Part shown: piece by piece, positions 1 through 46,167 of the stretch | How the letters are laid out: every line of letters starts with the position of its first letter | Numbering within the stretch: the first letter of the stretch is position 1 | Source of the DNA: Nitrososphaerota archaeon | Lineage (GTDB): Archaea; Thermoproteota; Nitrososphaeria; Nitrososphaerales; Gagatemarchaeaceae | Length of the DNA: 46,167 bases | Direction of reading: 5' to 3' | Assembly (NCBI GenBank): GCA_027320425.1 | Contig: DAHVLJ010000018.1 | Coordinates: 1-46,167, forward strand | Notes under the pieces: model-generated | Database searches by the model: none | The model's input: only the letters and a program-made list of their open reading frames with translations | What the model was told of the DNA's origin: nothing | Made by a program: the position numbers and the translations under genes

Positions 1-193
1 AGTACTCCTCAAACTTCTTGAGGTGCGACCTTGCCACCTCGACCAGCTCGTCCGGGGACATATGCCCTCCCGGAGGTATCGCTGGACCCTTCCCTAGGTG
101 CCAATTCCTGGTCGCGTCGCAGAGCTTAGCCGAGCCCAGAAGCCTCTGCACGGATTCTTCAGTCGGCGGGGGGTTGCGGAGCCTCAGCGTCAT
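1..193 (-). CDS. Unknown protein, N-terminal part only (runs off left edge)
   Basis: Reading the minus strand from an ATG at 193 gives 64 uninterrupted residues to the window edge, starting MTLRLRNPPPTEESVQRL and containing HLGKGPAIPPGGHMSPDEL and a helical end ARSHLKKFEEY. Codon use (many G/C third positions) resembles the neighbouring genes, and a TATA-like stretch lies just upstream near 205-215. I do not recognise the family from this fragment. It is the last gene before tRNA-His on the same strand, with no overlap. Confidence 0.55.
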   Translation of the reverse strand, partial: MTLRLRNPPPTEESVQRLLGSAKLCDATRNWHLGKGPAIPPGGHMSPDELVEVARSHLKKFEEY

Positions 194-258
194 CCGGGCT
201 CTGAGCTTTTAGATAGCCCAGGCCATTCAATGCCCAACGGTTAGAGCCCAGATATAGA

Positions 259-334
259 GGCCCTGGGTGGGATTTGAACCCACGATCGAGAGGTCCACAG
301 CCTCCTATGCTAACCAAGCTGCACCACCAGGGCC
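259..334 (-). tRNA. tRNA-His (anticodon GTG)
   Basis: The minus strand folds into a full cloverleaf: acceptor GCCCTGG/CCAGGGC, D stem GTGC/GCAT, anticodon stem GGAGG/CCTCT with loop CTGTGGA, T stem GTGGG/CCCAC with loop TTCAAAT. The extra G at 334 pairs with discriminator C at 259, the G-1:C73 pair that is the identity element of tRNA-His, so the anticodon and acceptor agree. No intron. The 3' CCA is not encoded. Confidence 0.95.
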
Positions 335-360
335 ACGAAGTGCGGCGGGCCGCTCGACCG

Positions 361-375
361 CCTTTATGTCTTAAG
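361..375 (-). promoter_or_regulatory. TATA box for tRNA-His
   Basis: On the minus strand the A/T-rich CTTAAGACATAAAGG is centred about 30 bases upstream of the tRNA-His 5' end (334), the usual archaeal TATA spacing. It sits in an otherwise G/C-rich gap after the peroxiredoxin stop codon. Confidence 0.5.
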
Positions 376-388
376 TCGTTCTCTTCGG

Positions 389-853
389 CTAGAGCGCTTT
401 CTTGATGGCTTCGAAGTCGGGATACTTCCCCGGGTTCTCACCCACCCACTTGTAGACGAGCTTTCCGGAGCCGTCGGCGACGAAGATCGCCCTGTTCGCC
501 CCATCATAGCCTTTCATCCCGCCGAGGTCCTTCCATACCACTCCGTACTTCTTGATCGCGTCTCTCTTGAAATCGCTAAGCAGAGCGAAGGTGAGCCCGT
601 GCTTCTCCGCGAACGCCTTGTTGGCGAAAGGCGGGTCGACAGAAATGCCCACCACAGTGGCATCCAGCTTCTGAAGCTCGTCGTGCATGTCTCTGAAAGC
701 ACACATCTCCTTAGTGCATACACCTGTGAACGCTCCCGGGTAGAAAGCTAAGATTGTCTTCTTCCCCTTCGCTAAGAAGTCTTTTGTCTTCTTCAGCTCG
801 AGGTTGGTATCGTATAGCGCGAAGCTTGGGATCTTGCTGCCTATGCTGAGCAT
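389..853 (-). CDS. Peroxiredoxin, AhpC/TSA (Bcp-like) family
   Basis: Thiol peroxidase of 154 residues that reduces hydrogen peroxide or organic hydroperoxides in the cytoplasm. The thioredoxin-fold active-site motif is seen as FYPGAFTGVC, with peroxidatic Cys46, followed by Cys51 five residues later. That spacing matches atypical two-Cys Bcp-type enzymes, in which the second Cys is resolving. The later GVVWKDLGGMKGYDGANRAIF segment is typical of this subgroup. Full length for the family. ATG start at 853, with a TATA box about 27 bases upstream, suggesting a leaderless transcript. It stands alone between tRNA-His and the kinase operon; the substrate is not determinable. Confidence 0.93.
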   Translation of the reverse strand: MLSIGSKIPSFALYDTNLELKKTKDFLAKGKKTILAFYPGAFTGVCTKEMCAFRDMHDELQKLDATVVGISVDPPFANKAFAEKHGLTFALLSDFKRDAIKKYGVVWKDLGGMKGYDGANRAIFVADGSGKLVYKWVGENPGKYPDFEAIKKAL

Positions 854-874
854 AGAACGTCTCTCGGGTTGCCA

Positions 875-886
875 TGTATTAATTCT
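875..886 (-). promoter_or_regulatory. TATA box for peroxiredoxin gene
   Basis: The minus-strand sequence AGAATTAATACA is centred about 27 bases before the peroxiredoxin ATG at 853, the spacing of a leaderless archaeal promoter. Confidence 0.5.
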
Positions 887-1028
887 GCTGATATGTATCT
901 CGTGTGGGTGAGAAAGTGTCGCGTCCTAACGGCAGGTAAACTGCATTCGCTGAGGTCAGAGATGCACGGTGGCGGCCTCGTTGAACTTCGCCGGTCACCG
1001 CGTGGATTCAAACCTCCAGCAGTAGAGG

Positions 1029-1742
1029 TCAGCTTCTGCTCTTCAGATAGACGTCTATCCGCTGCTGCAGATCAGCGTTCACTTCTGAAATCGTCCTGCC
1101 GCCGTCCACTCTTACAATTCCATACTTCGCCTCCATCATGGTGAACTCCCTGGCAATCCTTCTCTGATAGAGGACAAACGACTCGTAGAGGTTGTCGGAG
1201 AGCCCGAGATCAGCGCCGGACTCGTAATAGTCGAGCGAGCCGTACTTCTGGAACACCCTGTGGAACAACTCTTCCGGAGGCACGTCGAGGTAGAATACCA
1301 TGTCAGGCGTGACAGCGAAGCCGAAGAGGTTGTGCGACCACACCCTTCCTATGCCTCTGACCGTACTTCTTGCCATAAGGGTATAGATGTACCGGTCTGC
1401 GAGGACCACGTATCCTGCGTGAAGGGCAGGTATGATTTTGTGCTCGAGCTGGTCCGCGAAGTCTGCCGCATAGAACAGCGCGAGCGTCTTTTTGCCCAGC
1501 GGGAGCTTATGCTTCGCCTCGAGGATCCCTGCTCCGATCAACTCCGACCTCTTCAGCCCGGTGGTCACTACCGCATGGCCCGCTGCTTCAAGGTAGCTCG
1601 TAATCAAATCAATCTGACTACTCCTTCCGGAGCCGTCCGGGCCTTCTATGACTATCAGGCTGCCCTTGGACTCGGTCTGCTTCATGTAGGAGATGCCTTC
1701 GCCGAAGAACCTCAGCGGCCTTGAGGTGAGTTGCTGGGTCAC
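1029..1742 (-). CDS. Thymidylate-kinase-like protein with altered Walker A (Lys to Arg)
   Basis: A 237-residue P-loop protein of the dTMP kinase family, paralogous to the gene directly upstream (1739-2452, same length). The P-loop reads GPDGSGRS at residues 34-41: Arg40 replaces the nearly invariant Walker A lysine. The ADRYIYT segment (DRY motif of nucleoside monophosphate kinases) and the YYESG/DLGLS region shared with the paralog are retained. It starts with GTG in a GTGA overlap with its neighbour's stop; an internal ATG at 1685 would remove 19 residues. Genes are co-directional behind an exopolyphosphatase. The Arg suggests reduced or altered kinase activity, possibly a regulatory partner; the true substrate is uncertain. 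Confidence 0.85.
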   Translation of the reverse strand: MTQQLTSRPLRFFGEGISYMKQTESKGSLIVIEGPDGSGRSSQIDLITSYLEAAGHAVVTTGLKRSELIGAGILEAKHKLPLGKKTLALFYAADFADQLEHKIIPALHAGYVVLADRYIYTLMARSTVRGIGRVWSHNLFGFAVTPDMVFYLDVPPEELFHRVFQKYGSLDYYESGADLGLSDNLYESFVLYQRRIAREFTMMEAKYGIVRVDGGRTISEVNADLQQRIDVYLKSRS

Positions 1743-2452
1743 TTTGTGCTATCCCCGTTAGGTTCTGGCATGACCGTAGCAAACCGTGCAGGCAAGAACC
1801 TTCTCACATGTTGGCGCATCTGGCTCTGCTGCTCTTCGATGTCGAGAGTCGCATCGATGACCGCGAAGCCGTCTCTTTTGATCATACCGTCGTACTGTTC
1901 GACGATCTTCGATTGAAAGATCCTGTAGCTCTCGTACTCGTCGTTACTCAGATTGAGGTCCATCCCTGCCTCATAGTACTTCAGCTTCGGCCGTCCCTCC
2001 AATATCCTGTCCATGGCGACCTCGGGGGGCAACCGGAAGTAGAACGTGGCATCAGGGACCTTCGCGAAAGAATAGATCTTCCTCACCCAGGATGGTGTGC
2101 ATCCCCTGACCACGTCTCTTGCGTAGGCGGTGTAGATGTACCGGTCGGCAAGGACGAAGTAGTCCGCCTCGAGCAGCGGAGAGATGTTCCTCTCATATCT
2201 GTCCGCGAAGTCTGTCGCATGAAGCAGGCTGAACGTCGTCGGGGTGAGCAGCGCCTTCTTCTTCCCCTTCGAAGTAATCTCCTTTACCACGTCGGACGAG
2301 TTCCACTCGGTGAAGAACACGTTCAGTCCGAGACTCCTCAGCCATTTGTCCAAGAGGTGCAACTGAGTGGATTTACCAGAACCATCTATCCCTTCGACGA
2401 CGATGAGCCTGCCGCGGGCCCTTCCAACGGAGTTGCCGGCCGACCTCTTCAT
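1739..2452 (-). CDS. tmk: Thymidylate kinase (dTMP kinase) family protein
   Basis: Predicted to phosphorylate dTMP to dTDP with ATP, in dTTP synthesis. The P-loop is canonical, GIDGSGKS at residues 21-28, followed by ADRYIYTAYARD (DRY motif). I choose the ATG at 2452, four bases after the exopolyphosphatase stop, giving 237 residues, equal to the downstream paralog; an ATG at 2485 would add 11 residues overlapping the upstream gene. It is translationally coupled to the Arg-P-loop paralog by a 4-base overlap. The polyphosphate-related neighbours (Ppx, SixA) leave open a phosphoryl donor or substrate other than ATP/dTMP; the family call itself is firm. Confidence 0.87.
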   Translation of the reverse strand: MKRSAGNSVGRARGRLIVVEGIDGSGKSTQLHLLDKWLRSLGLNVFFTEWNSSDVVKEITSKGKKKALLTPTTFSLLHATDFADRYERNISPLLEADYFVLADRYIYTAYARDVVRGCTPSWVRKIYSFAKVPDATFYFRLPPEVAMDRILEGRPKLKYYEAGMDLNLSNDEYESYRIFQSKIVEQYDGMIKRDGFAVIDATLDIEEQQSQMRQHVRRFLPARFATVMPEPNGDSTK

Positions 2453-2456
2453 GCCC

Positions 2457-3965
2457 CTATCTGCCCACCCTGACCAGCCCTGCATGCCTTTCCCTTTCCT
2501 TCACTCCCACGAAAATCGTCACGGGTTTCTTGGCGGCCGTCGCTAGGGCTAGCGCGGCCGTCCTCGCCAACTCCAGCGGGAACGGTCCCTCGCTCCCAAT
2601 CACGCTGATCCTCAGTCCGTTTGAATACGCGACCCTGAACTGAGCCCTGGACTTATCGAGTATCTCGAGCAGCCTCAGGCATGCTCCCATCTTCTTCATC
2701 ACCTTGGCATCGTCGTAGATCATATCGCGATACTGATGGGCGATCCAGTTCGAGGCCCTCGGTTTCCGCGAGCGGACGACAGAGACAGCCATCAGAAGCT
2801 GGTCCTCGTGACTCATAGGCAGGTCTTCACTCATCAAGATACCAAACACTGCGTTTGCATCGGCTTCGGCCGAATCTGGAGAGCGTCCTCTTCTCGCCGC
2901 CGCAAGGATGATTCTCCGCTGCCGTTCGTCGATGATTCCGTTCCTCATCATGCAGTTGAGAAGCTCCTCGTCATCTCCGAGCCCTGAGGGACGAGGCTTG
3001 GCCAGCAGGCGCTCGATGTCTTCTCTTTGTGCGAGGTCGGAGGGACGGGCGCTTCTTTCAAGGAACTCCACGAGAACCCCGTCTCTAAGCCCATGCGTGC
3101 TTACCGTCATCGACCTGAACCCAAGTCTCTTCATCAACATCTTGACCACCAGCGTCCCGGCCGCCATGGTCTCAGACCTCCCTTCGCCTATGGCGTCGAT
3201 CTTGTTCATTTCAGTGACCTTCAGTTTGAAGAATTCCCTGCTCATCTTCTGGACGGATTCCGCGTTTACGGTGTAGTTGTGCACCTTATCCAAAGGGTAG
3301 TTGTTCTCATCAAGATCGTATCGCGCCATCCCCCTTACCGTCCCTCCCGTGCCCACAAGCGTCGTATCCCTGGCCAAACCAAGCTCGCGTCTCGAAGGCA
3401 GCAGCTCCAGCACACGTTCGGCCATTTTTGCCCTGTCCTTGCGGGAGAACTTCCCATCCTTACCAGAGTATAACGAAGTGAGCTTGAGTGCGCCAAGGGG
3501 GAGTGACAGCGTACGCCTGACCCTGGACCTTTCTGCATACGCGACCTCTAAACTTCCACCGCCCAAGTCGAAGTACAAGATGTTAGAAGCGTCTACGGCC
3601 CTGGCAGCGCCGAGGAGGCCGTACAATGCTTCGTCGCTCCCGCTCAGGACCCTCATCTTCATTCCTGTCTCCTTCTCCACTCTCTCCATGAACTCCCCCC
3701 TGTTGGCTGCCTCCCGGACTGGGCTGGTACCGACGAGCAGTACGTGCTTGATCGATTCTAGGGATGCTGTCTCCCTGCAGAGTCTGAGCGCATCTATCGT
3801 ACGGGAAATCGGTTCGATTCCCAGATACCCGGTGCTCTCGAGGCCCTCGCCGAGCTTGGCCATGACTCCCAACTGCCCATATGACTTCGCCGTCCCATCG
3901 GGCTCGACCCTGTACTTGACCATCTTCAGGGAGTTGAACCCGACATCGATGACGGCGACCTTCAT
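2457..3965 (-). CDS. ppx: Exopolyphosphatase / pppGpp phosphohydrolase (Ppx/GppA) family
   Basis: A 502-residue member of the ASKHA-fold Ppx/GppA family, which releases phosphate from the ends of inorganic polyphosphate or from pppGpp. The N-terminal phosphate-1 motif is IDVGFNSLKMV (residues 6-16); YFDLGGGSLEVAY and VGTGGTVRGMARY are the second and third nucleotide-fold signatures. Residues after about 310 form the helical C-terminal part usual in longer bacterial Ppx. ATG start at 3965. It is the first gene of a probable three-gene operon with the two Tmk-like genes, and lies 53 bases downstream of a SixA-like phosphatase on the same strand, a phosphate-metabolism context. Archaea generally lack ppGpp signalling, so polyphosphate is the likelier substrate. 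Confidence 0.9.
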   Translation of the reverse strand: MKVAVIDVGFNSLKMVKYRVEPDGTAKSYGQLGVMAKLGEGLESTGYLGIEPISRTIDALRLCRETASLESIKHVLLVGTSPVREAANRGEFMERVEKETGMKMRVLSGSDEALYGLLGAARAVDASNILYFDLGGGSLEVAYAERSRVRRTLSLPLGALKLTSLYSGKDGKFSRKDRAKMAERVLELLPSRRELGLARDTTLVGTGGTVRGMARYDLDENNYPLDKVHNYTVNAESVQKMSREFFKLKVTEMNKIDAIGEGRSETMAAGTLVVKMLMKRLGFRSMTVSTHGLRDGVLVEFLERSARPSDLAQREDIERLLAKPRPSGLGDDEELLNCMMRNGIIDERQRRIILAAARRGRSPDSAEADANAVFGILMSEDLPMSHEDQLLMAVSVVRSRKPRASNWIAHQYRDMIYDDAKVMKKMGACLRLLEILDKSRAQFRVAYSNGLRISVIGSEGPFPLELARTAALALATAAKKPVTIFVGVKERERHAGLVRVGR

Positions 3966-4018
3966 CTTCCCACGGTGGCCCCAGCTGGTTTCTTAATAGT
4001 TGAAGCGCACTGGTGCAG

Positions 4019-4525
4019 CTAGGCCAGCCTCTTGAGTTGCTTCGGCGTTAAGAGCCAACGGAGCTCTCCCGACACTTTAGGGGTGAACCTCACCACTACC
4101 AGCTTTGCCATCCCGCCCTTCCTTAGGACGATTCTCGAGCCCGGAAGCCTTTCGCCTCCCATGCCGACGACCTCTCCAATCGTGGTCGTAAGGTACGGCT
4201 CATGTCCCACGCAAAGGACCGCGGCTGTGGGCCTGAGCTTGCTCAGCCTCTTGAAGAAGGCTGCCTTGCTCCCTTCGGGGCTGAGCTCGTGCCATTCCTC
4301 CACGTCTCCTTTTCTCTTCAGAGCTTTGTTGACGATGGACGCGGTGTCCTTCGCCCTCTTGAGCGGGCTTGACGCGACGACGTCGAACACATATTTCTGG
4401 CTGGCCAGGGACTTGGCGACCTTCTCGATCTCTTCCTTCCCTGACGCTGTCAGTGCCCGCTCTGAATCCCTCGCCGTAGGTACCCTAGTTCCCGCCTCGC
4501 CGTGCCTGAGGAGATAGAGCTCCAC
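4019..4525 (-). CDS. SixA-like histidine phosphatase (phosphoglycerate mutase fold)
   Basis: A 168-residue histidine phosphatase superfamily protein, similar in length to SixA phosphohistidine phosphatases. The catalytic RHG is at residues 7-9 (His8), the conserved SSPLKRAKDTA block at 52-62, and the second catalytic histidine in CVGHEPYL (His108). SixA proteins remove phosphate from phosphohistidine proteins, but the fold acts on many phosphoesters, so the substrate is unknown. ATG at 4525. Downstream, co-directional, is the exopolyphosphatase; archaeal genomes often place SixA-like genes near polyphosphate enzymes. Confidence 0.85.
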   Translation of the reverse strand: MELYLLRHGEAGTRVPTARDSERALTASGKEEIEKVAKSLASQKYVFDVVASSPLKRAKDTASIVNKALKRKGDVEEWHELSPEGSKAAFFKRLSKLRPTAAVLCVGHEPYLTTTIGEVVGMGGERLPGSRIVLRKGGMAKLVVVRFTPKVSGELRWLLTPKQLKRLA

Positions 4526-4653
4526 CTAACCCACCTCCCTTTCTTCTTCGGTAGTGTAGCACATGAACGTATCTCCTGCCGCTCTGTATTTCAGGAGACC
4601 CTATGAACGATATATTGACCAACAGGTTCTATATTGGCTGGTCCACTTATGCT

Positions 4654-6768
4654 CTAGCCCAACGCCAAAGCCCTGATATCCACAGCCACAACCGCATCCA
4701 TCGTCGCTATCAACGGATTTACCTCAACCTCTTGAAGGGCGGGGTTCTCAGCTATCATCTTTGAAAAGGCCGACACCGTTTTGCAGAGCCTGCCTATCTG
4801 CGCTCGGGGTCCTCCCCTGTAACCTTGGATTACATTCTCAAGTTTTGTCCCCTTCAGGACGAATCTGAACTCCGCAGGAGTGACAGGGGCTATCGCAAGC
4901 GAGACTTCCTTAGAGAGCTCGACGTACGTCCCCCCGAGACCGAGGGCGACCACCGGACCGAAGACCGGGTCTCTCTTCCCACCGAGGATCAATTCTATCC
5001 CTCGGCCAACCATCTCTTGGACCAACACTCCGTCGAAGCGCGCGCCCTTTCTTTCTGCGAGCTTCTTCATCAGTGCGAATGAATTTCTGGCCTGACCAGG
5101 GGCTTCCACCCCTAGAGCCACTCCACCGACGTCCGTCTTGTGGGGCAGGTCCTTTGACAGGAGCTTGCAAGCTACGGGGTAGCTTAGTAGCTCGAGCAGG
5201 CTGAAGTCCTCGGGCGACCGGAGGGTCACAGACCTCGGCTCCGCAAGACCATAATCTTTCAACAGGCCTGCTGCTTCTTGGTGGGTCAGTTGCCCTGGCT
5301 TCCACTTCTTGCGCCGTGGCCTGACGACGGCCGCCCGGTGAGCGTCCCCCTGCCCGGTTATCTCGGAATGGAGCCAGCGTGCGGCCAGCGCCCGGACCGC
5401 CCTCTCAGGTGTGGGGAAGCTAGGGATTACGCTCCGCATGAAGTTCCGCTGGATTTCCATTGCAAGGTCGGCCCGCCCAACCACGCACATGCAGACGGGC
5501 GTCTCGGTGCCCCGGACCGCGTCAACGAGCTTCTGAGAGACTTCGGGCCCGATGGCAGGGGCCTGGTGGGTCGGGATGACAAGCAGCATGTCGTATTCTT
5601 TGGACGCGGATACCTCTTCGACGACCCCAACGAGTTCGTCAGTACTGGCGGTTGCGGTCACATCGAAGGGGTTGACCAGAGAAGCGTTGGGGACGAAACC
5701 CGAACCCCTGAACCTCGAACGGAGTTTCGCAACGACGCGAGGGTTCGGCGGTACGACGGCCAATCCAGCATCTTGGGCTTCGTCCGATGCGAGCGCTCCT
5801 ACTCCGCCGGCGTTCGTGATGACTGCGAGCTTGTTGCCGTGGGGCCTGGGCAGCATCGAGAGCGCGATGGCGAAGTCGACCAATTCCTGGAAGCCCCTCG
5901 CCTCGATGACCCCTGCCTGTCTGAGCGCCGTCCGGTAGACGTCGTAGTCGCCAACCATGGACGCTGTATGTGTCAGAGCGGCTCTCGCACCGCTGCCTGT
6001 CCTGCCGACTTTTAGGGCGACGACAGGTTTGGTCCTCGAAACGCGCCGCGCCACCTCCATGAACTTCCTGCCATCGCGCACGCCCTCGACATACATGGCG
6101 ATCGCTTTCGTCTCCGGGTCATCCGCGAAGTACTCCAGCACATCTTCTGCCGAGACGTCGACCTGGTTGCCCGTGCCTACCAGGGCTCTGATGCCAACTT
6201 CGTTGGCGGCGAGCTCCTCCACTACGGCCTGGCCGAGGTGACCGCTCTGAGTGATGACCACTATGTTCCCTTTCAGTGGTCGCAGAAGGGAGGGGACCTC
6301 CCTTCCGTCAAGGAGCTGCTTCGTGGAACGCAGAAAGAGGGAGTCTACTCCGGACTTCATGTCAACGACGCCTATCGTGTTGGGACCGATGATCCTCATC
6401 CCGCTTTCCTCCGAGATGCCTGCGATCCTCTCCTCCACATCTTTCTTCCCTGTCTCGGCATAGCCACTGGTGACGATGATGGCCGCCTTGACCCCGGCGT
6501 CAGCCGCATCTGTGATCAGAGCTTCTGTCTGCGACTCTGGGACGGCGACTATCAGCAGATCTGGGACAGCGGGCAGAGAGCCTATCGATGGGTATGCGTC
6601 ATTGCCTCTGATGGACGCGTGCGCAGGGTTCAGAGCGTACACCGTGGCCCTGAGCAACCCCTTCTTCCTGTTGGCCTCGAGGTTCTCGAATATTATCGAC
6701 CCGAGCTTGTCTGGGTCGGTGGAGACCCCTGCGACTGCGACGCTCTTCGGCTCGAAGAAGCTCTTCAT
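4654..6768 (-). CDS. Acyl-CoA synthetase, ADP-forming (fused alpha-beta)
   Basis: A 704-residue single-chain enzyme interconverting acyl-CoA plus ADP plus phosphate with acid plus CoA plus ATP, used by archaea for substrate-level phosphorylation. The CoA-binding domain starts at once (SFFEPKSVAVAGVS). The flavodoxin-like ligase domains follow (GPNTIGVVD, ITQSGHLGQ, and ALTHTASMVGDY carrying the probable phosphorylated histidine). The C-terminal third is an ATP-grasp domain (YPVACKLLSKDLPHKTDVGG, EVEVNPL). I choose the ATG at 6768; an upstream ATG at 6822 would add 18 residues unlike the family. It stands as a single gene. Acetyl, isobutyryl or aryl acyl preference cannot be told from sequence. 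Confidence 0.93.
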   Translation of the reverse strand: MKSFFEPKSVAVAGVSTDPDKLGSIIFENLEANRKKGLLRATVYALNPAHASIRGNDAYPSIGSLPAVPDLLIVAVPESQTEALITDAADAGVKAAIIVTSGYAETGKKDVEERIAGISEESGMRIIGPNTIGVVDMKSGVDSLFLRSTKQLLDGREVPSLLRPLKGNIVVITQSGHLGQAVVEELAANEVGIRALVGTGNQVDVSAEDVLEYFADDPETKAIAMYVEGVRDGRKFMEVARRVSRTKPVVALKVGRTGSGARAALTHTASMVGDYDVYRTALRQAGVIEARGFQELVDFAIALSMLPRPHGNKLAVITNAGGVGALASDEAQDAGLAVVPPNPRVVAKLRSRFRGSGFVPNASLVNPFDVTATASTDELVGVVEEVSASKEYDMLLVIPTHQAPAIGPEVSQKLVDAVRGTETPVCMCVVGRADLAMEIQRNFMRSVIPSFPTPERAVRALAARWLHSEITGQGDAHRAAVVRPRRKKWKPGQLTHQEAAGLLKDYGLAEPRSVTLRSPEDFSLLELLSYPVACKLLSKDLPHKTDVGGVALGVEAPGQARNSFALMKKLAERKGARFDGVLVQEMVGRGIELILGGKRDPVFGPVVALGLGGTYVELSKEVSLAIAPVTPAEFRFVLKGTKLENVIQGYRGGPRAQIGRLCKTVSAFSKMIAENPALQEVEVNPLIATMDAVVAVDIRALALG

Positions 6769-6895
6769 CGATAAATGCCCGGTCAACCCGTCCCGTGGGT
6801 GTTGGCGATGACACAAAAGCATGCGGTCCGCGGCGCCGTGCCAAAGACAACGACGTTTGCCAGCGATAGCAGACGCGGCGCAGGATCTGTGCGGA

Positions 6896-7555
6896 CTACG
6901 CTCCGACTGACTTTACGAACGCCCTTACTACGTCTGGGACTTCGATCCGACTCGCAAACTCTCTGACGTTTGCGACAGGGGGACAGCCTTCAGGCGGGAT
7001 GCAGAGCCTGTTCAGCCTTCCCAGATCAGAGTCGATGAGCAGCGTGCCGTGGACAAGCCGGTACCTGGGGGTGGACCTCGCGGCCATGCCTGAGACCTTG
7101 CGCCCTTGGACGTCGATTCGGTTCGGCGGGGCAAACTGGGCGGTGACCCCCAGCTCACCCAGTGCACGGATAACGTGCCTAGACGCCTCCTCGAACATCT
7201 GGGTCGGAGAAAGCAGCCTCCCGGAGTTCTTCAGGAAAAAACTCCAGTTCAGATTCCCTTCGTCGTGGTAAACCACGCCTCCCCCTGTCTTCCTTTCGAT
7301 TACCTTCACCCCCCATCTACGCGCCAGCCGCTCGTCATACCAGCCATACCTAGGGCTCTTCGCTTTCCCCCTCACTAGACACTCTGTGTCAATCCATAGA
7401 CGGACGAGTTCCTGGTCAACCCTCTCCGCAAGTCCGAAGAGTTCGTCTTCCCGTGCGAGGTTCTTGACAGGGTTGCGGCCGCGGCTGACAACGGTTCGAA
7501 GTTTGCCCACGCCAGAGTCCCTGTCACGCTTCCAGCATGTTTCCAGATAAAACAT
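6896..7555 (-). CDS. Lipoate/biotin protein ligase family (LplA-like)
   Basis: A 219-residue LplA/BirA-fold protein that attaches lipoate (or octanoate/biotin) to a lysine of acceptor proteins. The family hallmark is RKTGGGVVYHDEGNLNWSF, forming the lipoyl-AMP pocket, followed by NRIDVQGRKVSGMAAR, with the conserved catalytic-type lysine. It lacks the separate C-terminal accessory domain of bacterial LplA, as in archaeal two-part enzymes, and no LplB partner is next to it. The ATG at 7555 is used; a GTG at 7510 would start nearer to the conserved region. It diverges from the ABC transporter genes. Glycine cleavage H protein or a 2-oxoacid dehydrogenase would be expected targets. Confidence 0.88.
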   Translation of the reverse strand: MFYLETCWKRDRDSGVGKLRTVVSRGRNPVKNLAREDELFGLAERVDQELVRLWIDTECLVRGKAKSPRYGWYDERLARRWGVKVIERKTGGGVVYHDEGNLNWSFFLKNSGRLLSPTQMFEEASRHVIRALGELGVTAQFAPPNRIDVQGRKVSGMAARSTPRYRLVHGTLLIDSDLGRLNRLCIPPEGCPPVANVREFASRIEVPDVVRAFVKSVGA

Positions 7556-7591
7556 TGCAAGACTGCGAACTCTTCTCGCCGAGGTCGCATA

Positions 7592-7601
7592 CCCTTATAT
7601 C
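7592..7601 (+). promoter_or_regulatory. TATA box for the ABC transporter operon
   Basis: CCCTTATATC is centred about 31 bases upstream of the TTG start at 7628 and is the only A/T-rich element in this gap. It suggests a leaderless or near-leaderless transcript starting the transporter operon. Confidence 0.5.
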
Positions 7602-7627
7602 GCCCCACATTCCCTTACCTGTTAGGC

Positions 7628-9490
7628 TTGCAGCACGTCCTGCGAACCGCCGGCGTCATGTTCCTCCTCGTGGTGTCAGGAATAATGGGTACGGTCGCGT
7701 TCACCGCGAACGCGCAATCTACAACGGGCGCGCCTTCTTGCCCCGCCAACGAGATTTTCAGGTGGGTCCTCCCCGGAACGCCTACGAGCCTTAACCCGCT
7801 GACTTTTGTCACAGGGACGGCTTACAACTGGGAGTTCGAGTATCCGGGAGGAAACGAGTACCTCTGGAACGGGAGCACCGTCAGCTATCTCTTCAGCGTG
7901 GCGACACACAATCCAACCTACACTTCGTGGAACCTCACAATCACGCCTGGGTTGACGTGGTCGAACGGTGTTCCGGTCAGCACCTCCGACATCTTGACGT
8001 CCGAGGGCCCGACCTTCGCATTCAACCAGACCTACAACTACGAAGGCCTTTTGCAAGAAGTGACGAGTGAGAAGGCGCTCAACTCGAGCACGGTCCAGTT
8101 CAACCTGAACACGCCTGACGCCTACCTGCTGAACCAGTTCGCGCTTGACGGCGCCGGCGGGACACCGATCCTGCCTGCCAGTTTGATCAATCAGTATGGG
8201 GCTGCGACCCCTAACTTGGGCACCGACATTTCGATGGGGCCGTTCTATGTCTACAACTACACCGCCGGTAGCACTCAGATGGTGATGTACCGCAATCCAT
8301 ACTGGGGCAAAGTGTTCCCGAACCCACAGATCTGCGAAATCCAGGTGAGCTTCGTCGATACGCTGTCTTTGACCACGGAGAGACTTGAAGCAGGGACGGC
8401 GGACCTCGGACCCATCGACCCATCTACAGCAGCGGCCTTGGTTGCCAGCCACCCATACCTCCATGTCCTCGATGAGAAGGCTGTGGGAGCGGCCAGTCTC
8501 GAGTACAACGACTCCATCGCCCCCTACAACAGCCTTGCATTCAGACAGGCGATAGTCGAAGCGATAAACCAGACCGCGTATATCCAGTCTGCGTTCTCGG
8601 GCTACGCACAGACCGCGTACAACGCAGAGACTTCGACTCCTTCCAGCGCTGGAATTTTCTTCAATCCACATCTTCCGGTGTACAACTTCAGCACCACAAA
8701 GGCGCTCCAGCTCCTCGCGACCGACGGGATAACCAAGGGATCGGACGGATACCTGCACTATGCGAACGGTACCGCAGTGACTCTAAACCTCTGGACCGAC
8801 ACTGACAACACAGAGGACACGGCGGGGGCAGCGGTGGTCCAGACCGACCTTCAGAACCTGGGCTTCCATGTCACCCTGACCACGACTTCCCAGGCCAACA
8901 TAGCGGGCGACTATTCGGCGAACACGAACGGAATCAGAAGCGGAATAATCCTGTTCTCAGGCTATGTGCTGAACCCACCGAACGCCTTGGTGGACGGACT
9001 GCCTGGTTGCGACGTAGAGTTCCTCCCGCCAGTCTGCAGCCACGTGTGGTTCAACGACCCCGCGGTCCAGGCCCAATACATGTCGAACCTGACCGGGGTG
9101 CTCAGCACCGCCAACCCGACCCAGGAGGCTACCTACCTCTGGAACATCCAGTCGATGGAAGCGACCAACCTTCCAGCGATAATTCTCGCCTACCCAGACT
9201 TCCTCTGGGGATACAGCACTCAGAACTGGACCAACTGGCCCAACCCGACAACCGGCCACATGGATGAGGGCCTTGCTGAGGTGCCCAACATGACCGCATG
9301 GGAGTCTCTCACCCCGGTGCAGACGATTCCGACCACCACGACCACCGGAGCGGCAAGCAGCTCGACGGCCAGCGGCGTGCCCGAGTTCCCATTCCAGGCC
9401 GCGATAACCGGGATATTCGCTCTCCTCGTCGTATCGGCGTACATAGTGGCTAGAAGATTCTCGGTTCGTCCCCCAACTCTGCCCCGGTAG
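7628..9490 (+). CDS. ABC transporter substrate-binding protein, oligopeptide (family 5) type
   Basis: A 620-residue extracytoplasmic solute receptor of an oligopeptide/dipeptide-type importer. It has an N-terminal signal segment (about residues 8-30, ending near NAQS), then the SBP_bac_5 fold (FRWVLPGTPTSLNPL; FAFNQTYNY; MGPFYVYNYTAGSTQMVMYRNPYWG). A Thr/Ser-rich linker precedes VPEFPFQ (PEF near 585-587), one hydrophobic helix and a basic end (ARRF), resembling an archaeal PEF-type sorting or anchoring tail. The many N-x-S/T sites fit surface glycosylation. TTG start at 7628 fits the TATA box; an ATG at 7658 is the alternative. First gene of a five-gene transporter operon. The ligand could be peptide, sugar or another solute. 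Confidence 0.9.
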   Translation: MQHVLRTAGVMFLLVVSGIMGTVAFTANAQSTTGAPSCPANEIFRWVLPGTPTSLNPLTFVTGTAYNWEFEYPGGNEYLWNGSTVSYLFSVATHNPTYTSWNLTITPGLTWSNGVPVSTSDILTSEGPTFAFNQTYNYEGLLQEVTSEKALNSSTVQFNLNTPDAYLLNQFALDGAGGTPILPASLINQYGAATPNLGTDISMGPFYVYNYTAGSTQMVMYRNPYWGKVFPNPQICEIQVSFVDTLSLTTERLEAGTADLGPIDPSTAAALVASHPYLHVLDEKAVGAASLEYNDSIAPYNSLAFRQAIVEAINQTAYIQSAFSGYAQTAYNAETSTPSSAGIFFNPHLPVYNFSTTKALQLLATDGITKGSDGYLHYANGTAVTLNLWTDTDNTEDTAGAAVVQTDLQNLGFHVTLTTTSQANIAGDYSANTNGIRSGIILFSGYVLNPPNALVDGLPGCDVEFLPPVCSHVWFNDPAVQAQYMSNLTGVLSTANPTQEATYLWNIQSMEATNLPAIILAYPDFLWGYSTQNWTNWPNPTTGHMDEGLAEVPNMTAWESLTPVQTIPTTTTTGAASSSTASGVPEFPFQAAITGIFALLVVSAYIVARRFSVRPPTLPR

Positions 9491-9566
9491 CACCGTGGTG
9501 GCTGGGGAGACGTTCGAACAAGGCCTTACAGGGAGCGAATCTCTCACATAGAGTTGGTCAGAGTCC

Positions 9567-10541
9567 ATGAGGTTCATTTTTAGACAGATTCTGAAGTCCA
9601 TCATAGCCTTCTTCGTAGTCATCAACCTCATCTTCTTCCTGCCTAGGCTGGTCCCTGGAAACGCAGCCGACGTCCTGGCGGTCGGCTACAGCGGGGTCCC
9701 TCAGGAAGTGGTGAAGTCGATCATCGCGAGGCTGGGCCTAGGCAAGCCCCTCTGGGTGCAGTACAGCCTGTACATGCAGGGGATCTTCACGCAGTGGCCC
9801 CCATACTTCGGGGTCTCCTCCACTTTCTTCCCTTACACCGCGACCTACCTGGTCTGGATAAGACTCCCCTTCACTCTCGCGCTCATGGCCGCCGCATTCC
9901 TGCTCTCTACCATCGTCAGCTATGTCCTCGCCATGTTCAGCGCCGTCAGGAGGGGAGGCAAGTTCGAGTTCGGGAGCATGTATCTCTCCATCATCTTCTG
10001 GGCGCTTCCTCCATTCTGGATGGGCATACTTCTGATCTGGCTGTTTGGGGTGATACTGAACTGGCTCCCGGTAGGAGGCACTTCTGCCTTCACCTCGACT
10101 TCGGCCCTCGCCTACTACCAGTCTGTAGGAATACATCTGTTGCTGCCGGTCATCACCCTGGCCGCGGCCACCTTCGGGTTCCAGTATCTGGTCCTGAGAG
10201 GCACCTACCAGGAAGTGTTGAAGAGCGACTTCATCCTCGCCGCCAAAGCAAGGGGCCTCCGCGACCGCCTCATCGCGACAGGCTACGTCATGAGGAACTC
10301 GATGCTCCCGCTCATCTCTCTCCTCGGATACACGGTCTCCTTCATGCTGAGCACCGCCGTGTTCGTCGAGTTCGTGTTCGGTTACAACGGGATCGGGGAC
10401 CTGCTCGTAGACGGGATACTCCAGAGGGACTACTCGATTCTCGAAGCTGGCTTCTTCTACGTCGCCGTCCTCGTCATCATCTTCTCCGTCATAGGGGACA
10501 TCCTATTGGTGCGGCTCGACCCGAGGTTGAAGGTGTCGTAG
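9567..10541 (+). CDS. ABC transporter permease, DppB/OppB type
   Basis: A 324-residue inner-membrane permease with about six helices; it forms the channel with the DppC-type protein encoded next. The N-terminus MRFIFRQILKSIIAFFVVINLIFFL-type helix and VPGNAAD motif are typical of DppB proteins. The cytoplasmic EAA loop that contacts the ATPase is seen as LKSDFILAAKARGLRDR (about residues 212-230). The C-terminus ends ILLVRLDPRLKVS, as in the family. ATG at 9567, 76 bases after the receptor gene; its stop abuts the next start. Confidence 0.93.
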   Translation: MRFIFRQILKSIIAFFVVINLIFFLPRLVPGNAADVLAVGYSGVPQEVVKSIIARLGLGKPLWVQYSLYMQGIFTQWPPYFGVSSTFFPYTATYLVWIRLPFTLALMAAAFLLSTIVSYVLAMFSAVRRGGKFEFGSMYLSIIFWALPPFWMGILLIWLFGVILNWLPVGGTSAFTSTSALAYYQSVGIHLLLPVITLAAATFGFQYLVLRGTYQEVLKSDFILAAKARGLRDRLIATGYVMRNSMLPLISLLGYTVSFMLSTAVFVEFVFGYNGIGDLLVDGILQRDYSILEAGFFYVAVLVIIFSVIGDILLVRLDPRLKVS

Positions 10542-11393
10542 ATGGCCCTGGTAACGCCAGTTCGGGAGTCGGCATGGAGGACGTTTCTGCGGCGGAAGGC
10601 GGCGAAGGCCGGCATCATCATAATCGGCGCCATCCTGCTCCTCGTCATCATCGGGCCGTTCGTAGTCCCCTACGGGCCGTATCAGTCCAACTTCAGCCTC
10701 GTCAACTCTCCCCCCAGCCTCGCCCATCCTCTGGGCACCGAGTATCAAGGGCGTGACATCCTCAGTCAGCTAGTCTGGGGGGCACAGAGCTCTCTCCTGG
10801 TGGGGGTCGGAGGCGCGCTTGGAGCGGTGCTCATCGGCGCGCTGATCGGCATGTTCGCAGGTTACTTCAGGAGGCTCGAGGGCCTCCTCACAGGCTTCAC
10901 GGACATCATAATGATCTTCCCCGCCGTCCCGCTCATCGTGCTGCTGGGGACTCTCCGCCCCGTGAACACCACATATCTGATCGTGATCCTCAGCGTAGTC
11001 CTCTGGCCGCCTGTCGCGCGCTCCATCAGGTCGCAGGTCCTATCGGTCAAGTCGTTGCCCTACGTCGAGGTCGCCAAGATGAGCGGGATGAGGGACATCG
11101 AGATCGTCTACAAGGTGATCTTCCCCGCCGTGGCGGCCATAATCTTCGCATACTTCGTCCTGACCGTGGCGGCATGCGTCGTCCTCGTCACGGGGCTGGA
11201 GTTCCTCGGTGTGGGAAACCCTGACATCGTGAGTTGGGGGAGCATGATCTACTGGGCCCAGCAGTTCGGCTTCTACTCCGGTGCCTGGTGGTGGATATTG
11301 GCGCCGGGCGCGGTCATAACGCTGTTCACGGTGGGGCTCGCGATGATAGGATATTCCGTGGAAGAGGTCATGAATCCGAGGCTGAGGGTATGA
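10542..11393 (+). CDS. ABC transporter permease, DppC/OppC type
   Basis: A 283-residue membrane permease partner of the DppB-type protein. It has the N-terminal helix with RRKAAKAGIIIIGAILLL, the family motif HPLGTEYQGRDILSQLVWGAQSSL (here about residues 65-88, partly periplasmic), and the EAA loop VEVAKMSGMRDIEIVYKVIFP. The C-terminal NPRLRV is typical. Its ATG at 10542 directly follows the preceding stop codon, and its end overlaps the ATPase start by four bases (ATGA), so translation is probably coupled. Confidence 0.93.
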   Translation: MALVTPVRESAWRTFLRRKAAKAGIIIIGAILLLVIIGPFVVPYGPYQSNFSLVNSPPSLAHPLGTEYQGRDILSQLVWGAQSSLLVGVGGALGAVLIGALIGMFAGYFRRLEGLLTGFTDIIMIFPAVPLIVLLGTLRPVNTTYLIVILSVVLWPPVARSIRSQVLSVKSLPYVEVAKMSGMRDIEIVYKVIFPAVAAIIFAYFVLTVAACVVLVTGLEFLGVGNPDIVSWGSMIYWAQQFGFYSGAWWWILAPGAVITLFTVGLAMIGYSVEEVMNPRLRV

Positions 11394-12355
11394 GCGACCA
11401 GCCCATGATCAGGGCCACGGACGTGGCCGTAGAGTACCGCATCGGCAGCAGAGTCACGAGGGCGCTGGACGGCGTTTCACTGGACGTGAAGCCTTCGGGC
11501 TACAAGCTGGGCGTCGTGGGGGAGTCAGGGAGTGGCAAGACCACCCTGGGCCTGACCATGATGAACTTGATCGAATCCCCAGGCCGGATAGTCGGTGGCA
11601 GGATGGAGTATGACGGGAAGAACGTCTTCGAGCTTCCTGAAAAGAGCGCCAGGGAGTTCAGGTGGAAGGAAGTCGCCATGGTGTTCCAATCGGCCATGAA
11701 CGCCTTCAGCCCGGTGAAGCGAGCGTCAGACCACATCACCGAAGTGATCGTCGAAAGGACGGAAGCCTCGAAGTCCGAGGCGCGAGAGCGGGCGCTCAGC
11801 CTCCTCTCGGAGGTCGGCATCCAGAGCGACCATGCCGACGACTTCCCGCACGAGATGAGCGGCGGGATGAAGCAAAGGGCTATGATCGCGATGGCGCTGT
11901 CTCTCTCCCCGAAGGCGCTCATCGCTGACGAGCCTACGTCGGCGCTCGACGTCGTGGTGCAGAAACAGATACTGCAGCTTCTCAAACGCGAAGTATCCCG
12001 ACTGGGGCTTTCGATGGTCTTCATCACCCACGACATCCCTCTCCTCTGGGGTCTCGTGGACGACGTGGCGGTGATGTTCGCCGGCGAGGTCGTCGAGAAG
12101 GGCCCGATCACGAAGATATTGAAGGAACCCATGCACCCTTACACGGAGCAGCTCATCTCTTCTCTCCTCACCCTGGACTCTGACGTGAAGATGTCAGAGG
12201 CGAAGGCGAGCATCTTCGCTCCGGTCGCGGAGCATGGGTGCAAGTACAGGTTCAGGTGCAAGTATGCCTTTGACAGATGCGCCCACGAGAGCCCGAAGCC
12301 GAAGAGCCAGGGCCAGGTCATGGTCGCATGCCACAAATACGACAAACCCTCTTGA
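11390..12355 (+). CDS. ABC transporter ATP-binding protein, DppD/OppD type
   Basis: A 321-residue ATPase driving the importer. Walker A GESGSGKTT, signature MSGGMKQRAMIAMAL, Walker B ALIADEPTSALD and switch histidine in FITHDIP are all intact. The C-terminal oligopeptide-transporter extension carries a cysteine cluster (HGCKYRFRCKYAFDRC) of the kind that binds an iron-sulfur cluster or metal in several such ATPases. The start is the ATG at 11390 in an ATGA overlap with the permease; the reading frame is open further upstream, but that part lies inside the permease gene. Confidence 0.93.
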   Translation: MSDQPMIRATDVAVEYRIGSRVTRALDGVSLDVKPSGYKLGVVGESGSGKTTLGLTMMNLIESPGRIVGGRMEYDGKNVFELPEKSAREFRWKEVAMVFQSAMNAFSPVKRASDHITEVIVERTEASKSEARERALSLLSEVGIQSDHADDFPHEMSGGMKQRAMIAMALSLSPKALIADEPTSALDVVVQKQILQLLKREVSRLGLSMVFITHDIPLLWGLVDDVAVMFAGEVVEKGPITKILKEPMHPYTEQLISSLLTLDSDVKMSEAKASIFAPVAEHGCKYRFRCKYAFDRCAHESPKPKSQGQVMVACHKYDKPS

Positions 12356-12366
12356 GCGTAGACCCC

Positions 12367-13341
12367 ATGGCTCCTCCCCTGCTCGAAGTCAAGAATCTCT
12401 CCGTGCATTTCTCAAAGTCGCTGGGCTTCCTCGACAGGGTCGGGAGGACCACGAAGGCGGTCGACGGCGTCAATCTCCAGCTCGGGGAGCTCGACGTCCT
12501 CTGCGTAGTGGGTGAGAGCGGCTCGGGGAAGACGACCCTGGGACGAACTATCGCGGCGCTGACCCGTCCGACCTCGGGGAACGTGCTCTATCGGGGGACC
12601 GATGTGACTAAGATGAGAGGAGCGCAGCTCCGCGGTTACAGGAAAGACGTCCAGATGGTATTCCAGGACCCCTTCGCGTCGCTCAACCCGAGGGAGGACA
12701 TCTACACAATCCTGTCTATGCCCATGATCAAACTGACGGGGGAGAAGGACAGGAAGAAGCTCCGCGAAGCTTGCGTCGCTCTGCTCCAGGACGTGGGGCT
12801 ACAGGAAGACGTCCTCAACAAGCTCCCGCATCAGCTCAGCGGCGGGGAGAGGCAGCGGATCAGCATAGGGAGGGCTCTTGCCTCGCACCCCAAGGTGTTG
12901 ATAGCGGACGAGCCGGTGAGCATGCTGGACGCTTCACTCAGACTGAACTTCCTGAGCCTCTTCAACAGGCTGATGAAGGAGCACAACATGTCGATACTTC
13001 TCATCACTCACGACCTTGCCACGGCCAAGGTGATGGGCGGGAGGACCGCCGTCATGTACCTCGGGAAGCTCGTCGAGCTGGGCCCGACGGCCGACATACT
13101 CTCGGAGCCGCACCACCCATATGCGGAACTTCTGCTCGCTGCCTCTCCGCGTATGAAAGAAGACGCGGCTGCCGGCGAGGTGGCGCCGATGGAAAAGAGC
13201 GAGAAGGTGACCAAGGGGTGCGTGTTCAGGCCCAGGTGCAAATACGCCACGAGCGTCTGCGCCGAGGCTGACCCTCCGCTGGAGCCGAAGACAGAGGAGC
13301 ACTTTGCTGCCTGCCATAACTGGATAAACAGAGCGAACTAG
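12367..13341 (+). CDS. ABC transporter ATP-binding protein, DppF/OppF type
   Basis: The second ATPase of the importer, 324 residues. Walker A GESGSGKTT, signature LSGGERQRISIGRAL, Walker B VLIADEPVSMLD and LLITHDLAT are intact; ADEPVSMLDASLR is characteristic of the DppF side. The C-terminal cysteine block GCVFRPRCKYATSVC is present. ATG at 12367; a TTG at 12352, overlapping the upstream stop (TTGA), is a possible start. Its stop is one base before the enoyl-CoA hydratase start, so the operon continues into CoA metabolism. Confidence 0.92.
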   Translation: MAPPLLEVKNLSVHFSKSLGFLDRVGRTTKAVDGVNLQLGELDVLCVVGESGSGKTTLGRTIAALTRPTSGNVLYRGTDVTKMRGAQLRGYRKDVQMVFQDPFASLNPREDIYTILSMPMIKLTGEKDRKKLREACVALLQDVGLQEDVLNKLPHQLSGGERQRISIGRALASHPKVLIADEPVSMLDASLRLNFLSLFNRLMKEHNMSILLITHDLATAKVMGGRTAVMYLGKLVELGPTADILSEPHHPYAELLLAASPRMKEDAAAGEVAPMEKSEKVTKGCVFRPRCKYATSVCAEADPPLEPKTEEHFAACHNWINRAN

Positions 13342-13342
13342 C

Positions 13343-14119
13343 ATGCCTTACTCGGACATCATAGAAGAGGACCGAGACGGCATACGGATAGTCAAGATGA
13401 ACAGGCCGGAAGCGAAGAACGCGATCGGCGGCAAGATGGCCGCTGAACTTTTGGACGCCATAACCACGTTCGCTAGAAAGCCCGACCTGAAAGCGCTCGT
13501 GCTCACGGGCGCCGGAGACGCGGCGTTCTGTGCTGGCGGTGACATCAAAGAGATGGAGGCCATGGACTACAGGGCGGCCAGAGAGTTCGCCGTCGCAGCG
13601 CACAAGCTTGTAGACGCGATCGAAGGGACCGGGAAGCCGGTCGTCTCTGCTGTCAACGGCCTGGCGCTCGGCGCGGGGTGCGATCTTGCGCTTGCCTGCG
13701 ACCTTTGCTTCGCTTCACAGAGCGCAAGGTTCGGGTTGCCTTCGCTCAGAGTGGGAGTGATAACGCCCTTCGGGGGGATGAGCCGGTTGATCGACAGAGT
13801 GGGGGTTTCAAAGGCGAAATCGATGATTTTCACTGGGACGATCATCGGCGCGGAGGAAGCGAAGGCCATAGGAATCGCCTATTCGGTGCTGCCTGCGTCT
13901 GATTTCCTTCAGGGGACCGTCAGACAGGTACACGAGATATTGAAACGTACCCCCGCCGCGTTCGCGCTGGGCAAGAAGCTGCTGGTGGCGAACTCGACCT
14001 CGAAGAGCGCTGATGAGGAGGAGATAGAGCTCTACGCAAGCTGTTTCAGGACCAGCGACCAGAAGGAGGGCGCACTGGCGTTCAGGCAAAAGAGAGATCC
14101 GAACTTCACCGGGACTTGA
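13343..14119 (+). CDS. Enoyl-CoA hydratase/isomerase (crotonase) family
   Basis: A 258-residue crotonase-fold protein acting on acyl-CoA thioesters, likely hydrating an enoyl-CoA in fatty or amino acid breakdown. NRPEAKNAI, the oxyanion-hole blocks GAGDAAFCAGGDIKEM and NGLALGAGCDLALACD, and the PSLRVGVITPFGG segment match the family. In the last segment the usual glutamate region reads GVITPFGG, so the exact chemistry (hydratase, isomerase, other) is open. ATG at 13343. It sits directly behind the ABC importer and before a CaiB-type transferase, hinting that the imported compound may be processed as a CoA thioester. Confidence 0.9.
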   Translation: MPYSDIIEEDRDGIRIVKMNRPEAKNAIGGKMAAELLDAITTFARKPDLKALVLTGAGDAAFCAGGDIKEMEAMDYRAAREFAVAAHKLVDAIEGTGKPVVSAVNGLALGAGCDLALACDLCFASQSARFGLPSLRVGVITPFGGMSRLIDRVGVSKAKSMIFTGTIIGAEEAKAIGIAYSVLPASDFLQGTVRQVHEILKRTPAAFALGKKLLVANSTSKSADEEEIELYASCFRTSDQKEGALAFRQKRDPNFTGT

Positions 14120-14211
14120 CGGGCGTTGTCCGGGTCGTCCTCCCAAAACCGCTTTAATCAGATTCGAAGAGAGCACGGCGTGGACCAAGCCCCCGACAGG
14201 AAGGAAGGGCC

Positions 14212-14982
14212 GTGAAGAACCAGTCCTTCCACCCGCACAAGATCAGAATCTACGAGGCTCCTAAACTGGACTTCGACCAGCTAAAGTCCCGGACTATCAG
14301 CACCCTGGACAAGCTAGGGCAACAGAGGTTGTCGACCGAACCTGGAGGATACACCCTTGAAAACTGGGTCAAGGGAGTGAACGTCCTCTTGGACGAGTTT
14401 GAAGAGAAAGCAGGCACGGCCAGGCTCTCCACAGAATATCTGGGAAGACGACGGGAACTTGACGCCCGGCTTTCCGGAACCATGTCCGTCGCGCAGACGG
14501 ACGAGGAGATAGTCGAGCTTAGGAAGGAGATGTCCCAGATCGAAAAGAAGATAGAGGATGGACGGTCCACGGCGACCTTGAAGATCGAGGAGCTCAAAGC
14601 CGAAGAAGCGAAGTGCTCGAACGAACTCGAGCAGGAGCGAAGCCGCCTCGCCGCCGTCACCAAGATCCAGGCAGCCGACTCGTTCTTCAGTCGCCTGTTC
14701 GGCAGAGGCAAGGTCCAGCCAACAAGACCGGAGAGCAGGATCGATGAGCTCCAGTCAAGGCTGTCTTCCCTGTCAACAGAGATAGCAGAGCAGAAAGAGC
14801 TGCTAAAGAGCATCGACGCCCACGCTCCTGGCTCCAAATTCGCCGAGGACTGGGCTCAGCTGGATTCGATGGAGGCCAGGCTGAGGGGGCTGGACGACGA
14901 GAGGATAACGAAGAACCAATCGGCGAAGGAAAGAGCAGAGTTAGCGGGCTTGATCGCCGACGCGGTCTCGAGGATCCCATAG
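14212..14982 (+). CDS. Coiled-coil protein of unknown function
   Basis: A 256-residue soluble protein, not recognised. The first 70 residues include KIRIYEAPKLDFDQLKSRT and TLENWVKGVNVLLDEFEE. From about residue 80 to 150 and 175 to 245 the sequence is charged and heptad-like (Glu/Lys/Leu rich, such as EEIVELRKEMSQIEKKIED), indicating two long coiled coils. They are split by a short loop, DSFFSRLFGRGKVQPTRPE. GTG start at 14212 preceded by a good ribosome site, AGGAAGGG. No signal or membrane segment. Its position between the hydratase and the CoA-transferase gene does not by itself suggest a metabolic role; a structural or scaffolding part is possible. Confidence 0.75.
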   Translation: MKNQSFHPHKIRIYEAPKLDFDQLKSRTISTLDKLGQQRLSTEPGGYTLENWVKGVNVLLDEFEEKAGTARLSTEYLGRRRELDARLSGTMSVAQTDEEIVELRKEMSQIEKKIEDGRSTATLKIEELKAEEAKCSNELEQERSRLAAVTKIQAADSFFSRLFGRGKVQPTRPESRIDELQSRLSSLSTEIAEQKELLKSIDAHAPGSKFAEDWAQLDSMEARLRGLDDERITKNQSAKERAELAGLIADAVSRIP

Positions 14983-15012
14983 GGCTGGGTCCGATAGCTA
15001 GGAGAGTTGTCC

Positions 15013-16233
15013 ATGGCTGCTCGAAGAAAGATAGGCAAGACGGGGACGGGCCCGATGTCGGGCATCAAGGTCCTCGACCTGTCCAGAGCTCTAGCAGGGC
15101 CGTTCTGCACGATGATGCTCGCCGATCTGGGCGCTGATGTCGTGAAGGTGGAGCCGCCGGGGCGCGGCGACGAAACGAGGGCCTGGGGGCCGCCGTTCGT
15201 GAACGGAGAGAGCGCTTACTTCATGAGCGTCAACAGGAACAAACGGAGCATAGTAATCGACCTGAAGACCGATGCGGGAAAGGACACCCTGAGGAAGTTG
15301 GCCAAGAGGGCAGACGTCCTGGTCGAGAACTTCAGGCCGGGCACCATGGAGAAGCTGGGCGTCGGTTACGCGTCGATCAAGAAACTGAACCCGAAGATCG
15401 TCTACTGCTCCATCTCCGGCTTCGGCCAGACCGGCCCGTACAAAGACAGAGCAGGCTACGACCTCGTGATATTCGCCGAGAGCGGACAGATGAGCATCAC
15501 GGGGGAACAGGGCCGCCCTCCTGTAAAGGCAGGTGTGGCGGTGTCGGACATCGGAGCCGGGATGTACGCCGCTTTCGCCGTGGCCTCGTCTCTCTTCGCG
15601 CGGGGGAAGTCAGGGGATGGGGAGTACATCGATGTGAGCCTGTTCGAGGGGCAGATTTCTTGGCTGACCTATCAGGCGGGAAACTACTTCGCGACCGGGA
15701 AAGACCCTGCGCGGCTCGGCTCAGCCCATCCGACCATCGCCCCTTACCAGGCCTTCAAGGCAAGCGACGGCTATTTCGTCATAGCGGTCGGCAACGACGA
15801 GCTCTGGCATGAATTCTGCGGGGCGATCGGGAGGGAGGAGCTCGAAGGAGACCAGCGCTTTGCGAAAAACCCCGACAGGGTCAAGAACAGGTTGGAACTC
15901 GAGAGGATCCTTTCTGGGGTCTTCTCCGAAGCGAGCGCATCTGACTGGCTCACTAGGCTGAGGAAAGCCGGAGTCCCCTGCGGCGCGATAAACCCCCTCA
16001 GTCAGGTCTTCACAGACCCGCAGGTGCTGGCCAGGGACGTGGTGCTCGAAGCCACTCACAGCAAGGCAGGGAAGATCAAGCAGATCAGCATGCCATTCAA
16101 GATGGGCGGACACAAGTTCAGGGTGGAGCGGGCTCCGCCGACATTGGGCGAGCACACGGCGGAGATCTTGAAGGAAGCGGGTTACTCGAAGGGCGAGATC
16201 AAGCGGCTCATCGACTCCAAGTCTGTGGCTTAG
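15013..16233 (+). CDS. CaiB/BaiF family (class III) CoA transferase
   Basis: A 406-residue class III CoA transferase, moving CoA between carboxylic acids by an aspartyl-CoA anhydride mechanism. IKVLDLSRALAGPFCTMMLADLGADVVKVE is the family N-terminus (residues 17 on). NRNKRSIVIDLK and the conserved acidic residue in SGYGYDL-like AGYDLVIFAESG follow; GGHK and the C-terminal small domain are present. Full family length. ATG at 15013 with a GGAG seven bases before it; a TTG at 15007 is the alternative. Co-directional with the enoyl-CoA hydratase, which supports a CoA-thioester catabolic pathway; substrate unknown. Confidence 0.93.
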   Translation: MAARRKIGKTGTGPMSGIKVLDLSRALAGPFCTMMLADLGADVVKVEPPGRGDETRAWGPPFVNGESAYFMSVNRNKRSIVIDLKTDAGKDTLRKLAKRADVLVENFRPGTMEKLGVGYASIKKLNPKIVYCSISGFGQTGPYKDRAGYDLVIFAESGQMSITGEQGRPPVKAGVAVSDIGAGMYAAFAVASSLFARGKSGDGEYIDVSLFEGQISWLTYQAGNYFATGKDPARLGSAHPTIAPYQAFKASDGYFVIAVGNDELWHEFCGAIGREELEGDQRFAKNPDRVKNRLELERILSGVFSEASASDWLTRLRKAGVPCGAINPLSQVFTDPQVLARDVVLEATHSKAGKIKQISMPFKMGGHKFRVERAPPTLGEHTAEILKEAGYSKGEIKRLIDSKSVA

Positions 16234-16259
16234 GCGCCGCGCCACGATCCGGTCTTCAG

Positions 16260-16269
16260 TTTTAATAAA
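16260..16269 (+). promoter_or_regulatory. TATA box for the DUF4129-MoxR-DUF58 operon
   Basis: TTTTAATAAA is the strongest A/T element here. It lies only about 16 bases before the ATG at 16281 but about 26 before an in-frame GTG at 16290, which argues for the GTG as the leaderless start. Confidence 0.45.
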
Positions 16270-16280
16270 TCACAGGCGCT

Positions 16281-17126
16281 ATGTTCTGTGTGCGACGGTC
16301 GACCGGACTAGGACTGCTTGCCCTGACTGCTGTCGCGTTTCCGTTGCTGGCGGTTACTGTAGCCGCAAACTTGCAGGTCAGCCCAGGCGTCGCGTTCATC
16401 CCCCAGAACGCCCCATGCACATCCCACTGCCCCTCTTCCTCGTTCGTCACCACCCCTCAGACTGAGGTGAGCCCTCTGTGGTTCCAGCTCGTGCTCGTCC
16501 TGGCCGCCGCGCTGTTCGCGGTCTCTACCATCGTAGCCTGGCAGAAAGGAAAACGGGACCGCGGATGGAACCTATGGTCCATGGTAATCATCCTTGCGGC
16601 CACCTACGGCCTGCTGACGCTCGCGAGGATCTACGGATCTTTCCCAGTCACGAGCTACGGTGCCGGAGCTTCGTCGATCGGATGGTTGGCCTACGTCCCA
16701 CTGGCACTGATCTTGTGCGCTGCTGTTCTGGTCTTCTTCTGGAAATGGCAGAGGCCAGACATGACGCTCCCCGCCACGCCCCAGGCGGCACCTCGCCGTG
16801 CCGAAGCAGCCGCCGTAGTCGATGGAGCGATCTACTCGCTTCACACCGGGAGCGACCCCAGAAGCGTCATACTCGCATGCTACCGCTCGCTTTGCGAGCT
16901 CCTCCAGAACAAGGGGGTGGAGGGGTCTCCTTCCATGACCGCCAGGGAGTTCGAGTCCGCGGGCAGGTCTCTCCTTCCGGTCAGTCACGAGGCGATCCAC
17001 AGGCTCACATCCCTCTTTGAAAGGGCAAGATACAGCGACGAGGACATCGGACCAGGAGAGGCCGGCGAAGCGGAGGCGGTCCTCTCCGAATTCAGGGTCG
17101 AGATGGCGGGTGCGTCTGTGGGTTGA
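16281..17126 (+). CDS. Membrane protein with C-terminal DUF4129 domain
   Basis: A 281-residue protein with an N-terminal signal or anchor helix (residues about 9-29), an extracytoplasmic loop, and three more helices (about 65-85, 98-118, 133-155). The cytoplasmic tail is a DUF4129 domain (VILACYRSLCELLQNKG, TAREFESAGR, LTSLFERARYSDEDI). DUF4129 proteins accompany MoxR ATPases and DUF58 proteins in clusters linked to envelope or secreted-enzyme maturation, as here. The ATG at 16281 is used; GTG at 16290 fits the TATA box better. It overlaps the next gene by four bases. Confidence 0.82.
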   Translation: MFCVRRSTGLGLLALTAVAFPLLAVTVAANLQVSPGVAFIPQNAPCTSHCPSSSFVTTPQTEVSPLWFQLVLVLAAALFAVSTIVAWQKGKRDRGWNLWSMVIILAATYGLLTLARIYGSFPVTSYGAGASSIGWLAYVPLALILCAAVLVFFWKWQRPDMTLPATPQAAPRRAEAAAVVDGAIYSLHTGSDPRSVILACYRSLCELLQNKGVEGSPSMTAREFESAGRSLLPVSHEAIHRLTSLFERARYSDEDIGPGEAGEAEAVLSEFRVEMAGASVG

Positions 17127-17533
17127 AAATCTCCGCGGTTCTCGGATACCTAGCGGTGGTCCTTGGCGCAGCCGCCGTAGTGGCCTCGCTACTCTTTTCA
17201 TACGAGGGAGCTGTGGTTTCAGCCGTCCTCCTTGGGCTCGCCCTCGGGGCGCGCTCTGTCATCGCCGGGGCGCCCGTCCGTCAATGGGTCGCCCACAGGA
17301 CGCCATCTGGCTCCAAGAAGGGCCCTGTCTCTTCTCTGGCGGTGACCATCAAGGACGCGAGGCGCGGCTCGTATTATTCCCAGTCTGAGATAGCGGTTAT
17401 ACTCCGGGGGTTGGGCCCGAAGGCGGGGCTCTCGGACCAGATCATGAAACCTTCAGAGGAGGGACGCAGGCTGAAGCGGGGAAGATACATGACAGAGCTC
17501 GAGAACACGATCAGGGTGCTGAAAGGTGTCTGA
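17123..17533 (+). CDS. Small membrane protein in MoxR/DUF58 cluster
   Basis: A 136-residue protein with two hydrophobic helices in the first 48 residues and a soluble, basic tail (YYSQSEIAVILRGL, RYMTELENTIRVLKGV). No family recognised. TTG start in a TTGA overlap with the DUF4129 gene, and its end overlaps the MoxR start by eight bases, so it belongs to the same tightly packed operon. The tail may dock to the MoxR ATPase; that is an inference from position alone. Confidence 0.75.
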   Translation: MKISAVLGYLAVVLGAAAVVASLLFSYEGAVVSAVLLGLALGARSVIAGAPVRQWVAHRTPSGSKKGPVSSLAVTIKDARRGSYYSQSEIAVILRGLGPKAGLSDQIMKPSEEGRRLKRGRYMTELENTIRVLKGV

Positions 17534-18485
17534 AGAGTCCCTGGCGAAGGCCAACGCGGTCCGTAAGAGGGTGCTGGCCGAGGTCTCCAAGGCGATAGTG
17601 GGCAAGAGCGAGGTGCTGGACCTCCTGCTCCTGTCGATAGTTTCTGGGGGCCACGTCCTCATCGAAGACTATCCGGGGCTGGCCAAGACCCTCATGGCGA
17701 AGTCCATGGCTTCCGTCCTCGGGCTGGGGTTCAAGCGCGTGCAGTTCACCCCGGACCTCCTTCCCGCCGACGTGACAGGGAGCTACATGCTCAACACCAA
17801 GACTTCCAAGTTCGAGCTCAGGAAAGGCCCGATATTCACCAACCTGCTGCTGGCTGACGAGATCAACAGGGCACCGCCCAGAACCCAGTCGGCGCTTCTC
17901 GAGGCGATGCAGGAGAAGCAGGTGACGATCGAAGGGGAGACCCTGAAGATGGAGGAGCCGTTCACGGTCGTAGCTACCCAGAACCCCATCGAATACGAGG
18001 GGACGTATCCGCTCCCTGAAGCTCAGCTGGACCGGTTCCTGATGAAGGTCAGGGTGGGATATCCTGACGCCCAGGAAGAGCGAGAGATCCTCAGGAAGCG
18101 GGAGGAAGCGATGACTGACGAACTCGCGTTAGACGTCGTTGCGACCCCTGACGAGCTACAGGTGATGAGGCGCGAGATCGAGCGCGTCCACATAGACGAA
18201 GCGGTAGAGCAGTACATTGTCCAGGTGGTCAGGAGCACCCGGAGCCACAAGGACGTCGACGTCGGCGCCAGCCCGAGGGGGACCCTGGCCCTGATGAAGC
18301 TCTCAAGGGGGAGGGCTTTCCTCGAGGGGAGGGGCTACGTGATACCTGACGACGTGAAGGCTATCGCCCTGCCGGCCCTGAGCCACCGGCTGATCCTGAA
18401 AGCCGAGGGGTGGATGAAAGGGAACAGGCCCGAGGAAGTCATAAGCGAGATCCTCCTTTCCGTCCCCGTTCCCAAGGTCGACTAG
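17526..18485 (+). CDS. MoxR-family AAA+ ATPase
   Basis: A 319-residue AAA+ ATPase of the MoxR group, chaperone-like motors that help assemble or activate protein complexes, often with von Willebrand or DUF58 partners. The P-loop lies in EDYPGLAKTLMAKS; Walker B is LLADEINRAPPRTQSALLEAMQE, the MoxR signature; sensor 1 is VVATQNPIEYEGTYPLPEAQLDRF. The C-terminal lid is present. GTG start at 17526, overlapping the upstream gene; the DUF58 gene follows six bases later. Confidence 0.95.
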   Translation: MSEESLAKANAVRKRVLAEVSKAIVGKSEVLDLLLLSIVSGGHVLIEDYPGLAKTLMAKSMASVLGLGFKRVQFTPDLLPADVTGSYMLNTKTSKFELRKGPIFTNLLLADEINRAPPRTQSALLEAMQEKQVTIEGETLKMEEPFTVVATQNPIEYEGTYPLPEAQLDRFLMKVRVGYPDAQEEREILRKREEAMTDELALDVVATPDELQVMRREIERVHIDEAVEQYIVQVVRSTRSHKDVDVGASPRGTLALMKLSRGRAFLEGRGYVIPDDVKAIALPALSHRLILKAEGWMKGNRPEEVISEILLSVPVPKVD

Positions 18486-18491
18486 TCGGGT

Positions 18492-19769
18492 TTGCTTACT
18501 CGAAAGGCCGGTCTGATAGCCGCCTTCGGGCTGTGGACCTTCGTCCTCGGGCTCGCGTTGGGGAGCCCTACCGTGCTGCTGGCCTCGGTCCCAGTGGTGC
18601 TGTATCTTGCCGTCATGCTGCTCGGTTCGCGCCCCCACATCGGGGTGACCGTCACCAGGACGATGCCTCCGACCCAGACGCACGAGGGCGATGAAGCCAA
18701 GGTGCTCCTGCGCGTCAGGAACGACGGGCCGAGCGTCGACCTCGAACTCGTCGACGAGCTGCCTCCGGGGATCGCAGTCTCAGGGGGGAGCAACCACATA
18801 TTCGCGCGACTAAGCAATGGAGAGAGCCGCGACTTCACCTATGCGTTCTCTCCACAGCTCTTTGGAGCCTACACGTTCGGTCCCATCCGCCTGAGGGCTT
18901 CTGACCGGGCCTCCATGAGGTACGAGGAGAAGGTCGAGAAACTCACGGGCACGCTGAGGGTGTATCCGAGGGTCGACTACATCAAGGGGGTCAGCCTAAG
19001 CTACAGGCGCCCCCGAAGCTGGCCGGGCGAGACCACGTCGAGGCGTGCGGGCCAGGGGCTCGAGTTCTACGGGATCCGGGAGCATCTGTCCGGGGACCCG
19101 CTCCGGAGGGTGAACTGGAAGGCTTCCGGTCGGACAGGCCGGCTGATGCTCAACCAGTTCATGAATGAAACAGGAGGGGAGACGGTCATCGTGCTGGACC
19201 TGCGGTCCACATCGAGGGTAGGGACTCCTCCCGACACGGTCGCAGCCCATTCTGTGAGGGCCGCGGCGACGCTGTCTTACCGCCTCCTCAGAGACAGAAA
19301 CAGGGTGGGGCTCATGGGGATAGGCAAGTACCTCACCCGTGTCCCCCCAGGTTTCGGGCGACGTCAGTTTGAGAAGATACTGGCCGGGCTGGTCTCGTCT
19401 GAAGTCAGCGATGAGGACTGGGGCCTCGACATGGTGCCGTACTATATCGCGCTCTACTATTCGAGGATGGTCCAGCTGGTCCTGGTCACTCCGCTCGCTG
19501 ACAGGAGGCCGCTCTACCTGACGGTCAACCTGGCGCGGAAAGGCTATGATGTGATTGTGGTCTCACCCTCCGTCGTCGGCCTTGATCAGCCAAGGGGTCA
19601 CGACCCGCGGACAGTCAGGCTCGCGAAGGAGCTGGCAGAGATCGACCGCGACCAGAAGATAGCGTCTTTGCGGAAGTACGCAAGGGTCGTCGACTGGAAT
19701 CCCACGTTGCCCCTGGGGGATGCCTTGGAGGGATTGAGGGAGGATTGGAGAGCCAGAAGACGGGCATAG
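18492..19769 (+). CDS. DUF58 domain protein (vWA-like), membrane-anchored
   Basis: A 425-residue partner of the MoxR ATPase. Two hydrophobic stretches at the N-terminus (about 8-45) anchor it, then a beta-rich region (VTRTMPPTQTHEGDEAKVLLRV). The DUF58 core follows: GLEFYGIREHLSGDPLRRVNWKASGRTGRLMLNQ, and VIVLDLRST, resembling a von Willebrand A fold. The TTG start at 18492 follows the MoxR stop closely. Family function is not settled; the conserved MoxR-DUF58 pair suggests membrane-linked complex assembly. Confidence 0.92.
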   Translation: MLTRKAGLIAAFGLWTFVLGLALGSPTVLLASVPVVLYLAVMLLGSRPHIGVTVTRTMPPTQTHEGDEAKVLLRVRNDGPSVDLELVDELPPGIAVSGGSNHIFARLSNGESRDFTYAFSPQLFGAYTFGPIRLRASDRASMRYEEKVEKLTGTLRVYPRVDYIKGVSLSYRRPRSWPGETTSRRAGQGLEFYGIREHLSGDPLRRVNWKASGRTGRLMLNQFMNETGGETVIVLDLRSTSRVGTPPDTVAAHSVRAAATLSYRLLRDRNRVGLMGIGKYLTRVPPGFGRRQFEKILAGLVSSEVSDEDWGLDMVPYYIALYYSRMVQLVLVTPLADRRPLYLTVNLARKGYDVIVVSPSVVGLDQPRGHDPRTVRLAKELAEIDRDQKIASLRKYARVVDWNPTLPLGDALEGLREDWRARRRA

Positions 19770-20329
19770 CCGCGCTTGGGGCAAGGCTCGTCGGGGTTGC
19801 GGTCTTCTTCATCGTTTCCGTCCTCGACTTCGCCGTCACCACCGAAGCCGGCTTGGCCCACTTCGTTCAGCTAGGGGTGGCGGTCAGCTACGTGGTGCTG
19901 GCTGCCGGGATATGGTCTAGGAGACCTGACGCTGAGGTCCTCGCGTGGTTTATCCTCGGGACGGCTACTTTGCTTTCCGAAGCTGGCTCCGCCGAAGGCT
20001 CTCTATGGCTGGGGATGGCCACCGGAGTCGCCGTCGTCGCCATGGCTGACTTCCAGCACTCCGCTGCCATGGTCTACACGAGAAGCGGGAACGAGGTCGT
20101 CGACTTCGAGCAGGACTCGGCCCGGCTCCGGCTGTTGAAGAGCAGGGGGGCGGCGATCGTTGAAGCGGCGGGGGCGGGGTTGATCCTCTCTCTGGTCGGT
20201 GTCTCTCTGTCGCCAGAGATAGTCCTCCCCGGGCTATCCCCTTTGTTGGTAGGCATCGTAGCGGTGGCCGCCATCGCGATAGCCGCGTCGATAGTCGCCT
20301 TCGACCTAACGGCGCGTCCGAATGCTTAA
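19745..20329 (+). CDS. Multi-pass membrane protein of MoxR/DUF58 operon
   Basis: A 194-residue protein with about five or six hydrophobic helices (for example GVAVFFIVSVLDFAV, AVSYVVLAAGIW, LWLGMATGVAVVAMA, LLVGIVAVAAIAIAASIV) and a short charged loop near residue 120 (NEVVDFEQDSARLRLLKSRG). No family recognised. TTG start, overlapping the DUF58 gene by 25 bases, so it is co-transcribed. Probably a membrane partner of the same complex; function unknown. Confidence 0.78.
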   Translation: MESQKTGIAALGARLVGVAVFFIVSVLDFAVTTEAGLAHFVQLGVAVSYVVLAAGIWSRRPDAEVLAWFILGTATLLSEAGSAEGSLWLGMATGVAVVAMADFQHSAAMVYTRSGNEVVDFEQDSARLRLLKSRGAAIVEAAGAGLILSLVGVSLSPEIVLPGLSPLLVGIVAVAAIAIAASIVAFDLTARPNA

Positions 20330-20367
20330 TTCGGAAGTAAAAACAGAGCCGAGCGAAGGCGAAGCGG

Positions 20368-22422
20368 TTGGCCGTCGAGATCGACTCTGAAGACCCTGAG
20401 CGTTTCTTCGTGAGGGGAAAGGGGAGGTACGTAGACGACATCAAGCTCGAAGGGATGCTCCACCTTCACGTCGTCAGGAGCCCATACGCCAGAGCCAGGG
20501 TCATTTCCGTCAGCGGCGGAATAACCGGGAACGAGCTCAGGGCGAGCATGGAGGCGGTGGGAGAGGACGCAGGCGGGGAGGAGAACACGTCTGTGAGCTT
20601 CCCAGTTCTCGCGACGGAGACGGTCAACTATGTCGGGCAGCCTGTCGCCGCTGTGCTCGGAGACGACCGGTATGAAGCCGAAGACAGAGCAGACGAAGTG
20701 GACGTCCAGTACGAGCCGCTTACCCCGGTGATGGACCCTGAGAGGTCCCTCGAGTCTGGCCCCATCCACCGGCAGATGAAGGACAACCTCGTGGCCGAGA
20801 GCGTCCTCGGGAAGGACTTCAAGGCGAACGCGCCGATCGAGCTTGAAGACACGCTCAGGATGGCCCGCATGTCCCCCAATCCTCTGGAGCCGAGGGGGTT
20901 GGTCGCGGCCTACGATGGCTCGATGCTGACGGTCTACGCCTCGACCCAGTCTGTGTTCTCATGGCGGGAGGGGCTCGCAGGGTCCCTCGGGATGCCCGAG
21001 GACAAGATCAGGGTAGTGCAGATGGACACGGGCGGGGCCTTCGGCTCCAAAGGAGGGATCTATCCGGAGTACGTGGTGGCCGCCCACGCGGCCATGAAGA
21101 CGAAGCGTCCTGTGAAGTGGATAGAGAACAGGTACGAGCACCTGATGACGACAGACCAGGGCAGGGGCGTCCGGGCGAAGATGAAGGTCTATGCCGAAAG
21201 GAACGGCAAGGTGAAGGGACTGAAGGCCGACCTGCTGATCGACGCCGGCGCATACCCCGTGGGCGGAGGGGGGTGGGTCGCGTCATGGATTTCATCGCAA
21301 CTGATCGGACCGTACTACATTCCGAAAGCGTACGCCACGTCGAGGGCTGTGCTCACCAACAAGGTGAACCTCGGTCCCTATCGCGGCGCCGGGAGGCCCG
21401 AGGCGGCGTTCTTCATGGAGCGGATGATGGACAAGGTCGCCGACGAGACAGGGCTGGACCAAGCCGAGGTGAGGATGAGGAACACGACCACCAAGGGATG
21501 GACGACCCCGCTGGGCAGGAAGACCCCTCCGTCCAAGCCGTTCTTCAACGAGGCGCTCAGGGCGTTCAAATATTCCAGCCGGAAGAAGAAGGAGAAGCTC
21601 GGGCTTTCGCTTTTCGTGCTCGTACCTGCCTCGTCCGGAGGAGAGTCTGCGAAGGTGGCTGTGAAGGGAGGGAGGGTGAAGGTCTGGATGGGGGGGAACT
21701 CCCACGGCCAGGGGCACGGCCTGTTCGCAAAGATGCTGGCGAGCAAGGAGCTCGGGGTGCCGGAGAACCTGATCGACTTCCAACACACGGACACCAGCGC
21801 GCTCTCCAGCGGGGTGGGGAGCTGGGGGAGCAGGACCGCGATGCTGGGCGGAGGGGCCGTCGTCGAGGCGAGCAGGAAGCTGAAGGCCGCGGCGAAGAAG
21901 AAACTAGGGAAGCGCTATTCGAAGGCTCGCCTTCTCGAAGGGGAGTACGAAGCAGAAGCGTTCTTCAAGCCCAAAGATTTCCTGAACTCGCTTGGGGCGA
22001 ACATGGCATCTGCACGGATCACGAAGGTTGGCATGGGGACGATAGACGAGGTCGTCTCCTACTATGACGTCGGTACCCCTCTGACCCCATACATGGTCGA
22101 GTCGCAGATAGAGGGCGGGACCGCCCAGGGACTGGGCGAAGTGATGTACGAGCAGGTCCTGTACAGCGAGGACGGACAGCTCCTCACACCATCGATCGCC
22201 GACGCGGGGTTGATCCATTCGACCGAGATGCCGAAGGTAGTTGCGATGACGGGGACGCACAGGTCATCGCTCAAGCACGGAGCGAAGGGACTGGGCGAGA
22301 GCCCCACCATAGGGGTCCCTCCTGCAGCGACCAGGGCACTGGAGGTTGCCCTCGGGCGCAGGTTCTCATATCTCCCGATCGAGCAGGAAAAGCTCTGGGC
22401 CGTCGAACTCCCGAAAGAGTGA
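20368..22422 (+). CDS. Molybdenum hydroxylase large subunit (xanthine dehydrogenase/CoxL family, form II-like)
   Basis: A 684-residue catalytic subunit of a molybdenum-cofactor hydroxylase. It opens with the family N-terminus FFVRGKGRYVDDI and has GQPVAAVLGDDRYEAEDRAD, DTGGAFGSKGG (220-230), the active-site loop PYRGAGR (337-343) and the C-terminal GLGE with catalytic Glu at about 644. True CO dehydrogenases (form I) have AYRCSFR with the copper-binding cysteine; that Cys is absent, so CO oxidation is not supported. The chain is shorter than the usual 760-800 residues, with shortened loops in the second half. TTG start. The order large-medium-small differs from the common medium-small-large. 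Substrate unknown. Confidence 0.9.
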   Translation: MAVEIDSEDPERFFVRGKGRYVDDIKLEGMLHLHVVRSPYARARVISVSGGITGNELRASMEAVGEDAGGEENTSVSFPVLATETVNYVGQPVAAVLGDDRYEAEDRADEVDVQYEPLTPVMDPERSLESGPIHRQMKDNLVAESVLGKDFKANAPIELEDTLRMARMSPNPLEPRGLVAAYDGSMLTVYASTQSVFSWREGLAGSLGMPEDKIRVVQMDTGGAFGSKGGIYPEYVVAAHAAMKTKRPVKWIENRYEHLMTTDQGRGVRAKMKVYAERNGKVKGLKADLLIDAGAYPVGGGGWVASWISSQLIGPYYIPKAYATSRAVLTNKVNLGPYRGAGRPEAAFFMERMMDKVADETGLDQAEVRMRNTTTKGWTTPLGRKTPPSKPFFNEALRAFKYSSRKKKEKLGLSLFVLVPASSGGESAKVAVKGGRVKVWMGGNSHGQGHGLFAKMLASKELGVPENLIDFQHTDTSALSSGVGSWGSRTAMLGGGAVVEASRKLKAAAKKKLGKRYSKARLLEGEYEAEAFFKPKDFLNSLGANMASARITKVGMGTIDEVVSYYDVGTPLTPYMVESQIEGGTAQGLGEVMYEQVLYSEDGQLLTPSIADAGLIHSTEMPKVVAMTGTHRSSLKHGAKGLGESPTIGVPPAATRALEVALGRRFSYLPIEQEKLWAVELPKE

Positions 22423-22432
22423 GCAGAGCAGC

Positions 22433-23311
22433 ATGAACCCACCGGAGTTCGAATACGTCGCGCCGAAGACAGTTCAGGAAGCGGTAGACCTTCTCAAGGT
22501 AAGGGGAGAGTGGGCCAAAGTCCTCGCGGGCGGACAGAGCCTGATCCCGCTGCTGAAGCTCAGGCTCGCATCTCCTGCGCTTTTAGTAGACATAGGCAAG
22601 GTCCCTGGCCTCGACTACCTCGCCGAATCTGACGGGCACCTTAGGATGGGAGCCATGGTCAGGGTCGCAGACCTCAACAGGTCGGCGCTCCTGAAGAAGA
22701 AGTACCCCGCCATCCACGACGCCTCGGGGGTCATCGCTGACCCTCTCGTCCGGAACCTCGGGACAGTTGGCGGAAACATCTCACACGGTGACCCGGCCAA
22801 CGACCTCCCCGCCGTCATGCTGGCATCGGAGGGCGAGATGGCGGCGACCGGGTCTGGCGGAAACAGGGTCATCAAAGCTGAGGACTTCTTCACGGACACC
22901 TTTACCACGGCCCTCGCGCACGACGAGATCCTCACGGAGGTCCGTGTTCCAGTGCCGCTCCCGCGGAGCGGAGGAGCGTATCTCAAGGTCGAGCAGAAGG
23001 TGGGGGACTTCGCCTCCGCAGGCGTCGCGGTCCAGCTCAGCGTTGACCGCGCTTCCATGTGCACCAAGGTCGGGATAGGGCTCACGGCGGTCGGGCCCAC
23101 CGCGGTCAAAGCGAAGAAGGCCGAAGAGGCGATGTTGGGGAAGCAAGTCACCGACCGCGTAGCCGTCGCCGAGGCCGCCGCGCTGGCAGCGGACGCCGCT
23201 ACGCCCACATCTGACATCAGAGGGACGGCCGAATACAAGAAGAGGCTGGTTCGGTTGCTGGTCGCCAGAGGATTGAAGCGGGCATCGGAAAGGGCTGGAG
23301 GGAAGGAGTAG
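22433..23311 (+). CDS. Molybdenum hydroxylase FAD-binding subunit (CoxM-like)
   Basis: A 292-residue FAD subunit passing electrons from the iron-sulfur subunit to an acceptor. It starts with [16 protein letters not shown], then the flavin-binding motifs [17 protein letters not shown] and [16 protein letters not shown], both intact, and the C-terminal CO_deh_flav_C region ([13 protein letters not shown]). The ATG at 22433 lies ten bases after the large-subunit stop; the frame is open further upstream but inside that gene. Encoded one base before the small-subunit gene. Confidence 0.93.
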
Positions 23312-23312
23312 A

Positions 23313-23795
23313 TTGGCCGGCAAGATTCACATCTCTCTGACAGTCAACGGGAAGGAGAGGGAGGCAAACGTGCAGCCGAGGCGTCTTCTGGTACACCTCC
23401 TTCGGGAAGACCTCGGGCTCACCGGGACGCACGTGGGCTGCGACACCACGCACTGCGGAGCGTGCACGGTCATGTTGAACGGCAAGGCAGTGAAGTCGTG
23501 CACCGTCCTCGCTGTGCAGGCGGACGGGGCGGAGGTGCTGACTGTGGAGGGGCTCGCAGAAGGAGAAGAGCTGAGCGCGGTCCAGCGGGCCTTCATCGCG
23601 AAGCACGGGCTTCAGTGCGGGTACTGCACGCCTGGGATGTTGATCGCCGCGCACGCGCTGCTTCAGAACAACCCCGACCCGACTGACGAAGAGATCAGGG
23701 ATGGGATCTCGGGGAACCTGTGCAGGTGCACCGGTTACACCAAGATCATAGATTCGGTCCGCTACGCAGCCAAGATCAAGAACGCACACAAGTGA
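23313..23795 (+). CDS. Molybdenum hydroxylase 2Fe-2S subunit (CoxS-like)
   Basis: A 160-residue electron-transfer subunit with two [2Fe-2S] clusters. The plant-ferredoxin-type cluster ligands are Cys43, Cys48, Cys51 and Cys63 ([12 protein letters not shown]). The C-terminal cluster ligands are Cys102, Cys105, Cys137 and Cys139 ([15 protein letters not shown]). Full length. TTG start one base after the FAD-subunit stop. Ends five bases before the convergent CoxG gene. Confidence 0.95.
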
Positions 23796-23799
23796 GCTG

Positions 23800-24234
23800 T
23801 CAGCCGAACCTCTTCTGGATGCAGTCGAACATGTCCCGGATGATCTTCTCCGCCTGCCCCTCGAGGAGTCTCTGACCGAGCGAGGCTATCTTTCCCGCCA
23901 CCTTCGCGTCAGCGGCCCACTTCATCGAGCTCCCGCCGTCTTGGGGAGCGATGTCCATGGTGGCTTCGATGTCCAGGGCGCTCCCCATCCCCGTCCCTCT
24001 GCCGACCAGCTTCGCGTGGGAAGGCTCCCGCTTTTCCGCCACGTGGAACCTGATGGTGAAGTCTCCCCTGATGAAGGAGACCCCTGCCTTGACGACGACG
24101 GTGAACTCGTCCTGCGACGTCGTCTCTATCTTCTGTAGGCCGGGCATGCACCCAGAGAGCTGCTTGGGATCGAGAAGGGCGCCGTACAGCTCTGATGGCT
24201 CCGCTTTGATGGCGCTGGTCCCCTCGAAGTGCAC
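23800..24234 (-). CDS. CoxG-like SRPBCC protein
   Basis: A 144-residue START/SRPBCC-fold protein of the CO dehydrogenase subunit G family (FEGTSAIKAEPSELYGALLDPKQLSGCMPGLQKIE; SLGQRLLEGQAEKIIRDMF). CoxG proteins are thought to recruit or anchor molybdenum hydroxylases at the membrane; this one lacks the usual C-terminal membrane tail, ending at CIQKRFG, so anchoring is not obvious. GTG start. It converges on the small-subunit gene with a five-base gap and lies before the MocA-like gene on the same strand, fitting a maturation role. Confidence 0.88.
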   Translation of the reverse strand: MHFEGTSAIKAEPSELYGALLDPKQLSGCMPGLQKIETTSQDEFTVVVKAGVSFIRGDFTIRFHVAEKREPSHAKLVGRGTGMGSALDIEATMDIAPQDGGSSMKWAADAKVAGKIASLGQRLLEGQAEKIIRDMFDCIQKRFG

Positions 24235-24300
24235 GTTTCTTTCGCCCGTGGGTCGGGACGCGCCGATGTAAACGTCTTGGGGGAGCCTAGGAGGACAGGC

Positions 24301-24900
24301 TCAAGGCGTGCCTTCTGGTAAGCGTCGGAGCAGGCTCTGATACCCGGCAGGGTCGTCCACGTCGAACAACACTCCTCCGTCTTCGACCGGGACTTCCAGA
24401 ACCGCCCCTTCGCAGGCGGCTACGACCGACTTGGCGCCAACGTCCCCATGAAGCTTCATCACCGCAGGAAAGAGGCTCCTGTCCAGGATCACCGGGTTCC
24501 CTCTCCTCCCGGAGAAGACCGGCACGACCACCTTCGGCTTCGCCTTCGCGTAGCCGTCGACGAGGGCGTCGACCGTCTTGGGGGCGAGGAGCGGCATGTC
24601 CGCCAGGACCACCATCACAGCCTCCGTCCCCGCCGGAGCGGATTCGATGCCAAGCTTCAGCGAACTGCTCATGCCTTCTCGGTGCTTGCGGTTCACGACA
24701 ACCGTCTCTCTCCGGAGCGCGACTTCCTTCTGGATCTCCTGCGCGTCTTCACCCAACACCACGACAACGCCTGAGACCCTGGTCCGTCGGAGAGTGTCCA
24801 GGACCCTTTCGAGCATCGGCTTGCCGTCCACCTTCATCATGAGCTTCGGTTTTCCCATCCTGACTGACGACCCTGCTGCCAGGACGACAGCAACGACCAA
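24301..24900 (-). CDS. Molybdenum cofactor nucleotidyltransferase, MocA/MobA-like
   Basis: A 199-residue nucleotidyltransferase that would transfer CMP (MocA) or GMP (MobA) to molybdopterin. It has LAAGSSVRMGKPKLMMKVDGKPML at residues 7-30, the signature of this family, and the acidic metal site in VVLADMPLLAP. The hydroxylase encoded beside it belongs to the xanthine dehydrogenase family, whose prokaryotic members commonly use the cytosine dinucleotide cofactor, so MocA is the likelier activity. TTG start, divergent from the sulfite-oxidase-like gene with about 67 bases between them. Confidence 0.87.
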   Translation of the reverse strand: MVVAVVLAAGSSVRMGKPKLMMKVDGKPMLERVLDTLRRTRVSGVVVVLGEDAQEIQKEVALRRETVVVNRKHREGMSSSLKLGIESAPAGTEAVMVVLADMPLLAPKTVDALVDGYAKAKPKVVVPVFSGRRGNPVILDRSLFPAVMKLHGDVGAKSVVAACEGAVLEVPVEDGGVLFDVDDPAGYQSLLRRLPEGTP

Positions 24901-24923
24901 GGAATCCTACAGGCTGGGCCGTC

Positions 24924-24932
24924 GCTATAAAG
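24924..24932 (+). promoter_or_regulatory. TATA box for sulfite-oxidase-like gene
   Basis: GCTATAAAG in the divergent gap is centred about 40 bases before the GTG at 24968, predicting a transcript start near 24953 with a short leader. No second clear TATA for the MocA-like gene was seen on the other strand. Confidence 0.45.
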
Positions 24933-24967
24933 CCGGGAGGGCGGAGCGACCTCAAATACGGGCAGGT

Positions 24968-26602
24968 GTGAGAAGTCCATCCGGTGCATGGGCTGACGTG
25001 AGGCGTTCCGTCTCTCTCTTCATCTGGGGGACCGTCGCCGGGCTGGCCGCGCTGGGGGTCAACTTCCTCTTCCGGCTGGGCGGGATAGCGGCCTTTCCTC
25101 CGGAGTCGGCGCTCTACGCCTTCCTGAGGGTGGTACCCGCGTCCATCGAGGAGCCCATGGTGCAGGAGTTCGGGGACCTTGCGGGGAAGCTGGGGCTGCT
25201 CGTGGCTACGCTCATCGCGGGGCTTGTGTACGGGGCGACATTCACGCTGTACGACAAGTTCGCGGCCTCCAGGGTCGCCGGGCACGGACTGACCAAGCTC
25301 GAGACGCTCCTCGTGATGGGGGCCGTCCCCTGGCTTGTCTTCGGACTGGCGCTCTTTCCGATAGACGGCGACTCTGCTTTCGGCGTCGCCTCCCCGTTTG
25401 CGACACCCGCTTCCACTCTGGTGTTTCCCCTGGCCCTCCTCCTGGTCCAGGGGGTGTTCGCGTGGATCGCGTCAGCCCGATATTCTCTCCCGCCCGTCCA
25501 GCAGGCGCCTGGGGCGCCCAAGCAGGACCTGAACCGCAGGGAGTTCATCGAGAAAGGAGCGATCGGGATCGTCGCTCTGGCGGGGGTGGTCATGGGAATC
25601 CTCGGCCTTGGGCAGCTCTTCCCCTCCCAACTGCAGGTCGCAGGCGGGAGCCAGCCCATCGACCTCGCAGGCGCGCCAGCGATCTTCAGCGACCCTAGAC
25701 TGGCGACCCTCGTCGGCTCTGAGCTCACCCCAGACCCCGCGTTCTACAGGGTCGACATCGACCTGATCGCGCCGACGATCGACGCGTCGGGGTGGTCGCT
25801 GATGGTGGACGGCCTTGTCAGATCGCCGAAGAGTTTCTCGCTCCAGGACGTCGAGTCCTTCCCGGAAGTGACCCAGTATGCGACCATGGAGTGCGTCAGC
25901 AACGAGCTCAACGGGAGCCTGATAGGCAACGCGAAGTGGGGCGGGACCAAGATATCAGACGTCCTCGGGAGCGCAGGAGGGACGATATCAGGGGCCAGCT
26001 ACGTCGTCTTCTATTCGGTGGACGGCTATTCGGTAAGCATCCCGCTGGCGAAGGCGATGATGCCCGACAGCCTCCTCGCATACAGCATGAACGACCTGCC
26101 GTTGCCCGCCGACCACGGGTATCCCCTGAGGGGTCTGATACCGGGGCTCTATGGGATGATGAGCGCCAAATGGATCGACCGCATCTCTGTGGTGGGGGCG
26201 CCCTATGACGGGTACTGGCAGACGAGGGGGTGGACGAGCAACGCGGCCGTATACACCGAGGCGTTCATAGTCCTCCCGTCTGCGTCGTCGCTGAGCATAT
26301 CGCAGAGCGGAGGCTCCATCGTCATCGCGGGGTTCGCGTTCGCGGGAGAAAGGGGCATATCGAAGGTGGAGGTCAGCCTTGACAACGGCAAGACGTGGCA
26401 GGACGCCACGCTCAAGCCGGCGCTATCGGCGCTGACATGGGTCCTCTGGGCCTACGAGTGGGTCCCGCCGGGCGCTGGAGAATACAAGGTGATAGCAAGG
26501 GCGACAGACGGGACGGGTGCGCTTCAGGTGTCCTCAGTGGAGGGGACGTTCCCCAACGGGGCGACAGGGTACGTGTCGGTCATCCTCCAGCTTTCAGATT
26601 AG
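24968..26602 (+). CDS. Membrane-anchored sulfite-oxidase-family molybdoenzyme
   Basis: A 544-residue fusion. Residues about 12-170 hold four or five membrane helices unlike classical YedY/sulfite oxidases. Then a Tat-like element NRREFIEKGAIGIVALAGVV (189-208) forms another helix. The molybdopterin domain follows: the Mo-binding cysteine is in ATMECVSNELNGSLIGNAKW (Cys309), with WGGTKISDVL and HGYPLRGLIPGLYGM. A beta-sandwich dimerisation-type domain (GISKVEVSLDNGKTWQDATL) ends the chain. The catalytic domain is probably outside the cell. Start is GTG at 24968; GTG at 24998 is possible. The frame is open upstream but overlaps the opposite-strand MocA-like gene. Substrate unknown. Confidence 0.87.
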   Translation: MRSPSGAWADVRRSVSLFIWGTVAGLAALGVNFLFRLGGIAAFPPESALYAFLRVVPASIEEPMVQEFGDLAGKLGLLVATLIAGLVYGATFTLYDKFAASRVAGHGLTKLETLLVMGAVPWLVFGLALFPIDGDSAFGVASPFATPASTLVFPLALLLVQGVFAWIASARYSLPPVQQAPGAPKQDLNRREFIEKGAIGIVALAGVVMGILGLGQLFPSQLQVAGGSQPIDLAGAPAIFSDPRLATLVGSELTPDPAFYRVDIDLIAPTIDASGWSLMVDGLVRSPKSFSLQDVESFPEVTQYATMECVSNELNGSLIGNAKWGGTKISDVLGSAGGTISGASYVVFYSVDGYSVSIPLAKAMMPDSLLAYSMNDLPLPADHGYPLRGLIPGLYGMMSAKWIDRISVVGAPYDGYWQTRGWTSNAAVYTEAFIVLPSASSLSISQSGGSIVIAGFAFAGERGISKVEVSLDNGKTWQDATLKPALSALTWVLWAYEWVPPGAGEYKVIARATDGTGALQVSSVEGTFPNGATGYVSVILQLSD

Positions 26603-26652
26603 CGCCCCGGAAAGACCAAAAGAACACGCCAACTGGGACGGAGGTCAGGCAA

Positions 26653-27900
26653 ATGGCCACGAGGATAGAAGAATACACCGCGGTCGACGACGCTCTCGCG
26701 GCTGTCCGCAGCAAGATGAAGCTCAGGATGAGGAGCGAGGTCATACCAACTTCCAGCGCTCTTGGCAGGGTCTCAGCGGCCACCCTGTCCGCACCGAGGG
26801 ACGTCCCACCCTTCGCCTCCTCGCATATGGACGGGTTCGCCGTCGTCGCAGGGGACCTGAGCGAGGCTTCGGAGGCGAGCCCGGTGGCTCTCAAGGTCGC
26901 AGGAAAGCTCAATCTCGGCGACGCTCCGCGCAGAAGGATAAGGAACGGCGAAGCGTTCCAGGTCTCGACGGGAGGAGCGATCCCCTTAGGGGCAGACGCG
27001 GTCCTACCTGTGGAACACGTGCGCCACGACGGTGACCTCCTGCATGTGAGCTCTGCTGCCGTCCCCGGGCGGCACGTGTACCGGAAAGGGGAGGAGATGA
27101 GGAAGGGAGAGGTACTCGTCAGGGAAGGTCAGGTGATACGCGCCCAGCACACGGGGTTCTTGCTCGGGCTGGGGATCACGAAGGTAAGGGTGAGGGCGAG
27201 GCCCAGGGTCGCGATCGTGGCCACGGGGAGCGAGCTGACCGAAGCCACGGACCCAAAACCTGGGAAGATCCGGGACAGCCACTCGCCATACTTCCGTTCT
27301 CTGTTCAGCGTGCTCGGATGCGACACGATGGGGCTCGGCATCGTGAAAGACGACCCGAAGCTTGTCGGCGCCGCGCTCCGAAAGGGGCTCGCGCGGGCTG
27401 ACTTCGTGGTCACCCTCGGCGGAACCTCCGTGGGCAAGGCCGACGTCGTCGAATCAGCTCTGACCTCCCTCAACCCCGACGTGCTGGTGCACGGGATCAA
27501 GATGGACAGGGGGAGGGTCGCGGGGGTCGCGGTCGTCGGCGGCAGGCCCGTGCTCATGATGCCCGGGCCGGTCCAAGGAGCGATGAACGCTCTGATCCTG
27601 TTGGGCGCGCCGGTGGTAGGCTGGCTGTCGGGTGCTGTCGAAGAGCGGGCAAAGGACGTGGCTTGCGTCCTCGGAGGGGAATGGGACGCGAGGGGGCGTT
27701 TCTCGGACTTCAGGAAGGTGGTTTACGTCAGGCTGAGCAGAGGGTCTCCGGCTTCGGCCGAGCCGCTGCTCGGAGAGACCGAGTCGTTCAGGGTCCTCGC
27801 CGAGGCCGACGGCTATGTGATAGTCCCAGAGAGCGTGACCCACATGTCCAAAGGGGACCTCGTGTCAGTGAAGCTGTTTCCTGGGTTCTCTTTCGCCTAG
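26653..27900 (+). CDS. moeA: Molybdopterin molybdenumtransferase MoeA
   Basis: Inserts molybdate into adenylylated molybdopterin. The 415-residue chain shows the MoeA order: SSHMDGFAV near 55-63, VSTGGAIPLGADAVLPVEHV, RPRVAIVATGSELTE, GKIRDSHSPYF, VTLGGTSVGKADVV and MMPGPVQGAMNA. The usual GxPGNP here reads MPGPVQG, a small deviation in the phosphate loop. The ATG at 26653 has a strong ribosome site GGAGGTC eight bases upstream. Transcribed after the sulfite-oxidase-like gene; its stop overlaps the stop of convergent moaE by four bases. Confidence 0.93.
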   Translation: MATRIEEYTAVDDALAAVRSKMKLRMRSEVIPTSSALGRVSAATLSAPRDVPPFASSHMDGFAVVAGDLSEASEASPVALKVAGKLNLGDAPRRRIRNGEAFQVSTGGAIPLGADAVLPVEHVRHDGDLLHVSSAAVPGRHVYRKGEEMRKGEVLVREGQVIRAQHTGFLLGLGITKVRVRARPRVAIVATGSELTEATDPKPGKIRDSHSPYFRSLFSVLGCDTMGLGIVKDDPKLVGAALRKGLARADFVVTLGGTSVGKADVVESALTSLNPDVLVHGIKMDRGRVAGVAVVGGRPVLMMPGPVQGAMNALILLGAPVVGWLSGAVEERAKDVACVLGGEWDARGRFSDFRKVVYVRLSRGSPASAEPLLGETESFRVLAEADGYVIVPESVTHMSKGDLVSVKLFPGFSFA

Positions 27901-28334
27901 CCCCTGATGGGATCTCCTTTGACCCACGCACCCTTCCCGCTGACGTAAGCCTCCTTTTTCCAAAGCGGGAGCGAGCGCTTCACGGTGTCGATCGCGTATC
28001 TGCACGCCTCGAAAGCTTCCGCCCTGTGCGGCGCTGAGACGGCGACTGCGACGCTGATGTCCCCTATGCCGAGCTTGCCGTAGCGATGGACCATCGATAT
28101 CTTCCTCACAGGCCACTTCGCTTTCACCTCGCCTTCTATCTGGACCATCCTCTTCTCCGCCATCTCCCTGTAGACCTGATACTCCAGTCCCCTGACAGGC
28201 CTCCCTTCGTTGCTGTTCCTGACCGTCCCCAGGAAGAGCACGGTCCCACCGGCCGCCGGGTCGGTGACGGATGCGAGGACTCGGGCCGGGTCTATCGGCG
28301 CGGTGGTGATCCTGCTCTTGGTCGCCATCTTCAC
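27897..28334 (-). CDS. moaE: Molybdopterin synthase large subunit MoaE
   Basis: A 145-residue catalytic subunit converting cyclic pyranopterin monophosphate to molybdopterin with sulfur from MoaD. The family core VLFLGTVRNSNEGRPVRGLEYQVY, the lysine-rich IEGEVKAKWPVRKISMVHRYG, AVSAPHRAEAFEACRYAID and the catalytic-lysine region PLWKKEAY are all seen. GTG start in a GTGA overlap with the MoaD stop, so the two subunits are translationally coupled. Confidence 0.95.
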   Translation of the reverse strand: MKMATKSRITTAPIDPARVLASVTDPAAGGTVLFLGTVRNSNEGRPVRGLEYQVYREMAEKRMVQIEGEVKAKWPVRKISMVHRYGKLGIGDISVAVAVSAPHRAEAFEACRYAIDTVKRSLPLWKKEAYVSGKGAWVKGDPIRG

Positions 28335-28579
28335 CCTCCGGCCACCGGCGGGAGGAATCCCACCTTGTCCCCGTCGCGCAGCCTCGTCCCAGCGGGGACT
28401 ACTTCCACGTTGACTGAAAGCTTGGACGAGCCCATGACCGCCTTGAGCTTGGGATGGAGCTTCAGCGCAGCCTGCACAAGGTCCTCCACGGACGCCCCTT
28501 CGGGAAGCGACAGCGTTTCAGCGGGGGTCGCCGCAAGATCCCTCGCAGATGCGAAATAGAGCGCCCTGACTTTCATCAC
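28331..28579 (-). CDS. moaD: Molybdopterin synthase sulfur carrier MoaD
   Basis: An 82-residue ubiquitin-fold carrier that delivers thiocarboxylate sulfur to MoaE. It begins VRALYFASARDLAATPAETLSLP and ends FLPPVAGG with the required C-terminal Gly-Gly. Start at the first of two adjacent ATG codons (28579 or 28576). Four bases after the MoaA stop and overlapping moaE. Confidence 0.95.
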   Translation of the reverse strand: MMKVRALYFASARDLAATPAETLSLPEGASVEDLVQAALKLHPKLKAVMGSSKLSVNVEVVPAGTRLRDGDKVGFLPPVAGG

Positions 28580-28583
28580 ACCC

Positions 28584-29585
28584 CTATCCTCCTATGGCGT
28601 TCATGTTACGCGGCTTCGCCCATCCGTCCTTCACCCAGGGCATGTAGCCCACCCCGTCGGGCTTCTTCCAGACCGCCTTCAGGATCAGGTCTGCCACCTC
28701 TGCGTCGCTCGCGCCGCCTCTGACGAGGCTCCTGATGTCGTGATATTCCGTGTCGAAGAGGCACGACAGGAGCTTCCCGTCAGCTGTGAGCCTCAGCCTG
28801 TCGCAGTCGTCGCAGAACGGGTCGCTCATCGGCGTTATGAGGCCGATCTCCCCCTTGCCGTCCTCGAACTCCCAGAGCGAGGACGTCTCTGCGCTCCCCC
28901 GCCCCTTCGAGAACGTGGGATACCTGGCAGACACCCTTTCGATGATCTCCTTGCCGCTCACGACCCTGTCGCCGCTCCAGATCCCCAGCCCGTCCAGGGG
29001 CATGAACTCGATGAACCGGATGGCCATCCTCCTCTCCCTCGCATACTCTACCAGCTCCAGCAGCTCGTCGCTGTTGAACCCCCTTATCGCGACGGAGTTT
29101 ACTTTGACCGGCCTCAGGCCCACGTCGAGCGCCCGGTCGATCCCCTTCAGCACTCGCGGGAGCGCGTCGACCCCTGAGATCTGCTTGAACCTGTCGCTCC
29201 TCAGGCTGTGAAGGCTAACGGTCACCCCCCGGAGCCCGGCTCGGCGGAGGGACTCGGCTTTCTGCTCGAGGAACCAGCCGTTCGTGGTCATGTCCACGCT
29301 TCTGACCCCTTCTATCCTGCAGAGGTCTCCCACAAGGGACTCCAGGCCAGGCCTGAGCAGAGGCTCTCCTCCGGTCACCCTGATCTTCTCGATGCCGAGC
29401 CCCGCGAGTATCCTCGCTACCCTGCCTATCTCCTCGAAGGTCAGTATCTCCTCCTGTTCGATCCAGCTGATCTTGTCCTTCTCCGGCATGCAGAAGAGGC
29501 ATGCGAAGTTGCACCTGTCGGTCACGGAGATCCTGAGCTTCTTCGCGATCCTCCCCTTCCTGTCGATGAGCTTCCTTTCAGACAA
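28584..29585 (-). CDS. moaA: GTP 3',8-cyclase MoaA (radical SAM)
   Basis: First enzyme of molybdenum cofactor synthesis, 333 residues. The radical-SAM cluster motif CNFACLFC is at residues 25-32. TGGEPLLRPGL and TTNGWFLEQ follow, and the second, substrate-binding 4Fe-4S site is CDDCDRLRLTADGKLLSC near the C-terminus. The chain ends in Gly-Gly, needed for activity. TTG start at 29585. It leads the minus-strand moaA-moaD-moaE operon and diverges from moaC. Confidence 0.95.
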   Translation of the reverse strand: MSERKLIDRKGRIAKKLRISVTDRCNFACLFCMPEKDKISWIEQEEILTFEEIGRVARILAGLGIEKIRVTGGEPLLRPGLESLVGDLCRIEGVRSVDMTTNGWFLEQKAESLRRAGLRGVTVSLHSLRSDRFKQISGVDALPRVLKGIDRALDVGLRPVKVNSVAIRGFNSDELLELVEYARERRMAIRFIEFMPLDGLGIWSGDRVVSGKEIIERVSARYPTFSKGRGSAETSSLWEFEDGKGEIGLITPMSDPFCDDCDRLRLTADGKLLSCLFDTEYHDIRSLVRGGASDAEVADLILKAVWKKPDGVGYMPWVKDGWAKPRNMNAIGG

Positions 29586-29651
29586 GGAGAAGCGCCGAAG
29601 GCCCCGCTTCAGGTAAAAACGTTCCTGACCGGCAGGGAGAAGCTATAACGG

Positions 29652-30116
29652 GTGGAGGCAGGATTAGATGGCGTGACCTTCCACCAGGTGGACGTCTCCA
29701 AGAAGCTCGTGGTGTACCGCGAAGCGGTCGCCGCCGGAAGGATAAGGCTCAAGCCCGCCACCATCGAGAAGGTCAGGAAAGGGAAGCTGGAGAAGGGGGA
29801 CGCGGTGGCGCTGGCCGCCGTGGCGGCCATCACCGGTGCCAAGAAGACCCCCGACCTCATCGCATTATGCCATCCGCTCAAGATAGAGGAGGTCAAGCCG
29901 TCCGTGAAGGTGGGGGACGGCTGGGTGGAGGTGACGGTCAAGGTCGTGGCGCACGAAAAGACGGGGGTCGAGATGGAAGCGCTCACCGCTGTCGCCGCGG
30001 CGCTCCTGAACATCTGGGACGTGACGAAGGCTTACGAGAAAGACTCTGACGGGCAGTATCCCGGTACCGCCATCGAATCGATACATGTCATCAGGAAGGT
30101 GAAGAAGGCGCAGTGA
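29652..30116 (+). CDS. moaC: Cyclic pyranopterin monophosphate synthase MoaC
   Basis: A 154-residue partner of MoaA that forms cyclic pyranopterin monophosphate. It has FHQVDVSKKLVVYREAVA at the start, then the conserved ALCHPLKIEEVK and HEKTGVEMEALTAVAAALLNIWDVTKAYEKD blocks with the active-site His, Lys and Asp residues. GTG start at 29652, divergent from moaA; its stop overlaps moaB's GTG start. Confidence 0.95.
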   Translation: MEAGLDGVTFHQVDVSKKLVVYREAVAAGRIRLKPATIEKVRKGKLEKGDAVALAAVAAITGAKKTPDLIALCHPLKIEEVKPSVKVGDGWVEVTVKVVAHEKTGVEMEALTAVAAALLNIWDVTKAYEKDSDGQYPGTAIESIHVIRKVKKAQ

Positions 30117-30634
30117 AGCCGCACGAAGAGCACCGCGCTCATGCCCATGAAAAGCTCCGAGTGAGGGTGGTCACCGTGAGCAGCAGCAGGTACGCGAAGA
30201 AGGCGGCAGGGGAGAAGTTCGACGACGTGGGCGGGGACACAGCCGAAGCTGGAATCCTTGCGGCAGGACACTCAGTCGCTTCCAGGTCGCTTATTTCTGA
30301 CGATGCTCGTATGATCCGCCGCGAGGTCAGGGCGTTCCTCGGCAGCCACGACGACCTGCTCCTGCTGACCGGCGGGACGGGGGTATCGAGCAGGGACATC
30401 ACGGTAGAGACTGTTCGACCGTTCTTCCAGAAGGAGCTGGACGGCTTTGGAGAGCTATTCAGAAGGCTGAGCTACGACGAGGTGGGGATGGCTGCGATCC
30501 TGAGCAGGGCGACTCTCGGGGTCGCTAAGGGGAAGCTGATCATGTGCCTGCCCGGTTCCCCGGGGGCGGTGAAGACCGCGTTGAAGGCGACGGCGGGGGA
30601 GCTCTCTCACATCGCCCACATAGCGAAGTCCTAG
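30113..30634 (+). CDS. moaB: MoaB/MogA molybdopterin adenylyltransferase
   Basis: A 173-residue protein that adenylates molybdopterin before metal insertion by MoeA. RVVTVSSSRYAKKAAGEKFDD at the start, the LLLTGGTGVSSRDITVE motif of the MoaB/MogA family (about residues 81-97) and LPGSPGAVKTAL at the end are clear. GTG start overlapping the moaC stop (GTGA). Its stop overlaps the stop of the convergent transporter gene by four bases. Confidence 0.95.
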   Translation: MKPHEEHRAHAHEKLRVRVVTVSSSRYAKKAAGEKFDDVGGDTAEAGILAAGHSVASRSLISDDARMIRREVRAFLGSHDDLLLLTGGTGVSSRDITVETVRPFFQKELDGFGELFRRLSYDEVGMAAILSRATLGVAKGKLIMCLPGSPGAVKTALKATAGELSHIAHIAKS

Positions 30635-31917
30635 CCGAGCGCGGTCCCGCGGGTCTCTCTCATGAACAGGGCCCCCACCGCGAGGGTCAGAAGGGGGACG
30701 GACACGGACCACGCCAGGCCTGCGAAGATGTTCCCGGTGACGAAGGCAAGTGCGGGCGCGATGAGCAGGGTCCCGTCCCCGATGTCTCCGCTCCCCACTC
30801 CGTAGGCGATGGCGAATGACGTGTATCTCAGCCTGGTGGGGAACGACTCGACGAGATACGCGCCGAGTGGCCCGTAGACCATCGCCGAGACGAGCACCAG
30901 GCTGAAGGAGAGCGCTGCGAGGACGGGGAGCGCAGGAGGATGGGCGCTGAAGCTCATCGCTACGTAGATCGGGAGTATTAGCAGGGCGCCGAGCAGGTTA
31001 CCGAAGAGGATCAGCTTCTTTCGGCCGAACCGGTCCGACAGCCGACCGAAGAGGACGAAGAAGGGAGAGCCTAGCGCGAGGGCGGCGAACGTCACTAGCG
31101 TGGAGTCGGAGAGGCTGATCTTCAGGGTCGCCTGCATGAACACAGACGAGTAGAACTGGGCCGTGTGCCAGATGACCGATGACCCGGCGACGACCGCCAT
31201 GGCTACGGCAAGGGACTTCAGGTTGACCCTGTTGCCGAAGCTCTCCCTCACCGGAGCGTCCGAGGTCATCTTCTTTTCCGCCAGCTCCGTGAAGAGCGGG
31301 GTCTCGGTCAGCTTCAGCCTCATCGCTAGGGCGACGACCACTAGCACCAGAGAGAACAGGAACGGAATCCTCCACCCCCACTGGACGAACGCAGCCTCGC
31401 CGACGACGGCCGTAGTCGCGAGCACTGCGCCAGACGCGAAGAGCAGCCCGAGCGTCCCGGAAGCCTGCACGAGGGACGTCCAGAACCCCCTGGACGACTG
31501 AGGAGCGTGCTCGGCGAGATAGACCGTCGCCCCACCGAACTCCCCTCCCAGAGCCAGTCCCTGGACTAGGCGGAGGGTGAGAAGGAGAACAGGCGCCGCG
31601 ACGCCGATGGCGGCGTAGGTCGGGAGCAGGCCCGTCATGACCGCCCCGAACCCCATGACGACGACGGTCAGGAGGAACGCCCGCTTGCGCCCGGCCATGT
31701 CCCCGATCCTTCCGAACAGCGCTCCTCCCAGGGGCCTGACCGCGGCACCGGCCACGAACGCTGCAAGAGAGAGGAGGACCGAAAGCGAAGGGTTGGGGGT
31801 GGGAAAGAAGACGCGCGACAGCACGACGACGAGCGAGCCGTAGACGAAGAGGTCGTACCACTCGATGATGCTCCCTATCGCCGAGGCGGCCGCCATGAAG
31901 CGGAGCGACGTCCCCAC
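30631..31917 (-). CDS. Major facilitator superfamily transporter, metabolite:H+ symporter (MHS) type
   Basis: A 428-residue, twelve-helix transporter. IGSIIEWYDLFVYGSL (helix 1) is the MHS-family signature, with GRIGDMAGRKRAF between helices 2 and 3, LVQGLALGGEFGGATVYLAEHAP, and GRLSDRFGRKKLILFG in the second half. Relatives carry dicarboxylates, shikimate, proline or aromatic acids; the substrate cannot be told. GTG start at 31917. It lies inside the molybdenum region but there is no sequence reason to think it moves molybdate. Confidence 0.9.
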   Translation of the reverse strand: MGTSLRFMAAASAIGSIIEWYDLFVYGSLVVVLSRVFFPTPNPSLSVLLSLAAFVAGAAVRPLGGALFGRIGDMAGRKRAFLLTVVVMGFGAVMTGLLPTYAAIGVAAPVLLLTLRLVQGLALGGEFGGATVYLAEHAPQSSRGFWTSLVQASGTLGLLFASGAVLATTAVVGEAAFVQWGWRIPFLFSLVLVVVALAMRLKLTETPLFTELAEKKMTSDAPVRESFGNRVNLKSLAVAMAVVAGSSVIWHTAQFYSSVFMQATLKISLSDSTLVTFAALALGSPFFVLFGRLSDRFGRKKLILFGNLLGALLILPIYVAMSFSAHPPALPVLAALSFSLVLVSAMVYGPLGAYLVESFPTRLRYTSFAIAYGVGSGDIGDGTLLIAPALAFVTGNIFAGLAWSVSVPLLTLAVGALFMRETRGTALG

Positions 31918-31957
31918 CCCTCGCCTCCGTGGCGGCCGGATAAAACACGATGCCGCT

Positions 31958-33100
31958 TCAGAACACAGGTACGCTCGGGTCGACGGCGTCTGCCCATGCC
32001 CTGAGTCCCCCGACGAGGTTCCTGGCCCTGAAGCCCTTGGAAGCGAGGATGTCTACTGCCACCGCGCTCCTGTTCCCGACGAGGCAGTATGCGACGATGG
32101 GCGCGTCCTTGTCGAGCTCTCCGACCCTATTCTGGAGTTCGCCCAGGGGGATGAGCCTTGAGCCGCGCAGGCTTCCGAACTCGTGTTCGAACGGCTCGCG
32201 GACGTCGAGGAGGACCACCTTCTCTCCGTCGTCCATCATCTTCTTCAGCTGTGCTGGGGTGACCTCCGACCCCGAGACCGGCTTCCTCAACCCACAGAAC
32301 CGCTCGTAGTCGATGAGCTTGGTGACAGTGGGGTGCTCGCCGCAGACGGGGCACTCGGGGTTCTTCCGGAAGCGCAGCTCGCTGAACGTCATGTCCGTCG
32401 CGTTGAACAGGACGAGCCTCCCGACGAGGGGCTCCCCCTTCGCGAGGAGGATGTTGACCGCCTGAACCGCCTGGATGCTCCCCATTATCCCAGGGAGGAC
32501 CCCCAGGACGCCCGCAACCGCGCAGTCCTGGACCGACTCGGGAGGCGGCGGGGTCGGGAACAGGCACCGGTAGCAGGGACCCTTGCGGGAGTCGAAGACA
32601 GCCGCCTGCCCGTCGAACCTGAACACGCTCGCATAGACGTCAGGCTTCCCGCTGATGACACACGCGTCGTTGACCAGGTAGCGCGCGGGGAAGTTGTCTG
32701 TGCAGTCGAGGACGACGTCATAGCCTGAGATGACCTTGGTCGCGTTCGACGAGTCGAGCATCATGTCGTAGGCTTCAACGGTGACGAGCGGGTTGGTCTC
32801 GCGCAGCCTCTTCGCGGCCACTTCGACCTTTCTCTTCCCGATGTCGGCTTCGGTGTAGATGGTCTGCCTGTGCAGGTTGCTCCTCGCGATCGTGTCGTGG
32901 TCGACTATTCCGATGCGGCCGACGCCGGCCGCCGTCAGGTAGACGGACGCAGGGATGCCAAGCCCTCCTGCCCCGACTACCAGAGCGCTCGACGCCTTGA
33001 GCCTCCTCTGCCCCTCGGGGCCGACTTCGGGGAGGACGAGCTGTCTGCTGTATCTCTCGATCTCAGCTCTTGACAGGGGAGTCTCTCTCGTCGCAGGCAT
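31958..33100 (-). CDS. MoeB/ThiF-type adenylyltransferase with rhodanese domain
   Basis: Activates the C-terminal glycine of MoaD- or ThiS-like carriers and supplies sulfur. The 380-residue chain has an E1-like domain (RYSRQLVLPEVGPEGQRRL, VVGAGGLGIPAS at residues 41-52, DCTDNFPARYLVNDAC), two zinc CxxC pairs (CYRC, CPVC), and from about residue 285 a rhodanese domain (LLDVREPFEHEFG) with catalytic Cys339 in YCLVGNRSA. This is the MOCS3-like fusion. ATG at 33100; the frame stays open far upstream but that part is antisense to the next gene. Divergent from the second ubiquitin-like carrier gene, a likely partner. Confidence 0.93.
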   Translation of the reverse strand: MPATRETPLSRAEIERYSRQLVLPEVGPEGQRRLKASSALVVGAGGLGIPASVYLTAAGVGRIGIVDHDTIARSNLHRQTIYTEADIGKRKVEVAAKRLRETNPLVTVEAYDMMLDSSNATKVISGYDVVLDCTDNFPARYLVNDACVISGKPDVYASVFRFDGQAAVFDSRKGPCYRCLFPTPPPPESVQDCAVAGVLGVLPGIMGSIQAVQAVNILLAKGEPLVGRLVLFNATDMTFSELRFRKNPECPVCGEHPTVTKLIDYERFCGLRKPVSGSEVTPAQLKKMMDDGEKVVLLDVREPFEHEFGSLRGSRLIPLGELQNRVGELDKDAPIVAYCLVGNRSAVAVDILASKGFRARNLVGGLRAWADAVDPSVPVF

Positions 33101-33208
33101 GGGCTCACGTCGCTTCTTCCGGCTCATAAAAACAGTGCAAGGGACGGTCCCTCGGCTCCGGGTCCGAGGCCTGTGCCAGGATCGCTTCCTCCACATGGAC
33201 TGCGAGCC

Positions 33209-33217
33209 CATAAATAC
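33209..33217 (+). promoter_or_regulatory. TATA box for second ubiquitin-like carrier operon
   Basis: CATAAATAC is centred about 27 bases upstream of the TTG at 33240. This supports a leaderless start there and rejects the longer upstream reading frame. Confidence 0.5.
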
Positions 33218-33239
33218 GCCCACGGAGTTCGCTGTTTCG

Positions 33240-33515
33240 TTGATCCACGTGCAGCTTTCAGGGCAGCTGAGAGACTGGACGCGGGGGCTGTCGCGGGTGG
33301 AAGTGGACGGCGCCTCGGACATCCTATCGGCGGTCAGGAAGCTCGACGCGACCTTTCCTGGGCTTGGCCAGCGGATAGTGGACGACCAGGACAAGATCAG
33401 GGAGCACGTAAACGTCTTCGTCAACCTGGAGAACTCGAGAGAGCTGGGGATGGAGAAGGCGAAACTGAGGGACGGAGACACGGTACACATTTTACCGGCG
33501 GTGTCCGGAGGATAG
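33240..33515 (+). CDS. MoaD/ThiS-like ubiquitin-fold sulfur carrier (second copy)
   Basis: A 91-residue protein with the beta-grasp pattern and the terminal Gly-Gly of sulfur carriers (KLRDGDTVHILPAVSGG). It is distinct from the MoaD at 28331 and longer in the middle (DATFPGLGQRIVDDQDKIREHVNVFVN). TTG start at 33240 chosen from the TATA spacing; an ATG at 33195 would add 15 residues. It diverges from the MoeB-rhodanese gene and is followed after ten bases by a BNR-repeat protein gene. Possible roles are thiamine, tungsten/molybdenum cofactor, tRNA thiolation or protein tagging. Confidence 0.85.
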   Translation: MIHVQLSGQLRDWTRGLSRVEVDGASDILSAVRKLDATFPGLGQRIVDDQDKIREHVNVFVNLENSRELGMEKAKLRDGDTVHILPAVSGG

Positions 33516-33525
33516 GCGGACGAGC

Positions 33526-34614
33526 ATGACTGCCCGCTCTGACAAGGTCTGCCTGATGGTCGGAACGAGGAAAGGCGCTTTCGTTTTCACCGCTGACAGG
33601 GGTAGGAAGAACTGGAAGATGACCGGACCCGTGCTGAAGGGGAACGACGTCTACAGCATGGCGTACGACAAGCGCGACGGGTCCATCCTGGCTGCGCTGA
33701 GCAGCGGGCACTGGGGCCCGACCATCGCTAAGAGCAAGGACCTCGGGAAGACGTGGAAGGTCTCCAAGACCCCGCCGAAGTTCCCGAAGAGTTCAGGGCT
33801 CTCTGTGTCGAGGATATGGCAGATCACCCCAGGGTCGGAGAAGCAGGAGGGGGTCGTGTACGCGGGGATAGAGCCGGCGTGCCTCTTCAAGTCCGAGGAC
33901 GGAGGGGACACCTGGAAGGCAAACGAGGGGATGCTGAACCACGAGACGAGGAAGGACTGGCAGGCCGGGGGAGGGGGGCTCTGCCTTCACACGATAGTGC
34001 TGACCGACAAGAGGCCGAAGAGGATACTCATCGCGATATCAGCGGTGGGGACGATGAGGAGCGACGACGGCGGGGAGTCGTGGGAGTTCAAGAACAAGAA
34101 GGTGATGGTTGGCTACTCGCCGAACAAGTACCCCGTCTTCGGGCAGTGTGTCCACAAGCTCGCGATCAACGATGCGGCGCCCGACATGATCTTCCAGCAG
34201 AACCACTTCGGCGTTTACAGGAGCGACGACGCGGGAGACAACTGGAAGGACATCAGGAACAATCTGCCATCGCGATTCGGGTTCCCAGCGGCGGTGGACG
34301 CCAACGAGCCGAGGCGGTTCTACCTCGCGCCTCTGGAGGGGGACTTCTCGAGGATACCGCCTGGAGGACACTTCGCGGTCTGGGCGTCAGACAACGCGGG
34401 AGCGGAGTGGAACAAGTTGGACAAGGGGTTGCCAGAGTCGTCTTACTTCACAGTGCTCCGCGACGGGATGGTGGCCGACCAGGAGGACCCATGCGGCATC
34501 TACTTCGGCACGACGACTGGTCATCTCTACGCGAGCAGGAACCAGGGAGAACAGTGGGAGAAGGTCAGCGACGTGCTCCCGCCCATCCTTTCAGTATCGG
34601 TGTCGGCGACGTAA
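33526..34614 (+). CDS. BNR/sialidase-like beta-propeller protein
   Basis: A 362-residue protein built from BNR/Asp-box repeats: SKDLGKTWK, SEDGGDTWKA, SDDGGESWEF, SDDAGDNWKD, SDNAGAEWNK and SRNQGEQWEK recur about every 50-60 residues, predicting a six- or seven-bladed propeller. There is no signal peptide, so it is cytoplasmic despite resemblance to exo-sialidases, and glycosidase activity is not supported. Such proteins are found next to MoaD-like carriers in other prokaryotes, as here (ten-base gap). ATG at 33526. Function unknown. Confidence 0.87.
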   Translation: MTARSDKVCLMVGTRKGAFVFTADRGRKNWKMTGPVLKGNDVYSMAYDKRDGSILAALSSGHWGPTIAKSKDLGKTWKVSKTPPKFPKSSGLSVSRIWQITPGSEKQEGVVYAGIEPACLFKSEDGGDTWKANEGMLNHETRKDWQAGGGGLCLHTIVLTDKRPKRILIAISAVGTMRSDDGGESWEFKNKKVMVGYSPNKYPVFGQCVHKLAINDAAPDMIFQQNHFGVYRSDDAGDNWKDIRNNLPSRFGFPAAVDANEPRRFYLAPLEGDFSRIPPGGHFAVWASDNAGAEWNKLDKGLPESSYFTVLRDGMVADQEDPCGIYFGTTTGHLYASRNQGEQWEKVSDVLPPILSVSVSAT

Positions 34615-34615
34615 G

Positions 34616-34855
34616 ATGGCAGCGCTCAGGTGGGGGTTGGTAGCTGTGGGCGTGCTGCTCTTCCTCATGGGGACCGTGTTTTTCCTTCAGGGCGAGGATG
34701 TGATCAAGGGGAGCTCCGTAATGAGCGGTGTCTCAGAGTGGATCTACATTGGGGCCGCGATAGCCGTGATAGGCGTGGTCCTCATCGCCGCGGGAGCTAT
34801 GACGGGGAGGTCGAAGGACACGACCGCGCAACCTACAGCCGCTGCACCAGCATAG
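34616..34855 (+). CDS. Small two-helix membrane protein
   Basis: A 79-residue protein with two hydrophobic helices (about 5-25 and 42-64) joined by a short polar loop, and a polar Ala/Thr-rich tail. Its ATG is one base after the stop of the BNR-repeat gene, so it is co-transcribed. No family recognised. It ends four bases before the convergent aminotransferase stop. Confidence 0.7.
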   Translation: MAALRWGLVAVGVLLFLMGTVFFLQGEDVIKGSSVMSGVSEWIYIGAAIAVIGVVLIAAGAMTGRSKDTTAQPTAAAPA

Positions 34856-34859
34856 ACGC

Positions 34860-35903
34860 CTAGTCGCTCTTCAGTTTGTGGTTCAAGAATTCGGAGAGTT
34901 TCTGCAGCCCAACCTTCAGCGTCTTCTCATCCGCGGTGTAGCAGAGCCTGAAAGCCTTGGGCGCGCCGAAGAAATCCCCAGGTGTAACCAAGACCCCCGT
35001 CCTGTCAAAGAGTTCTTTCGCCAGGACCACCGAGCTTGGTCCTTTCTTGTAGCGGACAAGGCAGAAGGGAGTGACCCCTACCTCGGCGGAGACGCAACTT
35101 GTCTGGGCGAGGAACCTGCGGACGAGCCTTCTGTTTACCGAGACCAATTTCCGCGCACGCTCAACAAACCTCCGTCTGTTCTTGAGGACCTGGGTGGCGA
35201 TCCATAGCGAGTATTCCGAATCGTGGCCGCTCACGGCCCACTTCGCGTACATCAGCTTCTGGGCTGAACGCCTGTCAGCCATCACCCATCCGACCCTGAG
35301 CCTCCCAAGGCCATAGAACTTTGTCATGGTGCTGCAGACAACCGCTCCGCGGATTGTTCCGAAGTTGGTCGCTGGAGAGCCGGGGAAGGAGAATTCCTTG
35401 TAGGTCTCATTGACGAAGACCAGCGCATCTTTCCCTGACGTGAGTTTGCTTGTCGCCTCTCCATCCGCCCGCTCCCCCGTTGGGTTGTTGGGGTCAGTGA
35501 CGCCCAGAATCGTCTTCCCAGACCGGAGCGCGACGAGGTTGTTCGAGATGCCCATGCCGAGAGCCCGTGGAACCGTGAACATGGCAGGGTAGTTGGGTAG
35601 AGGGACTACCGCTCTCCGGCCCACTCCGAGTGTGGAGTAAATGAGGAAAATAGACTCCGAGGCCCCTGCAGTCGGCACGATATTCGCAGGTTCTACCCTG
35701 TATAGCCTCGCGACCGCCTCGGCAAACTCCTGCTCACGGAAGTGGTCGTTCTCGCTGGGCCCGTAGTCCTGATAGGAAGTGTCGATCCCCATCGTCGACA
35801 AGGCTGGCTCACCAAGGCCACTGGACGTGAGGTTGTATCTCGCCTTCGGCACCAGATCGAGCACCCAGCTAAATAATTCGTCTTCTTCAGGACGCAATGA
35901 CAT
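34860..35903 (-). CDS. Aminotransferase class I/II (PLP-dependent)
   Basis: A 347-residue fold-type I PLP enzyme. Cofactor-site motifs are DPNNPTGER (Asn), VNETYKEF (Asp replaced by Asn-Glu region), STMTKFYGLGRLRVGW with the Schiff-base lysine, and the C-terminal substrate carboxylate Arg in FRLCYTADE. The chain is about 40 residues shorter than typical aspartate/alanine aminotransferases. I use ATG at 35903; TTG at 35930 would add nine residues. Amino acid specificity is not evident. Last host gene before the island's left repeat. Confidence 0.88.
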   Translation of the reverse strand: MSLRPEEDELFSWVLDLVPKARYNLTSSGLGEPALSTMGIDTSYQDYGPSENDHFREQEFAEAVARLYRVEPANIVPTAGASESIFLIYSTLGVGRRAVVPLPNYPAMFTVPRALGMGISNNLVALRSGKTILGVTDPNNPTGERADGEATSKLTSGKDALVFVNETYKEFSFPGSPATNFGTIRGAVVCSTMTKFYGLGRLRVGWVMADRRSAQKLMYAKWAVSGHDSEYSLWIATQVLKNRRRFVERARKLVSVNRRLVRRFLAQTSCVSAEVGVTPFCLVRYKKGPSSVVLAKELFDRTGVLVTPGDFFGAPKAFRLCYTADEKTLKVGLQKLSEFLNHKLKSD

Positions 35904-36206
35904 CGAGGACCCGCGAGGCTCAGTTATCAACTACCTGCTGATGTCTCTGCGTGAGGTCGAGTGATGAGGATTACAAGGCCCGCGGAGAGGCTCGTATGTG
36001 CTCATGGGGGTATCACAAGGAACAAAGGAAGGCGAGCAACTCGGCCTTTTCTCATACATTCGAGGACCACCAGCTCGGATGTGAAAGAAATGCCGCGGGT
36101 CGGATTTATCACTACCTAGGTGGGTTCAAATCCACTCCAAGGTTAGTGGTAATCAGGTTACTATGAGGGTTAGCGAGTTCGACGCTCCATATAGAGAGAT
36201 TTAATA
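35904..36206. other. Non-coding junction between host DNA and island
   Basis: This gap holds the left copy of the 17-bp att repeat (36091-36107) and a T-arm-like stretch just after it (GTGGGTTCAAATCCAC, 36122-36137). It also contains A/T-rich elements before the regulator gene (CATATAG near 36188, TTTAATAAT at 36199-36207). A 71-codon reading frame at 35951-36166 runs through the repeat and looks accidental. No integrase fragment was recognised. Confidence 0.5.
36091..36107 (+). repeat. Left attachment-site repeat (attL), copy of tRNA-Phe 3' end
   Basis: TGCCGCGGGTCGGATTT is identical over 17 bases to 45387-45403, where it is the last 17 bases of tRNA-Phe (acceptor 3' strand, T-stem strand and part of the T loop), in the same orientation. 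The match ends exactly at the terminal base of the tRNA and stops on both sides (A/G differences). This is the usual relic left when an element integrates at a tRNA 3' end. Confidence 0.85.
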
Positions 36207-36569
36207 ATGAGTGACGAATGTCGAAATCGAAGGCTATTGCCAATCCAGGCGCTCAAGTTCATTGTCGACGGAACCGCGGAGCTGATGATGCATCCAGCCC
36301 GGTTCCAGATTCTGCAGTATTTGCGCGAGGCGGGGGAGCCAAGGTTCGTCGACCAGATTGCTAAAGCGAAGGGAATCCATCCTCGGATGGTTTCTCACCA
36401 CCTTGACGTCCTCCAGGAGCAGGGGTTGATTGAGTGCAAGCACGAGCTGATGAAGGTTAACGGATCCAACAGGGAGGTGGCCGTACGTTGGTCTTGGCCT
36501 ACCAAGAAGGCTGACGAAGTCATTCAAGACATACTGGAGAGCACGGAGTTGAAGAAGCATGAAGAATAG
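36207..36569 (+). CDS. ArsR-like winged-helix transcription regulator
   Basis: A 120-residue DNA-binding protein. The winged-helix HTH runs about residues 33-80: HPARFQILQYLREAG, VDQIAKAKGIHPRMVSHHLDVLQEQGLIECK. The metal-binding cysteines of metal-sensing ArsR proteins are absent, so the signal is unknown. ATG at 36207. It overlaps the downstream M48 protease gene by 11 bases, so the two are coupled; a regulator-protease pair of this kind suggests control by proteolysis or of membrane stress. Confidence 0.85.
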   Translation: MSDECRNRRLLPIQALKFIVDGTAELMMHPARFQILQYLREAGEPRFVDQIAKAKGIHPRMVSHHLDVLQEQGLIECKHELMKVNGSNREVAVRWSWPTKKADEVIQDILESTELKKHEE

Positions 36570-37374
36570 CCTCGCAGCACTTGGCGTGGTCTGGGACTAC
36601 ATCTACGGGACTTTCAAGATACGGAGGATCCTGCTGCTCACGGTCGCTCTATTCAGCTGGGTCTTCACAATCCCTGTGCTGGTTGCATTGCCTGGATGGG
36701 CGAGAATTGATCTCATCTACATCTACGTCAGTATTGCATATATCACCGGGTTCTTCATGTATGGTGCATTCAAGCACCCTCTCAAGACGATATTCGCTTC
36801 GGTCTTTCTGGGGTGGCGGTACAAGTCGAGGGAGTTCACTCTAGAGGAGTACAGGACCTACGGAGCGACAGAGATCGTCAACTCGATGGGGATTAAGAAG
36901 AGGGTCAGGGTGTACGTCACACCCAACCACTGGATCGAGGGCCCCTACACCAACGCCACGAACAACAGGGTCTACATTCCTCTGAAATGGATGCAGAGGT
37001 TCCCACGCTTGGACATACGTGGTGTGCTCGGACATGAGATAGGACACATCAAGACCAAAGGGAAGTTCGTTCGAGACCTCGCGGCCGCAATTGGTGGCAT
37101 TGGTGGTATGAGCTTTCTCCTCGGGACGTATTCGGTCAGCATAATCACCGTGACGATCTTCGAGTTCGCTCTGGCGTTCCTCGTGCTGACAGTCCTCTCC
37201 TGGAGGAACGAAGTACGAGCCGACCTTGAGGGAGCTAAAGTGACAGGCCCAGAGGGGCTGATCTCTGTGTTCGAGCAGCTGAGGGCAGAGGATCACAGGG
37301 ATGACCCTTCAGAAACTCATCCATCCTTGAGCGGCAGGATTTCCCGGCTATCGCTCCTCCTGCCGATGTACTAA
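36559..37374 (+). CDS. M48-family membrane metalloprotease (HtpX-like)
   Basis: A 271-residue integral membrane protease. Helices lie at about 23-43 and 50-70, with the zinc motif HEIGH at 159-163. A further hydrophobic pair lies around 175-215, and the third ligand region NEVRAD contains Glu218. It belongs with HtpX/M48B proteins that clear damaged membrane proteins, though the chain is short. ATG overlaps the regulator gene. The G+C content resembles the host rather than the rest of the island. Confidence 0.87.
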   Translation: MKNSLAALGVVWDYIYGTFKIRRILLLTVALFSWVFTIPVLVALPGWARIDLIYIYVSIAYITGFFMYGAFKHPLKTIFASVFLGWRYKSREFTLEEYRTYGATEIVNSMGIKKRVRVYVTPNHWIEGPYTNATNNRVYIPLKWMQRFPRLDIRGVLGHEIGHIKTKGKFVRDLAAAIGGIGGMSFLLGTYSVSIITVTIFEFALAFLVLTVLSWRNEVRADLEGAKVTGPEGLISVFEQLRAEDHRDDPSETHPSLSGRISRLSLLLPMY

Positions 37375-37394
37375 ACCAGCAAGGGTGTCTATTG

Positions 37395-38162
37395 ATGGCA
37401 ATTGAAGGAGCCGGGGCGTTCTTTGGGATGCTGGACCCGCTCAGGCTGGTCTACAAGTATCTGAAGGAAGTCCAAGAGACCAGGGAGGTGAAGAAGCGGC
37501 TTGGTGACATACTAAAGTCACTTGATACATTCGAAAAATCAGGAGAAGCATCGAAAAGGGCTGGGAAGGCCCTCAGAGAGAAGGTCAAGACTCTTCGGCC
37601 GCCGATTACACTGCCAGAGCTGGTTGACATCATGAAGCTCTCCATCGAGTACAGTAACAATTTCCAGTCGTTCCTTTCCAGCATCCGTGAATTCGGAAGA
37701 GAATGCCGGGGTCTGAACTCTGGCGACTTCGAGGCATTCATGCAGAAGGTGAAAACGCGGAAGCCCGACGTCTACGACATCATGAATTTCTTCGGAAGGA
37801 ACTACAGTCCCGATAAGAGGACCCTCGACTTGACACGTCTGCCAATTCTGATCAGAGCGTATGGTACCAAAGCCGATTGGAAAGAAAGCAAGAAACTCTC
37901 GGAACAAGTGGCCGAGGGTAGAAGGGAAGTCGAGGATCTGATAGAGAAGGTGAAGGTCATCAGGACGCAGCGAATTCCCTTCAAAGACAGGGCGTTGGCG
38001 CTTGCGTACATTCGTTCCTTCCAGAGACTTGGCAGAGAAGGAGGCCGTTTTGTGGTCTCGAAAAGCACCTTGGCCGATTTGAAACAAGCCTCTCCGTCGT
38101 GGTATGTGGAGCTCGTGGGCATGACTAGCCTTGTTAGGAAGTCACTGCCAAGGGGAATCTGA
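37395..38162 (+). CDS. Unknown helical protein at start of low-G+C island part
   Basis: A 255-residue protein, mostly helical, not recognised. It starts AIEGAGAFFGMLDPLRLVYKYLKEVQETREVKKRL, then amphipathic helices (SGEASKRAGKALREKVKTL; ELVDIMKLSIEYSNNFQSF) and a basic C-terminal half (KVIRTQRIPFKDRALALAYIRSFQRL). No signal or membrane helix beyond the weakly hydrophobic first 20 residues. ATG at 37395 (a TTG lies directly before). It immediately precedes the DpnI-like gene (81 bases to the probable old start codon), so it may be a partner in the same defence unit. Confidence 0.65.
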   Translation: MAIEGAGAFFGMLDPLRLVYKYLKEVQETREVKKRLGDILKSLDTFEKSGEASKRAGKALREKVKTLRPPITLPELVDIMKLSIEYSNNFQSFLSSIREFGRECRGLNSGDFEAFMQKVKTRKPDVYDIMNFFGRNYSPDKRTLDLTRLPILIRAYGTKADWKESKKLSEQVAEGRREVEDLIEKVKVIRTQRIPFKDRALALAYIRSFQRLGREGGRFVVSKSTLADLKQASPSWYVELVGMTSLVRKSLPRGI

Positions 38163-38293
38163 ATCCAAAGGCAGCACAGCGAACAGTTCTCCAACCGTTA
38201 CGTTTTGATCTTAGGCTCCTTCACCAGTGCCGGAGAAAAGCCACGGACCTCAGCCTTGCTCCACCCGAGTTAAGCTTCAAGAGCCCCTCCCAG

Positions 38294-39022
38294 ATGGCAA
38301 GAGTCTCCACAGAGCTGTGGACCGCCAAGAACTTCTATTGCGCCTCATGCGGATTTGGGTTATCTTCCTACCCGCCGGGGACGAAGGTTTACGATTTCTA
38401 CTCTCAGGACTGCAACGAAAAGTTCCAGCTAAAATCGTCGGCATCTTCATTCTCGGGTTCAATCCTCGGCTCCGAGTACGGGACAACGATTAGGAGCATT
38501 ATGGAATCGGTGCACCCATCCTTGATCTTGCTTCAATATGACCGTGCAAGGTGGACCGTCCAGAACCTCTCCTTGATTCATCGGGCGTGCATAACATCGA
38601 GTTGCATCATACCGAGGCGGCCCTTGTCAGCGACTGCGAGAAGAGCTGGTTGGCAGGGCTGCATCATCTCTATCGCGTCTATTCCAGAAATCGGCAGAAT
38701 TCCTGTTGTATTCAAAGGCCGGGTTAGACGTAAGGAGTCGGTCCTTTCACAGTGGACGCGCAGCGAGAAGCTCCTCCAAGTCGAACCTGAAAGAAGGGGG
38801 TGGCTCGCAGATGTGCTGAGCTGCGTCGAGCGCCTCTATTCCTCCTTCACTATCCAGAATATGTATTCTTTCGAGGCGGAGCTCTCAGCCAAGCATCCTA
38901 ACAACCGCAACGTCAGGGCCAAAATCAGACAGCAACTGCAAATTCTCCGCGATATGGGGTTGGTAGAATTCGTCGGCCCCGGGGTCTATCGCCAGTTCAA
39001 AAGGGCGAACGAATCGCTTTGA
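38294..39022 (+). CDS. DpnI-family methyl-directed restriction endonuclease, start codon probably lost
   Basis: Close to DpnI, which cuts DNA containing G-m6A-T-C. Shared blocks: ARVSTELW, the zinc pair FYCASCG (Cys16, Cys19), the PD-(D/E)XK site VYDFYSQDCNEKFQLKS, PLSATARRAGWQGC, and the C-terminal winged helix VRAKIRQQLQILRDMGLVEF with a final YRQF. Asp34 and Lys47 are kept; position 45 is Gln where DpnI has its catalytic Glu64, and Ser37 replaces a zinc cysteine. The frame continues 17 codons upstream with conserved family sequence (SFKSPSQ), up to an ACG at 38243 preceded by GGAG at the right distance, where Met is expected. Thus 38294 is only the first ATG; the gene may be decaying or use ACG. 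Confidence 0.88.
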   Translation: MARVSTELWTAKNFYCASCGFGLSSYPPGTKVYDFYSQDCNEKFQLKSSASSFSGSILGSEYGTTIRSIMESVHPSLILLQYDRARWTVQNLSLIHRACITSSCIIPRRPLSATARRAGWQGCIISIASIPEIGRIPVVFKGRVRRKESVLSQWTRSEKLLQVEPERRGWLADVLSCVERLYSSFTIQNMYSFEAELSAKHPNNRNVRAKIRQQLQILRDMGLVEFVGPGVYRQFKRANESL

Positions 39023-39075
39023 CTAGAAGAATCGAGCACGCCAATCTCGAGGCCGTGTTGCTTCACTCGGCAAAT

Positions 39076-39085
39076 GTCTAAATCA
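39076..39085 (+). promoter_or_regulatory. TATA box for DGQHR gene
   Basis: GTCTAAATCA is centred about 31 bases upstream of the ATG at 39112, as expected for a leaderless promoter. It indicates that the DGQHR gene can be transcribed separately from the DpnI-like gene. Confidence 0.4.
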
Positions 39086-39111
39086 CAACTTGGTCGAATC
39101 GTCGCGCTGTA

Positions 39112-41277
39112 ATGCCTCAGGTATACAGGCTACCTACGGTAAGCAAGTTCGACGCGCGGGAGGTCCTAACCGACGACGAGGCAAGAGAGTTAGAACAAAC
39201 CGGTTATGTCAGGCGACCGAATCGACGTCGAGGGAGGATCGTACTTCGAAAGGAGAAAGAAAAATGGGTCATCTTTGAGGATGAAGCCAAGGCCTTCTTG
39301 ACTGTGCTCGAATTTACAGATGTGGGCGCGGGATACCTGGGCGAGAATCAGATCGACGCGTACGGGGGGTTCGATCGGACTTTCGTGGTTTTCGACTGCG
39401 CGACACGCGAGGAACCGGGATTGGCATCGCTAAGGAACAAGATCCTGACATTTGCTGGTAAGAAGACAGCCATCAAGAGAGCTGTGAGGAGGCAATATCC
39501 ACGATACACCGAAGTGAAGTTCGTAATAGCCACACGAGACATCGATGTGGCAAGAGATGATTTGGGACTCGCCGCTCAGAGGGGAATTGAACTGTGGAGC
39601 GAGCGCCAGTTCGAAATGTACCGGTCCCTATACAAACAGGTTGGAACTCTCGTAAGGTATTGGCTATTGAAGGAACTTGGCGCCAGTAAGAAAAGAATTG
39701 TCGATGGAGGAGATGCGTACTATAAGCCATGGGCATTTGAGGTCGTTTCTCGTGGCGAATCACCATACTATCTATTTCTGATTGATGCGGATTCTCTGAC
39801 ACGAATTGGATACGTCTCTCGTCTCTTGCCTGGTGCAAAGAATTCCTATCAGAGAGTACTGTTTCAGAGTAAGATCAACTCCATCGCAAGATACATCGAA
39901 GATGGAGGAACCTTTCAGAATAACGCCATTGTAAGTCTCGAACCCGGAGCCAGATTCGTTCCGAGTAGGACGATCTCTCCTGGAATTCGAGCTGGCACAA
40001 TAAGGATTCCAAAGTACTACGCCACGGCTTGGATAATCGACGGGCAGCATCGAGTGTTTGGGTATAGGAAGGCTGATCCAGCTAACATGGGGAAATTCAT
40101 GCCAGTCTCTGCTTTCATCAACATGCGAGGTGGGAAGCAAATCGAATTATACACCACGATCAACAGAAATCAGAAGCCCGTCGATGCGAACGACATATGG
40201 TACCTCTATCCTGTGACAGTCCCCGGTTCTTACTATGCGTGGGTTTCGTCAATCGTTCAAGAGTTGAATGCGGCTGGTCCGCTTAGAGACCTCATATTCG
40301 TACCAGGAGTGAGTTCGAGACTCAAGTCAGAGTATGCCATGAAGCTCGCAAGCGTTTGTGACAGTCTGGAACAGACCACTTTGTGGGAGTTCTTAGCTGG
40401 CCGATCAGCCAACTATCCACCTCAATCGGTTCAGATTTCAGTCAGCCTCATCAATGAATACTTCTCGTTCGTCAATGCGATCGTCACGCCAATAGGAAGT
40501 CACTGGCTTGACAATTTCTTTCACACAAATAGTGGGGCCGACGTAGCGCTTAGAATCCTGGGAGATGGACTACAGTGGGGCCGTGGATATTTCCGGATAA
40601 CCAGCCCACGCGAAGTGCTCCGCAAAATCCTTCCGATACTCAAGGATCCACTGGTGAAGTATTGCACAATCAATTCCTCTACGATTGGTGACCTCATCAA
40701 GGAATCCATCTCTTACGGAGGTCGAGAGAGGATTTCAGCAAGAATTGGTGTAGTGATTTCGCAAAGCGCGAGAGGTTGGGGGGGCGTAAAGGTTGACAAC
40801 CTGTTGCATCAGCCGGAATTCGTCATCATCTCAGAATTTGAAACTGAATTGCGAAGAGCGATTGTAGATGCTTTGGGAGCAGTGGGTGGTGATTGGTGGG
40901 CAGCGAGAGTGCCTGAGGATGTTCGTACTGGAGCGGAGGGACTACGCACCCGGGAAGTGGACGCGGGGCTCTTACCGAGGGCCGGCTTGATTGACTACGT
41001 TGAATTCGAAGACTACAAGAAGATAATACTGAAGAGAGACAATTGGCGGGAAGTATTCACCTCGATATTTGCACAAGAAGACTTCATCTCAAGCAGGCTT
41101 GCGGATTTATCTGCTATCAGGAATGTCGTCATGCATAGCGGAAGATCGCTGACCGACGACGAGAAGGCCAAGCTTGAAATGTTCACTAGAGAAGTTTTGA
41201 ACAAGATTCGACGCTGGCGGGAAAGACATGCAGCCAACAGTCCTGGGAATGTTACGTCGAGCAATGACAGTACCTAA
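39112..41277 (+). CDS. Three-domain defence protein: degenerate nuclease-like, DGQHR, HEPN
   Basis: A 721-residue protein. Residues about 55-190 resemble a restriction-endonuclease fold (NQIDAYGG with Asp82, then FVVFDCAT with Asp95, but Ala97 where the lysine should be), so it is probably not catalytic. The middle carries IIDGQHRVFGY (DGQHR 310-314), the hallmark of the DndB/ParB-like DGQHR family found in DNA-modification and defence loci, followed by ELYTTINRNQKPVD. The end (about 630-700) looks like a Swt1-type HEPN domain with RNVVMH (Arg670, His675), the R-x4-H RNase motif. ATG at 39112. Flanked by the DpnI-like gene and a restriction-modification cluster. Confidence 0.82.
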   Translation: MPQVYRLPTVSKFDAREVLTDDEARELEQTGYVRRPNRRRGRIVLRKEKEKWVIFEDEAKAFLTVLEFTDVGAGYLGENQIDAYGGFDRTFVVFDCATREEPGLASLRNKILTFAGKKTAIKRAVRRQYPRYTEVKFVIATRDIDVARDDLGLAAQRGIELWSERQFEMYRSLYKQVGTLVRYWLLKELGASKKRIVDGGDAYYKPWAFEVVSRGESPYYLFLIDADSLTRIGYVSRLLPGAKNSYQRVLFQSKINSIARYIEDGGTFQNNAIVSLEPGARFVPSRTISPGIRAGTIRIPKYYATAWIIDGQHRVFGYRKADPANMGKFMPVSAFINMRGGKQIELYTTINRNQKPVDANDIWYLYPVTVPGSYYAWVSSIVQELNAAGPLRDLIFVPGVSSRLKSEYAMKLASVCDSLEQTTLWEFLAGRSANYPPQSVQISVSLINEYFSFVNAIVTPIGSHWLDNFFHTNSGADVALRILGDGLQWGRGYFRITSPREVLRKILPILKDPLVKYCTINSSTIGDLIKESISYGGRERISARIGVVISQSARGWGGVKVDNLLHQPEFVIISEFETELRRAIVDALGAVGGDWWAARVPEDVRTGAEGLRTREVDAGLLPRAGLIDYVEFEDYKKIILKRDNWREVFTSIFAQEDFISSRLADLSAIRNVVMHSGRSLTDDEKAKLEMFTREVLNKIRRWRERHAANSPGNVTSSNDST

Positions 41278-41388
41278 CGGGTCTCCTGTGCGCAATTCAT
41301 CGAGAGAGTACTCCGTACTAACTGAATAGCCCAGTTCGGTGATAGTAGTAATGGAATATTCGCAGAATGATTCCGTGTTCTTCACTTG

Positions 41389-41400
41389 CTAGAATATTGT
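41389..41400 (+). promoter_or_regulatory. TATA box for small paralog A
   Basis: CTAGAATATTGT is centred about 31 bases before the TTG start at 41426, the best promoter candidate in the 148-base gap after the DGQHR gene. An inverted AGTAC/GTACT lies further upstream (near 41310). Confidence 0.4.
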
Positions 41401-41425
41401 CAAAGCGGACGCAAACAGCCAGTTA

Positions 41426-41905
41426 TTGGCAGAGCCTGAAGGAGTCGTCTCTTGGGACGCAAATGCACTAAGAGAAGCTATGCGATTGAGCGAGGCCGAA
41501 GTCAGAGCATATTTTACAGACGGCCGCCGAATCTCCTTCATACTGGAACGACGAATAAACCGCGAATTCGTTCATGGAACCCTCGCTCCCAGCGAGGGTG
41601 ATAGATTTGACATAATAGACTCATCTGGTGATAAGTGGGAGGTCCGAAGCATAACGCCTGCCACAGGGGTCTATTTCTGCCCAAGCAACATGGTAGGATC
41701 GTCACGCCACTTCAGCGAACCTGGTTTTCTGAGGAAGCTCGACGAGACGGAGGGCTTCCTACTGACTGACATTGAATCATTCCCAAACGTTCCATTCTGG
41801 AGAGTGACTTCGCAACAGGTTCGGTTCTGGTGGGGAAGGCGGATGCTCGGCGCTTCCACGAGGATATCCCGAACTACTGCATTGGAACTGCTTAGAAAGC
41901 TTTGA
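41426..41905 (+). CDS. Small HTH plus nuclease-like protein, paralog A (candidate restriction endonuclease)
   Basis: A 159-residue protein clearly paralogous to 43003-43476. Residues about 12-35 look like a helix-turn-helix (LREAMRLSEAEVRAYFTDGR). The core has FILERR (Glu41), then FDIIDSSGDKWEVRSIT with Asp62/Asp65 and Glu72-Val-Arg74, a pattern reminiscent of PD-(D/E)XK nucleases with Arg for the usual Lys. Conserved aromatic and Gly/Ser-rich strands follow (CPSNMVGSSRHF; ESFPNVPFWRV). TTG start placed by alignment with its paralog and by the TATA box. It converges on a TSPPY methyltransferase gene. Endonuclease function is inferred from context and weak motifs. Confidence 0.7.
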   Translation: MAEPEGVVSWDANALREAMRLSEAEVRAYFTDGRRISFILERRINREFVHGTLAPSEGDRFDIIDSSGDKWEVRSITPATGVYFCPSNMVGSSRHFSEPGFLRKLDETEGFLLTDIESFPNVPFWRVTSQQVRFWWGRRMLGASTRISRTTALELLRKL

Positions 41906-41949
41906 CCTTTTCTCCTACAGACTGCAATCTGAGTGTGTAGATACACTGC

Positions 41950-41979
41950 CTCACAAGGAGCTAATCTGTGCCTTGTGAG
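41950..41979. terminator. Bidirectional hairpin between convergent genes
   Basis: CTCACAAGG and CCTTGTGAG form a perfect 9-bp stem around a 12-base loop. The hairpin spans the stop codon of the methyltransferase gene (41961-41963, minus strand) and lies 45 bases after the stop of paralog A, as a terminator or RNA-stabilising element shared by convergent transcripts would. Confidence 0.5.
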
Positions 41980-42923
41980 TTCCCAAGCGGCTCGGTTGAA
42001 CTCTTGAATGCCTTTACCCTCTCGCTCGCCTCCTTGAGATAGGCCTCATCTACATCGAAACCTATACACGGCTTGCGAACCTTCAGGCTGGCCAAGGCGG
42101 TAGTTCCTATTCCCACGAATGGGTCAAGGACCAATCGTGTTCTATCGAGGCCGTGGACTTTGATGCACATTTCTGGTAGAGAGACAGGAAAGGTGGATGG
42201 GTGCGGCCTTTGCGTCTCCCGGTCCCAGATTGTCTCGTAGGGAATGAACCATGTGTTTCCCCTGTCCCTCAGATCTCTCTGAGCCTTCTTCCACCTCCCA
42301 ATATTGGACTTGTCTTGATATGGGACGCCTACAGCCAACCGATCCAGTTCTACATCACCATCCTTGGTGAAGTGGAATATGTACTCATGAGCATCGTTCA
42401 GGAAACGCTTCCCTCCTATTGGCTTGTAATGTCCGACGGCGATATCCCCTTTGATGTTCTCATACTTCCCAGCATCCCTCTTTGGGATGGCGATTGACTT
42501 GATCCAGTGAATTGTGTTCTGAAGTGCGAAGGTCTTCCTCATCCGTTCCGCTATCTCGAGTGGTATCCAAGGGTCCTTTAGCGTCCCTCCGACGTTGAGG
42601 AAGAAAGACCCTTTGTCGGAGAGGATTCGCCTGACCGCGACGCCCACACGTTCCATCCAATCAAGGTAGTCCTGTTTGGGGCGGGTGTCCTCATACGCAT
42701 TGTACTTGACTCCTATGTTGTAAGGTGGCGATGTGACAACCACGTCGACGCTACCCGGTTGAAGGACCGCTTGCATCCCCTTCAAGCAATCTTCTTTGTA
42801 GAGCCTTACGCCGTTTAGTTCGAAGTATGGCGTCAGTTGTGTCTGCTTGATACTCGGCTGATCCTGGGACGCTCCCATGACCACAGGGGACTCAGCGCCC
42901 ATGTCCGCTCTCGACACTACCAA
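41961..42923 (-). CDS. DNA methyltransferase, beta-type order, TSPPY (probable N4-cytosine)
   Basis: A 320-residue S-adenosylmethionine-dependent DNA methyltransferase. The catalytic motif TSPPYN is at 64-69 and the SAM-binding DPFVGIGTT at 267-275, the circularly permuted (beta) order. [13 protein letters not shown] and [14 protein letters not shown] lie between. TSPPY is typical of enzymes methylating cytosine N4, though adenine cannot be excluded. TTG start at 42923; a GTG at 42917 has a better ribosome site (AGGTGG, six-base gap). Third gene on the minus strand after the other methyltransferase and paralog B, and convergent with paralog A, so either small protein could be its nuclease partner. 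Recognition sequence unknown. Confidence 0.92.
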
Positions 42924-43002
42924 CCACCTTTTCTTGTCTTTGATTCCGCTCCTATTTCAATGGTAGCAGAGTGTTGGGCAGGCGAGCATCGATGACTCTT
43001 GG

Positions 43003-43476
43003 CTATCGTAAGAGGTCGAGGATCTTTTCTCGTGAAACCTTGGTGGTCGTTCCCAATTGGCCGGCTTCCCACCACTTCCTGACCTGGTCTGAGCTGACGA
43101 TCCAAAACGGAACGTCGGGAAACGATTCGACATCTGATAATATGAAACCTTTCACACCTTTCAGTTTATCCAAGAAGCCCTTCTCCTTGAAACTTCTTCC
43201 AGACCCCACCATATAGCTTGGGCTGAAATAGATGCCTCCCCGAGTGATGCTCCTGACCTCCCACTTATCCCCGTTCGAGTCGATCAGGTCATACCCTGCC
43301 CCCTCACTCGGAGCTAGTCGCCCCTTCAGAACCTCGTATGCGAGCCGTCTTTCTAGAATGAAAGAGACACGCCGACCATCAGTGAAATAATTCCTCACAT
43401 CGCTCTCAGTTATCTTCAGGGCCTTCGCAATCTCAGCGACGTTCCAGCTCAGCGTACCAGCTGGTTTCGGCGTCAA
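43003..43476 (-). CDS. Small HTH plus nuclease-like protein, paralog B (candidate restriction endonuclease)
   Basis: A 157-residue paralog of 41426-41905. Shared blocks include YFTDGRR-SFILERR, LAPSEG, GDKWEVRSIT, GFL-KL and ESFP-VPFW. The N-terminal helix-turn-helix is clearer here (VAEIAKALKITESDVRNYF). Candidate active-site residues are Glu42, Asp63/Asp66 and Glu73-Val-Arg75, identical in both copies. TTG start, also as in paralog A. It lies 27 bases downstream of a methyltransferase gene on the same strand, the usual layout of a restriction-modification pair. A DNA-binding regulator of the methyltransferase is the main alternative. Confidence 0.7.
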   Translation of the reverse strand: MTPKPAGTLSWNVAEIAKALKITESDVRNYFTDGRRVSFILERRLAYEVLKGRLAPSEGAGYDLIDSNGDKWEVRSITRGGIYFSPSYMVGSGRSFKEKGFLDKLKGVKGFILSDVESFPDVPFWIVSSDQVRKWWEAGQLGTTTKVSREKILDLLR

Positions 43477-43503
43477 TCGGCACGACGCCGCTCAACAAGT
43501 TAC

Positions 43504-44793
43504 TTATCTCTTCTGAAAGACCAGAATGTTCTCTTTCCGCATGACGTTGTAAAGCCCAAAGATGATCTTGTCTATGTTGTTCGCAAGCCTGAACCCCACC
43601 TTCTCAGCTTCTTTGACTGTGAACTGTACTGTCTCCACCTCCGCGCCATCAAAAGTAGCGTTACCGATTACAATTGCGGCCGACCTCCCATTCCGCAGGA
43701 CCCTGTACATCTCCGCGATGCTCTCTTTCATGTCCTGTTCATAGAGACCGATTCTATCCCTCGGCGGACCTCGAACCCCAATCAACCTCTCCCTCATGCT
43801 CTCCACATCATGCCCAAGTTCCTTCAGCGAATGCTTGTCGTTCTCGACGTAATCGAGGGCAATGGAGTACGGAGGCGATGTCACAATACCGTCAACACTT
43901 TCATCCTGTATGGGCAGGTTCCGTGCATCACCTTCTCGTATGTCTATGCGGCCGAGTGCCAATCCGAGCTTATCGCGTACTGTGACGAAGTCTCCGACTG
44001 ACTGAATCATCGCTTGGAGGTTCTCAGAGAATGACTTGTAGAAGTCCCTGTGTCGGCGGGCACTGTCGCTCACAGAGACTAGCTTCGCCATCTCGAAGAA
44101 GTTCCTTGCCTTCTCGTTCTGTATCGATTTGATGGCACCCACGAGGTCGCTCTGTTCTCCATAGAGAGGCGATGGAGCACTTTTCGGGACGGCATCCTCA
44201 GCCTGTTTGATTACGTCCAAGGCGCCAATCGATTCGGTCTTCACTTTGGTCTGAAGAACGCAAAGGGGGGAGGCGTCTATTCCAATGCAATTGATGCCCA
44301 GGAGTTGAGCCTCGAGTGCAGTTGTGCCGCTTCCCACGAAGGGGTCCAGCACAGTTTCCCCTTCACCGAGACCAAGGTAGTTTAGCAACGCTCTGACCAT
44401 CTGAGGGTGAAACTTCCCCTTGTATGGGTAAATCCAGTGCGTTAGGTACTGGTTGACTGAATTGGTTCTGTTGTACTGTAGGATTTTGAAATAATCCGTC
44501 GCAGTTCCGTTCACTGAGTGAAAGTAGGCAAGGCGTTTGAGAAGCTGTTTTTCGTCATTGATCTTCAGTAGATCGAACTTTCGCAGGCCATTGGTGATCT
44601 TGAATTCCGCTCCGAGAGCTTGGAGCTCGAGCTCTGCGAGAGCGAGTTCGTAGATGAATTGGACGTTATCGAGCAGGACTATCCCTTGAGATTCTAAAGA
44701 TGCCGCGTTTTTGTAAGCCCAGGTCGTAGAGAGTTCCTCAGCGCGTTCGATCATCCTTGTGGATTTGAAGCTTCCTTGTTCTGTTGGCTCCAC
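43504..44793 (-). CDS. DNA methyltransferase, DPFVGSGTT...TSPPY type (probable N4-cytosine)
   Basis: A 429-residue DNA methyltransferase with SAM motif DPFVGSGTT at 150-158 and catalytic TSPPYS at 305-310, the non-permuted order opposite to the second methyltransferase. Preceding HWIYPYKGKFHPQMVRALL and following DYVENDKHSLKELG are usual for this class. Residues 1-110 form a helical extension, maybe for target recognition. GTG start at 44793, at the expected transcription start for the palindromic TATA box CCTTTTAAGG. First gene of a minus-strand set of three (this, paralog B, second methyltransferase). Target unknown. Confidence 0.92.
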   Translation of the reverse strand: MEPTEQGSFKSTRMIERAEELSTTWAYKNAASLESQGIVLLDNVQFIYELALAELELQALGAEFKITNGLRKFDLLKINDEKQLLKRLAYFHSVNGTATDYFKILQYNRTNSVNQYLTHWIYPYKGKFHPQMVRALLNYLGLGEGETVLDPFVGSGTTALEAQLLGINCIGIDASPLCVLQTKVKTESIGALDVIKQAEDAVPKSAPSPLYGEQSDLVGAIKSIQNEKARNFFEMAKLVSVSDSARRHRDFYKSFSENLQAMIQSVGDFVTVRDKLGLALGRIDIREGDARNLPIQDESVDGIVTSPPYSIALDYVENDKHSLKELGHDVESMRERLIGVRGPPRDRIGLYEQDMKESIAEMYRVLRNGRSAAIVIGNATFDGAEVETVQFTVKEAEKVGFRLANNIDKIIFGLYNVMRKENILVFQKR

Positions 44794-44812
44794 ATCTACA
44801 AATCTCTTCGGG

Positions 44813-44822
44813 CCTTTTAAGG
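44813..44822 (-). promoter_or_regulatory. Palindromic TATA box for methyltransferase operon
   Basis: CCTTTTAAGG is a perfect 10-base palindrome centred 25 bases upstream of the GTG at 44793. It suits a leaderless promoter for the methyltransferase-paralog B operon, and the symmetry could also serve as an operator. Confidence 0.5.
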
Positions 44823-45023
44823 TCCCCTGAGCAAGCGTCGGTTCTGAGGCTGGCTTTCATCTTCCAGGACAGCGATGAGGTATTGTCCTTGCACTGAAAG
44901 GGCTCCAAAATCTACTGTAATTTCGTCAGAACAAATGGCTGGAATGGTGATCCAGAACTTGACGCAATTACGCAGTATAGAGGCCTCAAAAAGTTCTTAA
45001 CGTCGCACTCTATTTTTAGATTT

Positions 45024-45239
45024 ATGCCTGTTAGCATTTACCGTCTCAGCCCGGGGAAACTCTCTATGGTACTGAGACGCTCGAGAAATGGTGCAATCTG
45101 CTACACATGCGGTAAGCAACTCAAACTCAAGGATGTCATAGTGAGCAACATCTCACGACGTAATAGCAGGAATTATCGACATGCAAAATGCGCAATTCGG
45201 ACGGGCATGGTTGACGAAGCCGAATTGGATTTGCTGTGA
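45024..45239 (+). CDS. Small zinc-binding protein
   Basis: A 71-residue basic protein with one probable zinc site: CYTCGKQLKLKDV (CxxC near residues 26-29), then NYRHAKC (HxxC near 53-56). Similar small zinc proteins are common in archaeal chromosomes and mobile elements; no specific function is known to me. ATG at 45024, after an A/T-rich upstream region (CTATTTTTAGATTT). It is the last gene of the island before tRNA-Phe and points towards the tRNA. Confidence 0.7.
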   Translation: MPVSIYRLSPGKLSMVLRRSRNGAICYTCGKQLKLKDVIVSNISRRNSRNYRHAKCAIRTGMVDEAELDLL

Positions 45240-45386
45240 ATAGGTATGAGGCGCCTCTTACCCTGAAACGCGAGCCGGGAGTCAACAGAACCTATCTTGG
45301 GAACTTTCAAAGTCCTATCTGATTGTGCCGAAGTCACCCAGTTCTCGTATTGAACAGACCCGACATTCATTCTCCCGGTTTGGGCG

Positions 45387-45403
45387 TGCCGCGGGTCGGA
45401 TTT
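45387..45403 (+). repeat. Right attachment-site repeat (attR) within tRNA-Phe 3' end
   Basis: Seventeen bases identical to 36091-36107, starting at the final base of tRNA-Phe and reaching into its T loop. The intact tRNA is on the outer side, so integration regenerated a working gene. Confidence 0.85.
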
Positions 45404-45441
45404 GAGCCGACGACACTCCGGTCTTCAGCCGGATGCTCTCC

Positions 45442-45456
45442 ATAGCCCTCTGAGGA
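45442..45456 (-). other. tRNA-Phe intron in the D loop (bulge-helix-bulge)
   Basis: In the pre-tRNA, AGCC before and GGCT within the insert form a 4-bp helix. It is flanked by the 3-base bulges TGT and ATG and an outer CTC/GAG helix, the archaeal splicing-endonuclease motif. Cutting TG^T and AT^G removes TCCTCAGAGGGCTAT (15 nt) and joins G18 to G19. The inner helix is weak because the intron is so short. Confidence 0.7.
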
Positions 45457-45498
45457 CAGGCTGAGCTACCGCGGCACCGAAACGCCTCCGCCCGGCAG

Positions 45499-45511
45499 TC
45501 AAATTAAGTCT
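45499..45511. promoter_or_regulatory. Shared TATA region for tRNA-Phe and DUF47 gene
   Basis: TCAAATTAAGTCT is centred about 30 bases from the tRNA-Phe 5' end (45475, minus strand) and about 32 bases from the ATG at 45537 (plus strand). One A/T-rich site may serve both divergent transcripts. Confidence 0.45.
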
Positions 45512-45536
45512 TCAGGCACCCCGACCCAGCGGACCG

Positions 45537-46167
45537 ATGTTTAAGGGGCCCTCTTCTGACCTCGCGCCCTCCTTGGACCTCAGCTTCCTTTCCGTCGGTA
45601 AGAAGGAGAAGTCCATCTTCGATGGCATGCTCAGACTCCTTGACACAGTCTTCGAGGGGGTCGACGCTTTCGAGGCGAGCGTCATCGCGTTCGCCAAAGA
45701 CGACCCCAACGCTCAGGAGATGGTGAAGAAGGTCTTCGACGCCGAGACCAGGGCGGACGGGATCCACCGTGAATTGAACCTCAGGGTCGCCGAGGGCGCG
45801 TTCTTCGGTGGGGTCAGGGAAGACATCCTCAATCTGATGGAGCGGATCGACGACATCGCGGACAGCGCGAAGGACGCGGCCCGTTTCCTGAGCGAGGACT
45901 CGAGGCTGGGTGACGAGGCGAAGGCTGTCTTGGCGTCGGATAACGTGAAGTTGTTCCTGGAAGACCTCAAGGCTGCAGTGAACTCTCTGAAGGACTTGGT
46001 GAAGGCGATGAAAGTTGGAAGAAAGCAGGCCTTGGCCATCATCGAGAAGGTCGAGGATTTCGAGGAGCAGGCGGACAGCCACAAGGACGCCCTTCTGAAG
46101 GACCTCTTCGGCCGCGCTTCGACCATGGACCCTGTGAGCGTCATCCAGCTCCGTGACTTCACCTTCG
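45537..46167 (+). CDS. DUF47/PhoU-like protein (runs off right edge)
   Basis: The first 210 residues of a helical protein of the DUF47 (TIGR00153, PhoU-related) family. The start KKEKSIFDGMLRLLDTVFEGV and the repeated PhoU-like helices with acidic metal-site residues (DAETRADGIHRELN; LMERIDDIADSAKDAARF) are seen. A second repeat begins near EKVEDFEEQADSHKD. Such proteins usually accompany Pit-type phosphate transporters and tune phosphate uptake; the partner gene would lie beyond the window. ATG at 45537, with the TATA site shared with tRNA-Phe. The C-terminus is missing. Confidence 0.9.
   Translation, partial: MFKGPSSDLAPSLDLSFLSVGKKEKSIFDGMLRLLDTVFEGVDAFEASVIAFAKDDPNAQEMVKKVFDAETRADGIHRELNLRVAEGAFFGGVREDILNLMERIDDIADSAKDAARFLSEDSRLGDEAKAVLASDNVKLFLEDLKAAVNSLKDLVKAMKVGRKQALAIIEKVEDFEEQADSHKDALLKDLFGRASTMDPVSVIQLRDFTF

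Follow-up and report, generated by a model that had tools for sequence, protein, structure and literature searches.

Proteins in which four membrane helices are followed by a twin-arginine (RR) helix and a molybdenum cofactor (Moco) domain have been described as dual-targeted by the Sec and Tat pathways (Tooke et al., 2017; PMC5449189). Sco3746 and its homologues in Actinobacteria, Firmicutes, Chloroflexi and Euryarchaeota possess five transmembrane (TM) domains, the twin arginine before the fifth and a C-terminal Moco domain, and conserved histidines in helices 2, 3 and 4 are the predicted ligands of two b haems; reporter fusions to Sco3746 require RR and Tat for their export, and membrane insertion takes place without Tat (PMC5449189). 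For Nitrososphaerales, enzymes of the sulfite oxidase superfamily with N-terminal helices were reported by Sheridan et al. (2020; PMC7603488), who interpreted the helices as probable cytochromes and took the enzyme for a sulfite oxidase in a main text that has neither the word Tat nor the word twin. According to a review of methionine sulfoxide reductases in archaea (PMC6211008), the molybdenum enzyme MsrP is not common there.

The window analysed here, the whole stretch of 46,167 nucleotides from a Nitrososphaerota archaeon, encodes at 24968-26602 a protein of 544 amino acids. Like the Sco3746 class (PMC5449189), it is predicted to have five TM helices with the N-terminus inside, RR directly before the fifth and the Moco domain at the C-terminus; unlike that class as described, its type lacks conserved TM histidines, the predicted b-haem ligands. 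With the enzymes of Sheridan et al. (2020; PMC7603488) it shares the phylum, a PF00174 and a dimerisation domain and several N-terminal helices, and, matched by description, both in all likelihood belong to the same family. The layout and the family in Nitrososphaerota are both already in print and the fusion is not new in kind; a search of the open-access literature yielded no report that addresses the absence of the histidines, Tat targeting in the archaeal form or the absent arginine discussed below. We think it rather likely that the protein represents, in archaea, a widespread group of Sec/Tat-targeted, haem-free, membrane-fused molybdenum enzymes of the sulfite oxidase fold, for which a substrate other than sulfite is favoured.

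One frame for membrane helices and molybdenum domain

The features of the locus are as follows (all residue numbers refer to the 544-residue protein).

24301..24900, minus strand: MobA-like nucleotidyltransferase, divergent upstream neighbour
24926..24931, plus strand: TATAAA, possible archaeal TATA box, function suggested by sequence
24968..26602, plus strand: whole gene, 544 amino acids, GTG start and TAG stop, single open frame with full-length homologues
24980..25078, plus strand: TM helix 1, residues 5-37 (AlphaFold2 model)
25097..25171, plus strand: two short helices, residues 44-55 and 58-68, on the outer face by predicted topology, holding P45-E46 and P57 (AlphaFold2 and 85-row alignment)
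25178..25261, plus strand: TM helix 2, residues 71-98 (AlphaFold2)
25295..25363, plus strand: TM helix 3, residues 110-132 (AlphaFold2)
25412..25474, plus strand: TM helix 4, residues 149-169 (AlphaFold2)
25535..25540, plus strand: twin arginine R190-R191 in LNRREFIEKG, predicted cytoplasmic (85-row alignment)
25541..25603, plus strand: TM helix 5 after RR, residues about 192-212 (AlphaFold2)
25604..25648, plus strand: low-confidence linker, residues about 213-227 (pLDDT <50 at 212-227 in the full-length model)
25769..26218, plus strand: Mo-cofactor domain PF00174, residues 268-417 (Pfam)
25892..25894, plus strand: Cys309, equivalent of the Mo-ligating cysteine (85 of 85 rows; aligned with the sulfite oxidase cysteine)
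26264..26527, plus strand: dimerisation domain PF03404, residues 433-520 (Pfam)
26653..27900, plus strand: moeA (Moco insertion), 50 bases downstream on the same strand

In the Pfam analysis of the 544-residue protein, PF00174 scored 154.9 bits (cut-off 24, E 1.9e-45) and PF03404 scored 37.2 bits (cut-off 22.7, E 3.5e-9), and the best PDB matches of the full-length model were SorA (2blf, 1.1e-24), chicken and plant sulfite oxidase, SorT and SoxC, so that the original prediction of a sulfite-oxidase-fold enzyme was borne out. Similarly, the nearest solved structures by sequence are plant, bacterial and chicken sulfite oxidases. In its own genome, a 0.9 Mb draft that is 53.5% complete, the 544-residue protein alone matches PF00174. 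The TATAAA lies about 40 bases ahead of the GTG, which fits a promoter.

An AlphaFold2 model of residues 1-208, computed from a 39-row alignment, had a mean pLDDT of 90.6 and showed helices at 5-37, 44-55, 58-68, 71-98, 100-104, 110-132, 149-169 and 188-207, and the full-length model (47-row alignment) had a mean pLDDT of 88.8 and a pTM of 0.81, with a weak stretch at 212-227, the junction between helix 5 and the Mo domain. We read these models as four membrane helices and some short ones ahead of RR, and a fifth membrane helix at and after RR. Of the four or five helices originally placed before the twin arginine, four are thus found there and the fifth is not; the internal Tat-like segment in the middle of the chain is present as proposed, with RR at residues 190-191 after four TM helices.

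It had also been suggested that a real start near 25550 would turn the membrane part into a separate gene. Searching 60 relatives and the own genome, we found full-length homologues, defined as aligned from residue 18 or earlier to residue 534 or later, at 24 places in 21 of the 61 genomes (own included). In eight loci (L003-L008, L010 and L011, among which L006-L008 give an identical match) an in-frame stop lies 0-5 residues ahead of the matched start and closes the frame just before helix 1, which rules out longer upstream coding there. The part with TM helices 1-4 aligns in frame with five relatives at 41-59% identity and changes most at codon position 3; between the window and L003, the differences per codon position are 0.30, 0.21 and 0.56. 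R190-R191, C309, P45-E46 and P57 are kept in all rows of a 15-row alignment. A point in favour of a membrane protein followed by a separate Mo enzyme that starts near 25550 is a frame of 375 amino acids, found as L023 and L096, which are one and the same, that comprises helix 5 and the Mo domain only; no separate TM gene was present among frames of at least 110 amino acids just upstream of L096. In another locus (L090) the two halves lie in different frames, most likely owing to a single frameshift in the draft. At the level of sequence, in-frame conservation and coding-type change of the TM domain, together with the stop-bounded frames, rule out a wrong start, and we leave two genes practically no probability. 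The fusion of a built-in membrane domain to the Mo domain therefore stands on a single frame and on its full-length homologues.

Twin arginine, predicted topology and distribution

For counts across the family we used 85 rows, that is, the distinct full-length frames (profile start at or before 20, end at or after 515) among 158 matching frames, together with three plasmid rows admitted by name and with near-copies remaining. RR occupies the position of residues 190-191 in 80 of these rows, in several of them with SRRxFxxK-like surroundings, and the others have KR (two), RK (two) or RS (one); the rows with RK, KR or RS before helix 5 are all from Nitrososphaerota (L058, L061, L080, L087 and L088). 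Lysines and arginines number 3, 1 and 4 in the inside segments (N-terminus, between helices 2 and 3, between helices 4 and 5) and 1, 0 and 0 in the outside segments (between helices 1 and 2, between helices 3 and 4, after helix 5), a charge pattern consistent with an N-terminus inside, RR on the cytoplasmic side and an external Mo domain. The window protein thus has what is seen in Sec/Tat dual-targeted Moco proteins, namely an even number of TM helices and then RR directly ahead of the last one, and a C-terminal cofactor domain.

The twin arginine might also be mere charge, with Sec alone placing all five helices and the TM domain serving as a simple anchor. Helix 5 of the window protein is more hydrophobic than its other four helices (score 0.3 on a simple scale), and residues 214-240 after it contain no lysine or arginine, so that the published signals for a Sec/Tat handover, low hydrophobicity of the RR helix and following positive charges, are not seen in this protein; in the family, the median hydrophobicity of helix 5 is low at 2.2, like that of helix 4 at 2.5 on the same scale. 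Sec alone would also agree with the five rows that deviate from RR and with the distribution of TatC, which was found in 50 of 61 genomes and in 30 of the 32 good-quality ones, and which, by a tally across the homologue and TatC tables of the 61 genomes, is present in 14 of 21 carriers of the full-length gene versus 36 of 40 other genomes. The seven carriers in which TatC was not found (G000, G008, G022, G027, G028, G032 and G058), the window's own genome among them, are drafts of 53.5-91% completeness; the TatC protein of the close relative G012 gave no match in them while the positive controls G012 and G017 matched, and the incompleteness of the drafts may be the cause. Cofactor insertion and folding of a Moco enzyme should precede its export, which speaks against Sec alone, as do the 80 of 85 rows with RR and their sequence context. 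Furthermore, Sco3746, which has a similar layout, was Tat-dependent in reporter fusions (PMC5449189). Weighing these points, and taking the TatC tally as a small shift towards Sec alone and away from the favoured reading, we give insertion by Sec alone only a slight chance and consider that the window protein probably uses Tat for its Mo domain.

The nearest named records are metagenome-assembled genomes (MAGs) called Nitrososphaerota, Nitrososphaerales or simply 'archaeon', with 61-66% identity. A profile scan with one genome per species gave 324 relatives, and the best 80 of these come from Nitrososphaerota, 'Euryarchaeota' MAGs, Chloroflexi, Armatimonadetes and one 'Proteobacteria', some carrying no name beyond 'archaeon' or 'bacterium'. 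Within the class to which one Chloroflexota genome belongs, some part of the profile is matched at 1e-40 or better in 24 of 29 genomes. An even draw of 200 genomes from the window's phylum gave only 3 with a match at 1e-60, including the genome of the window itself, which indicates a patchy occurrence in that phylum. Plasmids of Actinomycetota and Halobacteria bear the same fused design, and no relatives were found on viral contigs. An internal twin arginine after other membrane segments, originally called unusual, is therefore a layout shared by Nitrososphaerota, 'Euryarchaeota' MAGs, Chloroflexi, Armatimonadetes, Actinomycetota and Halobacteria, and a published class (PMC5449189).

Some copies are found in other settings or other states. 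The actinobacterial and Thermus plasmid copies L153, L116, L154 and L155 adjoin genes for fasciclin-domain proteins or for sigma/anti-sigma factors, unlike the copy in the window. In a genome of the same genus that is scored as 100% complete (G015), locus L026 is a broken remnant whose match begins at residue 388 and is fragmented and interrupted by stops.

Histidines and kinship of the membrane domain

The window protein has two histidines, one at position 106 in a loop and one at position 383 in the Mo domain, and hence none in a TM helix, so the paired histidines of the haem b membrane domain of MsrQ/YedZ are absent and the original observation that haem-binding histidines are not evident holds. 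These positions rule out a haem-binding domain for the window protein. Across the 85 rows, helices 1 to 5 contain any histidine in only 3, 6, 4, 11 and 4 rows, respectively, and the commonest histidine column of the N-terminal part reaches 7 rows and lies in a loop; the conserved histidines of the Sco3746 type in helices 2, 3 and 4 were not found. With no conserved histidine in the membrane domain, the membrane electron transfer originally considered is unlikely to run through b haems, and from the counts a haem-binding domain seems unlikely for the family as a whole. Four rows (L016, L019, L051 and L109) have histidines in two of helices 1-4, and some of these members might bind a cofactor there. 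L016, L019 and L051 have histidines in both helix 3 and helix 4, unlike nearly all other rows, and possibly form a cofactor-binding offshoot.

Other residues of the TM part are well conserved: G21 (in 75 of 85 rows), G25 (71), R36 (66), P45 (75), E46 (73), P57 (85), A72 (71) and G89 (67). Lysine occupies position 73 in 62 of 85 rows, and the window has Gly73 followed by Lys74.

A different fused design exists as well. A haem-type fused protein from Chloroflexota has four helices, of which helix 2 holds one conserved histidine and helix 4 holds two; RR and the Mo domain follow, and, judged by its length, the protein is without the dimerisation part. The TM domains of 60 archaeal and 22 bacterial window-type rows matched each other in hhalign with a probability of 99.4 (E 2.4e-21), whereas the archaeal or bacterial window-type TM domain versus the haem-type fused domain gave 0.1 and 0.4, that is, no match; the bacterial set excludes the three haloarchaeal plasmid rows, and with these rows counted in it the haem type was not matched either. 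The Mo domains of window type and haem type, used as positive control, matched at 99.9. Kinship of the window TM domain with the haem-type fused domain is thus not detectable by profile comparison. The contrast originally drawn with the separate YedY and YedZ proteins of bacteria is therefore half the picture, since fusion also occurs in bacteria, in forms that have TM histidines and in others that do not.

Foldseek found no PDB match for the TM domain at E 0.001 or better, and the best VIA-align Z among Foldseek's 748 chains was 4.5, a score that for a helical bundle is not telling either way. No Pfam family matched the TM part of the window protein at 0.01, and DUF6789 was matched by the TM part of 2 of 39 family members (best 9.9e-6).

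In a tree of the Mo domains, of a quick kind with 81 hand-chosen rows, SH-aLRT support only and a weak deep order, 47 window-type rows and 4 others fall into one branch of 51 (SH-aLRT 95) and 14 haem-type rows fall into another (SH-aLRT 99). The window-type label requires 5 changes on this tree, at least 3 of them forced by starred branches, which points to losses, or to mislabelled rows such as L155, inside the window-type branch; L155, from Thermus, was scored as without helices and by eye has a divergent hydrophobic region in frame.

The spacing of the helices in Sco3746, 60/40/34/50 from the published positions 39, 99, 139, 173 and 223 (PMC5449189), is nearer to the 58/39/36/47 of the window and unlike that of most haem-type rows, a comparison made with the published description of Sco3746. 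What is published about its histidines agrees better with the haem type (PMC5449189). Either Sco3746 represents a third layout, or its haem assignment deserves a second look.

Active site, gene neighbourhood and a proposed mode of action

All 85 rows keep Cys309, His383, Arg388 and Lys401, and Cys309 aligns with the Mo-ligating cysteine of sulfite oxidase; thus the Moco site looks intact. Sulfite oxidases in our alignments show CAGNRR after the cysteine, and an arginine shortly after it (R190 of the chicken enzyme) is what we take to be the sulfite-binding residue. No row has arginine at Cys+4 or Cys+5 (0 of 85), and the first Trp after the Cys follows at a distance of 15 residues in 83 of 85 rows, compared to 29 in the chicken sulfite oxidase chain. 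The absent arginine and the short Cys-Trp stretch cast doubt on sulfite as the substrate, and the enzyme is probably not a sulfite oxidase. Among the NCBIfam models the window protein stayed far below the cut-offs of SoxC (134.1 of 420 bits), SorA (122.8 of 600) and SorT (87.5 of 570).

These data bear on the proposal that the archaeal protein is a sulfite oxidase whose helices form a new kind of cytochrome domain, as hypothesised for Nitrososphaerales by Sheridan et al. (2020; PMC7603488). That published text speaks in its favour, and so do the fold of the Mo and dimerisation domains, which is nearest to SorA and the chicken and plant sulfite oxidases, and the four rows with histidines in two of helices 1-4. 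The scarcity of histidines in any one helix, the missing arginine with the shortened loop, by which the window protein differs from these same enzymes, and the low NCBIfam scores stand against it, and we regard a sulfite oxidase with a cytochrome domain as improbable. To our knowledge, SorA and the chicken and plant sulfite oxidases have no such membrane domain.

The protein might also unite MsrP and MsrQ (YedY and YedZ) in one chain and act as a methionine sulfoxide reductase that lies outside and is supplied by the membrane. The predicted placement is the same, since in both cases a Mo domain outside the membrane goes together with a multi-helix membrane partner, and the sulfite-binding arginine of sulfite oxidases is absent. 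However, MsrP-MsrQ consists of two proteins with haem b in the partner, MsrP is not known to have the dimerisation domain that the window protein has, and the NCBIfam MsrP model gave 38.1 bits versus a cut-off of 207. Paired histidines are missing in the window protein, and its TM domain shows no detectable relation to the haem-type domain of the fused Chloroflexota proteins. A one-chain MsrP-MsrQ thus seems about as doubtful as the sulfite oxidase with a cytochrome domain.

moeA is the gene next to the one encoding the fused protein, and further frames nearby were read from their translations as moaE, moaD, moaA, moaC and moaB. At least one of moeA, moaE, moaA and moaC occurs in the examined flank of 12 of 80 loci, many of these loci being short contigs. 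When 98 of 146 flank ORFs were scanned, no recurrent redox partner appeared among the 25 commonest of 114 families, and the commonest family, MoCF_biosynth, had 4 ORFs.

Other parts of the window hold unrelated genes. Between 20368 and 24234, beside the Moco genes, lie genes for a CoxL/M/S-type molybdenum hydroxylase, a second Mo enzyme family, with a convergent CoxG. A defence-like island at 38294-44793 comprises a match to a methyl-directed type II REase (38294-39019), a DndB/DpdB-like protein (39112-41274) and two REase_II proteins matched by one model (41426-41902, plus strand; 43006-43476, minus strand), each adjoining a DNA methylase (41964-42923 and 43507-44793, both minus strand), which looks like a doubled restriction-modification pair. 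At 1029-2485 (minus strand) two adjacent similar frames, named thymidylate-kinase-like from reading the sequence, form an apparent tandem pair.

For the haem-free, dual-targeted enzyme that we favour, the following course can be envisaged. Sec would insert helices 1-4 so that the N-terminus stays inside, and the Mo domain would fold and receive Moco in the cytoplasm, moeA being the neighbouring gene. RR and helix 5 would then pass the folded Mo domain to Tat, and once outside the cell it would remain anchored by helix 5 and the four-helix domain. As b-haem ligands are lacking, electrons would more plausibly pass to or from either a quinone at the outer face, near the conserved residues P45-E46 and P57, or a soluble outside carrier. 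The sequence and the models show the fusion, RR and the charge pattern of an N-in chain, as well as the fold, an intact Cys ligand and the lack of TM histidines in the window protein, whereas its Tat use, Moco loading and activity are what we infer from them. Going further, we tentatively entertain the possibility, which we hold to be less likely than its opposite, that membrane fusion evolved on two or more occasions within the sulfite oxidase superfamily. One of these would have brought in a cytochrome-b-like domain, and another, seen in the window protein and across archaea and bacteria, a four-helix domain free of haem that would handle quinone or a lipid-soluble substrate directly, making the latter a new kind of membrane Mo enzyme and not a sulfite oxidase.

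Published work gives such enzymes of soil ammonia-oxidising archaea a role in sulfite oxidation and possibly a new cytochrome, and the sequence evidence speaks against both. If Tat is indeed used, Sec/Tat dual targeting would extend to Nitrososphaerota. Should the domain prove to function without haem, a membrane Mo enzyme of this kind would be present in both soil archaea and Chloroflexota.
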